NCBI GenBank assembly: GCA_963575745.1
Contig: CAUYUJ010015687.1
Span: 184,372 to 248,371 of the forward strand
Length of the DNA: 64,000 bases
DNA from: Prorocentrum cordatum
Taxonomy: Eukaryota > Sar > Dinophyceae > Prorocentrales > Prorocentraceae
Direction: 5' to 3'
The notes under the pieces were generated by a model. The model saw only the letters and a program-made list of their open reading frames with translations, was not told the DNA's origin and ran no database searches. A program made the translations under genes and the position numbers. Every line of letters starts with the position of its first letter. Position 1 is the first letter of the stretch. Positions 1-64,000 of the stretch are shown in pieces.

Positions 1-371
1 GGGGCTGCAGGGCTGGTAATCACAGGGATCGATTCAGAGACATCAGACGCGTCCGACTGTCGCATGCAGAGATCTGAACTCGGTCTGATACTCGAACTAG
101 GTTTGCCAAACTATTCGTATTGTTCGAGTCATCTTGAGAGGTGCTGTCGATTTACGCACGTATCTCGGGCTATAGGAGAGCTACAGAGCTCGTACAGAAG
201 ACAATCTAGAAGCATCGGGGGCGTTCGGCTGTTGCATCCGAGAGGTCTCAAATTGCCTGGGCTGAAAAACTATTTTTTCTGTGTAATTTCTTTCGACATT
301 ATATGTTGTCAGGAAGCTCTACGAGTCCCCCGGCGGTAAGAAAGGTTGACGGTTTACCGCCGGCGCCCAGT
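1..371 (+). repeat. Type A composite repeat, 3' part, with terminal hairpin
   Basis: The window opens inside ~177-bp monomers, recognised by GAGTCATCTTGAGAGGTG and GAGGTCTGAACTCGGT blocks. They pass into the type A tail (AT-rich, ends TTATATGTTGTCA), the terminal arm GGAAGCTCTACGAGT at 312-326, and the palindrome with arms CCGGCGGTAA (330-339) and TTACCGCCGG (354-363). The unit closes with CAGT at 368-371. No coding capacity is supported; the open frames across the monomers are chance products of repeat sequence. Confidence 0.8.
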
Positions 372-1539
372 AATTCGAAAACGCTGGCAGGCTAGTTGGC
401 TCGAAAAATCTCGACTGAACTTTTCACAACTTTGGCTCGGTTGAAAATTATGTTCTCGAAATCTGACCATTCGCTAGAGCTCTAGTATTTTTTCCCGTGA
501 TCTATGATCTGATTTCCGCTCGCCATCTTGATATCAGCTCGATCGGGTGGGTATTACTATCGAAAAGCGTCATGGCGGGATCGGTCGTTTCGAGTCATCT
601 TGATACGCGCTGACGGTTTTCTCGAGATAATTCGAGCTTCAGGGCAGCTACAGAGCTGGTCAGCACAGCTCATGGATTCAGAATGATCAGGCGCGTTCGC
701 CTGTTGAACCCAGAAGTCTGAACTCGGTTTGCTAGCCGAGCTAGGTCCGCAAATCTATTCGTATTATTCGAGTCATCTTGACAGACGCTCTCGGTTTTCT
801 GTACTTAACTCGAGCTACAGCACAGCTACAGAGCTGATGCGTACAGAATCCGATTCAGAATCATCAGTGGCCGTTGTCTATTGAATCGAGGGCTCTGAAC
901 TCGGTATGCTGCCCAATCTAGAATCGCAAAACTATTCGTATTGTTCGAGTCATCTTGAGGGATGCTGTCGGTTCTCTGCACTTAACTCGGGCTGTAGGGG
1001 GGCTGCATGGCTGCGAATCACTGGAATCGATTCGGAACATCAGGCGCGTCCGCCTTCCGAATCCAGAGCTCCGAACTCTGTCCGCTGCACGAACTAGGTC
1101 CGCAAAACTATTCGTATTGCTCAAATCATGTTGAGAGGTGCTGTCGGTTTCCTGCACTTAACTCGGGCTGTAGGGGGGCTGCAGGGCTGGTAGTCACAGG
1201 AATCGATTCAGAGAGATCAGACGCCTCCGCCTGTGGCATGCAGAGGTCTGATCTCGGTGTGATACTCGAGCTAGGTTTGCGAAACTATTCGTATTGTTCG
1301 AGTCATCTTGAGAGGTGCAGTCGATTTACGCACGAAACTCGGGCTGTAGGGGAGCTACAGAGCTCGTACAGAAGACAATCCAGAATAATAGGAGGCGTTC
1401 GGCTGTTGCATCCGAGAGGTCTGAAATTGCTTGGGCTGAAAAAACTATTTTTTCAGTGTATTTACATTATATATTGTCAGGAAGCTCTACGAGTCCCCCG
1501 GCGGTAAGAAAGGTTGACGGTTTACCGCCGGCTCCCAGT
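372..1539 (+). repeat. Type A composite repeat with hairpin end
   Basis: A 5'-truncated type A unit begins directly after the preceding CAGT. It has the AT-rich leader (TTGGCTCGAAAAATCTCGAC, then TTTTTTCCCGTGAT), about five diverged 177-bp monomers from ~580, the terminal arm GGAAGCTCTACGAGT (1480-1494), palindrome arms at 1498-1507 and 1522-1531, and CAGT at 1536-1539. Monomers differ by substitutions and small indels, so the array is old rather than freshly amplified. Confidence 0.8.
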
Positions 1540-2489
1540 TGGCAAGAAAATTCTCGACAGAACTTTTGGTGACTTTTGCTCAGTTGAAAATTTTGTTCTC
1601 GAAATTCAACAATTCGTTAGAGCTCTAGTATTTTTTCCCGTGATATTCGATCTTATTCCCGCTCGCCATCTTGATCTCAGCTCGATCGGGTGAATATTAC
1701 TATCGAAAAGCACTTTGGCGGGATCGCCCGTTTTGAGTCATCTTGATACGCGCTGACGGTTTTCTGAACATAACTCGAGCTTTAGAACAGCTACAGAGCT
1801 GGTAAGCACAGCTAATCGATGTAGAATGCTTAGGCGCGTTCGCCTGTTGAATCCAGAGGTCTGAACTCGGTCTGTTAGCCGAGCTAGGTCCGCAAACCTA
1901 TTCGTATTATTCGAGTCATCTTGACAGGTACTCTCGGTTTTCTGTACTTAAATCGAGCTGTAGGACAGCTAATGAGCTGATATTCACAGAAACCGATTCA
2001 GAATCCATAGCTCTGAACTCGGTCTGCTGCCCGATCTAGAATCGCGAAACTATTCGTATTGGTCGAGTCATCTTGAGAAGTGCTCTCGGTTTTCTTCACT
2101 CAACTCGCGCTGAGGGGGGCTACAGTGCTGGTGGTCAGAGGAATCGATTTAAAGACATCATGCGTGTCCGCCTGTCGAATCCAGAGCTCCGAACTCGGTC
2201 TGCTGCCGAATTAGGTCTGCGAAACACTGTATTGTTCGAGTCATCCTGAGAGGTGCTGTCGGTTTCCTGCACTTAACTCGGGCTGTAAGGGGCTGCAGGG
2301 CTAGTAATGACAGAAGTCGATTCGCAGACATGAGACGCGTCCGCCTGTCGCATTGAGAGGTCAAAACATATGCACTATATGTCGGAATGTTGGTAGGTGC
2401 TGTCGGTTTTCTCAACTTAAGTCGAGCTAGGAAGCTCTACGAGTCTCCCGGCGGTAACCAAGGTTGACGGTTTACCGCCGGCGCCCAGT
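1540..2489 (+). repeat. Type A composite repeat with hairpin end
   Basis: It starts at TGGCAAGAAAATTCTCGAC, so its 5' terminal arm is missing. Leader and about four monomers follow. The 3' arm GGAAGCTCTACGAGT is at 2430-2444 and the palindrome ends at CAGT 2486-2489. The loop reads CCAAGGTTGACGGT, the same variant that LINE-1 entered further along. Confidence 0.78.
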
Positions 2490-3488
2490 TTGGTCGGTTT
2501 TGTGATTATTTGGAAGATATTTGACAATAACTCGTAGAGCTTCCTTAGCAAGCTATTGCTGGAAGCTTAAGAGTAATTTCAGGGCGCTGGAGAGCTGGTT
2601 GGCAAGAAAAATCTCGACGGACCTTTTGGTGACTTTTGGTCGGTTGAAAATTTTGTTCTTTCACAATTCGTTTGAGCTCTTATATTTTTCCCGTGATATT
2701 CGATCTTATTCCCGCTCGCCATCTTGATCTCAGCTCGATCGGGTACCTTTCACTGCCAAAAAGCACTCCGGCGGGATCGGCCGTTTCGAGTCATCTTACT
2801 ATGCGCTGTCGGTTTTCTCGAGGTAACTCGCTTCAGGACAGCTACAGAGCTGGTGTGCACAGCTAATCGATTCAGAATGATTAGGCGCGTTCGCCTGTTG
2901 AATCCAGAGGTCTGAACTCGGTCTGCTAGCCGAGCTAGGTCCTCAAACCTATTCGTATTCGAGTCATCGAGGCGCTCTCGGTTTTTTGTACTGAACTCGA
3001 GCTGTAGGGCAGTTACAGAGCTGATAGTCACAGAAATCGATTGGGAATTATCAGGCGCGTTCGTCTGTTCAATCGAGAGCTCTGAACTCGGCCTGCTGCC
3101 CAAGCTTGGTCTGCGAAAGGGCTACAGTGCTGCTGATCACAGAAATCGATTTCGAGACATCAGGCGCGTCCGTCTATCGAACCGAGAGCTCGAAACTCGG
3201 TCTGCTGCTCGAACTAGCTCCGCGAAACCATTGTAAAATTCAAGTCATCCTGAGAGCTGCTGTCGGTTGCTGCACTTAACTCGGTCTGTAGGGGGGCTGC
3301 AGGGCTGGTAATCACAGGAGCCGATTCACAGACATCAGGCGCGTTCGCATTCAGAGGATGAACTCGGTTTGACACTCGAGCTGGGTGTTCGTTTTTTTGC
3401 CAGAGTCATCTTGAGAGGTGTTGGCTTGGGTTGAAATAGTTCTCTGGATTTTTTTCCACATTATATACTGTCAGGAAGCTCTACGAGT
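2490..3488 (+). repeat. Complete type A element with both terminal arms, no hairpin
   Basis: Bases 2490-2529 are a fragment of type B/C body. At 2530-2544 begins the inverted arm ACTCGTAGAGCTTCC, followed by the full type A 5' segment (TTGCTGGAAGCTTAAGAGTA), leader and monomers. It ends in GGAAGCTCTACGAGT at 3474-3488. The arms are perfect 15-bp inverted repeats, defining an element of ~960 bp. Unlike most units, its 3' arm is not followed by the palindrome but, after one G, by the 5' arm of the next element. Confidence 0.75.
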
Positions 3489-3504
3489 GACTCGTAGAGC
3501 TTCC
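3474..3504. repeat. 31-bp palindrome formed by abutting terminal arms
   Basis: The 3' arm of one type A element (3474-3488), a single G (3489) and the 5' arm of the next (3490-3504) form a perfect palindrome with 15-bp arms and a 1-nt centre. It shows directly that the arms are element termini and that two elements can sit end to end without the usual hairpin module. Confidence 0.85.
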
Positions 3505-4507
3505 CTAAGCTAGTTGCTGGAAGCTTAAGAGTAATTCCGGCGCGCTGGAGAGCTAGTTGGCAAGAAAAATATCGACGGAACTTTTGCTGACTTTTGATCG
3601 GTTGAAAATTTTGTTCTCGAAATTTGAACATTCGTTAGAACTCTAGTATTTTTCCCGTGATATTCGATCTTATTACCGCTCGCCATCTTGATCTCAGCTC
3701 GATCGGGTAAAGAATATTATCGAAAAGCACTGTGGCGGGATCGGCCGTTTTGAGTCATCTTGATACGCGCTGACGGTTTTCTGAACATAACTCGAGCTTA
3801 GGACAGCTACGGAGCTGATCAGCACAGCTAATCGATGTAGAATGATTAGGTGCGTTCGCCTGCTGAATCCAGAGGTCTGAACTCGGTCTGTTAGCCGAGA
3901 GGTCCGCAAACCTATTCGTATTATTCGAGTCATCTTGACAGACGCTCTTGGTTTTCTGTACTTAACTCGGGCTGTAGGACAGCTACAGAGCTGCTATTCA
4001 CAGAAACCGAGTCATAATCATCAGTTGGCTTCGTCTGTCGAATCCAGAGCTCTGAACTCGTCTTTCTGCCCGATCTAGAATCGCGAAACTATTCGTATTT
4101 GTCGAGTCATCTTGAGAAGTGCTCTCGGTTTTCTTCACTCAACTCGCGCTGAGAAGCTACAGTGCTGGTGGTCACAGGAATCGATTTGAAGACATCAGGC
4201 GCGTCCGTCTGTCGACTCCAGAGCTCGCAACTCGGTCTGCTGCCCGAATTAGGTCTGCGAAACTACTGTATTGTTCGAGTCATCCTGAGAGGTGCTGTTG
4301 GTTTCCTGCACTTAATTCGGGCTGTAGGGGGGCTGCAGGGCTGGTAATGACAGGAGTCGATTCGCAGACGTCAGAGGCGTCCGCCTGTGGCATTCAGAGG
4401 TCAAAAAATATTCACTATGAGTCGGAATGTTAGTAGGTGCTGTTGGATTTCTCAACTTAAGTCGAGCTAGGAAGCTCTACGAGTCTCCCGGCGGTAACCA
4501 AGGTTGA
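3490..4507 (+). repeat. Complete type A element interrupted in its hairpin by LINE-1
   Basis: 5' arm at 3490-3504, leader, about four monomers, 3' arm GGAAGCTCTACGAGT at 4470-4484, then the left half of the palindrome. LINE-1 enters within the loop after AACCAAGGTTGA (4496-4507). The right half of the palindrome, CGGTTTACCGCCGG, resumes at 6326 and the unit ends in CAGT at 6344-6347. Confidence 0.8.
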
Positions 4508-6034
4508 GAGTGCATGAGGAATGCAGTGCAGCAGATTGATGAGTTATGTTACCGTCGAGTTGTTTCTATGGACGTACTGGGCACGCAGCTGCATAGTGAA
4601 TATAACTGTTCTGTACATCGTGATGTTTCTTTTCGCCTAGACTGTGCTCGTCGCGCATTTTACTCTCAGGCAGGGTATTTCAGGTCGCACTGTATTCCTC
4701 TCAAGGATAAGCTGCGGAGATACCAGGACAGAGTCCAGAGCCTGGCTCTGTATGGTATGGAGACCACCACTGCAGATTCTTATACTCTCTCGTTTCTCCA
4801 TTCCTTCGAAGGGAAATGCCTGAAGATGATGATCTCTTCTCGAAAAGGCCCGACGGAAACGGAGCAAGCTTATCAGCAGAGGAGATATCATGTCGCACGG
4901 GAACGTTTCTTGAAGGCTGGGTACTCCTCTCTTGTCCAGCGTTATCTGATATTGCACTGGAATTTCGCAAAAGACATTGCAAGTTTCGCAAATGGCATGA
5001 TTGTTGAGAAAGTGATTGACTTGAAGGCGGCGGAGAGGACATGGCGCGATTCCCGTATGGCGAGTTTATGTTTTGGACCGTACACTGACCGCACTCGTAC
5101 ACTTATGAGCGAGACGATGAGACACTTTGGCAACTGGTCGGAGGCCTCTTCTTACAAACGTCGCTGTCGAGGTACGGAGAGTATTGGACAGAGATCATGG
5201 CAATATACATTAGCTGAGTTTTTCGGAGATGATTGGTGGATTCATTTCACAGGCTCCCAGCTTGGATTTATGCAATACGCCACGCACCTTTGTACTCATA
5301 GCATGCTTCAATGTTTCCAGGAGGTGTCGACGTGCGGACCTGTGAGTTCGCCCGCATATTTGGCGCCCTCCGAGCATGGTGAAATCCAGGTGAGCACGGA
5401 TGATAGTCCGATGGCTGCTGAGAAACTTGCAAAGCGCATCGCTCTTCATAATATGAAAGCAACCCGTTGGAACCTGGAGGCCCCTGGAATCCCTCTGGAG
5501 GTGGTGGGTGACTCGCTTCTCGTGGTTAGCTGGGCTACGGGACGGTGGCGTGCAGATAATAGATCATATGCGGATAGAATATCAAAAATTATCAATACGC
5601 TTGATGGGCTTTGTTGCAGCTATAATATACGACCTCCAGCGCCGGGTATGGATCTTATTCGTCATGATTTTCGGGAGTGGAACACTCGTGCCGACGTTCT
5701 AACACACCAGGCCCGAGAGGGCCAGATTTCTAGTTCAGAATGTAGTCCGTATACACATGATTATGAGACAGAATTTTACGTTGCTGCTGCTATTCGGGCT
5801 GGTTTCGATGGCGGCGTGTCGTCTGAGGGATGTGGGTGCGGTTGCTGGATAGACATAGGCCTCAAACCTCGGTATTGGGATCGACGGGACCCCGCTCAGC
5901 TGATATGGAAGTCAGTTTTTGAGAGGGCTTGGCTTATTTCTCCGACCACAACTGTTACTGATACAGAACTCAGTGCTTTGGAGTGCATCGTGACTGCGCT
6001 CCCACAGGCAGTTCTATGGTTATCACAGACTTGA
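4508..6034 (+). CDS. LINE ORF2 C-terminal fragment: RT thumb, FFGxxWW linker, permuted RNase H
   Basis: The frame is open from the truncation point to TGA 6032-6034, about 508 codons with no break. Order: end of RT/thumb (LGTQLHSEYNC, then FEGKCLKMM, typical of LINE thumb regions); the linker with SIGQRSWQ and FFGDDWW; then RNase H motifs in the order GDSLLVV, REWNTRADVLTH, FDGGVSSEG, TVTDTELSA. In a normal RNase H the DGG and T..EL motifs come first. The frame has no start codon of its own because it is truncated, so it is probably not translated. Its intactness points to a recent insertion. Confidence 0.88.
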   Translation, partial: ECMRNAVQQIDELCYRRVVSMDVLGTQLHSEYNCSVHRDVSFRLDCARRAFYSQAGYFRSHCIPLKDKLRRYQDRVQSLALYGMETTTADSYTLSFLHSFEGKCLKMMISSRKGPTETEQAYQQRRYHVARERFLKAGYSSLVQRYLILHWNFAKDIASFANGMIVEKVIDLKAAERTWRDSRMASLCFGPYTDRTRTLMSETMRHFGNWSEASSYKRRCRGTESIGQRSWQYTLAEFFGDDWWIHFTGSQLGFMQYATHLCTHSMLQCFQEVSTCGPVSSPAYLAPSEHGEIQVSTDDSPMAAEKLAKRIALHNMKATRWNLEAPGIPLEVVGDSLLVVSWATGRWRADNRSYADRISKIINTLDGLCCSYNIRPPAPGMDLIRHDFREWNTRADVLTHQAREGQISSSECSPYTHDYETEFYVAAAIRAGFDGGVSSEGCGCGCWIDIGLKPRYWDRRDPAQLIWKSVFERAWLISPTTTVTDTELSALECIVTALPQAVLWLSQT

Positions 6035-6313
6035 TAGTTGCAGTTTTTCTTATTTCACTGTTCTTCCTCATACTATGATTTACTCAGCTTCGCTGGGACT
6101 TCTCTTTTCTCTTGCATGTTTAGTTGACTGCACTTTGATTCATTTCTGTGTGCGTTTGCTCGTTCGCTCATATTTGTGATTGATGATTCATCGCAGCTTC
6201 GCTGCTCTGGGTTGTCTTGACTTTAGGTTCGAATAAGAGCTTTCGCTTCCTGATGACACCTGACCTCATGCTTGCTCGTGGCCCTAGGGCCAGTAGGAGC
6301 CTCGCAAAGCCGC
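4508..6313 (+). mobile_element. LINE-1: 5'-truncated non-LTR retrotransposon in a hairpin loop
   Basis: The 12-bp target-site duplication AACCAAGGTTGA flanks it (4496-4507 and 6314-6325). The element lacks ORF1, endonuclease and the RT palm, and starts inside the RT/thumb region, as expected of incomplete target-primed reverse transcription. It ends with a 3' UTR (6035-6313) without a long poly(A). The UTR contains two copies of the mini-palindrome CAGCTTCGCTG (6084-6094, 6194-6204). Sister element of LINE-2 by protein similarity across its whole length. Confidence 0.9.
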
Positions 6314-6347
6314 AACCAAGGTTGACGGTTTACCGCCGGCGGCCAGT

Positions 6348-6612
6348 TCATTTTGAGAAAGCAGATTTTTCGCACCTGTAAACGACTATGAGGGCCTCTC
6401 AGTCTCAGTATGAGCTCTGTAGGCGCACTTTTACTATCAAAACACTTGGAGGAACCATCTTCATGTCGACACGATTTTTTTTTTCCCTCATATCTTTTTC
6501 GAGAAATGCTTCCAGAAGCTCTCTCTTTCGACTCCGAGCACTCTTACGCGTGAAATGAGCTCTACGAGGTTCCCGGCGGTGACCAGGTTGAGGGTTCACC
6601 GCCGGCGCCAGT
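6348..6612 (+). repeat. Type B composite repeat, 5'-truncated
   Basis: It begins at TTCATTTTGAGAAAGCAGAT immediately after CAGT (6344-6347). The type B body includes ATGAGCTCTGTAGGCGCA, AAAACACTTGGAGGAACC, a T-rich stretch, and CTTTCGACTCCGAGCACTCT. Terminal arm GAGCTCTACGAGG at 6557-6569, palindrome variant GGCGGTGA / TTCACCGCC with loop CCAGGTTGAGGG, end CAGT 6609-6612. Confidence 0.78.
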
Positions 6613-7310
6613 TGAGGGTGTTTTCGCTCTTCGGATTTTGGACGCACCAAGTCGATTGGAAGACATCAGGTGCGTCCGCCTGTGGAATGCAGAGCTCCAA
6701 ACTCGGTCTGCTGCCCGAGCTACGCGAAACTGTTCGTATTGTTCGAGTCATGCCAAACTCTTCGTTTTGTTTGAGTCATCTCGAGAGATGCAGTCGATTG
6801 ACGCACGTAACTCAAGCTGTAGGAGAGCTATAGAGCTTGCACAGAAGACAATCCAGAAGCATCGGGCGGCGTTCGGCTGTTACATCGAGAGGTCTGAAAT
6901 CGCTTGGGGCTGAAAAAATATTCGTTCTCTACAATTAACATTATATATGTCAGCAGTGCTGGTGACAGCCATCGATTTGGAGACATCAGCCGCGTCCGCC
7001 TGTGGAATCGAAAGCTCGGAAATCGGTCTGCTGCCCGAACTAGGTCGGCGAAACTGTTCGTATTGGTCGAGTCATCCTGAAAGATGCTGTCGGCTTTCTG
7101 CACTTAACACGGGCTCTAGGGGGGCTGCAGGGCGGGTGACAGGAATCGATTCGGAGACATCACACGCGTCCGCCTGTCGCATTCGGAGGTCTGAACTCGG
7201 TCTGATACTCGAGCTGGGTTTGCCAAACTATTCGTTTTATTCGAGTCATCTTGATAGGTGCTGTCGATTGACGCACGTAACTCGGGCTGAAGGAGAGCTA
7301 CAGAGCTCGT
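6613..7310 (+). repeat. Type A monomers behind a type D 3' end (chimera)
   Basis: The first ~40 bp match the type D 3' end (TTCGCTCTTCGGATTTTGGACG). The rest is diverged ~177-bp type A monomers without leader, terminal arm or hairpin; the sequence passes straight into type D at about 7311. I infer recombination between units. Confidence 0.65.
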
Positions 7311-7779
7311 GCAGCACGTTCCCCGCAGAAGCTCCGGCGAGCTGGCAACGGGTCCGGGAGAGCTTCCGGCAAGCTTTCACGCGTGCCTGCACGCGTGCAG
7401 GAACGCTGGGCAGCCTTTCCGCCCGCGCCCCCCAGAACTCTCGAGAAAAGATTCCCGGAGAGCTCGCTGAGAGCTAAAGTGTTTAAGATTAGAACGGACG
7501 GTGGTGGTGGCCGCCAGGAGCTCCTTTCCGTCGCTCCACGGGCCTCGCAGCGACTTGCCTGAGCCCGCAACTGGTCCGGGAGAGCTTCCGGCGAGCTTCC
7601 AAGCGTGCCTGCATGCGTGCAGGCACGCATGGAAGCCAGCGCTACAGGGGAACATCCCGGAGCTCTCCAGAAGAGATTTCCTGTTCCCGAAGGGCCTCTT
7701 CGCTCTCCGGGTTTTGGACGCTACCAAGTTTCCCGTCCCCGAGGGTCTCTTCGCTCTCCGGGTTTTGGACGTTACCAAG
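7311..7779 (+). repeat. Type D GC-rich repeat, two partial copies with palindromes
   Basis: Two head-to-tail copies of a GC-rich segment, each containing a palindrome of the form GCGTGCCTGCA...TGCAGGCACGC (7381-7411, 7605-7632) and ending in CTCTTCGCTCTCCGGGTTTTGGACG (about 7708-7777, twice in tandem). The same segment recurs at 16220-16340, 16774-16970 and 30745-31002. Open frames on both strands are GC-driven and not supported as genes. Confidence 0.65.
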
Positions 7780-10149
7780 TGCCTCGTAGAGCTCTGATGG
7801 TAGAAGAGCTACAGGAATTCGGCGACAGGGTGGAGCTAGTTGGCGAAATGTCGGAAAGGGACGCGATCGTACCTTCCGCGGCCTGGCTCAGCCGATTTTG
7901 CAGTTCTAAAAATTCGTTTGGGCTGCTATTTGCGCAGAGCGAAGCTTGGCATTACAGAAGTTACCTCACAAATTCTTAGTTCATTCCGTCGAAAAATTCT
8001 CCCGAGCGAAGCCAGGGACCGACTTCACGTTGGCAGCCCAAAAATGCAATTTTCCAGTTTTGCAGAAAATGCCATCAGAAGCTATCTGCTTGCACTTCTA
8101 GTTCTCTCAGGCGTCTGCTTGCACTTCTAGTGCCTCGTAGAGCTCTGATGGTAGAAGAGCTAGAGGAATTCGGCGACAGGGTGGAGCTAGTTGGCGAAAT
8201 GTCGAAAAGGGACGCGATCATACCTTCCGCGGCCTGGCTCAGCCGATTTTGCAGTTCTAACAATTCGTTTGGGCTGCTATTTGCGCAGAGCGAAGCTTGG
8301 CATTACAGAAGTTACCTCACAAATTCTTAGTTCATTCCGTCGAAAAATTCTCCCGAGCGAAGCCAGGGACCGACTTCACGTTGGCAGTCCAAAAATGCAA
8401 TTTTCCAGTTTTGCAGAAAATGCCATCAGAAGCTATCTGCTTGCACTTCTAGTTCTCTCAGGCGTCTGCTTGCACTTCTAGTGCCTCGTAGAGCTCTGAT
8501 GGTAGAAGAGCTAGAGGAATTCGGCGACAGGGTGGAGCTAGTTGGCGAAATGTCGAAAAGGGACGCGATCATATCTTCCGCGGCCTGGCTCAGCCGATTT
8601 TGCAGTTCTAACAATTCGTTTGGGCTGCTATTTGCGCAGAGCGAAGCTTGGCATTACAGAAGTTACCTCACAAATTCTTAATTCACTCCGTCGAAGAATT
8701 CTCCCGAGCGAAGCCAGGGACCGACTTCACGTTGGCAGTCCAAAACTGCAATTTTCCAGTTTTGCAGAAAATGCCATCAGAAGCTATCTGCTTGCACTTC
8801 TAGTTCTCTCAGGCGTCTGCTTGCACTTCTAGTGCCTCGTAGAGCTCTGATGGTAGAAGAGCTAGAGGAATTCGGCGACAGGGTGGAGCTAGTTGGCGAA
8901 ATGTCGAAAAGGGACGCGATCATATCTTCCGCGGCCTGGCTCAGCCGATTTGCAGTTCTAACAATTCGTTTGGGCTGCTATTTGCGCAGAGCGAAGCTTG
9001 GCATTACAGAAGTTACCTCACAAATTCTTAATTCATTCCGTCGAAAATTTCTCCCGAGCGAAGCCAGGGACCGACTTCACGTTGGCAGTCCAAAAATGCA
9101 ACTTTCGAGTTTTGCAGAAAATGCCATCAGAAGCTATCTGCTTGCACTTCTAGTTCTCTCAGGCGTCTGCTTGCACTTCTAGTGCCTCGTAGAGCTCTGA
9201 TGGTAGAAGAGCTAGAGGAATTCGGCGACAGGGTGGAGCTAGTTGGCGAAATGTCGAAAAGGGACGCGATCATACCTTCCGCGGCCTGGCTCAGCCGATT
9301 TTGCAGTTCTAACAATTCGTTTGGGCTGCTATTTGCGCAGAGCGAAGCTTGGCATTACAGAAGTTACCTCACAAATTCTTAGTTCATTCCGTCGAAAAAT
9401 TCTCCCGAGCGAAGCCAGGGACCGACTTCACGTTGGCAGTCCAAAAATGCAACTTTCAGTTTTGCAGAAAATGCCATCAGAAGCTATCTGCTTGCACTTC
9501 TAGTTCTCTCAGGCGTCTGCTTGCACTTCTAGTGCCTCGTAGAGCTCTGATGGTAGAAGAGCTAGAGGAATTCGGCGACAGGGTGGAGCTAGTTGGCGAA
9601 ATGTCGAAAAGGGACGCGATCATACCTTCCGCGGCCTGGCTCAGCCGATTTTGCAGTTCTAACAATTCGTTTGGGCTGCTATTTGCGCAGAGCGAAGCTT
9701 GGCATTACAGAAGTTACCTCACAAATTCTTAGTTCATTCCGTCGAAGAATTCTCCCGAGCGAAGCCAGGGACCGACTTCACGTTGGCAGTCCAAAAATGC
9801 AATTTTCCAGTTTTGCAGAAAATGCCATCAGAAGCTATCTGCTTGCACTTCTAGTTCTCTCAGGCGTCTGCTTGCACTTCTAGTGCCTCGTAGAGCTCTG
9901 ATGGTAGAAGAGCTAGAGGAATTCGGCGACAGGGTGGAGCTAGTTGGCGAAATGTCGAAAAGGGACGCGATCATACCTTCCGCGGCCTGGCTCAGCCGAT
10001 TTTGCAGTTCTAACAATTCGTTTGGGCTGCTATTTGCGCAGAGCGAAGCTTGGCATTACAGAAGTTACCTCACAAATTCTTAGTTCATTCCGTCGAAAAA
10101 TTCTCCCGAGCGAAGCCAGGGACCGACTTCACGTTGGCAGTCCAAAAAT
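7780..10149 (+). repeat. 351-bp tandem repeat array, about 6.8 copies
   Basis: Copies start at 7780, 8131, 8482, 8833, 9183, 9533 and 9884; each begins TGCCTCGTAGAGCTC, the type C 5' terminal arm. Copies are nearly identical, with single-base indels (for example near 8950 and 9455), so this array is much younger than the type A monomers. Within each copy GCTTGCACTTCTAG occurs twice about 26 bp apart. The last copy stops at ~10149, where a complete type C element starts. Short open frames repeat in every copy on both strands, but they overlap one another and show no domain. Confidence 0.92.
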
Positions 10150-11046
10150 ACCTCGTAGAGCTCTTCGGCATCGATGAGCTAGAGGAATTCCGGCGCGGGG
10201 TGGAGCTAGTTGGCCGACCCGACCAAAAGAGACAATGTGATAACCTTGGGTCGGTTTTGCTTTGATTTGAAAGATATTTGACAATTCATTTTGAGAACCG
10301 GTATTTTTCTCACGTGTAGTGGGTTATGCCGCGTCTGCCAGTTAAATTCTCAGGTCCGTAGCTGCAATATTACTATCAAAAGACTTGCTGGAACCAACTG
10401 CGTTCCGAGTCATCTTGACACGCGTTCACGGTTTTCTGTACTTAACTCGAGATTTCGAGAGCTACAGAGCTGATGCTTACAGAAACCGATTCAGAATGAT
10501 CAGGCGCGTTCGCCTGTTGCATCCAGAGGCCTGAACTCGGTCTGCTACTCGAGCTAGGTCCGTAAAAGTCATCTTCACCAGTGATGCCGGTTTTCTGTAC
10601 TCAACTCAAGATTCAGAGGAGCTACAGAGCTGCTACGCGCATAAACTGATTCAGTATCGCCAGGCGCTTGCGTCTGTTGCATGGAGAGGCCTGAACTCGT
10701 TCTGCTAGTCGAGCTAGGTCCACAACGCTATTCGTATTTCTCAAGATTCTCTTTAGAGGCGCTGTCGGTATTCTGCACTTAACTCTAGCTGTAGCACAGC
10801 TACAGAGGTGGTACGCACAGAAACCGGTACATAATCATCAAGGGCGTTTGGCTGAAGCATCTAGAGCTCTGAACAGAGTCTGCTTCTCGAGCTAAGTCCG
10901 CAAAACTATTTGTATGCGATCGATTTTTTTGAGTTTTTTGGCTCTCGCTTAAGCTTGCTTCACGTGTTCCGAGGAGCTGGGCAAGGAAAGAGCTCTACGA
11001 GGTCCCCGGCGGTAGCCAGGTTGACGGTTTACCGCCGGCGCCCAGT
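10150..11046 (+). repeat. Complete type C element with both arms and hairpin
   Basis: 5' arm CCTCGTAGAGCTC at 10151-10163, preceded by TA; then CTTCGGCATCGATGAGC and GGCGCGGGGTGGAGCTAG, a body with three or four ~170-bp monomers, and the 3' arm GAGCTCTACGAGG at 10990-11002. The palindrome with loop CCAGGTTGACGGT and CAGT (11043-11046) follow. At ~897 bp it is the best full-length example of type C. Confidence 0.85.
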
Positions 11047-11250
11047 TGCTGGAAGCTTACGAGTAACTTGTAGAGCTTCCCTAAGCTAGTTGCTGGAAGC
11101 TTAAGAGTACCTCATAGAGCTTTTCGGCATCAATGAGCTAGAGGAATTCGGGCGCGGGGTGCAGCTAGTTGGCCGACCCGGCCCCGACGGACAATGTGCG
11201 AACTTTGGGTCGGTTGGGCAAACTTTGTGAGAGATTTGAACATTTATACC
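11047..11250 (+). repeat. Nested 5' ends of type A and type C units
   Basis: Short 5' segments without bodies follow each other: an A-type arm variant ACTTGTAGAGCTTCC (~11067), then a C-type arm variant CCTCATAGAGC (~11114) with its GAGCTAGAGGAATT sequel and about 130 bp of body. No hairpin is present. This looks like repeated insertion or template switching at the 5' region of existing units. Confidence 0.6.
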
Positions 11251-11984
11251 TCGTAGAGCTCTTCGCCAAGATGGGCTAAGAGGAATTCGGGCGCAGGGTA
11301 CAGCTAGTTGGCAGACCCGACGTTAAGAGACAATGTGACGACTTGGGGTCGGTTTTTCGATCTTTGTGCAAAATTCGAAAGTTCGTTTGAAGAACTGGTA
11401 TTTTTCCCACGTGTAGTGGGTTATGCCGCGTCTGCCAGTAAAATTCTCAGGTCCGTATATGGAATATTACCATCAAAACACTTGAGGGAACCGACTGTGC
11501 TCCGAGTCATCCTGACACGCGTTGACGGTTTTCGGTACTTAACTCGAGATTTAGGATAGCTACAGAGCTCATACTTAGAAACCTATCGGGAATAATCAGA
11601 TGCGTTCGTGCGTTGCATCCAGAGGTCTGAACTCGGTCTTATACTCGAGCTAGGTTCGCAAAACTATTTGTATCTATCAAGTCATTTGACAAGTCCTCTC
11701 GGTTTCCTGTACTTAAGATTTAGAAGAGCTACAGAGCTGGTGCGCATATAAACCGATCCAGTATCACCTGACGCGTTCTTTTCTCGTATCGAGAGGTCTG
11801 AACTCGGTCTGGTACTCGAGCTAGGTCCACGAAGCCCAGATGCAAAATGAAAAAAATATTTTTCGAGCTTTTTTCTTCCCGATTGAGAAAGCTTTGTTCG
11901 TGTGCTCCGAGCAGCGCCGCACGAGAACAGAGCTCTACGAGGCTCCCGGCGGTTACCTGGTTGACGGTTTACCGCCGGACCCCA
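11251..11984 (+). repeat. Type C element with hairpin, degenerate terminal CAGT
   Basis: TA plus the 5' arm CCTCGTAGAGCTC (11253-11265), body with two or three monomers, 3' arm GAGCTCTACGAGG (11930-11942), palindrome with loop TACCTGGTTGACGGT. The terminal tetranucleotide is CATT instead of CAGT (~11982). Confidence 0.75.
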
Positions 11985-13168
11985 TTGGTCGGCCAGAAAG
12001 GACAAAGTATCTAGAGCTTCCCTTAGCTAGTTGCTGGAAGCTTAAGAGTAATAGCTCGTAGAGCTTCTCTTAGCAAGTTATTGCTGGAAGCTTAAGAGTA
12101 ATTCCGGGGCGCTGGAGAGCTAGTAACTCGTAGAGCTTCCCTTAGCAAGTTATTGCTGGAAGCTTAAGAGTAATTCCCGGGCGCTGGAGAGCCAGTTGGC
12201 AAGAAAAATCTCGACGGACCTTTTGCTGACTTTAGGTCGGTTGAAAAATTTGTTCTCGAAATTCAACAATTCGTTAGAGCTCTAGTACTTTTTTCCGTGA
12301 TATTCGATCTTATTCCCGCTCGCCATCTTGATCTCAGCTCGATCGGGTACCTTTTACTGCCAAAAAGCACTCCGGCCGGATCGGCCGTTTGAAGACATCT
12401 TGATTCGTGTTGTCGGTATTTTGTACAAAACTCGAGCTCTGGACTTAACTCGAGCTTTAGGACAGCTACAGGGCTGATACTTGCAGAAAAGGATTCAGAA
12501 TGATCAGTCGTTTGTCTGTTGGATCCAGAGCTCTGAACTCGGTCTGCTGCCCGATCCAGAATCGCGAACCTATTCGCATTGTTCGAGTCATCTTGAGAGG
12601 TGCTTTCGGTTTTATCGACTTAACTCGGGCCTTAGGGGGGCTACCGTGCTGGTGGTGACAGCAATCGATTTCGAGACATCAGGCGCTTCCACCTGTAAAA
12701 TCCAGAGCTCGGAACTCGGTCTGCTGCCCGAACTCGGTCCGCGAAACTGTTCGTATTCTCATCATGAAAGATGCTGTCGGCTCTCTGCACTTAACTGGGG
12801 CTGTAGGGGGCTGCAGAGCGGGCAATCACAGGAATCGATTCGAAGACACCAGACGCGTTCGCCTGTCGCATTTAGAGGTCTGAACTCGGTCTGATACTCG
12901 AGCTAGGTTTACCAAACTGTTCGTATTGTTCGAGTCATCTTGAGAGGTGCTGTCGATTTACGCACGTAACTCGGGCTGTAGAAGAGCTACAGAGCTCGTG
13001 CTGAAGACAATACAGAAGCATCGGGGGCGTTCAGCTGTTGCATCGAGAGTCTCGAGGTCTGAAATCGTTTGGGCTGAAAAACTATTCGTTCTCTGCACTA
13101 TGTTGTCAGGAAGCTCTGCGAGTCCCCCGGAGGTAACAAAGGTTGACGGTTTACCGCCGGCGCCCAGT
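11985..13168 (+). repeat. Tandem type A 5' ends, then type A unit with hairpin
   Basis: Two successive copies of the ~70-bp type A 5' segment (arm at ~12053 and at 12126-12140, each followed by TTGCTGGAAGCTTAAGAGTA) precede a full leader and about three monomers. 3' arm variant at 13109-13123, palindrome with one stem mismatch (CCGGAGGTAA), CAGT 13165-13168. The first boundary falls in GGAGAGCTAG before TA, a junction seen elsewhere in the array. Confidence 0.75.
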
Positions 13169-13881
13169 TGGCAAGAAAATCTCGACGGACCTTTCGGTGA
13201 CTTTTGGTCGGTTGAAAATTTTGTTCTCAAAATTTATTCGTTAGAGCTCTAGTATCTTTTCCCGTGATATTCGATCTTATTCCCGCTCGTCATCTTAATC
13301 TCAGCTCGAGCGGGTATCTTTCACTGCCAAAAAGCACTGCGACGGGATCGGCCGTTTCGAGTCATCTTGATACGGTGACGGTTTTCTAAACATAAGTCGA
13401 GCCATAGAAGAGCTACAGAGCTTGTAAGCGCACCTTATCGATGGAGATTGATCAGATGCGTTCGCCTGTTGCATCTAGAGGTCTGAACTCGGTTTGCTAG
13501 CCGAGCTAGGTCGGCAAACCTATCGTATTATTTGAGTCATCTGACAGGCGCTCTCGGTTTTACTGTTGACAGCTACATAGCGATATATGACAGCTACATA
13601 GCTGATGCTTACAGAAACCCGTTCAGAATCATCAGTCGCGTTTCTCTGTTGAATCCAGAGCTCTAAACTCGGTCTGCTGCCCGATCTAGAATCGCAAAAA
13701 TATATGTATTGTTCGAGTCATCTTGAGAAGTGCTCTCGGTTTTCTGTGCTGAACTCGGGCTGTAGGGGGGCTACAGGGCTGGTAGTCTCAGAAACCACTT
13801 CCCAGACATTATATATTGTCAGGCAGCTCTACGAGTCCCCCGGCGGTAAAGAAGGTTGACGGTTTACCGCCGGCGCCCAGT
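13169..13881 (+). repeat. Type A composite repeat with hairpin
   Basis: Begins at the body sequence TGGCAAGAAAATCTCGACGG, so it is 5'-truncated. Leader, two or three monomers, tail ATTATATATTGTCA, arm variant GGCAGCTCTACGAGT, palindrome, and CAGT at 13878-13881. Confidence 0.75.
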
Positions 13882-15043
13882 TCCGGCGCGCTGGAGGGCT
13901 AGTTGGCAAGAAACATCTCGACAGACCTTTTGCTGACTTTGGGTCGGTTGAAAATTTTGTTCTCGAAATTCAACAATTCGTTTGAGCTCTAGTATCTTTT
14001 TCCACCATATTCGATCTTATTCCCGCTCCCCATCTTAATCTCAGCTCGATTGGGTAAATATTTCTGCAAAAAAAGCATCGCGGCAGGATCGGCTGTTTCG
14101 AGTCATCTACGCGTTGTCGGTATTTTCTACTTAATTCGAGCTGTAGGGCAGCTACAGAGCTCGTTGTCACAGAAATCGATTGCGAATCATCTGGCGCGTT
14201 TCTCTGTTCCATCCAGAGGTATGAACTCGGTCTGCTGCCCGAGCTAGTTGCGCGAAACTATTCGTGTTGTTGGAGTCATCTTGAGAGGTGCTGACAGTTT
14301 TCTTCACTTAACTCCGGCTGTAGGGGGGCTACAGCTCGTACTCACAGGAATCGATCGGGAGACATCAGGCGCGTCCGCCCGCCGAATCCAGAGCTCGGAA
14401 CTCGGAGTGCTGCCCGAGCTACGTTCGCAAAACTATTCGTATTCGTCGAGTCATCTTGAGAGGTGCTGTCCGTTTTCTGCACTTAACTCGAGCTCTAAGG
14501 GAGCTGCAGGGCTGGTAATCACTGGGATCGATTCGAAGACATCAGTCGCGTCCACCTGTCGCATTCAGAGCCCTGAACTCGGCCTGCTGCCCGAGCTAGG
14601 TCCGCGACACTATTCGTATTGTTCGAGTCATTTTCAGAGGTGCAGTGTGTTTTCTGCACTTAACTCAGGCTGTAAGGGGGCTGCAGGGCTGGTAATCACA
14701 GGAATCGATTCGGAACATCAGGCGCGTCCGGCTGTTGCATTCAGATGTCTGAACTCGGTCTGATACTCGAGCTAGATTCGCGAAACTATTTGTATTGTTC
14801 GAGTGATCTTGAGAGGTGCTGTCGATTTTCGCACGTAACTCGGGCTGTAGCAGAGCTACGGAGCTCGTGCGCACAGAAAACGATAGCATGAGGGGCGTTT
14901 GGCTGTTGCATCGAGAGTTCTGAAATCGTATAGGATGAAAAACTATTCGTTCTCTGCAATTTTTTCGACATTATATATGCTCAGGAAGCTCTACGAGTCC
15001 CCCGGCGGTAAGGAAGGTTGACCGTTTACCGCCGGCGCCCAGT
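13882..15043 (+). repeat. Type A composite repeat with hairpin
   Basis: Begins at TCCGGCGCGCTGGAGGGCTAG, a longer 5' portion than its neighbour. About five monomers between 14095 and 14930. Palindrome with loop GGAAGGTTGACCGT and CAGT 15040-15043. Apparent open frames of up to 171 codons are read-through of monomers and not genes. Confidence 0.78.
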
Positions 15044-16219
15044 TATTGCTTGAAGCTTAAGAGTAATTCCGGGGCGCAGGAGAGCTAGTTGGCAAGAAAA
15101 ATCTCGACGGACATTCTGATCACTTTTGGTCGGTTGGAAATTTTGTTCTCGGAATTGAATAATTCGTTAGAGCTTTAGTATTTTTTCCATGATATTCGAT
15201 CTTGTTTCCGCTCGTCATCTTGATCTCAGCTCGATCGGTACTTTTTACTTCCGAAAAGCGTCCAGGCGGGATCGGCCGTTTCGAGTCATCTTGATACGCG
15301 CTGTCGATATATTGGACTTAACTCGAGATACAGGACAGCTACGGAGCTGGTAAGCACACCTTATCGATTCAGAATGATCAGGCGCGTTCGTCTGTTGCGT
15401 CCAGAGGTCTGAACTCGGTCTGCTAGCCGAGCTAGGTCCGCAAACCTATTCGTATTATTCGAGTCATCTTGACAGGCGCGCTCGGTTTTCTGTAGTTAAC
15501 TCGAGCTATATGATTGTACTTACCCAAACCGATTCAGAGTTATCAGTCGCGTTTGTATGAAGAATCCAGAGCTCTGAACTCGTCTGCTGCCCGCTCTAGA
15601 ATCGCGCAACTATTCGTATTGTTCGAGCCCTCTTGAGAAGTGCTGTCGGTTTTCTGTACTTAACTCGGGTTGTGGGGGGCTACAGTGCTGGTAGTCACAG
15701 GAATCGATTTTGAGAATCAGGCGCGTCCGCCTGTCGAATCCAGTGCTCGGAACTCGGCCTGCTGCCCGAACGAGGTCCGCGAAACTATTCGTATTGTTCG
15801 AGTCATCCTGAGGTGCTGTCGGTTTTCTGAACTTAGCTGGGGCTTTAGCCGGGCTGCAGAGCTGGTGATCACAGGAATCGATTCAGAGACATCAGACGCG
15901 TCCGCCTGTCGCATTGAGGGGCCTGAGCTTGGTCTGATACTCGAGCTAGGTTTGCCAAACTATTCGTATTGTTCGAGTCATCTTCAGCGTTGCTGTCGAT
16001 TTACGCACGTAACTCGGGCTGTAGAGGAGCTACAGAGCTCGTACAGAATACAATCCAGAAGCATCGGGGGCGTTCGGCTGTTGCATTGGGAGGTCTGAGA
16101 TCGCTTGGGCTGAAAAACTATCCATTCTCTGGAATTTTTTTCGACATTATATATTGTCAGGAAGCTCTACAAGTCCCCCGGCGGTAAGAAAGGTTGACGG
16201 TTTACCGCCGGCGCCCAGT
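15044..16219 (+). repeat. Type A composite repeat with hairpin
   Basis: Begins at TATTGCTTGAAGCTTAAGAG, within the 5' segment and only ~25 bp after the arm position. Leader, about five monomers, arm variant GGAAGCTCTACAAGT, palindrome, CAGT 16216-16219. Confidence 0.78.
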
Positions 16220-16413
16220 TCCCGGAGAGCTCGCTGAGAGCTAGAGGGTTTAAGATTAGAAGCCGGACGGTGGTTGTGCCCGCCAGGAGCTCCTCCACGG
16301 CGGTCCACGTTCCCCGCGGCGCCTCGCCCGGCCCGGCAACGTGTAGCTCGTTGGACGGTTTACCGCCGGTTCCCGGCGGAAACCTGGTTGACGGTTTACC
16401 GCCGGTTCCCAGT
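16220..16413 (+). repeat. Type D fragment with duplicated right half-hairpin
   Basis: Type D segment (TTTAAGATTAGAAGCCGGAC...) ending in two consecutive hairpin modules: first only the right half (TTGGACGGTTTACCGCCGG, 16351-16369), then a complete one with loop ACCTGGTTGACGGT ending in CAGT 16410-16413. The duplicated half-module suggests recombination within the palindrome. Confidence 0.65.
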
Positions 16414-16773
16414 TCCGGCAACGGGGTGGAGCTAGTTGGTCGACCCGACCAGAAAGGACAAAGTGATGACTTTGGGTCGGTTTTGCTCAGATTTGAAAGA
16501 TATTTGACAATTCATTTTGAAAAATGAGATTTTTCGCACCTGTAAACGATCATGAGGGCTTCTCTGTCTTAATATGAGCTCTGTAGGCGCATATTCACTA
16601 TCAAAACACTTGGAGGAACCAACTTCTTGTCGACATCAAAAACATCAATGTTGTTTTTTTCGAGAAATGCCTCCAGAAGCTTTCTCTCTCGACTCTGAGC
16701 ACTCTCACGCGTGAAAGGAGCTCTACGAGGTTCCGGGCGGTGACCAGGTTGACGGTTCACCGCCGGCGCCAGT
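16414..16773 (+). repeat. Type B composite repeat with hairpin
   Basis: Begins at TCCGGCAACGGGGTGGAGCTAG; full type B body (TTGGTCGACCCGACCAGAAAGG..., ATGAGCTCTGTAGGCGCA, AACACTTGGAGGAACC). Arm GAGCTCTACGAGG near 16719, palindrome variant GGCGGTGA / TTCACCGCC, CAGT 16770-16773. Confidence 0.78.
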
Positions 16774-17295
16774 CCGGGGGAGCTTCCGGCAAGCCTCCGC
16801 GCGTGCCTGCACGTGTGCAGGCACGCATGGAAGCGATTCTGGCAGCGCTTCAGCAGCGCTGCAGGGCAGCCCCCCGAGCGCCAGAAAGGCTTTACGAAGG
16901 CGTTTGAGGCTCGCCAGGGAAGCTTTCTGGTGTTTGTGCCCTTTGCTCTCCGGGTTTTCGACGCTACCAATGATAACTTTTGGGTGGTTTTGCGAAACCT
17001 CCAAGGGCATTTGACAATTCATGTTTAGAAAGCAGATTTTTCGCACCTGTAGTGGGTTATGGCGCGTCTGCCAGTGAAATTATCAGGCGCGTAGGTGCAG
17101 TATTATTATTGAAACACTTGGGGGAACCGACGTTGGATAAAAACAAAAAGACGTTTTTTTTTTTTTTTTTGTTTGTTCTTTTTCGTTTCTCGCACCAGAA
17201 GCTTCTCCATGTGTTCCGAGAAGCGCTCTGTGAGAAAAGAGCCCTACGAGGGTCCCGGCGGAAACCAGGTTGACGGTTTACCGCCGGTTCCCAGT
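16774..17295 (+). repeat. Type D / type C chimeric unit with hairpin
   Basis: The D segment carries the palindrome GCGTGCCTGCACGTGTGCAGGCACGC, here interrupted only by its central loop, and the D end GACGCTACCAA at ~16950. It continues into a type C body with a short T tract (~17154-17170). Arm variant GAGCCCTACGAGG, palindrome CCCGGCGGAAACC / GGTTTACCGCC, CAGT 17292-17295. Confidence 0.65.
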
Positions 17296-18567
17296 TTACC
17301 TCGTAGAGCTCTTCGGCATCGATGAGCGGCGCGGGGTGGAGCTAGTAACTCGTAGAGCTTCCCCTAGATAGTTGCTGGAAGCCTAAGAATCATTCCGGCG
17401 CGCTGGAGAGCTAGTTGATAAGAAAATTCTCGACGGACCTTTTGCTGACTTTTGGTCAGTTGAAAATTTTGTTCTCGAAATTCAAAAATTCGTTTGAGCT
17501 CTAGTATTTTTTCTGACCTTATTCGATCTTTTTCCCGGTCGCCGTCTTAATCTCAGCTCGATCGGGTAAATATTTCTGCAAAAAAGCGTCGCGGCGGCCT
17601 CGGCTGTTTCGAGTCATCTTGATACGCGTTGTCGGTATTTTGTACTTAACTCGAGCTGTAGGGCAGCAACGGAGCTCATTTTCACAGAAATCGATTGCGA
17701 ATCATCAGGCGCGTTCGTCTGTCCCATCTAGAGGTCTGAACTCGGTCTGCTGCCTGAGCTAGGTTTGCGAAGCTATTCGTATTGTTCGAGTCATCTTGAG
17801 AGGTGCTGTCAGTTTTCTGCACTTAACTCGGTCTGTAGGGGGGGCCACAGGGCTCGTACTCGCAGGAATCGATTCGGAGACATCAGGCGCGTCCGCCTGC
17901 CGAATACAGAGCTCAGAACTCGGTGTGCTGCCCGAGCTAGCTCCGCAAAACTATTTGTATTCTTCGATTCATCTTGAGAGATGCTGTCCGTTTTCTGCAC
18001 TTAACTCGAGCTGTAAGGGGGCTGCAGGGCTGGTAATCATTGGAATCGATTCGGAGACATCAATCGCGTCCGCCTGTCGCATTCAGAGCTCTGAACGCGT
18101 CTGCTGCCCGAGCTAGGTCCGCGACACTATTCGTATTGTTCGAGTCATTTTCAGAGGTGCAGTGTGTTTTCTGCACTTAACTCGGGCAGTAAGGGGGCTG
18201 CAGGGCTGGTAATCACAGAAATCGATTCGGAGACATCAGGCGCGTCCGCCTGTTGCATTCAGAGGTCTGAACTCGGTCTGATACTCGAGCTAGATTCGCG
18301 AAACTATTTGTATAGTTCGAGTGATCTTGAGAGGTGCTATCGATTTTCGCACGTAACTCGGGCTATAGGAGAGCTACGGAGCTCGTGCGCACAGAAAACG
18401 ATCCAGAAGCATGAGGGGCGTTCGGCTGTTGCATCGAGAGGTCTGAAATCGTTTAGGCTGAAAAACTATTCGTTCTCTGCAATTTTTTTCGACATTATAT
18501 ATGGATAGGAAGCTCTACGAGTCCCCCGGCGGTAAGAAAGGTTGACTGTTTACCGCCGGCGCCCAGT
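17296..18567 (+). repeat. Type C 5' stub followed by complete type A element
   Basis: A 50-bp type C 5' end (arm CCTCGTAGAGCTC at ~17300) is cut at GGAGCTAG by a complete type A element: TA, arm ACTCGTAGAGCTTCC (17348-17362), leader, about five monomers, 3' arm, palindrome, CAGT 18564-18567. It is a clear case of one unit inserted into the GGAGCTAG site of another. Confidence 0.78.
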
Positions 18568-19229
18568 TGGACCACCGGGCCAGAAAGGACAAAGTGTTAA
18601 CTTTGGGGTGATTTTGCAAATATTTGAAAGATATTTGACCATTTATTTTGAGAGAGCAGATTTTTCGCACCTGTAAACGATTCTGAGGGCTTCTCTGTCT
18701 TAATATGAGCTCTGTAGGCGCACATTTACTATCAAAACACTTGGGGGAACCAACTTCATCTCGACATGAAAAAGTCAATTTTGCCTTCTTCGAGAAATGC
18801 CCTCCAGGAGCTGTCTCTTTCGACTCTGAGCACTCTCACGCGTGGAAGGAGCTCTACGAGGTTCCCGGCGGTGACCAGCTTGACGCTTCACCGCCGGCGC
18901 CAGTTGGACGCTACCAAGTGGTGACTTTGGGTCAGTTTTGCAAAGATTTGGAAGATATTTGACAATTCATTTTGAGAAACCAGATTTTTCCCACCTGTAA
19001 ACGACTATGAGGGCCTCTGCGTCTTCATATGAGCTCTGTAGGCGCACATTTACTATCAAAACACTTGGGGGAACCAACTTCATGTCGACATGACAAAAAA
19101 TGAATGTTTAATTTTTCGAGAAATGCTTCCAGAAGCTCTCTCGTCCGACTCTGAGCTCTCTCACGCGTGGAAAGGGCTCTGCGAGGTTCCCGGCGGTGGC
19201 CAGGTTGACGGTTCACCGCTGGCGCCAGT
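18568..19229 (+). repeat. Two type B units with hairpins
   Basis: Unit 18568-18904 begins TGGACCACCGGGCCAGAAAGG; arm near 18849, palindrome GGCGGTGA / TTCACCGCC, CAGT 18901-18904. Unit 18905-19229 begins with a type D end (TGGACGCTACCAAGTGG) joined to type B body; arm variant GGGCTCTGCGAGG, palindrome with a stem mismatch, CAGT 19226-19229. Confidence 0.75.
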
Positions 19230-19438
19230 TGGCCGACCCGACCAAAAGAGACAATGTGACAACTTTGGGTCGGTTTTGCGAATATTTGAAATATATTTGA
19301 CAATTCATCTCGAGAACGGGTATTTATCCCACGTATAGTGGGTTATGCCGCGTTTGCCAGTGAAATTCTCAGGTCTGTAGGTGCAATATTACTATCAAAA
19401 GACTTGCTGGAACCGACTTTGTATGAAACCAAAAAATC

Positions 19439-19521
<83 letters not shown>

Positions 19522-19641
19522 AATTTTTCTGCTCTCGCTTCAGAAGCTTCCTTCATGTGTTCCGAGGAGCGCTGTGCAACAAAAGAGCTCTACGAGGTGC
19601 CCAGCGGTAGTCTGGTTGACGGCTTACCGCCGGTTCCCAGT
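19230..19641 (+). repeat. Type C unit containing an 81-nt poly(T) tract
   Basis: Begins TGGCCGACCCGACCAAAAGAG. Sister copies have only a short T run at the homologous position (compare 20117-20140), so the T tract at 19440-19520 is an expansion inside this copy rather than a poly(A) tail of an insertion. Arm GAGCTCTACGAGG, palindrome with mismatch, CAGT 19638-19641. Confidence 0.8.
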
Positions 19642-20253
19642 CGATAAGCTAGAGGAATACCTCGTAGAGCTAGAGGAATTCCGGCGCGGGGTAGAGCTAG
19701 TACCGCGTAGAGCTCTTCGACATCGATGAGCTAGAGGAATTCCGGCGCAGGGTGGAGCTAGTAACTCGTAGAGCTTCCCTTAGCAAGTTGTTGCTGGAAG
19801 CTTAAGAGTAATGCCTCGTAGAGCTCTTCGGCATCGATGAGCTAGAGGAATACCTCGTAGAGCTCTTCGGCATCGATGAGCTAGAGGAATTCCGGCGCGG
19901 GGTGGAGCTAGTTGGCCGACCCGACCAAAAGAGACAATATGACAACTTTGGGTCGGTTTTGCGAATATTTGAAAGATATTTGACAATTCATTTCGAGAAC
20001 GGGTATTTTTCCCACGTGTAGTGGGTTATGCCGCGTTTGCCAGTGATATTCTCAGGTCTGTAGGTGCAATTTTATTATCAAAAGACTTGCTGGAACCGAC
20101 TTTGTATGAAAACCAAAAAATCGTGATTTTTCGAATTTGTCTGCTCTCGCTTCAGAAGCTTCCTTCATGTGTTCCGAGGAGCGCTGTGCAACAAAAGAGC
20201 TCTACGAGGTGCCCGGCGGTAGCCTGATTGACGGTTTACCGCCGGTTCCCAGT
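19642..20253 (+). repeat. Chain of nested type C and A 5' ends, then type C unit
   Basis: Five or six arm copies follow within 270 bp (near 19661, 19693, 19768, 19815 and 19853), each with the GAGCTAGAGGAATTCCGGCGCG or TTGCTGGAAGCTTAAGAGTA sequel cut short. A type C body then runs to its arm, palindrome and CAGT 20250-20253. It is the densest example of units entering the 5' region of earlier units. Confidence 0.72.
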
Positions 20254-20972
20254 TCCGGCGCGGGCTGGAGCTAGTTGGTCGATCCGGCCTTGAGACAAAG
20301 TGGTGACTTTGGGTCGGTTTTGCTGTGATTTGAGAGATATTTGACAATTCATTTTGAAAAACCAGATTTTTCCCACCTGTAGTGGGTCAGTCTGCGTCTG
20401 CCAGTAAAATTTTCAGGTCCGTAGCTGCAGTATTACTATCAAAACACTTGGGGGAACCGACGTTGTATAAAAAACAGAAAAACGTGATTTTCGAGTTTCT
20501 CAGGTTTTGCTCTAGACGCTTTCTTCATGCTTAACGAGAAGCGCCGTGTGAGAAAAGAGCTCTACGAGGGCCCCGGCGGAAACCTGGTTGACGGTTACCG
20601 CCGGTTCCCAGTTCCGGCGCGGGGTGGAGCTAGTTGGTCGACCCGGCCAGAAAGGACAAAGTGGTGACTTCGGGTCGGCTTTGCTAAGATTTGAAAGATA
20701 TTTGACAATTCATTTTGAGATAGCAGATTTTTCGCACCTGTAAACGACTATGAGGGCCTCTGCGTCTTAATATGAGCTCTGTAGGCGCACATTTACAATC
20801 AAAAGACTTGGGGGAACCAACTCCATGTCGACATGAAAAAAAATGAATGTTCAATTTTTCGAGAAATGCCTCCAGAAGCTCTCTCTTGCGACTCTGAGCT
20901 CTCTCGCGCGTGAAAAGAGCTCTACGAGGTTCCGGGCGGTGACCAGGTTGACGGTTCACCGCCGGCGTGAGT
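20254..20972 (+). repeat. Type C unit then type B unit, each with hairpin
   Basis: 20254-20612: type C, palindrome with one stem base lost (ACGGTTACCGCC), CAGT 20609-20612. 20613-20972: type B with arm GAGCTCTACGAGG and palindrome GGGCGGTGA / TTCACCGCC, ending in GAGT rather than CAGT. Confidence 0.75.
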
Positions 20973-22393
20973 TTTGGACGTTACCAGTCTATCTGTGTAA
21001 AATTTGAAAGTTCGTTTTAAGAACAGGTATTCTCTTCACCTAGCGGGTTATGCCGCGTCTGCCAGTTAAACTCCCAGGTCCGTAGCTGCAATATTACTAT
21101 CAAAAGACTTGAGGGGTCCGTCGGCCGTTTCCAGTTGACGGTTTTTCGTGCTTAACTCGAGATTTTGAACGGCTACAGAGATGATACGACAGAACAAGAT
21201 TCAGAATCACCAGGCGCGTTCGTCTGTTCCATCGGGAGGTCTTAACTCGTCCTACTCGAGCTAGATCCGCGAAGCTTTCGTATTATACGAATCATTTTGA
21301 CGCGTGTTTTCGGTTTCTCTTAACTGAAGATTTAGAAGAACTACAGAGCTGGTGCGCATCAACCGATCCAGTATCACCCGGCGCGTTTTTTTCTCGCATC
21401 GAGAGGTCCGAACTCGGTCCGGCACTCGAGCTAGGTTCACGAAGCGAAGATGCAAGAAAAAGCATGTATTTCGACCTTTTCTCTTCACGCTTGAGAAGCT
21501 TTCTTCGTGTGCTCCGAGCAGCGCCGCGCGAGAAAAGAGCTCTACGAGGCTGCTGGTGGTTACCTGGTTGACGGTTTACTGCCGGATTCCAGTTAGCAGA
21601 CCCGACCAGAAGAGAATGTGACAACTTTGGGTCGGTTTTGCTAATCTTTGAAAGATATTCAACAATTCATTAGGAGAACGGGTATTCTTTCCACATGTAG
21701 TGGGTTATGCCGTGTCTGATAGTTAAATTCTCAGGTCCGTAGCTGCAATATTCCTATCAATAGACTTGAGGAACTATCGGCCGTTTCGAGTCATCTTGAC
21801 ACGCGTTGACGGTTTTCTGTATTCAACTCGAGATTCAGGACAGCTATAGAGGTGATACTTACAGAAATCGATTCAGAATCATCAGGCGCGTTCGTCTGCT
21901 GCATCCAGAGGCCTGACCTCGGTCTGCTACTCGAGCTAGGGCCGTCAAACTATTTCTGTTATTCGAGTCGTCTTGACCAGTGATGTCGGTGTTCTGTACT
22001 GAACTTAATATTCACAGGAGCTACATAACTGATACGCACATAACCAGTTAAGTATCACCAGACGCGTGCGTCTGTTGCAGAAGGCTAAACTCGTTCTGCT
22101 ACTCGAGCTAGGTTCACAACACTGTTCGTATTTCTCAAGTTCTCTTTAGAGGCGCTGTCGGTATTCTGCACTTAACTGAAGCTGTAGCACAGCTACAAAG
22201 CTGGTACGCACAGAAACCGATACATAATGATCAAAGGCGTTTGGCTGAAGCATCTAGAGCTCTGAAAAGAGTCTGCTTCTCGAGCTAAGTGTATTTGTAG
22301 GTGGCAGATTTTTTAGAGTTGTTTGGCCCTCGCTTAAGCTTGCTCCACGTGTTCCGGGGAGCTGGGCAAAGTAAAGAGCTCTACGAGGTCCCC
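20973..22393 (+). repeat. Two type C units; the second is cut by LINE-2
   Basis: 20973-21593 starts with a D end (TTTGGACGTTACCAG) joined to a type C body and ends with a decayed palindrome (GCTGGTGGTTACC...) and CAGT 21590-21593. 21594-22393 is a longer type C unit with three or four monomers and 3' arm GAGCTCTACGAGG at 22377-22389; after GTCCCC the palindrome's left stem is missing and LINE-2 begins. The right half resumes at 28400 and ends in CAGT 28428-28431. Confidence 0.75.
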
Positions 22394-22418
22394 TGGCTCA
22401 AGAACCGCACGGCTCAAG
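22394..22418 (+). other. Truncated dinoflagellate spliced-leader relics at the LINE-2 5' end
   Basis: TGGCTCAAG at the junction and GGCTCAAG 17 bases later match the last 9 and 8 nt of DinoSL. Known: dinoflagellate nuclear mRNAs receive the leader by trans-splicing, and retroposed copies keep truncated leaders. Inferred: the LINE-2 template RNA was trans-spliced. The alternative is a chance 9-nt match, unlikely because it falls exactly on the element boundary and LINE-4 shows the same. Confidence 0.75.
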
Positions 22419-22577
22419 AACCGCAAGGGTTCTAGCGTGCTCCCCCCTCCCCCCTCCACCTCCGCGCTGGTCTCCGCTCCCTCTGGGCGCGTCCGCGCTG
22501 GTCTCCGCTCCCTCTGGGCGCGTTCTCTCCTCCCTCGGGGCGCGCACTCCCCCGCGGGCGCCGCCATGGTATTCTGA

Positions 22578-23948
22578 TTCTGGGAATTTCCAGCCACGTC
22601 TTGGGACGAGCCTGAGGACCAGGCTAGGCTTCTGGAGCAGTTGGGTCTTGGCAATTGGCTTGAGACAAGGGAGCAGTGGCTTCAGAGGCAGACTTCATTA
22701 GATCTTGACGACGACAGGCTCATCAGCCCGACGGTCCCCCTTACTCGTACAGAAGGGTATCGCTTCGATTCAGTTCTCAGGGTTGCTTCAGCTCAACTAC
22801 TTAAACGACGCAGAGAGGAACAGGGCTTTCGAAATCGTTGGAATATCCCCGAAGATCTCCTTAGAGGCGACGTAGGAATTATGTCGAGCTCCGTGGAAGC
22901 AGCTGCTGCTACTGCGGGTACTAAGAGACAGCGAGGTCCTGATGTCCAGGCGCGCAGGACCCAGACGCTTGCACAATTCACTGACCCCTTCCAGCGTATG
23001 ATGATTGAGGGAATGTTCAAACAGGAAGACGTAGGTGACGATATCCGTGAGACTGTGGAGGCCACAAAGACAGACATCAAGAGGATGGACGGAGTTTTAG
23101 CAGAACACACTAAACGTATGGACGAGACGGATAAACGTATGGACGAACTCGAGAAAACACTGAAAACGGTTCAGAATGGGAGTGCGGTGTCTACCTTCAG
23201 TGCTGGGAGTGGCCCCGCTGACGGGGGCGGTGGAGGAGGCGGGGCTAGGAGCCAATTCTCTCCAACATATATCGAGGTCAAGGGGTGGGTTACGGACTGG
23301 GCCAATCATCAGAATCGTTGTGCTCAAATGTTGACTTCTGACGACACCATGATACTCGTGGACAATATATCCAAAGTGATTGCCTCAGATGACCAGGCCT
23401 TTCTCAGCAAGGAGGGGACAGAGCGTATCAATGCGGGTCGCTACATGTTCGGCAGTTGTCGCATCAAATTTCTTCCATTCACTGATCGAGAAGTGTTATA
23501 TCGTTTCCAGAAGCTTCTCAGGATCATTGTGACTCCCACTGCGCAGCGAGCCCCCTTGCCAGAGGGGACGACTATTCCAGACCCCAGCGTGCTCATCGCA
23601 GGCATGACGCAGGTCATCGACCCGACTCAATTACGTTTCAATATCGAATCAGCTCCCTGGAAGCGCGACCATGTTCGTGCAGTTGGTCGCTTCTGCGGGG
23701 CCTGGCGTAACGTGTGCCAGCGCCACAACTTGGTCCTGGAGGTGAGGGGAGAGGTTGGCCCCCCGAAATCGAACATGTGGGTCAAGGCTCAGGGCGACCG
23801 ACTCCTCCGCCCGATCTGTATCGCTGAATTCGGAGCAGCCCAGACGTGGACGATCCATGAGACGCAGTGGGGCCAACTTCAGGTGAAGTTCCCAAATCTG
23901 ACGATCACAGCGACGGACTTCGAGGTCGAGGTCAACCGCAAGGTGTGA
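22578..23948 (+). CDS. LINE-2 ORF1 protein (coiled coil plus conserved C-terminal domain)
   Basis: The frame is open from 22578 to TGA 23946-23948. Counting from 22641: residues ~34-55 hold a GYRFDSVL motif followed by basic KRRREE; a basic KRQRG follows ATG 22881; residues ~132-180 form a coiled coil with heptads; a Gly-rich linker lies near 192-204; YIEVKGW is at ~210 and APWKRDHVRAVGRF at ~338-351. Both C-terminal motifs recur in LINE-3 and LINE-4. ORF1 proteins of this class bind RNA and assemble the LINE ribonucleoprotein. The start is unclear: a strong-context ATG (22566) is in frame but followed by TGA at its fourth codon. The next in-frame ATG (22881) would exclude the conserved GYxF segment. 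Confidence 0.82.
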   Translation, partial: FWEFPATSWDEPEDQARLLEQLGLGNWLETREQWLQRQTSLDLDDDRLISPTVPLTRTEGYRFDSVLRVASAQLLKRRREEQGFRNRWNIPEDLLRGDVGIMSSSVEAAAATAGTKRQRGPDVQARRTQTLAQFTDPFQRMMIEGMFKQEDVGDDIRETVEATKTDIKRMDGVLAEHTKRMDETDKRMDELEKTLKTVQNGSAVSTFSAGSGPADGGGGGGGARSQFSPTYIEVKGWVTDWANHQNRCAQMLTSDDTMILVDNISKVIASDDQAFLSKEGTERINAGRYMFGSCRIKFLPFTDREVLYRFQKLLRIIVTPTAQRAPLPEGTTIPDPSVLIAGMTQVIDPTQLRFNIESAPWKRDHVRAVGRFCGAWRNVCQRHNLVLEVRGEVGPPKSNMWVKAQGDRLLRPICIAEFGAAQTWTIHETQWGQLQVKFPNLTITATDFEVEVNRKV

Positions 23949-23951
23949 CCG
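23946..23951 (+). other. Candidate readthrough stop TGA-CCG between ORF1 and ORF2 of LINE-2
   Basis: ORF1 and ORF2 share one frame, separated only by this TGA. From 23949 the frame is open through the endonuclease start (G-C-W-N). The first in-frame ATG (HMRACGG) lies behind the endonuclease Asn, so initiation there would remove a catalytic residue. LINE-3 and LINE-4 have the same arrangement with TGA-CGG. Confidence 0.6.
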
Positions 23952-26900
23952 AATCGGCACCGGCTGTCGGGGATCAAGTTGGGATGCTGGAACCTCGACA
24001 AGGCTGGTGAGAACAACTTCAGAGGCGTGGAGGTGCTCAACCATATGCGTGCATGTGGCGGTCTGTTCGCGCTTCAGGAGGCCCAGAATATAATTCATGC
24101 AGATGCCGCCCGTCTCGGATGGCAGATCAAGCATAGTGCCTGCAGGAAGGCGGGGCTCCTCTTCGATCGAAGTTGGGCCTCGACGTCCAGGGAATTCGTT
24201 ACTACTTTCTCTAGATTCGCCATTGGTGTGTTCGGTACTTCCATCTCGCCCTTGGTTGTCTGCTCTCTCTACCTGCCCGATTCTCATCGAGAAGATTGCG
24301 AAGCGGAGTATGAACTCACGCTTGAGCGGGTGTCTGCCACTTTCAGAAGCCTCAGACACAGGTATAGCCAGGCCAGCTTTGTTTGTTTGCTTGACGGGAA
24401 TGTTGAGCTACCGCCACTATGTGAGTTAGAATGTAATGGGGAATTGTATCTTGCCACGGGAGAGGGCTTGAGGAAGGAGGTCAGGACCTTGGCATGTGGT
24501 ACGGAGGAGAGGGAGCGTATCAACAGGAGGAGGAGGATGATGGAGATGCTACTGGGGTTCATGCAGACCCACATGTTTAAGGCGGCCAATACCTTTTCTG
24601 CAGATAGGCGTCCTACTTGGGAAGCGTGGGGCGAGCAACGTAGCTTTGGACGAATTCAGAAGGTGCTCGATTACATCTTGGTGCCCAGCCGCTGGGAGTG
24701 CTCTGAGTGTGAAGTTTCTTGGTGTTATGCAAGAGGAGGAAGGAGGAATAGGAGTCGATTAAGTGATCATGCACTTCTAACTGGGCAGTTTGCATCGCCT
24801 GGCCGTGTGATTGTGCGACGTGACGACAGGGGGCGGGTGGAGCCGCCAGCGCCCTCTTTGGTAGGATATCGATGCGTGACATGGGGCGATGAGTTCAATG
24901 CCAGGAGGAGGGTGGATCGGAGCTTGGGAGATGTTGTGTTTCGTGGGATTCCCGCGCGTTCTCTCGAGATGGAGCCAGCCAGCTTGCCTAGCACGCTCAT
25001 GCAGTCTTTTGTTGCTGCTCCTGACGTGGACTTTACCACGGCGCAGAGTGGCAAGCAGAGGCCACCTGTGAGGCCGACCGAGTTGACTCGTCTTTTGGAG
25101 AGATGGCGGGAACTACCGTCAGACACGACTCCAGAGGAAAAGAAACGTTTCAGGAGTGAGATTAATCTACATCGCCGTCGATATCGCAGAGATGCTGCAG
25201 CCTGGAAGTGTCCCCTCAATCGTCGAAAGACTCGTCATCATATTAAACACTTGGTGGTGGAAGGCCAGGAGACGGAGGACAGGGAGGTTTGGAGGAAGGA
25301 GCTCGACAGTTTCTGCAGAAATAAGCTTTCATCGGATCAGATGCGGGAGGAGAACGCTAGTATGATGGAGGAGATCAAGGAGAAGGCGAGGGAGGAGCTT
25401 TGTAGCAGCACGTATTCGACCATCACTATGGCGTTACTCGGACGTGGGCGGGCGCGCCTCCGTACACAACGAGCCACAGGGCCAGATCGAGTACCGTGTG
25501 AGGTGTTAAAGTGTCTCCCTTGGACGGTATTGCGCAACATCCGACGCCTGTTCGACGATATGCTACACATGTGCACGCCGTGCCCCTCCTCATGGCGTGA
25601 TAGCCTCATCTCCTTTATGCCCAAGCTTCCTGGCATCACGGATCTTAGGGACGGTAGGCTTCTATGTATGCAGAACGCTATTGCACGATGGTATAGCACA
25701 TGTATTGTTATCTTGGTGGAACAACATGTCGAGCGAAACGGTCTCTTTCGCCCTCTCGGACTTTACGGCTTCCAATCTAATCGCACCACGAACGAGATCA
25801 CGGCGAGTTTGAAACACATCGGCCAGCATGCTTCTACATGGGGAAAGGGGGAAACAGCACATCTGGCCAATGCAGATATCCTACAAGCCTTCGACCATTG
25901 CACGGTAGCCAATGTTAGACGGGGTTTACAGCACGCGCATGTACCTTATCATCTTCAATATGCATTTCTTGATCCACTATGCGATAGTGTGGGGACGGTT
26001 TGCCATGAAAGTATCGAGGTGGAGGGTGTGAGATGGGATAGATGTATTAGAACGGGCGGAGCCGAGGGACCCCTAGGTTTCAATCTTATTATTGCTGCGA
26101 TGTGGCAGGAAACCTTCCGACAATGGGATAGACAGAACATAGGCTATCAAGTGTGTTTTAAAACTGGGGACCCCATGGAGTCTGGCAAGTCGTCCTACAC
26201 GTCGGTCGCCAATCACTTCGTATGGGCAGATAATTGCTACATCTTGGCACGAAGCAGGGAAGAATTGGCACACATGATTCACGACCTTACCGTTAGACTC
26301 CAAGATTTCGGCATGCGCTGGAAACCCTCAAGCTTGCTTTACATGGTCTTCGGAGCCGACGCTGCGAGAGATGCAGAGGGGCAGATCCTATCTTCAGCCG
26401 ACTTGCTTGTACCCTTCTTGAATGACGTAATGCGGTTCAGGCGTGTTACCGAGATGACGGTTCTAGGCGTCCAGTTGTTCTCTGATTATAAGTACTCCTC
26501 ACACCTTGACGTGGGCTCTAGGATTGAGGCGGCTCGTCGGACATTTTATTCCCAGGCAGGATATTTTCGGAACAAAAGCACGCCTCTTAAGGATAAGTTC
26601 CTACGGTACCAGCAAAAGGTTCAGAGTATTGCCCTTTTCGGTGCGGACGGCTGCGCGGCCGACAAGGATAGCCTCCATGCATTGCACGCGTTTGAGGGCA
26701 AGTGTTTATGCTTCATGCTTCGATGCCGCCGAGAACCAGACGAATCCCATGCTACATGGAACGAGAGAAGATACAGCGATGCCAGATCGAGGTTCGCAGA
26801 GGCTGGGTACCGCAGCTTGGTCCAGAGATTTCTCCGAGCTCAGTGGCTGCTGGCAAAGGATGTCTCGGCATATGCGCAGAGGTTGTATCAGGGAGAGGAC

Positions 26901-27941
26901 ATGACGGACGAGCATAGAGCATGGAGTGATGCACGCATGTGTTTGATTGCCTTTGGGATAAGTTATGACACGCTGCGCACACTTGAGGGAGAAGCCCTTC
27001 GGGCTTTCGGCAAGTGGAGGGAATGTGGAGTTAAGAAACGCTGGAGGTCAGGAGGGCAAGCGATCGGACAACGTTGTTGGCAGACACCCTTTCATGAGTT
27101 CTTTGGCCCACGGTGGTGGGAAGTATTCCAAGGTGGCCTTCATGCCTTCATGCAGTTTGCAGCTCATCATTGTACACCCTCTATGCTCAAGCTTTTCCAG
27201 AAGAAATGCAAAGGTATCCATGACGGTAACTCCCCCGTCTTTCTGGCTGAACGAAATGAGGAGTATGTTGTTACAGATGACGATTCTCCCGCTGCGCGCC
27301 TGCGATTCAGTAAGAGATTAGCTATCCACAATATGAAGAGCACATGTTGGGACGTGACTTCAGGAGGCGTGCCGTTGGAGATCACAGGAGATTCTCTTCT
27401 TATCATTTGCTGGCTTTGCGGCCTCTGGAAGGCCGATAATCACTTATACCAGACACGTGTTGATAATATGATTAATTCTTTGGAAGGAATGTGTTGTATG
27501 TATGGTGTCAGACCTGCTGAAGCAGGACGCGATCTTCTCAAGCATGAGTTTCGGGAATGGAACGAGAAAGCCGACCTCCTTACCCACCAGGCCCGCGAGG
27601 GCCCCCAATGCACGAACGAACAGTACCAGTTGCAGCCATACGAACAGTCATGCTATGAACCTTGCCTCATCAAAGCGGGCTTTGATGGTGGTGTGTGCAG
27701 CCTGGGAGCAGGAAGTGGAGCTTGGATTCAGATTGGACTGCGGTCTCGATTCTCCCATCTATCGCCCACCTCTTCCTTCTGTGAATCCCCACAGATTATC
27801 TTCAAGGACGTTTACGTTTGCTCCTTCGCTCTCCAAGACGGGTCCACGGTGACGGATGCGGAACTCTCCGCTGCAGAGTGCGTTATTGCAGCACTCCCAC
27901 GGGTTTTGCAGGCCTATTTTAGCGATAAGTTGTGTGATTGA
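23949..27941 (+). CDS. LINE-2 ORF2: APE endonuclease, reverse transcriptase, circularly permuted RNase H
   Basis: Intact frame of 1330 codons; numbering from Leu 23979. Endonuclease: N5 (GCWN), E34 (LQEA), LLDGNVEL, H264 (LSDH). RT: TGPDRV; LLCMQNAIARWYS; GFQSNRTTNEI; motif A with D633 (ADILQAFDH); motif B GGAEGPLGFN; motif C WADN with D751-N752 where F/YADD is usual. Thumb: FEGKCLCFML. Linker: AIGQRCWQ and FFGPRWW. RNase H motifs are in the order GDS (D1138), EWNEKAD (D1199), FDGG (D1236), VTDAELSA (E1295), so the first half of the usual fold follows the second. Role: nick the target, prime reverse transcription and degrade the RNA strand. No ATG precedes the endonuclease motif; readthrough of the ORF1 stop is inferred. 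Confidence 0.92.
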   Translation, partial: PNRHRLSGIKLGCWNLDKAGENNFRGVEVLNHMRACGGLFALQEAQNIIHADAARLGWQIKHSACRKAGLLFDRSWASTSREFVTTFSRFAIGVFGTSISPLVVCSLYLPDSHREDCEAEYELTLERVSATFRSLRHRYSQASFVCLLDGNVELPPLCELECNGELYLATGEGLRKEVRTLACGTEERERINRRRRMMEMLLGFMQTHMFKAANTFSADRRPTWEAWGEQRSFGRIQKVLDYILVPSRWECSECEVSWCYARGGRRNRSRLSDHALLTGQFASPGRVIVRRDDRGRVEPPAPSLVGYRCVTWGDEFNARRRVDRSLGDVVFRGIPARSLEMEPASLPSTLMQSFVAAPDVDFTTAQSGKQRPPVRPTELTRLLERWRELPSDTTPEEKKRFRSEINLHRRRYRRDAAAWKCPLNRRKTRHHIKHLVVEGQETEDREVWRKELDSFCRNKLSSDQMREENASMMEEIKEKAREELCSSTYSTITMALLGRGRARLRTQRATGPDRVPCEVLKCLPWTVLRNIRRLFDDMLHMCTPCPSSWRDSLISFMPKLPGITDLRDGRLLCMQNAIARWYSTCIVILVEQHVERNGLFRPLGLYGFQSNRTTNEITASLKHIGQHASTWGKGETAHLANADILQAFDHCTVANVRRGLQHAHVPYHLQYAFLDPLCDSVGTVCHESIEVEGVRWDRCIRTGGAEGPLGFNLIIAAMWQETFRQWDRQNIGYQVCFKTGDPMESGKSSYTSVANHFVWADNCYILARSREELAHMIHDLTVRLQDFGMRWKPSSLLYMVFGADAARDAEGQILSSADLLVPFLNDVMRFRRVTEMTVLGVQLFSDYKYSSHLDVGSRIEAARRTFYSQAGYFRNKSTPLKDKFLRYQQKVQSIALFGADGCAADKDSLHALHAFEGKCLCFMLRCRREPDESHATWNERRYSDARSRFAEAGYRSLVQRFLRAQWLLAKDVSAYAQRLYQGEDMTDEHRAWSDARMCLIAFGISYDTLRTLEGEALRAFGKWRECGVKKRWRSGGQAIGQRCWQTPFHEFFGPRWWEVFQGGLHAFMQFAAHHCTPSMLKLFQKKCKGIHDGNSPVFLAERNEEYVVTDDDSPAARLRFSKRLAIHNMKSTCWDVTSGGVPLEITGDSLLIICWLCGLWKADNHLYQTRVDNMINSLEGMCCMYGVRPAEAGRDLLKHEFREWNEKADLLTHQAREGPQCTNEQYQLQPYEQSCYEPCLIKAGFDGGVCSLGAGSGAWIQIGLRSRFSHLSPTSSFCESPQIIFKDVYVCSFALQDGSTVTDAELSAAECVIAALPRVLQAYFSDKLCD

Positions 27942-28399
27942 TGATTCTCATTTGTGTTGTTGCCTTCATGCGTGCACACATTGTGTTGATGTACACACTC
28001 CTTATAAGAGCTGCCGGAGGCCACCGCCTAAGCCGCCCCCCACGTGCTTGGCGTGGTGAGGCTTTCGCCTTAGCCGCTCGGTGGCCCGCGTTTGGCGTGC
28101 CCGCCCGCCTCGGACTGGACGGGGCCTTAGGGCCCGTGTGTCCGCGAAACGAAAAACCACGTTTTGGGTAGCGTATCAACCAGCTCTTACACCATTCTCT
28201 AACCTGTTCCAACACCTTTGCAGTCTCACATGTTGTGCTGCATCCTTTTCCTTGCTCCTGCATCCTATTCCGATGCCTATGCCACAGTGGCTCGGCAGTG
28301 TGATGATAAGAAGTGCCTTCTCTAGCTACCCTGTGCTCCGTTTGGGAGTCTTAGGGCTCAGCTGTCACAGCTGTCCGCGCCCTGACTCAAACTCAAAAA
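27942..28399 (+). other. LINE-2 3' UTR
   Basis: Non-coding tail from the ORF2 stop to the insertion point. It contains CTTATAAGAGCTGCC, similar to AATAAGAGCT in the LINE-1 tail, and GC-rich blocks. It ends with ACTCAAACTCAAAAA directly against the target ACCAGG. No poly(A) signal or long A tail is seen. Confidence 0.7.
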
Positions 28400-28431
28400 A
28401 CCAGGTTGACGGTTTACCGACGGCGCCCAGT

Positions 28432-29413
28432 CTCGACGGACCTTTCGGTGACTTTTGGTCGGTTGAAAATTTTGTTCTCGAAATTCCTTAATTCGTTTGA
28501 GCTCTATTATTTTTTCCCGTGAGATTCGATCTTATTCCCGCTCCCCATCTTGATCTTAGCTCGGTCGGGTAACTTTTACTGCCAAAAGCGTCCCGGCGGG
28601 ATCGGCCGTTTCCAGTCATCTTGATACGCGCTCTCGGTATATTGGACTTAACTCGAGATACAGGATTAGGTATGTAAAACTATTCGTATTATTCGAGTCA
28701 TCTTGACAGGCGCTCTCGGTTTTCTGTCCTTCACTCCAGCTATATGACAGGTACAGAGCTGATACTTTCAGAAACCGATTTAGAATCATCAGTCGCGTTC
28801 GTCTGTTGAATCGAGAGCTCTGACTCGGTCTGCTGCCCGATCTAGAATCGCGAAACTATTCGTATTGTTCGAGTCATCTGAGGTGATGTCGGTTTTCTGT
28901 ACTTAACTCGGGCTGTAGGGGTGCTACAGTGCTGGTAGTCACAGGAATCGATTTGGAGAAATCAGGCGCGTCGGCCTTTCGACTCCAGAGCTCAGAACTC
29001 GGTCTGCTGCCCGAACTAGGTCCGCGAAGCTGTTCGTATTGTTCGAGTCATCCTGAGAAGTGCTGTCGGTTTTCTGCACTTAACTGGGGCTGTGGGGGGG
29101 CTGCTGGGCTGGTAATCACATGAATCGATTCGGAGACATCAGACGCGTCCGCCTGTCGCATTCAGAGTTCTGACCTCGGTCTGATACTCAAGCTAGGTTT
29201 GCCAAACCATTCGTATTGTTCGTAGAAGAGCTACAGAGCTCGTACAGAAGACAATCCAGAAACATCGGGGGCGCTCGGCTGTTCCATCGAGAGGTCTGAA
29301 GTCGCTTGGGCTGAAAACTATTCGTTCTCTGCAGACATACATTACATATTGTCAGGAAGCTCTACGAGTCCCCCGGCGGTGAGAAGGTTGACGGTTTACC
29401 GCTGGCGTCCAGT
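28432..29413 (+). repeat. Type A composite repeat with hairpin
   Basis: Starts at CTCGACGGACCTTTCGGTG directly after CAGT (28428-28431). Leader, about four monomers, arm GGAAGCTCTACGAGT, palindrome with variant GGCGGTGA, CAGT 29410-29413. Confidence 0.77.
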
Positions 29414-30744
29414 TGGTCGACCCGACCAGAACGGACAATGTGGCAACTTTTGATGGGTTTTGCAAAAAAAATGAAAGTTATTTGACCATTTATTTCGAGA
29501 AAGCAGATTTTTCGCACCTGCAAAAGGTCATGAGGGACTCTGCGTCATAATATGAGCTCTCTAGGCGCAGTTTTACTAGCGAAACACTTGGGGGAACCAA
29601 CTTCATTTCGACATGAAAAAAGTCAATGGTCAATTTTTCGAGAAATCCTTACAGAAGCTCTCTCTTTCGACTCTGAGCTCTCTCACGCGTGAAAGGAGCT
29701 CTACGAGGTTCCCGGCGGTGACCAGGTTGACGGTTCACCGCCCGCGCCAGTTCCGGCGCGCTGGAGAGCTAGTTGGCAAGAAAAATCTCGACGCACCTTT
29801 TGGTGACTTTTGGTCGGTTAAAAATTTGGTTCTCGAAATTCAACAATTCGTTAGAGCTCTACTTTGTTTTCCCGTGATATTTGATCTTAATCCCGCTCGC
29901 CGTCTTGATCTCAGCTCGATCGGGCACCTTTTACTGCCAAAAAGCAGGCAGGCGGGATTTGCCGTTTTGGGTCATCTTGACACGCGGTGACGGTGTTCTG
30001 AACATAACTCGAGCTATAGGAGAGCTAGAGAGCTGATGCTCACAGAAACCGATGCAGAATCATCAGGCGCGTTTGTCTGTCGAATCCAGAGCTCTGAACT
30101 CGGTCTGCTGCCCGAGCTAGGTTCGCAAAACTTTTCGTATTGTTCGAGTCATCTTGAGAGGTGCTGTCAGTTTTCTGTACTTAACTCGGGCTTGAGGGGG
30201 GCGACGGAGCTGGTAATCACAGGAATCCATTTGGAGACATCAGGCAGGCGCCCCTGTCGAATCCAGAGCTCGAAACTCGGTCTTCTGCCCGAGCTAGGTC
30301 TGCTAAACTATTCGTATTGTTCGAGTCATCTTGAGAAGTGCTGTCGGTTTCCTGTACTTAACTCGGGCTGTAGGGGCTACAAGGCTGGTAATCACAGGAA
30401 TCGATTTAGAGACATCAGGCGCGTCCGCCTGTCGCATTCAGAGGTCGGAACTCGGTCTACTACTCGAGCTAGGTTCGCCAAACTATTCATATTGTTCGAG
30501 TCATCTTGAGAGATGCTGTCGATTTTCGCACGTAACTCGGGTTGTAGGAGAGCTACAGAGCTCGTGCGCACAGAAACGATCCAGAAGCATCAGGGGCGTT
30601 CCGCTGTTGCATCGAGAGGTCTGAAATCGCTCGGGCTGAAAAACTATTCGTTCTCTGCATTTTTTCCGTCATTGTATATGGTCAGGAAGCTCTACGAGTC
30701 CCCCGGCGGTAAGAAAGGTTGACGGTTTACCGCTGGCGCCCAGT
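29414..30744 (+). repeat. Type B unit then type A unit, each with hairpin
   Basis: 29414-29751: type B beginning TGGTCGACCCGACCAG, arm GAGCTCTACGAGG near 29696, palindrome, CAGT 29748-29751. 29752-30744: type A beginning TCCGGCGCGCTGGAGAGCTAG, leader, about four monomers with the Asp/Leu-rich chance frame across 30036-30509, arm GGAAGCTCTACGAGT, palindrome with GCTGG mismatch, CAGT 30741-30744. Confidence 0.77.
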
Positions 30745-31013
30745 TTTAGATTAGAAGCCGGACGGTGGTGGTGCCCGCCAGGAGCTCTTCCACGGCGGTC
30801 CACGATCCCCGCAGCAACTCGCCCGAGCCGGCAGCGGGTCCGGGAGCGCTTCCGGCGCGCGTCCACGCGTGCCTGCACGCGTGCAGGACGCATGGGGGCG
30901 TGCGTGGCAGCGCTTTCGAAGCGCTTCAGAGGAGCCCTCAGAGCTCTCCAGGAAAGATTTCTCGCCCCCAAGGGTCTCTTCGCTCTCCGGGTTTTGGACG
31001 CTACCAATTGACA
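30745..31013 (+). repeat. Type D unit upstream of LINE-3
   Basis: Type D body (TTAGATTAGAAGCCGGACGG) with palindrome GCGTGCCTGCACGCGTGCAGG (30868-30888) and end TTCGCTCTCCGGGTTTTGGACGCTACC. It joins type B body at AATTGACA, the point where LINE-3 inserted; type B continues at 36440. Confidence 0.68.
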
Positions 31014-31110
31014 AGGCGTCTGGATCAAGGCTCTGGATCAAGGCTCAAGGCTTCTGGATCAAGGCGTCTGGATCAAGGCGTCTGGATCCCACAGGCGTCT
31101 AGGCGTGTGG
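31014..31110 (+). repeat. 14-bp tandem repeats at the LINE-3 5' end
   Basis: Variants of AAGGCGTCTGGATC repeat six times or so, with one shortened unit AAGGCTC, giving GGCTCAAGG at 31042-31050. By comparison with LINE-4 the units look like serial additions to the 5' UTR start; GGATCAAG may be a decayed leader end GGCTCAAG. Confidence 0.65.
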
Positions 31111-31258
31111 GTGGGGGGTGCGTCGCCGCGGGCGGCGCGGCAGCCATCGCTGCCTTCTTCGTCTTCTTCGGGTTCAGCGAGATCGAGGTCAGCTAGGCCG
31201 CTGCACTTGTTATTATTATTGTGTGGGCTAGGCTGCCTGCACTTGTTTGCGGCAATAG

Positions 31259-32604
31259 TCTCTTTCCCTCTCTCTTGGAACGACGGAGTGCTGGGGATCT
31301 GACTTCAGTCACGCGGACTGGGACTATCTTGCTAGACAGGTCGGGACACCTCGAGGTGACAGGAGAGCTGTTATTTGTGTGCCATCGCTCACACCAACAG
31401 TACCGTTTGTGCAGGGTGAAGGTTACGATTTCAATATCTTGCGTAACCACTTCGTGCAGGGTGAAGGTTACGATTTCAATATCTTACGCAGCCACAAAAG
31501 GAAGATGGCTGCTGCAGGTTCTTCAGTTTCAGGTGTTGCACCAGCGATGCCAGCAGGTTCTTCAGTTTCAGGTGCTCCAGGCTTGCATGCGGTGGGCCAG
31601 GACATGACAATTGATGATGGGGGTGGGGCGTTTGCTAGAGCTGTCCGTGCTCGTAATGTCAAAGGAGCAGGGAAAGGAGAAGGAGGAGGTGCGGGGCAAA
31701 CGTTGGGTGCGAATGAGGTTGCCCAGGAAGCAGGCCTTGACATTGAACAGATGTTTCGATCCATCATGACGGGACAACAGACTATGACGGCTGACATGCA
31801 ATCGTTCAGGAACTCTATTCGTACGGAAATGGACGGTCTGAAAACATCTCTGGACTCCAGGGTATCAAAAACAGAATCGGCGATCCAGGACCTCACCAAT
31901 GAAGTTCAGAAGCTCAAGCAGGGGGACGGGCTGTCGGTAGCAAGTGGATCCACGAAGGCGGGTACGGACAGGCACGATCCTGGTTGGAATCCACGTTATG
32001 TTGAGTTCAAAGGGTGGGTTTCAAGGGAGGGATGGAGGAACCGTGAGATACGTCAGCGGGAGGCTCTGTCACAGGAGGCACTGACGACGGCGATGAATGG
32101 CCTCATTGACTCTAAACAAATGATGCTACACAGAGGGTGGCACTGGACTTGGATCGGACGGTTCAGGAGAATACTGGTAGATATTGGCCGTACACGAGGG
32201 GTAGGATCTATTTCAAGCCAGGTACATCCTCTGAGATCCTATGGGAAGCGAAACGTGTGTGGGAGAATGACTACAGGCGGGGACTCACTTCATTGCCTCC
32301 CAATGTGCGATTTCAAGTTGAATGCCAGCCATGGAAGATAGAACATGTTCGGGCGGTAGGACGGTTTCAAGCACTATTTTCTGATATCAAGAAAAATGCG
32401 ACGGCTATTCTTCGAGGTGAGACGGGTCCGCCAATGACATATATGTGGTATATGCCGAATGCTGATGATACTACACAAAAGACTTTGATTGCAGAATGGG
32501 GACCGACAAAAGGATGGAACCTCTATGGTGATAATTTGACACACGTTGAGCCCGATATTAATCAGGTGCAGTTTCTTCAGACACTACGGTGCCCGAATCA
32601 TTGA
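31259..32604 (+). pseudogene. LINE-3 ORF1, one frameshift
   Basis: Frame 2 is open from 31259 (after TAG 31256-31258). It contains TPTVPFVQGEGYDFNIL, an N-terminal segment shared with LINE-2 (SPTVPLTRTEGYRFDSVL), duplicated here by a 45-bp tandem repeat (31409-31453, 31454-31498). A first ATG appears only at 31505. A long coiled coil (about 31741-31920) and YVEFKGWVS (~31998) follow. Near 32130-32140 the frame shifts to frame 1, which carries the conserved QPWKIEHVRAVGRF and ends at TGA 32602-32604. RNA-binding ORF1 role inferred from position and architecture. Confidence 0.75.
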
Positions 32605-32607
32605 CGG
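32602..32607 (+). other. Candidate readthrough stop TGA-CGG between ORF1 and ORF2 of LINE-3
   Basis: In-frame TGA followed by CGG; the frame continues open for nine codons to Val-Ala-Thr-Trp-Asn, the endonuclease start. No ATG lies between. TGA-CGG is a known efficient readthrough context in some plant RNA viruses (family knowledge). Confidence 0.6.
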
Positions 32608-35600
32608 GGCGGTAGGGCTGCGACAGAGACCGTGGTCGCAACCTGGAATGTGCAGAAAATATCCGACGGTCAAGTACCCAACCTGGTCGCTGCATGTGAA
32701 GCCAGGTCAATTCAAATGGTGTGCCTGCAAGAGTGTGAGCATACCAGTGCAAATACTTTTAACAGATGTGGATGGGAGATTCACTATAGCTCCTGCTCTA
32801 AGGCGGCGGTTGCATGGTGCAGGGATTGGGCACCACATGTGATTGCTCGACGGAGTGGGGTACGATTTGCGTGTGTTGAATTCAGGGGTGCTCTAGCTAC
32901 ATCAGTGTATCTACCATGTGTGATGCGTGATGTGGACCACTTGGGGGAATATTTAGATGTACTTACTAAGTGCAGTGTTACTATGTTTCAAACGACACAG
33001 GCTGGAGTCATACCATGGGTGGGGATGGATGCTCAGACGGAACTTGAACCAGATATGCTGGGAATGACGGGAGGAGGTCTTATGCAGGTGGACGGGAGGA
33101 GGGAGGAGGCGAACTATCATGCAGAAAGGAGGGACATGCTGATGAGGTTCATGAGTACTTGGGGGATCTGTGCGGCGAACACATATGGAGACCGACGTAT
33201 CACACATATACCGTACTGTTCCACACATGTGCAGCGTGTGCTTGACTATATACTCATCCCTACACATTGGTGCGCGGATGAGGCAAGAGCTCACCAGGAA
33301 ATGAGATGCCAGGTCCAGTTTGTGGAACCCATCAAAGCTACGCCAGGTATACGTGCAAAAGCCAGTGCCTATAGTGATCACGCTCTGGTCTGGGTAAATC
33401 TCAAGACGACGGAGATCAGGCGCCCAGCTTTGCCACCCCGCCCGGTGTCCATGGTTGGCTGGCAGCCGACGGACGACACGGCGAGGAACATGTTTCGTGT
33501 GCTTGCGGATGTGTCGATTGAGGGACTTGCATCGGACACGGTAGGGACGGACCTGCAGCAGGTCGGACGGGTACTCTTGGAGACGGCAAAGCTTGTGGAC
33601 CACACTAAGGGGCGCCCCAACTGCAAACCTATTCAGAGGCCCAGGGAGCTCATAGAGGTGGAGTCTGCCATCAGGCGTGGGGCCCTTGGGAATACTCGTA
33701 AACAACTGCTGCGTAGGAGGAAGACCCTTAGGAGACAGCATAGGAGGAACCAACTCCTGCAGGACCACAGGGGATCCAGTAAGACCTCACGGTGTATCCT
33801 CAAGGAGCTGGAGTGTGAGGGTGTGCTGACAATGGACAGGACTAGGTGGAGTACGGAGATCACTAGGTATGCGACGGCGTCTTACACGAACTCGGAGGAG
33901 GAAAAACGGACTTTGGAGGCCTTTCAGGAACTCAGACACAACGACCGTGGGGTGGAGGGAAGAGTCATCACGATGGGCATGCTCATGCAGGCTCGTGCGT
34001 CTTTGAAGCCTGGCACGGCACCCGGCAGCGATGGAGTCGTTGCGGAGGTCATTCGTGAGTTGCCGTGGAGGAGCCTCTTGTTTGTGCGGCGTGCTTTCCA
34101 GAGGATTTTCGAGCAGGGAGCCTCCAGCCCTGAGACGTGGAGGCAGCTCAGTATCCAACTTGTGCCGAAGATGAGGGATGCTACACGACTCTCCAACACC
34201 AGAGGGATTTGCCTGATCAGTGTGATGAGTAAATGGTACATGGCATGTGTGTTGCAGTTTATTGATGTATTTCCTGTGAACCGACGGTTGTGCACATGCG
34301 GATTTGAAAAGGATCAGAAGGTTACTAACGTCACGGCACCACTATCACATCTTACTAGACATGCAAATGTGTGGGGGAAGGCGGAGTCCATGCACGTGGG
34401 AGTCTTGGACATACACAAAGCTTTCGATAATGTCACACTGCGCACTATCATCAAGGCCATGCTGTACCTTAAGTACCCTGTGTGCCTCATCAGAGCCATT
34501 GTGGAGCCCATGCTGGATAACATTGCTACCTTTGAGTTTCAGAACGTGTGCGGCGATGAGGTGAGATACAACAAATCGGTCCGAACGGGAGGTAAGGAGG
34601 GACCCATACTTTTCAATATTGTCTTGGAGGCCATCTGGGGATCTGTGATTCAGACTTGGGATACCTTAGGATACGGTGTCCGACTGGAAGGGGAGGGGAC
34701 GGACGGTGCTCTTGTACACCACTTCTTGTGGGCGGACAATGTTGCGCTCTGTGCTGCATCGCAGCTCCAGCTACAACAGATGATCGGTATGATGACGGTA
34801 ACACTCAGACGGGCAGGGATGGACTGGAAGGAGGACTCTTTGGCGTATGTACTTTTTGGCCAGACGTACACAGGTGGCGATCCGCCGCTGCTCTGCCCGC
34901 TCTCGCCAGCCATCTGTGCGATTTCTGGAGATGAGGATCTCCCAGAGCACTTGCGCTCTACTGTCGTTATGCCGAGGAAGGAGGAGGTGGAGGTACTAGG
35001 AGTGAAGCTCAGCTCGGAAATCAAGGGATATCACGGCTTGTATCATCGACTGGAGAAAGGGAGGAAGGCCTATTTTGCCGACATCCAGTTTTATCGCTCC
35101 AGATCGGTCTCACTCAAAGAGAAGTTTCGCAGGTATGCCGCTCGTGTGCAGTCTGTGGTGTACCACGGATGTATAGGCTGGCCGTGCAATCTACGACTGC
35201 TGGAGAGGATTAAGGTCTGGGAGGGGAGGTGTCTCAACGGTATGCGAGGATTACACAAGAGGGAGGAGGAGACGTGGGAGGAGTTCAGGGACAGGACCAC
35301 ACCGAAGTCATACGAGCTATTCTTGCAGGCTGGCCACTGCAGTCTCCTAGAGAAGGTGGTCCGAGCCAATTTCGAGTTTGCGTTGGAGCTGGCCCAGTTT
35401 CATGATCGGGCCTTCGCCTCCACGGACTTGCGTGGGGCACGAGCCTGGCGTCAGACGCTGCAGGCCATGTTACACTGTGCGGGGGAATGGTCTCTACGGA
35501 GGGACACACTTGTATCCATGTTCACGGGAGCCAGGAGGAGGGAAGGTACGAGGAGAGTGGGAGGGAGAGCGCATGCAAGCACTGACAGCTGGCATTGTCT

Positions 35601-36386
35601 TATGCTGGCGGCTAGTGGTAATTTACGTTGGTTCAGCATCAAGTGGAATGCGACGGACTGGTGGAATGTAGTTGCGTGCATGACAAAATACAGCCTAGAT
35701 GGGAGCCCATCTTCAGGAAACCGCCCTGTGCTCCTTGCCCTGTGGATACGTGGGACTCCCCTGAGGACTCCGACAGGCTCGCTCGTAGGATTGCCCACGG
35801 ATATATCAACGAAACTGTCTGGCAGGAGGGCTCGGAGAGCTCATTGTTGGTTGAAATGACTGGTGATAGTATGTGTGTGGTGAACTGGGCCCGAGGGATC
35901 TGGGAATGCCGTGATCGTTCGTACCGCAGGAGAGTGCGCGGTCTACAAAACGATATGAATCAACTGGCGGAGGATTACGACATCAGGTGTGCCACTGTAG
36001 GGACGGATCCGTGGAAGCATATCTACAGAGAGTTCAATTGTGTTGCGGATGAGTTGACTTGGGAGGCGAGGAGGGGAAGGACGGGAAGATGGATTGACTT
36101 CAGATATTTACGACAACAGAGACATTGTATCAAACGTATCCGTGGAGGATGGGACGGTGGCGTGAGTGTTGAAGGCTCTGCTCTAGGTTGCTATGTGGAG
36201 GTCTCATTTGGGGAAAACCCCTGGCGACGAGTTTTCCAGGAGGCTTCTTTACTCCCTCTGGGGGCCACTGTTACAGATAGCGAGCTCACAGCTTGTGAAC
36301 GCCTGCTCCAAGGTGTTCGGCAGATTATCTCTGAGATCCTCGGGCCTCCAACCCCAAAGAGGTTGAGAGGGCGTGAGGGACCCTAG
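32605..36386 (+). pseudogene. LINE-3 ORF2: endonuclease, RT, permuted RNase H, one frameshift
   Basis: Frame 1 runs from the TGA to 35859. Endonuclease: ATWNVQK, VCLQECEH, YSDHALVWV; the GDFN-type motif is changed to GMDA. RT: APGSDGVVAEV; ICLISVMSKWY; motif A VLDIHKAFDN; motif B GGKEGPILFN; motif C WADN. Around 35690-35740 the frame shifts to frame 0, carrying RNase H motifs as MTGDSMCVV, REFNCVADELTW, GWDGGVSVEG, TVTDSELTA, again permuted. The frameshift disconnects RNase H, so the copy is probably dead. Confidence 0.85.
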
Positions 36387-36439
36387 GGGCTCTGCACGGC
36401 TAGGGCGCACGCGCCCTGTGTAGCCGACCCCAACACCCA

Positions 36440-36711
36440 ACCAATTGACAATTCATTTTGAGAAAACAGATTATGACGCCGAGCATTGGCATATAAACTT
36501 TGTTCTCTCAGCAGCTCAGCTCTCTAGAGCCAGTTTTAGTATTGGTTGACTTCCCGGAACCGAATTGATGTTGACTCGGAAAAATCACAACTTTACGTTT
36601 TTGTAGAAAAGCTCAAGCTCTCCGCTTCGATCCTGAGCTTTCTTACGGGTGCAAGGAGCTCTACTAGGTTCCCGGCGGTGACCAGGTTGACGGTTCACCG
36701 TTGGCGGCAGT
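36440..36711 (+). repeat. Type B unit downstream of LINE-3, with hairpin
   Basis: Continues the interrupted unit (TTCATTTTGAGAAAACAG). The body is diverged from other type B copies. Arm variant GAGCTCTACTAGG, palindrome GGCGGTGA / TTCACCG with mismatches, CAGT 36708-36711. Confidence 0.7.
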
Positions 36712-38106
36712 ACCTCGTAAGCTCTTCGTCATCGATGAGCTAGAGGAATTCCGGCGCGGCGTGGAGCTAGTTGGCGGAGTCGACGAAAAGAGACAATGTG
36801 GTAACTTTGGGTGGGTTTTGCAAAAGTTTGAAAGATATTGAACAATTCATTTCGAGAGCCGGTATTTTTCTCACGTGTAGTGGGTTATGCCGCGTCTGCC
36901 AGTTAAATTCTCAGGTCCGTAGCTGCAATATTACTATCAAAAGACTTGCAGGAACCAGCTGCGTTCCGAGTCATCTTGACACGCGTTGACGGTTTTCTGT
37001 ATTTAACTCGAGATTTTGAAGCTACAGAGCTGATATTGACAGAAACCGATTCAGAATCATCAGGCGCGTTCGTCTAATGCATTCAGAGGCCTGAACTCGA
37101 TCTGCTGCTCGAGCTAGGTCCGTCAAACTATTTGTGCTATTCGAGTCATCTTGACCAGTGCTGTCGGTTTTCTGTATTCAGGATTCAGATGAGCTACAGA
37201 GCTGGTGCGCACATAAACTGATTCAGTAATACCTCGTAGAGCTCTTCGGCAATATGAGCTAAGAGGAATTCGGGTGCAGGGTGGAGCTAGTTGGCAGACC
37301 CGACGTTAAGAGACAATGTGACGCCTTGGGATCATTTTTGCAACGATTTGAAATATATTTGACCATTCATTTCGAGAAACCAGATTTTCCTCACGATTAG
37401 TGTTATGCTGCGTCTGCCAGTAAATTTCAGGTGATTAGCTGCAATATCACGATCAAAAGACTTGCTCGAACCGACTGTCTTCCGAGTCATCTTCACACGC
37501 GTTCACGGTTTTTTTTGTACTTAACTCGAGATTTTGGAGAGCACAGAGCTGATACTGACAGAAACGAATTCAGAATTATGAGGCGCCCCCGTCCGCTGCA
37601 TCCATAGGTCTGAACTCGGTCTGCTATTTGAGCTAGATCCGCGAAACCATTCGTATTATTCGAGTCATTTTGGCCAGTATTGTCAGTTTTCTAAACTTAA
37701 CTGAAGATTTAGAGGAGCTACGAGCTTGTACGCACATTAAACGATTCAGTATCTCCAGGCGCGTTCGTCTGTTGCATTGAGAAGTCTCAACTCGGTCTGC
37801 CACTCGAGCTAGGTGCACGACACTATTCGTACTTCTCATGTTCTCTTTAGAGACACTGTCCGTATTCTGTACTTAACTCGAGCTGTAGCACAGCTACAGA
37901 GCTGGTGCGCACAGAAAGCGATCCAGAATCATCAGGGGCGTTCGGCTGAAGCATCCAGAGCTCTGAACAGAGTCTGCTACTTGAGCTAGGTCCGCAAAAC
38001 TATTCGTATGCGGCTATTTTTTTTGTTTTTTTTGGTTCTCGCTTTAGAAGCTCCCTTCACGTGTTTTCAGGGGCGCTGAGCGAGAAAAGAGCTCTACGAG
38101 GTCCCC
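36712..38106 (+). repeat. Type C unit with a nested second type C unit, cut by LINE-4
   Basis: 5' arm variant CCTCGTAAGCTC at 36713, body and two monomers. A second type C unit enters at TA-CCTCGTAGAGCTC (~37231) in the middle of a monomer and runs to the 3' arm GAGCTCTACGAGG at 38089-38101. After GTCCCC the palindrome's left stem is missing and LINE-4 starts. The right half is at 44121-44142. Confidence 0.73.
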
Positions 38107-38122
38107 GGCTCAAGGGCTCAAG
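38107..38122 (+). other. Tandem truncated spliced-leader relics at the LINE-4 5' end
   Basis: GGCTCAAG occurs twice without spacer and is followed by GGCTCC. Tandem truncated leaders are the known mark of repeated cycles of trans-splicing and retroposition in dinoflagellates. The GGC of the first copy could also derive from the target (CCCCGGC), which leaves at least TCAAG plus the entire second copy to explain. Confidence 0.75.
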
Positions 38123-38236
38123 GGCTCCTGGATCCCACAGGAGCTCAGGGGGTGTCGGCGCCGCGGGGGAGCGGCGCGGCGGCCATCGCTGCCATCGACG
38201 AGGACGGCATCTTCCAGGCAAGCCAGGCCGCCTGCT

Positions 38237-39850
38237 TTGTGTGCTGTAATTGTTGTTTTGTTTGTCGTGTGTGCAAAGACGGACGGGTACGACTTTTCAG
38301 TGCTTGCGAGACGTTTCCAGCTGGAGGATATTTCCCCGACTCTACCATATTTGCAGTACTCACAGGATTACGGACAGAGACCAGATTCTGCTGTTGAGAG
38401 GGCATCTCGGAAGAGGCAAATTCAGGATACCGAGCAGATTGTGCGTGACCTTCCATTGGACGGGAGATTGAATACTGCCGACTCCACACCAGATAGTGAT
38501 AGCCATTGTGTTGTCCCACCTTCATTTGTGAATATGAATACAGGACTCATGAATATGATGCAGACTCCTTCCAACGCAGCTGTGGCGGGAGCTACAACCA
38601 ACGGAGGGCGTGCGGGAGGGGTTCCAGTAGGTCAGGTCAGTCCTGGAGGTCAAGGATCTGGAGGCGCTCCTGTTGTTCCTAGAGGCCCAGCTCCACAAGG
38701 TGCTCTAGGGGGACCCCCAGGTATGCCCACGGAGGCACAACAGGCGGCGGCCCAAGCGGCTGTTGTCCCTGAAGGTGCTGGGGAGCGTCAGGGTATGCAG
38801 GGTGTTAGCGACGACGCCCAACGAAATGTCAAACATCGTGTCAACGGTCCTCACGAGGCACTCTTGGGAGAACTCGAGGAGAAGCGAAAGAAACTCAGTG
38901 TGGTCTCGGACGAGGCCCCATCCTGGTTCAAGGCCTTCGCGGAGCTCAACGTGCTTGAGAGCAAAGTTAGGCAACAAGAAAACGTCGAAATCAGGGCCGA
39001 TATTCAGAGCATCTCGAATCGTCAGGAGGCCTCCGACATCAGGATGAACAACTTGGAACGACAGATGCAGGATCTCAAGAAGAACCCCAGTGTGATATCA
39101 GGTGCAGCCTCGACTACGGCACCTTCCTACGGAGGGGGCCCACCAGGACTCTCAGGGCCCTCCAGTTTCAGTCCCAGCTATGTGGAGCTCACAGGCTGGA
39201 CAGACTGGAATGGGACAGCGGTTGCACGTTCGGCCAGTATGATGAGAGACACGGACGCTGCACAATTCATCACTAATTTGAAGACGGCCATCGCAGCAGA
39301 GGATGAAGCTAGGATCGACTACGAGGGCACATTACGTATGAATGGAAGTAGAATGATGTTGAGTACGATCAAAATCAAATTCATTGTAGGAACCGGCTCT
39401 TCGACATTATACAACGTGAAGCGTGCTTTTGATGATGCTTTAACTCCGAATCCCCAAAGGAATGCGGCTCAGGTTTCGAGGTCACCTCCAGATTATGACA
39501 GCATGTTCCAGGGCATGTTACAACGACCCAGTCGGGTCCGCGTACGCATAGAGGCCCCACCTTGGAAACGTGATCATATCGGGGCTGTGGGACGCTTCTA
39601 TGGGACATACCGCGAGTGTACCAACAGTGAGGCTATGGAGATCAGGGGGGAGACAGGATCGGGACCCAACGGACGGAGCACAATGTGGACCAAGCCGCAG
39701 GACCCTCAGCATCGACCCGTGGAACTGGCATCCTTTCGTATCAATACGTGGTGGACAGTGGACCGCGAGATCTGGGAGGGTGTACTTATGCGAAGCGGTG
39801 TGACGACTACATACGACACATTTGTTACGAGTCTTGCCGGCAGGGTGTGA
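38237..39850 (+). CDS. LINE-4 ORF1 protein
   Basis: An intact frame of ~537 codons ends at TGA 39848-39850. It carries TDGYDFSVL near residues 17-25 (the conserved GYxF element), basic SRKRQ, a Pro/Gly/Gln-rich region (~110-175), a coiled coil (~236-283), YVELTGW (~315) and APPWKRDHIGAVGRF (~439-453). It resembles the LINE-2 protein but has a longer low-complexity N-terminal half. The first codon is not an ATG; no convincing start is visible, the same problem as in LINE-2 and LINE-3. Presumed RNA-binding component of the LINE particle. Confidence 0.8.
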   Translation: MCAVIVVLFVVCAKTDGYDFSVLARRFQLEDISPTLPYLQYSQDYGQRPDSAVERASRKRQIQDTEQIVRDLPLDGRLNTADSTPDSDSHCVVPPSFVNMNTGLMNMMQTPSNAAVAGATTNGGRAGGVPVGQVSPGGQGSGGAPVVPRGPAPQGALGGPPGMPTEAQQAAAQAAVVPEGAGERQGMQGVSDDAQRNVKHRVNGPHEALLGELEEKRKKLSVVSDEAPSWFKAFAELNVLESKVRQQENVEIRADIQSISNRQEASDIRMNNLERQMQDLKKNPSVISGAASTTAPSYGGGPPGLSGPSSFSPSYVELTGWTDWNGTAVARSASMMRDTDAAQFITNLKTAIAAEDEARIDYEGTLRMNGSRMMLSTIKIKFIVGTGSSTLYNVKRAFDDALTPNPQRNAAQVSRSPPDYDSMFQGMLQRPSRVRVRIEAPPWKRDHIGAVGRFYGTYRECTNSEAMEIRGETGSGPNGRSTMWTKPQDPQHRPVELASFRINTWWTVDREIWEGVLMRSGVTTTYDTFVTSLAGRV

Positions 39851-39853
39851 CGG
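39848..39853 (+). other. Candidate readthrough stop TGA-CGG between ORF1 and ORF2 of LINE-4
   Basis: ORF1 ends GGC AGG GTG TGA CGG; the same frame stays open for 22 codons to GTQNLMKQG, the endonuclease start. The Asn of this motif precedes the only nearby ATG. Third case of the same layout in this window. Confidence 0.6.
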
Positions 39854-42800
39854 TGCAGAGGTGCCAGTCGGGCTGGTGGCCCCACAGCCCAGCATAGGCT
39901 AGGCACCCAGAATCTTATGAAACAAGGGGCTACAGCAGATCGGGGATTTGCTTGCATGAGGGCACTTCTTTCTCACGGCTGTGAAGTGTTCTGTTTACAG
40001 GAGTGTGAACACTTACCGTCCAATTCAATTCAGCTGCTTGGCTGGCACCTAGTTTATTCAAGTGACAGGAAGGCTTCCATAGCTTTGAGGGGGAAGTCTT
40101 GTCACAACATAGTTCGCTCTTGGAGTAATCGTGCTCGTCTTGCTATTGTGTGCTTGCGTCATCCGTGTATCTTTCTTGTCTCTGCGTACTTTCCGAACAG
40201 ATCGGAGAATCGTTCATTGGAGGTGGCTTTTGAGATGCTGAAAAAATCGAAACAACTTATCGGAGGTGGAAGGAGGAATGCAGATACACATGTGAGCTTG
40301 TGATTGCAGGGGATTTTAATGTTGAGCTTGCGCCCGACATCACCTGTTCAGGAGGCACGGTGACTGGAGGTGCTGTGCAGATTCTCGACGGGAGGGGATA
40401 TGGGAATGATACGGAGGATAGACGGTGGGAGGAGGACATGTGGCGATCTCAGCTGCAGGAGTGGCTGTGTCGGATGCGCTTGCTGGCAGTCAATTCTCTT
40501 GGCTCGCCGTACTCTCGGCAGCCGACTTTCGTGCATCGTGCGAATAATGCTCGACGCAAGTCTGGGGCGAAGACTATTGCGCCAAAAGTGCTTGACTATC
40601 TCATGGTCCCACAATCCTGGGAGGGTGACTTGGTTGAATGCCGAACGGATTGGATCCCAGAGACCCCGACTACCAACTTCTCGGATCATGCCTGTGTCTA
40701 CGCCGAGTTCCATATGCAGAACCCTCAGGTCACGAAATATCAAGGCCCCCCTAGCCACCACACAAGCCACAAAGAGTTCCAATCGTATCGGGAGGAGGCC
40801 CAATTTCAGGTCCTGGCGGACGTCCAGATCCCGACGGTGCCCCCACAACGTCTTGCTGAAACGATTGCTGGACATGCGTTACCGCTCCTCACGGTGAGGG
40901 CCCCCAGGTACTCTCGAGGGCTCCCGCCGAGTAAGACTCCTCAGCATGCCGAGCTGGAGGTACAACTCAGAGAGGCACGTGCTAGGAAGGACAGAGCGTT
41001 GGCTCGGGACCTTCGACGTCGCATCAGACCGCTGGCGCGGGAATATCGCCGACGGAAGGTGGAGTGGGAGGCGCTACCATCTAGGAAGGGGAGGAGGACA
41101 CGTGTGACGGAGTTGAGGGTGACGGACACTGGGGGAGGGGATATGGGGCCTACGACTATGATGACGGAGGACAGGGAACTGTGGGCGGAGGAGGTGGAGC
41201 GATATGCTGTGCAGAGTATGACTTGTGATGACTCCAGAGCCCGCAATCGGGAGCTTGTGTCCACACTGCGTCGCCATGCATCTCCATCACAGCCTCTTCG
41301 GACAACACGCTTACGATTACATGCTCTACTATTCTGCAGGCGCGGAGCAGGCTCCGAACAGGACGGGCCTGTGGGCCCGACGGCATCTCGGTTGAACTTC
41401 TCAAGTCTCTTTCGTGGAGGTCAGTGCGTTCTATTGGTAAGGCTTTCTCTGATATATTCAACGGGCTTCGCCCGACGCCAAGGGAATGGCAGGAAGTATA
41501 CCTAACACTTATGCCGAAAACGAGCAAACTGGAAACATTGCGACAAACAAGGAATCTGCTTGTCGGAAATACCTTGGCCAAGTGGTATCTCACGTGTGTG
41601 ACGATTTTACTGGAACGATGTGTGGAACCCTTCATGAGTGATATGGCGGTTTACGGTTTTACCAGCGGACGACGTTGCTGGGAGATTTCATCGGCCATGA
41701 AATGTATTGCACACCATGCTTCCACATGGGGGCGAGATCAAACGGCGTGGCTCCTCAGCTGTGACATCGAGCGGGCGTTCGATGCAGTGACGTTGCCGAC
41801 AGTCTCGAGAGCGATGACGGCCCTTGTGATCAGTGCACGGCTACAGTATGCGTTATTTGAGCCTCTCTCATCTACTTCATGCACGGTGCTGTTTGAAGGA
41901 GTGACAATCCCCAATGTGCAGTGGGATAGGTCGCTCCGTACTGGGGGTACCGAATCACCTATCGCGTTTACTATTGTCACTATTGCTATGTGGCGTGATG
42001 TGATTGCTCGCCTGGATCAGCGCGGTGTCGGAGTCGAGATGCCATGCCATGATGATCATTGTCGGTATGCGCGTTGGAATCATGCTCTCTGGGCTGACAA
42101 TATTTTTCTGGCCGCCAAGTCAGCATCGGAGGCGCAGGTAGCGGCCGCTGCCTTCACTACTGCTCTCAGGGATTGGGGGATGGAGTGGAAGGAGGAGAGT
42201 CTAGAGATGATGGTGTGTGGTACTCAGTGCACTGATACGGTCACGGTTCAGATTGGCTCGCGGATTGTACCTTTCAAGCATGTTGGGAGTTTGAATGTGC
42301 TGGGGTATCAGATTCCCAGAAGTTTCACTTCTATCCACGCGGATGTGCAGGAGCGCGTCCAGCAGGCCCGAAGGGCATTCTTTGCGCAGGTGCAGTATTT
42401 TACGTGCAGGGCGCTGCCTCTGGTGAAGAAGTTTCGTCGATACCAATCGACTGTGCAGAGCCGTCTTTTATATGCAGCAGAGGCCATCACGATTGACAGT
42501 GAATGTGTGAGGGTTATCCATGCGTTCGAGGGTATGTGTCTTTTGAGAATGTCAGGGAGGAGGAAGCCAGGAGATGTGGGGTGGGAGGTATGGCGGCCAG
42601 CTGCACTGACACGAGTCAGGACAATCTTCTGCGATGGGGGTTTCCCGTCGGCTGTGCAGATGCTGTGTTGGAAGAGCTGGGGCATGATGCGCTCGACGAG
42701 GCAAAATTTACTATCTTTTGAGGCGGACAGGACGGCAAGGACGGAGGTTGAGGTGGAGGGATCAACGACTCAACGTGCTAAACGTGTTCGCTTTGCGGGT

Positions 42801-44060
42801 GGACGGGGGGAGGATGTACCTGCAGCGACTGTGATGGAGGTGGAGGGGAGGATTACGGACATGGAGAGGCGGCTGGAGGATCTTTGCTCGCAGGTCGCCT
42901 GTTCCATTGCCCGCTCACAGCCGATGCCCTCTGGAGAGGGAGCTGCCCACACTCTCAGAGACGAGCCACTTACCGTCTCAAAGGGGAGGAGGGCCTTTCG
43001 AGACTCCCGACGTGCGCTTATGATGTGCAATGTTGGCTGGGTCACGGCTCGCGACACAATAACATAGGTTCTACGACAACACGGCAACAGGGCCTTATCT
43101 AGTTCGGGCAAGCGGCTTCGTGGAGGCCCTGTGTCTGTGGGCGGTCGGTCTTGGCAGTTCCCCTACACTCAGTTCTTTGGGGAAAAGTGGTGGGAGTCTG
43201 TGCGGGGCGATTGGGTTCAGTTCTTGGAGGTATGGAAGCAACTCCTTACACAATACAACAAAACTAAGGTCTATGATTACTTTGTGGTGTCTTGGAAGGG
43301 CTCTCCTAATGGACCTCGAGGCTCCCCTGAGGCTCGAGAGAAGGCCGATGCTGAGGCGGTCGACATCGCGACCAACCCTCTGCGCCCCAAGTACGACCCC
43401 AAAGAGTCCGCCAAGCTTGCAATACGTTATGCTATGATCCAGGAACGTGCGACTGTGTGGGATATATCCTCAGAGGGTTTTGCTGCTGAGTTCAAGGGTG
43501 ACTCATTACTTATCTGCTCCTGGCTACAGGGGAAATGGAGATGTGAGAATCGTGGCTACTGCAAGAGGACAGCTGCCATGATTGATTGTACCTTTGAGCT
43601 CGCTGCGTGTTTCAATCTGAGGCCTGCTGCCTTGGGACGTGAGATATGGAGACATGAATTCAGGGAGGACAATACACGAGCGGATGAATTGACGCATGAG
43701 GCCAGATGTGGCCGCACATTCTACAGAACTCATTGTTATCTATATCCATTCGAAACTTATCTCTTACCGTTCGCTATCAGGGGAGGCTTTGATGGCGGGG
43801 TTGACCAGCAAGGATCAGGATGTGGTTTCTGGCTTCAGATCGGCTTAATCAATACTCAGTGCAATCCCAGTGAGATAGGCATCGCTTCCGCGAGAACCGT
43901 GGGCCCCTTCCCTGCTGGGCATGAGTTTGCTGTTTCTAGTGCCGTGCCCCTCGTTTGGAGGGATGTGGCCGAGGCCGCGTGGCTCCTCGAAGGAGCTACA
44001 GTCACATAATGTGAATTGTCGGCAGCCGAAGCGCTGCTCAGCGCTGCCCGTGTGCTTCTG
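39851..44060 (+). pseudogene. LINE-4 ORF2: endonuclease, RT, permuted RNase H, multiply broken
   Basis: Endonuclease in frame 2 (FCLQECEH) continues after a frameshift near 40290 in frame 1 (IAGDFNVEL, FSDHACVYA). A second frameshift near 41280-41300 leads to frame 0: GRACGPDGISVELL; LLVGNTLAKWY; motif A SCDIERAFDA; motif B GGTESPIAF; motif C WADN; thumb FEGMCLLRM. An extra charged insert (about 42720-43010) precedes TAG 43065-43067. Then FFGEKWW and RNase H motifs FKGDSLLIC, REDNTRADELTH, FDGGVDQQG, and TVT-stop-CELSA with TAA 44007-44009 next to the catalytic Glu region. Dead copy; motif order agrees with the other LINEs. Confidence 0.83.
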
Positions 44061-44120
44061 CGGGACCGGTCCTCGCCCAGCTGCACTCAGCTGGGAACGC
44101 GAGTCCAAACAAACAAACAA

Positions 44121-45061
44121 ACCTGGTTGACGGTTTACCGCCGGTTTCAAGTACCTCGTAGAGCTCTTCGGAAAAGAGCTAAGAGGAATTTGGGCGCAGG
44201 GTGGAGCTAGTTGACCGGCCCGACCAGAAGAGACAATGTGGTAACCTGAGATCGGTATTTTTCACTTTATTCAAAATTTTGAAGTTCGTTTTTAGAAGTG
44301 AGATTTTCATTCTCTGTAGTAAGCTATGGCGCACCTGCTGGTAAATTTTTCATGGCTCTAGGTCCAGTATTACTATCAAAACCCTTCGCGTGTTCGGAGG
44401 AGCGCTGTGCAAGAAAATTGCTCTACGAGGTGCCCGGCGGTAACTTGGTTGACGGTTTACCGCCGGTTCCCATTTGAAAGTTCGTTTTCAGAACCGGTAT
44501 TTTTCCCACCTGAAATGGTTTATGCCACGTCTGCCAGTGAAATTCTCAGGTCTGTAGCTGCAATATTACTATCAAAAGATTGAGGGAGCCGTCGGCCGTT
44601 TCGAGCATCTTGACACCGGTTTTCTGTACTTCTCTCGAAATTGAGGAGAGCTAAAGAGCTGCTACTTACAGAAACAAATTCAGAATCATCAGGCGCGTTT
44701 GTCTGTTCCATCGAGAGGTCTGAAATCGGTCTGCTGGTCGAGCTAGATCCACGAAGCTATTCGTGTTATACGAGTGATCTTGAGAGGTGCTGTCGGTTTC
44801 CCTTAACTGAAGATTTAGAAGAGCGCCAGAGCTGGTACGCATATGAACCGATCCAGTATCACCCGGCGAGTTCTGTTCTCGCATCGAGAGGTCTGAACTT
44901 GGTGCACTCGAGCTAGGTCCACGAAGCGAAGATGCAACATAAAAAAAAACATATTGTTCGACTTTTTTGTTCACGCTTGAGAAAGCTCTCTTCGTATGCT
45001 CCGAGCAGCGCAGCGCGAGGACAGAGCTCTACGAGGCTGCCGGCGGTCGCCGGATCCCAGT
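44121..45061 (+). repeat. Right half-hairpin plus two type C units
   Basis: 44121-44152 is the remainder of the hairpin cut by LINE-4, ending AAGT. A type C unit follows with 5' arm CCTCGTAGAGCTC (~44154) and a shortened body; its palindrome ends CCCATT (~44473). 44474-45061 is a second type C body with two monomers, arm GAGCTCTACGAGG and a palindrome that has lost its loop (CCGGCGGTCGCCGG), ending CAGT 45058-45061. Confidence 0.7.
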
Positions 45062-45964
45062 ATTGTTTGAATCATCTTGAGAGGTGCTGTCGGTTTTCTG
45101 CACTTAACTCGGGCTGTAGGGGGGGCTACAGGGCTGGTAATCACAGAAACTGATTCGGAGACATCGGGCGCGTCCGCCTGTCGCATGCATAGGTCTGAAC
45201 TCGGTTTGCTACTCGAGCTAGGCAAAACTATTCGTATCGCTCGAGTCATCTCAACAGGGACTGTCGGTTTGCTGCACTTAACTCGAGCTCTAGGGGAGCT
45301 ACAGAGCTGATGCGCGCAGAAACCGATGCAGAATAATCAGGCGTGCTCGTCTGTTTCATCCAGAGGTCTGAACTCGATCTGCTATCGAGCTAGGTTCGCG
45401 AAACTATTTGTACCGTTCGAGTCATCTTGAGAGGATTTTCGCACGTAGCTTGGGCTGTAGGAGCTACAGAGCTGATACACATAACTTGATTCGGAATCAA
45501 CATGCGCGTTCGTTTGTTGCATCCAGAAGTTGAACTGGGTCTGCTACTCGGGCTAGGTCCGCAAAACTATTTGTACTCTTCAGGTTACCTTGACAGATGT
45601 TGTCCTTTTCTGTTTTGAACTCGGGCTGTAGGAGAGCTACAGAGCTGGTGCGCACAGAAACTGATGCAGAAGTATTGTGAGCGTTCGTCTGTTGCATCGA
45701 GAGGTCTGAAGTCGGCCTGCCACCCGAGCTAAGTTCACAAAACTATTCGTCTTCGACTGAGATTTTTTCCAAATGATGGTGAATTTCTTCACTGTTGAGC
45801 ACAGCAATGGAATATCACTAGACGCCTGAGATCAGTCTGCTATCAGGCGCTGGGGCCGAAAACTGTTCGTTCTCTGTTTTTTTTTCGCACATAATTTATG
45901 GTCAGGAAGCTCTATGAGTCCCCCGGCGGTAAGAAAGGTTTACGGTTTACCGCCGGCGTCCAGT
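45062..45964 (+). repeat. Type A monomers with hairpin
   Basis: The unit starts inside a monomer (TATTGTTTGAATCATCTTGAG), so leader and arm are missing. About four monomers, tail, arm variant GGAAGCTCTATGAGT, palindrome with loop AGGTTTACGGT, CAGT 45961-45964. Confidence 0.72.
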
Positions 45965-46266
45965 GTGGTAACTTTTGGTCGGTTTTGCTAAGATTTGAAA
46001 GATATTTGACAATGCATTTTGAGAAATTAGATTTTTCGCACCTGTGGACGACTATGAGGGCCTCTGCATCTTAATATGAGCTCTCGAGGGGGAGTTTTAC
46101 TATTGAAACATTGGGGGGGCCAACTTCTTTTCGACATGACAACAATTAATGTTCAATTTTTCGAGAAATGCCTCCAGAAGCTCTGTCTTTCGACTCTGAG
46201 CACTTTCATACGTGGAAGGAGCTCCGTAGCCATTTTGGCTCAAGGTTCCCGGCGGTGACCAGGTTG
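45965..46266 (+). repeat. Type B unit carrying a complete spliced leader; cut by LINE-5
   Basis: Starts at GTGGTAACTTTTGGTCGG within type B. The body is normal until GGAAGGAGC; the expected TCTACGAG is replaced by the 22-nt spliced leader, after which GTTCCCGGCGGTGACCAGG resumes exactly. LINE-5 follows after GACCAGGTTG (46257-46266). The remainder of the palindrome is at 49772-49793. Confidence 0.82.
46223..46244 (+). other. Complete 22-nt dinoflagellate spliced leader in a repeat
   Basis: All 22 positions match the DinoSL consensus as I know it, with T at the variable first position. Its 3' end CAAG joins GTTCCCGG at the place where sister units have CTACGAG before GTTCCC. This suggests the leader was spliced to a transcript of the repeat at that AG and the product returned to the genome. 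A full SL RNA gene is unlikely: no GTATG-type donor or snRNA-like tail follows. Confidence 0.85.
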
Positions 46267-46700
46267 CTGCTGTCCCTCCTCGGGGATCTCAGCGGTGGCC
46301 TGGCCCGTCGGGGGCTTCCTCAAGCCTGTCTCCTCAGGCTGCCCCCTGGGCGGCCGTGTGCGCGCGGGCGGGCCGTGCAATAGATTCGGGTACTTCGTCG
46401 GCTGCGACGACCTTCTCTCCTTGGGCCTACAGATGATAGGTGCTGGAGGCCAGCTCTGTTTGGCATCAGAAGTGGGACTGACTTCAACGCATAGGCCGCT
46501 GTCGTCGCTTTGTACTTGTTTGTACTGCCTGCTTGCGCTTTCTCCATTATTGTTCTTGCACACGTGTGTATTCTTTGACATTGAGGTACTTTGACAGTTC
46601 TGTGACATTGGAGTATCTTGAGATTGAGGTTCTCTGTATTGTATCGGCGTGCCTGTTTTCATTCTTTCTTTGAATCGTATCGATCAGAATTCAAGATACT

Positions 46701-46814
46701 TGAGTGCGTTATCAGACATTCAGTTATGCAGGTGTTTCAAGATACTGAGTGCGTTATCAGACATTCAGTTATCCGAGAGTTACTTCTTGAGTGCGTTATC
46801 AGACATTCAGTTAT
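46701..46814 (+). repeat. Three copies of a 27-bp repeat in the LINE-5 5' region
   Basis: TGAGTGCGTTATCAGACATT plus CAGTTAT occurs at 46701-46727, 46745-46771 and 46788-46814 with unequal spacers of 16-17 bp. Identical copies imply recent duplication. Function unknown; a role in transcription or RNA structure of the element is possible. Confidence 0.85.
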
Positions 46815-47082
46815 CACATATTTGACGTGAGCATACGACTCTTGTCTTACCGCGGGTTGTTACGACATATTTCGGACTTTGTGTTTGCGTTGACTCTTGC
46901 CTTGCTGTGTGTGTGTGTGTCGGACATGCGCGCATGTTGGTATAAGAGCTCCGCGTGATCTTCACTTTGTTCTGAATAAGAGTTTTGCATTTGCCCGCTC
47001 CCGCTCAAAGAGTGGTGGGTTTCTTGCCTGACCCTGTGCACAGTCGACCGCAAATTCGTTGTGTTTCACGTGCGTGGTCTTT

Positions 47083-47312
47083 CAGTGGTGCTGAGACGGT
47101 AATCGCTATATGTGGTTACTGCATGGTCTCGCATTACTTTGGAGTGTACTCGTCATTTTAGTTGTTAGTTTTGTGTTTGTCTCAGTGGTGTTGAGACGGT
47201 AATCGCTGTATACACCAGTGGTTACCGTATGGTCTCTCACTGCTTCTTTTCTCAGTGGTGCTGAGACGGTAATCGCTGTATGTGGTTACTGCATGGTCTC
47301 GCATTGCTTTTA
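47083..47312 (+). repeat. Three copies of a ~60-bp repeat with internal dyad in the LINE-5 5' region
   Basis: CAGTGGTGCTGAGACGGTAA starts copies at 47083, 47183 and 47253. Each continues through a GTTAC(C/T)G and GGTCTC that can pair with GAGAC and GGTAA, giving an imperfect stem. Spacing 100 and 70 bp. Confidence 0.78.
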
Positions 47313-47469
47313 CTATTTATTCCATTTTAGTTGTTTCTTAGTGTGATATGCGCTCTTGGGCATTGCTGTACAGCTTCGCTGTTAGTACGCTCAGCGTTTT
47401 GCTCTCAGGCTCTGTTCTGAGTTGCTTTGTGTTTCGGTCTGCCTCCGTGGAGGCTCGAATCGACCGTCC

Positions 47470-49715
47470 GCAAAAGACCGCAAAAGACCGTTGACAGAGC
47501 TTTCATTCCAGCAGTGCACAGTTGAGGGCATTCAGTGGGACACCTGCATTCGTACAGGCTCCATGGAGGCTCCAGCTTTATGGGTGGCTAAATCGTTATG
47601 CATTCTGGCGCCTGTCGTTTCACGGTGGCGAGATCGCGGCTATGGTATCCAGCTTTCTATTGAAGCGTCCGGGTTGCTCGTCAATCATTGGCTTTGGGCT
47701 GACAGTGTTATCTTAGTGGCTTCACGTCGGGAGGATATGCTGGCCATGCTCACGGATCTGACTACTGCAATTCACCGACGCGGCTTCAGGTGGAAGGACA
47801 GATCTTTAGAATACCTTGCTTGTGGTTGCTCTGGACCGCCTCGTGTACTTCAGATTTCGGTGCCTTCTAGCTTGCTTCCGGGCGTCGTGAAGTCTTCCAA
47901 TCCCACGGGCTCGGCTCGCGGCGAGGTCGTCAGACCACAGGAAGGCACGCACTTCTCTGAGCCGATCTCTTCTACCATTCCGCAGGTTACTCAGACAATC
48001 GTTTTGGGCACCTTGTTGGACGTAGAGTTCTCAGATCATGCAGATATACTTCACCGACTGAAGAAAGCACGCCAGAGCTTTTGGATTGATGCGGATTTCT
48101 ACACTAGTGCTGTTATTCCAATGGGCCGCAAGCTTGCACGGTATGATGCACGCGTTCGCTCTTGCTTCCTTTACGGCGTCGAGGGCACCATTTGTGATGC
48201 GAATCGTTTGACGTTGAGTCGTCGTCGTAAGAGGGTGAATGAGACGTGGGCTGCATATTGGAGTTCACGGATCAGGCACGCACGCATGTTGATGCTCAAC
48301 TCTTCCAGGCCTTCACTTGTGCAGCTTATTTTGTATCGGCAGTGGTTGTTCGCTAAACATGTGGTGTGTGCGGCTTTTGGTCATCTTGCTCAGCCTGCTT
48401 GTGACGATCTCAGCCACGGGATTCTATCGCGTGAACCTGAGTTGCCTCATGTTCTGTGTGACTCACCTGTGCCTCCTACCCCTGCTCCTGTGCGCAACCG
48501 TCGCCAGCAAATCACAGATATGCGTCGTAACGTTCGCCCGCGTCGTGAAGGCCCGCCCCAGCTTGTTTCGCAGCCGGCTTCGGATCTACCTCGTAAACGT
48601 GCACGCGTGGATTTCACGAAGGTTTGGGCCACGCCGTCTATGCAGAGCGCGCTGTGTATGATACATGCGTCAGGGGAGTACACTGATCATCGTGATGCCA
48701 TGGTTCTTGCTTTTGGCGCCCGTGGTCGTGGGTTTTCTCGTCGGCGTTCGCACAAAGTTACGCAGAGTCTCCAGCCTTGGTTTACGGTGTTCGAAGTCTC
48801 TCAGGGGCCTCATTGGGATCAGAGTATGTGTTGGACGGAGCTAGGTTGGAATACCTTCTTAGTGGACACGCTGCAGAAGCTTGATCTATCCAAGATAGTG
48901 GAATTCTGCCTGATAAAAGATGCTACTTCGGGTACCCATTGGAAGGAGGAGGAGGAGACTAAAACAGAGGCCGAACTGCAACGTGAAAATGAACGTCGTG
49001 CTAAACGGTTAGTGGCGCTTTTCCAGGACGAAGCCAACTGGAGGATGAACCCTGGGTGGCTGGCTCTAGAGATGAGGGGAGATAGTCAGTGTCTAACACG
49101 TTGGCTGACGGGTAAAAACAGATGTATGAATGAGATATATAGTAAAACCATCGCCGACATGCAAAATAAATTGTACGCCGTGTGTAAGCAGTTCCAGATC
49201 TACAGTCCTGAAGCGGGCCGTGATATTTGGAAATGGGTTTATCGGGAGGGAAACGCTGAGGCGGACCATGAGACGCATGTGGCAGAGAAGGGCAGACTAC
49301 TTCAGATGTGCGGTGGGACCTCAATACACTTTCTTCTATTCGTTCGAATCAACATAGTGTACACGCGGTGAGAGGCTCTTTTGATGGTGGCAGATGTGAG
49401 TTAGGCACAGCTTGTGGCTGGGTGATTGACATTTTTATCTCTTCTAATTTGCCTTCTTCCTCCCCCCCCCCTGGCCTCCCCTCTAATCGTTGGCAGCTCG
49501 GTGTAGCCAAGCGGGCGTTTATGCTCCCTTCCCATTGTACAATCACCGGGGCTGAACTTGCTGCATCTCAGAGTTTATTGTCGGGAGTTGTTGATTTGTG
49601 CACACATATATGTGGATGGCACATTTCTTTTACAGCTTCGCTGCATAATCTTCCCGCTTTAATCTATCAGCTTCGCTGCCCTTGTACAGCTTCGCACTTT
49701 AGGTTCTCTGTGTAG
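47470..49715 (+). pseudogene. LINE-5 ORF2 remnant: RT motifs B-C, thumb, permuted RNase H
   Basis: Homology starts near GIQWDTCIRTGSMEAPAL (motif B region, normally GG.E.P). Motif C is WADS. A thumb-like region and a basic insert (RKRARVDF) follow, then RGDSQCLTR and REGNAEADHETH in frame 1. Between about 49310 and 49370 the frame shifts, and SFDGGRCELG and TITGAELAAS follow in frame 0. RNase H order is again GDS, N..AD, DGG, T..EL. With motif A missing it cannot polymerise. Confidence 0.78.
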
Positions 49716-49771
49716 TGGCCTGCTCTTTAGGGAGCTCGAATCGGCCAGCGCAGAACTCGCAGACCAGGTTG

Positions 49772-50116
49772 ACTGTTCACCGCCTGTGCCAGTTCGGGCG
49801 CAGGCTAGAGCTAATTGGCCGGGCCGACCAAAAGAGACAATGTGGTAACCTGGGGTCGGTTTTTTCACTTTATGCAAAATTTTGCAATTCGTTTTCAGAA
49901 GTCAGATTTTCATTCCCTGTAGTAAGCTATGGCGCACCTCCTGGTAAATATTTTATGGCTCTAGGGGCAGTATTATTATCAAAACACTTGGAGGAACCGC
50001 CTTTGGATGACAACCGAAAAATCGTTTTTTTCGAGTTTTTCGGCCTTCGCTTCAGAAGCTTCCTTTATGTGTTCCGAGGAGCGCAGTGCTAGAAAAGAGC
50101 TCTACGAGGAGCCCGG
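49772..50116 (+). repeat. Right half-hairpin and a type C unit with a broken palindrome
   Basis: 49772-49793 completes the hairpin interrupted by LINE-5 (ACTGTTCACCGCC, CAGT 49790-49793). A type C body follows (GGGCGCAGGCTAGAGCTAATTGG); its arm GAGCTCTACGAGG is near 50098-50110. Only the left palindrome stem (CCCGGCGGTA) is present before type A leader sequence begins. Confidence 0.7.
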
Positions 50117-51780
50117 CGGTACACGGGGGGGATCGGTTGTTTCGAGTCATCTCGATACACGTTGTCGAGCTGTAGGGCAGCTACAGAGATGATGCTTACA
50201 GGAACGGATTCAGAAGCATCAGGCGCGTCTGACTGTCGCATCCAGAGGCCTGAACTCGGTCTGCTCCCCGAGCTAGATCCGCGAAACTATTCGTATTGTT
50301 CGAGTCATCTTGAGAGGTGCTGTCGGTTTTCTGCACTAACTCGGGCTGTAGCGCGGCTACAGGGCTCGTAATCGCAGAAACCGATTCGGAGACATCAGGC
50401 GCGCCCGGCTGCCACATACAGAGGCCTGAACTCGGTCTGCTATTCGAGCTAGGTCTGCAGAACTGTTCATATCGCCCGAGTCATCTCAACAGGGACTGTT
50501 GCCGATTTTCGCACGTAACTCGGGCTGTCGGAGAGCTACAAAGCAGATACGCGCAGAAACTGATTTCGAATCATCATGCGCGTTCGTCTGTTGCATCCAG
50601 AGGTCTGAACTCGGTCTGCTACTCGGGCTAGGTCCGCAAAACTATTTCTATTCTTGAAGTCCTTAACAGACATTGTGCCTTTCCCGTATTGAACTCGGGG
50701 CAGAGCTACAGAGCCGGCGCACAGAAACTGATGTTGAAGCATTGTGAGCGACTATTGGTTCTCAGCTAATGCTTGAGACATAATAGATGGTCAGGAAGCT
50801 CTACGAGTCAAGGTTGACGGTTTACCGCCGGCGCCCAGTTTTGTTCTCGAAATTTAACCATTCGTTAGAGCTCTAGTATTTTTCCCGTGATATTCGATCT
50901 TATTCCCGCTCGCCATCTAAGTCTCAGCTCGATCGGGTAGATATTACTGCCAAAGCACACGGGCGGGATCGGCCATTTGGGGTCATCTTGACACGTGTCG
51001 TCGGTTTTCTGTACTTAACTCGGGCTGTAGGATAGCTACAGAGCTGATGCTGACAGAAACCGATTCAGAATCATCAGGCGCGTTCGCCTGTTGCATCCAG
51101 AGGTCTGAACTCGGTCTGCTGCTCGAGCTAGGTCCGCGAAGCTATTCGTCTTGTCCGAGTCATCTTGAGAGGTACTGTCGGTTTTCTGCACTTAACTCGG
51201 GCTGTATGGGGGCTACAGGGCTGGTAATTGCAGAAACCGATTCGGAGACATCAGGCGCGTCCGTCTGTCGCATGGAGAGGTCTGAACTCGGTCTGCTACT
51301 CGAGCTAGGTCCGCAAAACTATTCGTATCGCTCGGGTCATCTCGAGAGGGACTATCCTTTTTGTGTACTTAACTCGAGCTCTAGGGCGCTGCAGAGATGA
51401 TACGCAAAGAAACCAATACAGAATAATCAGGCGCGTTCGTCTGTTGCATCCAGAGGTCTGAACTCGGTCTGCTACTCGGGCTAGGTCCGCGAAACTATTC
51501 ATATTGTTCGGTCGCCTTGAGAGGTGCTGTTGGTTTTCGCACGTAACTCGGGCTGTAGGAGGGCTAGAGAGCTCATGCGCACAGAAACTGATTCGGTAGC
51601 ATCAGGCGCGCTCGTCTGTTGCATCCAGAGGTCTGAACTTCGTTTGCTACTCAGGCAATTTGCGCTCGGGCTGAAAAACTATCAATTCTATGCTGATTCT
51701 TTGGACATAATATATGGTCAGGAAGCTCTACGAGCCCCCCGGCGGTAAGAAAGGTTGACGGTTTACCGCCGGCGCCCAGT
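50117..51780 (+). repeat. Two type A units with hairpin ends
   Basis: 50117-50839: leader end and about four monomers; the arm GGAAGCTCTACGAGT is followed directly by AAGGTTGACGGTTTACCGCC, so the left stem is missing; CAGT 50836-50839. 50840-51780: begins TTTGTTCTCGAAATTTAACC in the leader, about four well-preserved monomers (51047-51660), arm GGAAGCTCTACGAG, complete palindrome, CAGT 51777-51780. Confidence 0.75.
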
Positions 51781-52126
51781 GGACGCTACCAAGTATTTGA
51801 AAGACATCTGACAATTCATTTTGAGAACCGCTATTTTTCTCACGTGTAGTGGATTATGCCGCGTCTGCCAATTAAGTTCTTAGGTCTGTAGCTGCAATAT
51901 TGCTATCAAAAGACTTGCAGGAACCGACGTTGGATAAAAACAGAACAACGTGATTTCATGAGTTTTGCCTTCCCCGTTCCAGAAGCTTTCTTCATGTGCT
52001 CCGACGATCGCCGTGCAAGGAAAGAGCTCTACGAGGTTCCCGGCGGTGACCAGGTTGACGATTTACCGCCGGTTCCCATTGGCCGTCCCGACCAAAAGAG
52101 TTTTTTTTTTGTTTTTTTTTTTTTTT

Positions 52127-52205
<79 letters not shown>

Positions 52206-53216
52206 GCGCATTTTTGAAATTCGTTTTCAGAAGTCTGATTTGCAGTCCCTGTAGTAAGCTATGACGCAGATCCTGGTTAAACTTTTATGGCTCTAGGAGC
52301 AGTATTACTATCAAAACACTTGGAGGAACCGACTTTGTATCGACACCAAAAAATGCATTTTTCTGAGTCATCTGATAAGCTTTTTCGGTGAGCAGGCGTG
52401 GATACTGCCAAAAAGCAGGCAGGCGTGATCGGCCGTTTCGAGTCATCTCGACAGGCATTGTCGGTTTTTTCTGTAATCAACTCGAGCTATAGGACAGCTA
52501 CAGAGCTGATACTGAGAGAACCCGATTCAGAATAATGAGGCGCGTTTGTCTGTTGAATTCAGAGCTCTGAACTCGCTCTGCTGCCCGAGCTAGGTTCGCG
52601 AAACTGTTTATACTGTTCGAGTCATCTTGAGAAGTGCTGTCGGTTTTCTGCTTAACTCGGGCTCTAGGGGGGCCACAGGGCTGCTAATCACAAGAATCGA
52701 TTTGGAGACATCCGGCGCGTCCGCCTGTCGCATTCAGAGGTACGAACTCGGTCTGCTACTCGAGCTAGGTTCGCGAAACTATTCGTATTGTTCGAGTCAT
52801 CTTGAGAGGTGCTGTCGGTTTTCTGCACTTAACTCGGGCTGTAGGGGAGCTACAGGGCTGCCAATCACAGAAATCGATTCGGAGACATCATGTGCGTCCG
52901 CTTGTCGTCTGTTGCATGCAGAGGTCTGAACTGGGTTTGCTTCTCGGGCCAGGTCCAAAACTATTTGTATTCTTCAAGTCAACTCGGCAGATGTTGTCAC
53001 TTTTCTGTCTTGAACTCGGGCTGTAGGAGAGCAACGAGCTGGTACGCACAGAAAACGATCCAGAAGTATCAGGGGCGTTCGGCTGTTGCATCGAGAATTG
53101 CTCGGGCTGAAAAACTATTCGTTTTCTACAAGTTTGATTCACATTACATATGGTCAGGAAGCTCTACGAGTCCCCCGGCGGTAAAAAAGGTTGACGGTTT
53201 ACGGCCGGCGCCCAGT
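51781..53216 (+). repeat. Type C unit, then type C/A chimera with T and TC tracts; end of the array
   Basis: 51781-52080: D end GGACGCTACCAAG joined to type C, palindrome ending CCCATT. 52081-53216: type C start with an expanded T tract (two G interruptions) and (CT)n at 52101-52203; near 52360 it changes to type A leader and monomers. Arm GGAAGCTCTACGAGT, palindrome with ACGGCCGG mismatch, CAGT 53213-53216. This is the last hairpin of the array. Confidence 0.73.
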
Positions 53217-53280
53217 GCTGGCGCACGTTTCCTTCGGACGAGCTTGATCACGGACTGGTTGTCTTCAACCGCAATCATGG

Positions 53281-53740
53281 CGCTGCCCAAACCCACAAAT
53301 TTCTGTCATGTCGCCCCCCCAGAGCCCTGTGGGCGCCACACGGCGATATGACAAAAATCATTAGGTTTGGCGCTGCCAAACCCACGGACTTTTGCCATGC
53401 CGCCCCTTCAGAGCCCTGTGGGCGCCACACGGCGACACTACAAAAATCATTGGGTTTGGCGCTGCCAAACCAACGTATTTTTATCATGTCGCCCCCCAGA
53501 GCCCTGTGGGCGCCACACGGCGCCACGACAAAAATGCTTGGGTTTGGCGCTGCCAACCCCAAGGATTTCTGTCGTGTCGCCCCCCAAACCCTGTGGGCGC
53601 CACAGGGCGACATGACAAAAATCATTGGGTTTGCTCTTCTCCGCCCCCCCCCAGAGCCCCATGGGCGCCACCCGGCGACGTGGCAAAAATCGTTCGCTTC
53701 GGCGCTTCCCAAATCCAGAGATTTCTGTCATGTCGCCGTC
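53281..53740 (+). repeat. ~89-bp palindromic tandem repeats, about five copies
   Basis: Copies start at 53281, 53371, 53460 and 53548, with a diverged fifth to ~53740. Each has arms of the form TGTCATGTCGCC and GGCGACATGACA around CAGAGCCCTGTGGGCGCCAC, so each can form a 12-bp stem. Because copies are 88-90 bp, frames drift and apparent proteins rich in CGRH are artefacts. Confidence 0.85.
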
Positions 53741-55534
53741 GCCTGTTTCACGCCCGCCTTCCTGGCGGCTTAGTCGCCTTCGTTCCCCCCCACACACGCG
53801 TGGCTAGTCGAGATCTCATTGGACCGGACTTGCCTCCGCACTTGTCACCATGTGTGCGTGGGTGCACGCAGGTGCTGACCTGGCGGGATTTAAGGGGCTT
53901 GCCCCAGTCGCCCCTCCCCTCCTGCTTTCGGCCGTCGGTCGTTGTTGTCCTCGGGTGCGCCCAGGTTGTCTTCTTCTCCTCCCCCTCCATGGCCCGGGGT
54001 CTTGGGCTGGGGCGTCGTCCCTCGTTCCTTCTGCTGCTGCTGCTGCTGCTGCGAATTCGGCCGCTAATCCGCCCCTAGTGATCTCTTCTACGTGCCTGAA
54101 CGCACAACACCCGCGGGGGTCGTCGCTTTATGGGGCGCTCATGGGCAGCCCGCCGGCTGGCCGTTCTCCGTCCTTCTCCACCGCGTCGCCTCGGCCTTCG
54201 CGGCCTCCGCGCCCAGCCGTCAGTGCCCCGCCCTGCGCGCCCCGTGTTGCGCGGCTCCTTTCGGCTTCCCTGGAAAGCGGGGTGCTAAACACCCGGGTCG
54301 CGGCCTCGGCGCAGCTACCCGGTTTTTGGGCTGGCCAGCTTCTGGCTACCGGGGCACCCTGCCCAGGCTTCCCTGCCCAGATCTCCCGGGGAGCTACTTG
54401 CGGGGCATCTGTTTCGCACTCGGTTGGCACTGGTCGCGAGTTCGGTTGAGCGTGCCGACGCCTGACCTGGACGATGGAGGCTGGCAGTGAGGTATCCTGC
54501 CGGCGCCCCTCGCCCTCGGGGTAAAACTGGGCTGGACCTGGGGGCCCGGTACCCCACGGCCCTAACCTTGGACATGGGTGCCCTCCCCCCCTCGTGCGCT
54601 CTGGTGCGGCCCACGCCCCCGCTCGGCGGTTCTGCGAGCTGCGCGATCATCCAGCCCTGTCGACCAGTTCCTTCACGGGCGGATTGGCACTGCCCCGCGG
54701 CCGCCGTACTAGAGGTACAGCTCTATGGCGCCGCCTCCCGGCGCATTTACAGCGCGCCCGGAGCGTCACTCCCCCTTTTTCCTTTCCCTGACTGCTCGGG
54801 GACCCGCCTTCTGCACCCTGGTCCCCTTCTGCGGGCCGGCTGCGCCGTCTCCACCTGGCGCGGGCTTGACCTGAGCACCCTCTGGGTGCGCGCCACGGCC
54901 GCTTCCCCTGTCTCCTTCCCTCGTCTGCCGCTGTGCGAGCTCCAGCTCGAACACCCTGGTCCTCGGCGTGCCAGCTTTCGGCCCCCCTCTTGCCACCCCC
55001 CGCACCCTAGGGTCGAGCAACGCCCCTGTGCTGGATGCGACGCCATCGTCGTTCTGGACTACCTGTTTGTGGTCTCACGCAGGCGGCCCGGGCGACGCGG
55101 CCGGCGTCGTCCCCCTCCTCCCCCCCCCGCTCTTTCTGCTGCCTTGCCCTTCCCGGCGGTTTGCGTGCCGTCACGCCCACCGCGTCGGCGGTCAGATGGT
55201 AGCCCATCTCCCTTGCCGTCTCAAACGAGTACGGCAAGTGCACGCTGCTCGCTGCGATGCCCTGACGCCGCCGTTCGTTTACCCGCCCGCGCTGGTCTTG
55301 GCTTTTCATTAGCAGCGGCACGCCACGGCTCACACCCGCGGCATGTGCCTACACTGCTGCACGTGCTGCTTCTTCCGGGACCTTGGTCCTCTTCTCCCTT
55401 CGTGGGAGGCGATGGCCTGGTTCCTCGGGAGACGAACGCCTCGCGTTCCGCTTCCCCCCTGCTGGGCGTGCCCAGACGGCTGGAGGCCTTCCTCACCCCG
55501 CACCAGCTCAGGACGTGCCCGAAAGTACTGTGAC
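53741..55534. other. GC-rich stretch without a convincing gene
   Basis: Very GC-rich, with Pro/Arg/Ala-rich open frames in several overlapping frames on both strands (for example 54487-55533 +). None has a recognisable domain or favoured frame, as expected for stop-poor GC-rich DNA. It contains (CTG)n at 54030-54050. It could be an intron or upstream region of the membrane-protein gene that follows. Confidence 0.5.
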
Positions 55535-56281
55535 CTGTGTTGCCTCGGTTTTCACGTTCAACTCGCGACGGCTCATGTCGGACCGGGAGCTCACCAGCTC
55601 AGTCACGTATTGGCAGGTCGATTGGACGATTACTGTAAGTGAAGATGTCGCCATCTCGGCATACAACCTAGCGACAGAGCTGCATACGCATGTAAACGCG
55701 ACTACGGGAGAGAACTTGGAGATGATTGAGGAGTTTTATCGCCTCATGGAGGCCGCCATGTCATCTCAGGGCCTGACACTCGTATCAAATTCCAGTGTCC
55801 TCGTACAAGGAGAGCCCAGCATACTGCTAATCACCGCCACCCAGACGACATCAACCACAGCAACGACATCAGCAACGACATTAGCAGTGGCACAACTCAT
55901 TGACGACACGGAGAAAACGGCGAGCATCGATTTTTCGATCATGGGCATTCCAGCTGGTGCGGTCGTTGTTCTGTGCTGTTGCATTCAAGCCTTTTTTACT
56001 TGAGGAACCGCCAGCACCGGAAGTCCGAAGAGGATTTGGAGGCGCCTGAAAACATTATATGGGTTGCGCCGGGAGCGTCCCCAAGGAGCAACTCTCTGCC
56101 GAGGGGCGGCCCCACGCCGGCGCGCAGCTTGTCACGTGGCGGATCGACCGGAGTATCGCCTAGGTCAAACGAGATCGGAGCATCGCCTAGGTCAAGCGGG
56201 AATCGCAGTCCGTCGGCTGCCTCACGCAGTCGTTCGGCTGTCTCACGCTCTTCCTCCCAGGCCTCAAGGGTAGCGATTTAG
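55535..56281 (+). pseudogene. Single-pass membrane protein, frameshifted (or mis-sequenced)
   Basis: Frame 0 from ~55535 encodes an ectodomain-like region (VTYWQVDWTITVSED, then NATTGEN and NSSVL, both N-glycosylation sequons) and a Thr-rich stretch. The hydrophobic segment IPAGAVVVLCCCIQAFF ends at a stop directly after. One base over, in frame 2, the sequence continues sensibly as YLRNRQHRKSEED (basic stop-transfer) and a Ser/Arg-rich tail to TAG 56279-56281. The switch lies at CTTTTTTACTTG near 55990. I infer one type I membrane protein with cytoplasmic SR-rich tail. Family not recognised; the N-terminus is not visible and may lie in another exon. Confidence 0.55.
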
Positions 56282-57088
56282 TGCTTTGCTGCGATGGCGA
56301 GGCCCCCCTCGCAGCATGCAGCACTCTATCGCAACACGATTAGAGGCCTTGTGCACGTCTTCCAAAGGGTGTCATTCGTTTTCTGTCAGTATGGAGCCTG
56401 GACGCCTGTATCTCATCAGGCCAGCAGACCTCTCAATCAAAGCCCTCCTCCATCATCCTCATTGCTCGTTCTCTCAGCCCCGATTCCGAGGTTCTATTAC
56501 GCTGGTAAGCTGCGGCTGCCACAGAGAATTCGGAAATGGCCTTCAGAGTTAAGCTTTAGCAAACCCCATGCTTCGGCCATATGCACACACACACGCACAC
56601 TCGGCACGCCACCGAGCTCACACTGCCGCCCTAGAATGCAAACACTACCTAGTCAAAATTTGTCGGTCACTGTGCTGGAGCTGAGATGGAGCCAGAAGAA
56701 GGATGGCAGGACACAGGACGAGGGTCAGAAGTAGAGGAGCGAGGAGCATGCAGAGTCAGCCACCCGACTGCTCAACTGCTAATGGCACCAGATTCGGCAC
56801 CTCCGAGGAGTACCTCAAATGGCTCGCAGCTGCAGGGGAGGACGAACAGTTTTGAGAAGGTGTGAGGTTTGGGATGGAGTGTTAGGAGTTAGGTGGGGAG
56901 GGGGTTTGAGATTGTGAGGAGTTTGAGGTTGGACGGTTCGGAGTTAGGAGGAGGATGTGGCACGCTTGCGAAATTGCCGAGCCTGAAAGGGCATATGACA
57001 GACAGGAGCTCAACGAGAAACGAAGTTAGCAGCCTTGGAAGCACGAGGCTTCTTGGAAGGCCCACTGCCCTCCCTCAGAAAAAAAATA
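56282..57088. other. Interval without recognised features
   Basis: Probably the 3' flank of the membrane-protein gene. Short (AC)n at 56583-56600 and a G/T-rich strand-asymmetric stretch (56855-56960, GGAGTTAGG-like). No gene is supported. Confidence 0.5.
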
Positions 57089-57249
57089 CCCCGGCAAAGC
57101 AACCTAACAGCGATGTGTAGGAGCATATCTGGAAGCATTCCCCTTAAGATTCACATGATAATCCAGTTGTAGAGTTCTGCTGTTCTCGCAGTCGCAGTCG
57201 CATTCGCGATGAAAGTCGCAGTGGTAACGGCAGTCGCAGTCACAGCCTC
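57089..57249 (+). repeat. Direct repeat copy 1 upstream of the first hexamer array
   Basis: About 155 bp beginning CCCCGGCAAAGCAACCTAAC and ending GCAGTCGCAGTCACAGCCTC. A near-identical copy lies at 58560-58718, 1471 bp further on; both lead straight into a CAGCCT array. The unit plus array is thus duplicated as a block. Confidence 0.88.
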
Positions 57250-57975
57250 AGCCTCAGCCTGCCTCAGCCTCAGCCTCAGCCTGCCTCAGCCTCAGCCTGC
57301 ATCAGCCTCAGCCTCAGCCTCAGCCTGCCTCAGCCTCAGCCTCAGCCTGCTTCAGCCTCAGCCTCAGTCTGCCTTCAGCCTCGGCCTCAGCCTCAGCCTG
57401 CCTCAGCCTCAGCCTGCATCAGCCTCAGCCTCAGCCTCAGCCTGCCTCAGCATCAGCCTGCCTCAGCCTCAGCCTCAGCCTGCCTCTGCCTCAGCCTCAG
57501 CCTGCCTCAGCCTCAGCCTCAGTCTGCTGCCTTCAGCCTCAGGCCTCAGCCTCAGCCTGCCTCAGCCTCAGCCTGCATCAGCCTCAGCCTCAGCCTCGGC
57601 CTGCCTCAGCCTCAGCCTGCCTCAGCCTCAGCCTCAGCCTGCCTCAGCGTCAGCCTCAGCCTGCTTCAGCCTCGGCCTCAGTCTGCCTTCAGCCTCGGCC
57701 TCAGCCTCAGCCTGCCTCAGCCTCAGTCTGCATCAGCCTGAGCCTCAGCCTCAGCCTGCCTCAGCGTCAGCCTGCTTCAGCCTCAGCCTCAGCCTCAGCC
57801 TGCTTCAGCCTGAGCCTCAGTCTGCCTTCAGCCTCGGCCTCAGCCTCAGCCTGCCTCAGCCTCAGCTTGTCTCAGCCTCAGCCTCAGCCTCAGCATCAGC
57901 CTGCCTCAGCCTCAGCCTCAGCCTGCCTCAGCCTCAGCCTCAGCCTGAGGCTCAGCTGAGGCTGAGGCAGAGGCA
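57250..57975 (+). repeat. CAGCCT hexanucleotide array 1
   Basis: About 720 bp of CAGCCT units with frequent CTGC-containing variants (GCCTGCCTCAGC) in a higher-order pattern of roughly 30-70 bp. It reads as a Ser/Ala/Leu/Pro/Gln-rich frame without stops, because the unit length is a multiple of three; no protein is supported. It ends in an inverted stretch, GCTGAGGCTGAGGC, near 57956. Confidence 0.9.
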
Positions 57976-58559
57976 GGCTGATACGGCCCCGAGACGGCCC
58001 TAGAGCCTCCCAAGACGGCCCAAGAAGGTCCCAAGAAGGTCCCAAAAGGGGCCCAAGAGAGGGAACGCGAACCGAAAAATCAAGCTCTCCGCCCCGAGAT
58101 GCCCCCAAGAGGCCCCAAGATGCCCCCAGGAAGCCCCCAAGAGGCCCCAAGAGGCCCCCAAGAGGCCCGAGAGGCCCCGAAGAAACCCAAAAGAGGCTCC
58201 AAGAGGCCCCAAGACGGCACCCAAAAGGCTTCACAACTCTAAGAGGCACCCGAAGACGTGCCAAGAAGGTCCCATGACGACTTCCAGAAGGAGTCCAGGA
58301 TGCTCCGAGGAGGCCCCAAGAGACCCCCAAGAGAGCCCAAGAGGTCTCCAAGAGGCCCCCAAGCGACCTCAAGCATCCAGGAGGCCGGAAAGAGGCACAC
58401 AAGAGCCCAGCGGTCCAGGAGGGGGCTGAACGAACATTTCCAGCCCTGGGCTCCCAGAAGCCCAACAGGAACCCCCACGTAACTCGCAAGACCCCCCCCC
58501 GACGCCTCCCGAGACGCCCAAAAGGTTTCCCAGACAGCCCCAGATGCAACAAAAAATTA
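57976..58559. repeat. Degenerate GGCCCCAAGA-type repeat
   Basis: Irregular 9-12-bp units such as AAGAGGCCCC and AAGACGGCCC. The reverse strand shows a long LGASWGLLG-like frame, an artefact of the repeat. Similar sequence recurs at 60540-60740 and 61550-61860, so this is a dispersed simple-sequence family of this genome. Confidence 0.7.
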
Positions 58560-58718
58560 TCCCGGCAAAGCAACCTAACAGCGATGTGTAGGAGCATATC
58601 TGGAAGCATTCCCCTTAAGATTCAAATGAGAATCCAGTTGTAGAATTGTGCTGTTCTCGCAGTCGTAGTCGCATTCGCGATGACAGTCGCAGTGGCAACG
58701 GCAGTCACAGACACAGCC
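58560..58718 (+). repeat. Direct repeat copy 2 upstream of the second hexamer array
   Basis: Second copy of the segment at 57089, with a few substitutions (TTCAAATGAGAATCC for TTCACATGATAATCC). Confidence 0.88.
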
Positions 58719-58925
58719 TCAGCCTCAGCCTGCCTCAGCCTCAGCCTCAGCCTGCCTCAGCCTCAGCCTCAGCCTCAGCCTCAGCCTCAGCCTCAGCCTC
58801 AGCCTCAGCCTCAGCCTCAGTCAGCCTCAGCCTCAGTCTGCCTTCAGCCTCGGCCTCAGCCTCAGCCTGCCTCAGCCTCAGCCTCAGCATCAGCCTGCCT
58901 CAGCCTCAGCCTCAGCCTGCCTCAG
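58719..58925 (+). repeat. CAGCCT hexanucleotide array 2
   Basis: About 205 bp. It contains a purer run of about ten uninterrupted CAGCCT units (near 58755-58818), so it is less decayed than array 1. Confidence 0.88.
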
Positions 58926-59432
58926 CATTCAAAATGTGGCCTGGGAATGGAATTCTGGGAACTCGAAGAACACGAAGTGGCCTACAGTTGGCTCCGGGCA
59001 TTCAAATTCATGCCCAGGAATGGAGTTCTGGGAACTCGAAGACCACGAAGTGGCCTACAGTTGGCTCCGGGCATCCAAAATGTGGCCCGGGAATGGAGTT
59101 CTGGGAACTCGAAGACCACGAAATGGCCTACAGTTGGCTCCGGGCCAAAATGTGGCCCGGGAATGGAGTTCTGGGAACTCGAAGACCACGAAGTGGCCTA
59201 CAGTTGGCTCCGGGCATCCAAAATGTGGCCCGGGAATGGAGTTCTGGGAACTCGAAGACCACGAAGTGGCCTACAGTTGGCTCCGGGCATTCAAAATGTG
59301 GCCCGGGAATGGAGTTCTGGGGACTCGAAGACCACGAAGTGTGTGACTGTTGCATCCGGTTATTCAGAATGTGGCCTGGGAATGGAGTTCTGGGAAGTCG
59401 AAGAGCACGAAGTGTGTGACTGTTGGTGAAAA
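58926..59432 (+). repeat. 73-bp tandem repeat, about 6.5 copies
   Basis: Copies begin (TC/CC)AAAATGTGGC at 58928, 59002, 59075, 59145, 59218, 59291 and 59364; spacing 73 bp with one 70-bp unit. Consensus words GAATGGAGTTCTGGGAACTC and GGCCTACAGTTGGCTCCGGG. 73 is not a multiple of three, so all three forward frames cycle through the same peptides (GMEFWELEDHE, REWSSGNSKTTK) and stay open over the array. Confidence 0.9.
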
Positions 59433-59584
59433 ACGAGCCCGGCACAGGCCCGGCCGGCAACTCCCAACGCCTGCCCGGACCCCCCTGTGGAGTGATCTGT
59501 GAGATCTTTTGAGTCAACTAGAAACCTATCAGTCTACGCTGCTAGGTAATGATACCGGAGAAAAGCCCCAATCAGATTTTTGTT
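59433..59584. other. Spacer without features
   Basis: About 150 bp between tandem arrays, not repetitive. Nothing recognised. Confidence 0.5.
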
Positions 59585-59828
59585 AGGGCTATAGGGCTAT
59601 TGGGCTATAGGGCTATACGGCTATCGGGCTGTAGGGCTATCGGGCTATAGGGCTATAGGACTGTGACCTATAGGGCCATAGGGCTATAGGGCTATGGGGC
59701 TATAGAGCTATATGGGCTATGGGGCTATAGGGATATAAGGCTATTAGGGCTATAGGGATATAAGGCTATAGGGCTACAGGGCTATAGGGCTATACGGCTA
59801 TAGGGCTATAGGGCTACTGGGCTATTGG
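59585..59828 (+). repeat. GGGCTATA-type microsatellite
   Basis: About 245 bp of 8-9-bp units (AGGGCTAT, CGGGCTAT, AGGGATATA), moderately degenerate. Confidence 0.88.
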
Positions 59829-59970
59829 GCACCCCCGGGCACCCGGGCACCCCCGGGCACCCGGGCACCCCCAGGCACCCGGGCACCCGGGCACCTTGGC
59901 CCGGCCACCGAAATCGGCCACCCGGGCACCCCCGGGCACCGGGGCACCCGGCCCCGGCCACCGAAATCGG
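59829..59970 (+). repeat. GGGCACCC / GGCCACC repeat
   Basis: Units of 8-10 bp (CCCGGGCACC) directly after the GGGCTATA array. ACCGAAATCGGCC occurs twice at the end. Confidence 0.8.
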
Positions 59971-60404
59971 CCGCTCACCTCACCTCAGCTTTATATCCGC
60001 TAGGACCCCTACAGAAGCAAGCTCTGATTGGGGAACTGCGTTTCCCAGACAGCCCCTGATGCAACCAAAAAACTGCAATGCCCAGGGTTGCGTTTGGACA
60101 ATCATTTCAAGACAAAGCCAGCCTTGGCCACGAGGAGCGCATCGGAGGCACAAAGGAGGGTCGTCCGGTTGCAGACCGGACCGGGCCGCAACCAGGCCCG
60201 GGGGCCCAGGGGCCCTGCAGGGGCCACGACCTCTACCACAAATGTGTGGTCCGGGGGCCCGGCCAGACCTTGAGGGGCCCAACATCGCATCGGAGGGCGG
60301 TTCGATGAGCGTCACGGCGGCCCCAGCCAGCCGCCCACCACCCTGAAGACGGCTTTGACGGATCGGATCTCGGGACGTCTCCATCGGCCCCAGAGGCTTC
60401 GAAG
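59971..60404. other. Interval without supported gene
   Basis: Contains CCCAGACAGCCCCTGATGCA, nearly identical to a segment at 58530-58550, so it includes a dispersed repeat. A reverse-strand frame (59980-60384) has no recognisable domain and is not called. Confidence 0.45.
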
Positions 60405-60535
60405 ACGCCTCGTAACCCGTGCAATTTGCCCCACGAGGGCCCCGAGAAGCAAAAATATATCCATTCCTTCCGTAAAACGTATATGTTTACCGTACTCGTG
60501 ATTTTCGTCTTCGCGCCATCCTTGACGACCTCAGG
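60405..60535. repeat. Diverged ~130-bp repeat, copy 1
   Basis: Starts CGCCTCGTAACCCGTGCAAT and contains CCGTAAAACGTATATGTTTACC and TTTTCGTCTTCGCGCC. Related copy at 60743-60872. Confidence 0.75.
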
Positions 60536-60742
60536 GGTCCCTAAGATTGCCCCTACACGGCCCAAGAGGCCCCCCAGAAGGCGCCAAGACGGCCCAAGAG
60601 GGTCCCAGGCGGGTCCCAGAGGCACAGAGGGCTCCTAGAGAAGCACAAGATAGGGCAATCCAACTGGAATTGCCAGCCCCACGCCCCAAGAGGGCGCCCG
60701 AGACCCCCACGAGGCCCCAAGCAGCCAACACGAGGCCTCCAA
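60536..60742. repeat. GGCCC / AAGA-rich degenerate repeat
   Basis: Same simple-sequence type as 57976-58559 (CCCAAGAGGCCCC). No gene. Confidence 0.6.
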
Positions 60743-60872
60743 GACGCCTCATAACCCGTGCAATTTGACCTCCCAGAGGGCCCCGAGAGGCAAAGTTGGC
60801 CCCGTTCTCTTCGGAAAACGTACATGTCAACCGGATTCGTGTTTTTCGTCTTCGCACCGAGCTTGTCCCCAA
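60743..60872. repeat. Diverged ~130-bp repeat, copy 2
   Basis: Starts CGCCTCATAACCCGTGCAAT; shares GGGCCCCGAGA, GGAAAACGTACATGT and TTTTTCGTCTTCGCACC with copy 1 at about 75-80% identity by eye, 338 bp downstream. Confidence 0.75.
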
Positions 60873-60904
60873 GAGGCCCCCAAGCAGACCCCAAGGGGCT
60901 TCCA

Positions 60905-61259
60905 ATGTATGTATTTATGTATGCATGTCTGTATGTATGTATGGATGGATGGATGGATGAACGGATGGATGGATGGATGGATGGATGGATACGGATGGGG
61001 ATGGATATGTATATGTATTTGCATATGTATATGTATGTGTATATGTGTACCTGTATGTCTATGTATATGTATATGCACATGTATATGTATATGCGTATGT
61101 ACATGTATATATAAATGTATATGTATTTGCATATGCATCTTCATAGGCATGTTTGTATATATATATATATATGAATATGTATATGTACATGTCTATGTAC
61201 ATGTATATGTACAAGTATATATGTATGCACATGTTGATGTACATGTACTTGTATAGGTA

Positions 61260-61308
<49 letters not shown>

Positions 61309-61320
61309 GTGCATCAACAT
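60905..61320. repeat. Compound TGTA / TGGA / TATATG microsatellite
   Basis: (TGTA)n at 60905-60940, (TGGA)n at 60940-60990, then irregular TATATGTA hexamers to 61260 and (TA)n at 61270-61300. Open frames full of Met/Tyr/Ile/Cys are artefacts. Confidence 0.9.
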
Positions 61321-61864
61321 GTAATGCACGTGACTATATTCCCTTTTCTATATTTTTACAATCCGGGGGGATGGGACCCCCCCCCCCCCGAAAATCGGAC
61401 CCCCGGGATCTGGCGCTTTTGGGGCCCCCTGGACGCCTTGCAAGGGGTCCCCCGGGCCTTCCAGGCCTCCTGGACGCCCCTGCCGGGCCTTGCCAGCGGG
61501 CCCAAAGCGGTCAGGAGGGCGGCCAAACGGTCCCGCGAGAGCCCCACGCGGCCCCAGACAGCCCCAAGACGCCCGAAGACGACCCAAAGAAGACCCCCAA
61601 GAGGTCCTCCAACTGTAAAAAAACAACACTTTCCTTTCCTTTCCTTTTTTTGTTTAAAAAAGAAGGAATTTTTGGAGATTCGGTTCCTCGGTATTCCGTG
61701 CGTCCGAGTCCGCCGAAGAGGCCCCAAAAATCCTCTCACAACGGTGTCAAAGGGCTTCCAGACAGTCCAAAAGAGCCCCAATATGGTCCAACAGGGCCGC
61801 AAGATGGCCCCAAGAGAGCCCCGCTGACAGCCCCAGATGGCCCCAAGACGCCTCCCGAAGCACT
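61321..61864. other. GC-rich flank with C-run and CCCCAAGA repeats
   Basis: (C)n run at 61377-61390, CCAAGACG/GCCCCA repeats from 61540, TTTCCTTTCC tract at 61630-61650. It forms the 5' flank of the leader-bearing gene copy. No gene is supported; frames on both strands are repeat-driven. Confidence 0.55.
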
Positions 61865-61886
61865 TCCGTAGCCATTTTGGCTCAAG
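61865..61886 (+). other. Complete spliced-leader relic at the 5' end of a retroposed gene
   Basis: All 22 nt agree with DinoSL. It is followed without gap by CCATCCTGGCTTAAG (61887-61901), a degenerate copy of the leader's last 15 nt, and by GGCTCTTCAG (~61908) and GGCTCTGGCTGAAG (~61918), which may be older decayed leaders. Outermost intact and inner decayed copies is the order expected from serial retroposition of trans-spliced mRNA. Confidence 0.88.
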
Positions 61887-61952
61887 CCATCCTGGCTTAA
61901 GCAATTGGCTCTTCAGGGGGCTCTGGCTGAAGAGTGCAAGTGCTTCCCAGAG

Positions 61953-63401
61953 ATGCCAATCACCACGCGGTTCTGGACGCTTTTCGGCTTGTGCTGCTTC
62001 ACTGCCTGCTTCCGACTAGCCTTCAGCTGCCCGCCTACGAAGTCACTGCTGCACATCAGCAATTCGCCTCAGTTTTATCTCGACGAGTGCACTCAGCATA
62101 TTGGGGGAGGGGGGTTAGAGCCTGGTTCTGAACAGTGGACTCTGAAGTGAGACTTCACCCTCGGTCCTGGTAAGAGGATTGATAATAGAAAAGGCACGCC
62201 TCTTCCAACGCCTGACGATGGCTTCTGGTTGAAGTCGGCACACCTTGTGGTTACAGAGAAGACGGGTACCCAGCTTCTTGCGTGGCCCCCCATTCACGTG
62301 CATCACATCGTGTGCAGGTCCAATTTCGCAGACATGTGGTATGAGCAGGAGGTGTTTGAGCACCAGGCTGTTTTTCTTCACGCGGCTGGCTCTCTGGGCA
62401 TGAACGAGTATCTCAAGCGCTACGAATTATTGAATGAGACGGACGGTTGGGCACAGTATTTCCCCGCTCAGACCAAAATCAATTGTGGATGGCGCGTGGA
62501 TGATGATCGATTGGTGGGGGACTTTGAGGAATACAAGCTAGTTCTTAAAATGGATGTTGTCATTGATGCTGATAGACGTTACGGTTTCCGGCCGCTCAGC
62601 AGCTTTTTTTGGGAAGGCACTACTACAGGGCAGATAGGGTACAATTTGCCAACCGGAACCACTACAGTCTTCTCGAAAGAATACGAAGCACCAGCGGCAG
62701 GCTCGTTTGATCCATACGGTTTTTCTGCTCACACGCATCCAGGAGGGAAGTCACTTAAGTTCATCGCGAAACGCTTGGGTGGCCAATCTTTTGCTACGCC
62801 TCAGAGCCTCTTCACACTGGAGTTTCGCTCGTTGACTGTGGAACCAGGGTCGCAAAGCCAGGAGCTGAATGTGAAACCCGGCGATTACTTACGACTACCT
62901 ACTCTGGACTGGAGCGAAATAGGATTGAAATGGTTTATTGGCAGCATTTCCGCGTCAGGAGTCGACAGCAACAGACATTGTGCGTTTCAAAAGGGAGACA
63001 TATTTTACTTGGAGGCGGTTCATGATATTCATGATGTCAAAAAGGGGGTGAAGGACATGATGTCGCTGAAGGGGGTTGTGCTTTGGGATGACCCGCCACA
63101 GTTGACCTTTGCCCCAGGAGTGTGGAGTTTTTCAGGGTTCTTGCGCAACCAGCTATTTGGTCAGGTCTTCGCTCCTCATGATCTGCTCGCCCAAATCCCG
63201 CAAAAGGTCGACCAGACCGCAATGCTTGAGTTGCACTCGAGATGGCCGCTGTTGTTTTGTCATCCAGACAGAGCTGCCGACGCAAAGTACGTTCGTTGCC
63301 ATCGTAACACTGTTGATCAGATATTGCTTAAATATGCTTCGGTAAACGACATCGACACGGCAATGCTTGCAAAAGTGCACAAGTCTTGCGACCGTTTCTG
63401 A
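61953..63401 (+). pseudogene. Retroposed SURNod19-like (copper-monooxygenase-like) secreted protein with one in-frame TGA
   Basis: ATG at 61953, stop TGA 63399-63401, 482 codons, no intron; one internal TGA at 62148-62150 (codon 66). Residues ~8-24 (TLFGLCCFTACFRLAFS) look like a signal peptide. After the TGA, DFTLGPGKRIDN, then PLPTPDDGFWLKS and PPIHVHHIV, follow the order I remember for SURNod19-type proteins (LxPGxVxN..P..GH....HHW). FSAHTHPGGKSLKF resembles the copper-site HTHxxGK of peptidylglycine monooxygenase relatives. I infer an oxidoreductase-like ectoenzyme. The TGA sits where a Ser (TCA) would fit. Everything downstream is intact, so the copy is young, or the stop is tolerated or a sequencing error. 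Confidence 0.6.
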
Positions 63402-64000
63402 TCCTGGGGCGCCTTCGATGCTGTGTGGCAGCCAGGCTACCGCTGCTGCACCGCGCTTGCCTTTGCGCAACAAGCGGTACGCCCCAGAAGCTCCTCAGAT
63501 GCCGTCGCGCGCCTGTGCTTGATAGCGTTGTCCAAGATCGTCCAGCGCATTCGTAGCGTGGCTCGGGCGTGTGCATTGGCCAAGTACTCATTCTGGCTGG
63601 CCAGCCTCGCCTGCCGCATTCTAATTTGTCTTTTTGCTTGATCAGCGCGCGTTTGGTGCGTTGATTGGCGGTTGGCGCGTATCTGGCGAACACGCTGCGC
63701 CGCCGACAAAAAAAAGAGAGAACCCCAAGACAAACAAGATAGGGGGCTGTGCACTCGGGAAAGGGGCTTCTGCGGGTTCGCGGGATTCGGTTCGTCTTCC
63801 TTTCGGGCTCCTCGTGCGCTTTCACTACGTGCAAGTCCCTCGGCAACCGCTGCGTGCCCACTTGCCCGAAGTGCAAAGGGGGCAGGCAGGACCCAGGACG
63901 TCAAGCACTGGGCGGCGGACTGCCCCTACAGCCGCTGGCGCGCACGAGTCGGCGCCAGCCCCCGGTCAATGGACGCTCCGTTGGGTACACGCATGGTTAT
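63402..64000. other. 3' flank, no supported gene
   Basis: Follows the retroposed gene. Contains an A-run (63708-63716) without poly(A) signal. A forward stretch near 63850-63940 reads CPKCKGG and, one base over, KHWAADCPY, reminiscent of a broken CCHC zinc knuckle, but too short to call. Confidence 0.4.

Follow-up and report, generated by a model that had tools for sequence, protein, structure and literature searches.

A predicted circularly permuted archaeal-type RNase H at the C-terminus of ORF2 in a lineage of dinoflagellate LINEs

The window analysed here, a stretch of 64,000 nucleotides from the dinoflagellate Prorocentrum cordatum (contig CAUYUJ010015687.1), carries five LINE copies, designated LINE-1 to LINE-5. 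The element of main interest, LINE-2, is laid out as follows, with positions counted along the window.

22641..23948, + strand: ORF1 of LINE-2, 435 aa, in the same frame as ORF2 and closing with a TGA
23949..27941, + strand: ORF2 of LINE-2, a 1330-aa frame with an endonuclease-like N-terminus, a reverse transcriptase (RT) and a C-terminal RNase H in permuted order
25761..26330, + strand: reverse transcriptase core, RVT_1 (Pfam), residues 605-794 of ORF2
27942..28158, + strand: LINE-2 3' untranslated region, which includes a GGGCCTTAGGGCCC hairpin and a short A run

The two frames of LINE-2 are parted by a single TGA at 23946-23948 (GTG TGA CCG), and may be coupled by readthrough or reinitiation. 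A Pfam scan of ORF1 gave nothing above the cut-off and weak coiled-coil-type matches. The endonuclease-like N-terminus of ORF2 contains an SDH motif at residue 272, and a weak Exo_endo_phos match was obtained in LINE-3 (Pfam, E 0.11). RVT_1 is under the Pfam cut-off in LINE-2 (E 8.9e-6), with E-values of 3.3e-12 in LINE-3 and 1.6e-12 in LINE-4. Motif C of the LINE-2 RT reads WADN (at 26223); W[AS]DN, with Asn for the second Asp, replaces YxDD in LINE-2, LINE-3, LINE-4, the database protein P0002 and the genome loci L009, L010 and L020, and is thus common to LINEs with the permuted RNase H and to those with an internal one.

The 3' end of LINE-2 was set by eye as the point, about 217 bases past the stop codon, where five displayed copies cease matching. 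A G+C hairpin stands just before the 3' end, GGGCCTTAGGGCCC at 28122-28135 in LINE-2 and GGGCGCACGCGCCC in the LINE-3 family (tails of L049-L052 and L055), and in both families poly(A) is little or none. The sequence GGTTGACGGTT[TC]ACCGCCGG lies directly 3' of all five displayed LINE-2 family copies (L002, L003, L005, L006 and L008; seven were sought), which suggests that the element favours a particular target site or that its tail varies; a repeat close to it occurs in the window near 28400, yet not immediately after the window's LINE-2. Many dispersed copies with differing 3' flanks, a trait of APE-type LINEs, are found among the genome matches and displayed ends.

The remaining four copies in the window are located at the following positions.

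4514..6034, + strand: LINE-1 copy, 3' part of ORF2, with an open permuted RNase H
32632..36386, + strand: LINE-3 copy in two frames, with the permuted RNase H open at 35628-36386 and modelled separately
40300..44080, + strand: LINE-4 copy, broken, end approximate, with the permuted RNase H at 43131-44009
47422..49610, + strand: LINE-5 copy, broken, end approximate, with a permuted RNase H

A first-pass annotation, made from the letters of the window, had proposed that the C-terminal domain of LINE-2 ORF2 is an RNase H whose second half precedes its first, that the other four copies share this order, and that no local rearrangement is at work. The permuted order does occur in all five copies, in LINE-4 only across a stop codon just ahead of CELSAAE (the AEL helix) and in LINE-5 only across a frame change, GDS/NAEAD and FDGG/TGAEL lying in different frames. 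In alignment, identity to LINE-2 is 46% for LINE-1, 28% for LINE-3, 35% for LINE-4 and 26% for LINE-5. Because the copies are only 26–46% identical to LINE-2 and many more exist in the genome, the shared order is not a matter of chance. A single motif by itself is weak evidence, and motif scans of this genome call for care: N..AD is also found at 23 minus-strand places by our own count, in an unrelated dispersed repeat that translates as ..DDSNNTNSFADLAR.. (for example at 29034, 15789 and 1902) and mimics the motif.

Within LINE-2, the domain and its immediate surroundings comprise the following parts.

27288..27335, + strand: conserved helix before the domain (model residues 104-119), outside the canonical fold
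27369..27596, + strand: first half, corresponding to the normal second half, b4, aB, aD, b5, aE (AlphaFold2)
27390..27392, + strand: Asp of GDS, counterpart of RNase H Asp-70, at the end of b4
27573..27575, + strand: Asp of NEKAD, counterpart of Asp-134, at the start of aE
27597..27653, + strand: linker bridging the canonical C- and N-termini
27654..27929, + strand: second half, corresponding to the normal first half, b1, b2, b3, aA (AlphaFold2, tandem-profile alignment)
27684..27686, + strand: Asp of FDGG, counterpart of Asp-10, in b1
27861..27863, + strand: Glu of TDAEL, counterpart of Glu-48, in the first turn of aA

The motif order is therefore GDS - NxxAD - FDGG - AEL, and the residues first assigned to it were found where they had been placed, at GDS 1137-1139 (D1138), EWNEKAD 1193-1199 (D1199), FDGG 1235-1238 (D1236) and TDAEL 1292-1296 (E1295), counted from the frame start at 23979. 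AlphaFold2 models of the LINE-2 and LINE-3 domains, which are 28% identical, give the same order of elements, b4-aB-aD-b5-aE/b1-b2-b3-aA, with pLDDT mostly at or above 90: of the 18 ten-residue blocks that cover residues 131-310 of the LINE-2 model, 14 average at least 91, and the LINE-3 model has a mean pLDDT of 84.2 and a pTM of 0.80. Every element of the canonical series b1-b2-b3-aA-b4-aB-aD-b5-aE is present in a chain that begins at b4, and each catalytic residue lies within its canonical element in both models, so that structure prediction, which the first-pass annotation had named as a check along with a profile search and a phylogeny, supports its reading. One alternative is a domain-swapped dimer, in which the two halves that pair come from separate ORF2 molecules and each active site draws on two chains, leaving no true single-chain permutant. 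The models cover single chains alone, which leaves room for such a pairing; in these single-chain models, however, both halves are of high confidence in two members, and the linkers delimited are all short and much alike in length (16-23 residues across domains), so that we regard the swapped arrangement as distinctly improbable.

Homology to RNase H was assessed by comparison of profiles. The permuted profile was built from 11 non-redundant domains; this set omits P0001, P0004 (which ends after the AEL motif), P0006, P0008 (close to P0005) and P0010, as well as L072, L073, other family copies and the broken LINE-4 and LINE-5, and the window's LINE-3 stands in it through L050 of the same family. 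The normal-order profile N1 comprises six of 20 RVT_3 loci of the same genome (L009-L028), after two loci with stops, and those at least 90% identical to one retained, had been dropped; these loci sit in LINE-type ORFs, as judged by Pfam for L020 and L010 (a near-copy of L009) and by eye for L016-L019. Against the single normal profile, the native permuted profile aligned with the second half of that normal profile only (hhalign score 46.8, 59 columns), the first half of the permuted domain matching normal RNase H columns 71-132. Against the doubled normal profile, it gave one alignment spanning the join (60.3, 121 columns), which pairs GDS, NxxAD, FDGG and AEL with their counterparts. Re-ordering the halves gave 62.4 over 119 columns of the single profile (E 7e-10). 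None of 200 second-copy shuffles reached 60.3 (maximum 51.1), and the reversed control scored 13.1. Against PF00075-type RNases H, doubling brought no gain (28.0 to 28.1) and re-ordering a small one (32.2). Sequence searches of the PDB, run up to E 10, returned RNases H or RNase H-related proteins in five of five rows for the re-ordered profile (best E 0.0049) and in four of five for the native one (best E 0.11), whereas neither the LINE-2 domain alone nor the whole LINE-2 ORF2 retrieved an RNase H or RT. The profile search thus agrees with the initial proposal in all four motifs, and the tandem-profile alignment and the two models together support both the homology and the circular permutation.

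Searches that follow the order of the chain fare differently. In Foldseek and VIA-align (sequential) runs on both models, the top rows were other folds with low scores, and the named RNases H matched one half only; we weighed the lack of RNase H in those top rows neither for nor against the assignment. With Pfam, the best RVT_3 score was 18 bits re-ordered and 16.1 native, against a cut-off of 21.6; among single re-ordered sequences RVT_3 fell below the cut-off in three of five, and LINE-2 and LINE-1 had no match. That sequential fold searches and single-sequence Pfam scans miss RNase H is what a permutant would lead one to expect. CinA-like and HPF-like folds were among the top structural rows, and the motif series might in principle be coincidental in another alpha/beta fold of this kind. 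The top five rows of each structure search, however, have 4-12% identity and low Z, while the re-ordered profile matches RNase H at E 7e-10, the PDB sequence rows are RNases H and the catalytic residues land in canonical elements in both models. A fold other than RNase H, contradicted by the profile comparison, was rejected as an exceedingly improbable explanation.

Another reading would see the remnants of two RNase H domains, each having lost one half by decay, or an artefact of local rearrangement. It could draw on the conserved helix ahead of b4, conceivably a relic of a lost aA; hhalign can extend a loose alignment across it. Against this stand a single compact permuted arrangement in the open frames of LINE-2, L050, L069, L070 and L071, a GDS-NxxAD spacing of 61 in all 11 domains, the lack of any other RNase H in LINE-2 ORF2 or P0002 by Pfam, the end of the element about 217 bases past the stop, and purifying selection. 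As five LINE-2 copies cease matching at that end, no RNase H is hidden downstream, and a second complete RNase H of normal order, which would have spoken against the first-pass reading, was not found in LINE-2 ORF2 by Pfam. Two decayed remnants, contradicted by the compact open-frame arrangement in five families, were therefore rejected, and we hold this reading to be very improbable. The helix itself (27288-27335) has an invariant R113 and near-invariant A115 and W124 (alignment numbering). Its interpretation as a relic of a duplicated aA was dropped, the upstream-extended profile having aligned loosely and given it no support.

The domain appears to have retained the residues needed for catalysis. 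Across the 11 domains, the Asp of GDS, the Asp of DGG and the Glu of AEL are present in 11 of 11 and the Asp of NxxAD in 10 of 11, so that all four acidic positions are retained in 10 of 11 diverged domains, with the D-E-D-D acids of type 1 RNases H in homologous positions. The Arg of an RExN/S motif is found in 11 of 11 and is aligned with the Arg of a normal-order LINE RNase H; an Arg in the active-site loop is described as the mark of archaeal-type RNases H in one study (PMC5348765), and the permuted domains carry it. Between LINE-2 family copies, picked by protein similarity and paired with the window copy or with L074-L077, dN/dS is 0.04-0.14 at dS 0.04-0.28, and mean pN/pS is 0.12 in 28 LINE-2 family pairs and 0.15 in 190 LINE-3 family pairs. 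These values indicate that the permuted domain is kept under purifying selection, and the census and low dN/dS together support conservation of the four acidic positions across the lineage. Among the near-identical L074-L077 there are no synonymous differences and at most four replacements, a pattern expected of fresh copies. Because L074 and L075, on different contigs, are identical over the 699 bases compared, recent movement of the element is suggested.

The fold might nevertheless have outlived its nuclease activity and serve ORF2 as a tail that binds RNA/cDNA or has a structural role. In one homologue, P0003, an active-site Asp is replaced by Asn, and catalytic residues are gone from the RNases H of some LTR retroelements, as reported in PMC5348765. 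With four acids kept in 10 of 11 domains, the RExN/S Arg in all 11 and a low dN/dS, we judge such a loss unlikely. The domain is more readily seen as an archaeal-type RNase H that was circularly permuted in nature, is fixed in a dinoflagellate LINE clade and is probably active.

Relatives of the element are numerous. Protein searches returned P0001 (94% identical) and P0002 (38%) at full length, plus eight shorter proteins. The permuted order with all four motif positions is present in eight of these 10 database proteins (P0001-P0005 and P0007-P0009); P0010 is without the first half, and P0006, which lies near L069 by eye, is frame-shifted past FDGG. P0004 and P0010 carry the name Prorocentrum cordatum, and some of the database proteins may come from the same species as the window DNA or a close one. 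A further protein search from P0002 found P0002 itself and nothing else. In the genome to which the window belongs (4.13 Gb, 21,875 contigs), the LINE-2 domain has at least 152 matches (the best 150 of 5439 first-look candidates were scored), and among the matches listed about 30 lie in 1330-codon frames, with a second family, about 57% identical to the LINE-2 domain, partly in 1317-codon frames. The LINE-3 domain has at least 150 matches (the best 150 of 5448 candidates); each of the 150 listed aligns colinearly with the query, starting at residue 8 or earlier and reaching residue 220, and many lie in 1260-codon frames. A search with the first half of LINE-5 found relatives including 1318- and 1422-codon frames. 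The full permuted series stands in one open frame in L069, L070, L071 and L050, the last from the LINE-3 family. A permuted-profile scan of viral and prokaryote contig collections gave 27 and 142 pattern stretches, none of which was confirmed at that sensitivity.

In a tree of 23 domains, for which the tool warns of long branches, the 11 permuted domains fall on one side of a branch with support of 90/92, below the strict mark, and the permuted domains together with six normal-order RVT_3 domains of the genome are grouped against six PF00075 domains at 98/95. The phylogeny thus places the permuted domains together with moderate support and, along with the low dN/dS, agrees with the first-pass view of a lineage-wide arrangement. 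The tree fits a single permutation event, as far as the sequences suggest, without proving one. The homology, the permuted order, the single domain, the conservation of the acids and, with moderate support, the grouping are computed results. On these grounds the C-terminal domain of LINE-2 ORF2 is very probably a circularly permuted type 1 RNase H, with the mechanism and origin set out below.

The chain would begin at b4, carrying GDS, and proceed through aB, aD, b5 and aE, carrying NxxAD; a linker would then bridge the former C- and N-termini, and the chain would close with b1 (FDGG), b2, b3 and aA (AEL), giving a monomeric fold whose active site would bind two metals in the usual way. In other LINEs, RNase H degrades the RNA strand of the RNA:cDNA hybrid in target-primed reverse transcription. 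Because the acids and the Arg are those of archaeal-type RNases H, a two-metal active site is predicted here as well, and the domain would degrade the RNA of the hybrid at the same step. In the simplest case, a single permutation event took place in a clade of dinoflagellate LINEs, and the new order would then have been held by purifying selection. Tandem duplication with loss of the outer halves is the usual route to permutants, and we infer the same route here; a tandem RNase H intermediate was not seen among the copies examined. We consider it likely that the domain is an active RNase H, circularly permuted in nature, that became fixed early in a large clade of dinoflagellate LINEs, and that the tether between RT and RNase H thereby moved from b1 to b4 and changed the presentation of the nuclease to the RNA:cDNA hybrid.

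Among known systems, the closest are archaeal-type (Arg) type 1 RNases H (PF13456, RVT_3), which share the motifs, the active-site Arg and the strand and helix content. Their chain ends lie before b1 and after aE, whereas the permuted domain has its halves swapped and its ends between aA and b4. They include LC11-RNase H1 (3u3g, 4h8k), Sulfolobus RNase HI (3aly, 2ehg) and Halobacterium RNase H1 (4e19), and the best PDB sequence rows and partial structure matches belong to this group. PMC5348765 describes aRNH in plant and oomycete retrotransposons, namely Ta11 L1 LINEs and the Tat, Chronos and Archon LTR elements; these are likewise archaeal-type, with a D-E-D-R-D signature, and acquired by retroelements, but their order is taken as normal from the aligned signature given there, and a term search for 'permut' in the text found no occurrence. 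Within the genome itself, the normal-order RVT_3 RNases H of LINE-type ORFs L009-L028 are the best profile match (60-62) and group with the permuted domains in the tree. In L010 and L020 the RNase H is of normal order and N-terminal to the RT core, in contrast to its C-terminal place in permuted LINEs (RVT_3 at residues 501-622 and RVT_1 at 746-970 in L010; 501-625 and 742-973 in L020). It is apparently inserted between an RT motif-1-like stretch (GKS.SDGVVGEML) and the remaining RT, and by eye L009, L012, L013 and L015 have a similar layout; it would in itself be unusual for an RNase H to sit within the RT region. Symbiodinium LINEs are likewise dinoflagellate elements with RT in ORF2; ORF1 of SymbioLINE-Dnmt and others is described with a DNA methyltransferase, and permutation is not mentioned in the portion of that report available (PMC5890265).

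To our knowledge, no natural permutant of RNase H has been described. No earlier description was found in the passages of the open-access PMC literature that the searches covered. Permuted RNases H are absent from the available portions of PMC5408684, PMC2628886, PMC7824862, PMC3150331, PMC11453091, PMC3578095 and PMC3710099, and a term search for 'permut' in an RNase H superfamily survey gave nothing (PMC3985635). The circularly permuted archaeal-type RNase H predicted in these dinoflagellate LINEs is, within that literature, new.

The permutation would account for the failure of domain scans to recognise RNase H in these elements; in LINE-2, Pfam returned none. RNase H is among the most widespread folds of nucleic-acid enzymes, and a lineage with intact copies under purifying selection would show that its fold and active site can accommodate a naturally altered chain order. 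Such a lineage would also offer a direct system for studying how a permutation originates and how the coupling of RT and RNase H depends on the tether between them.
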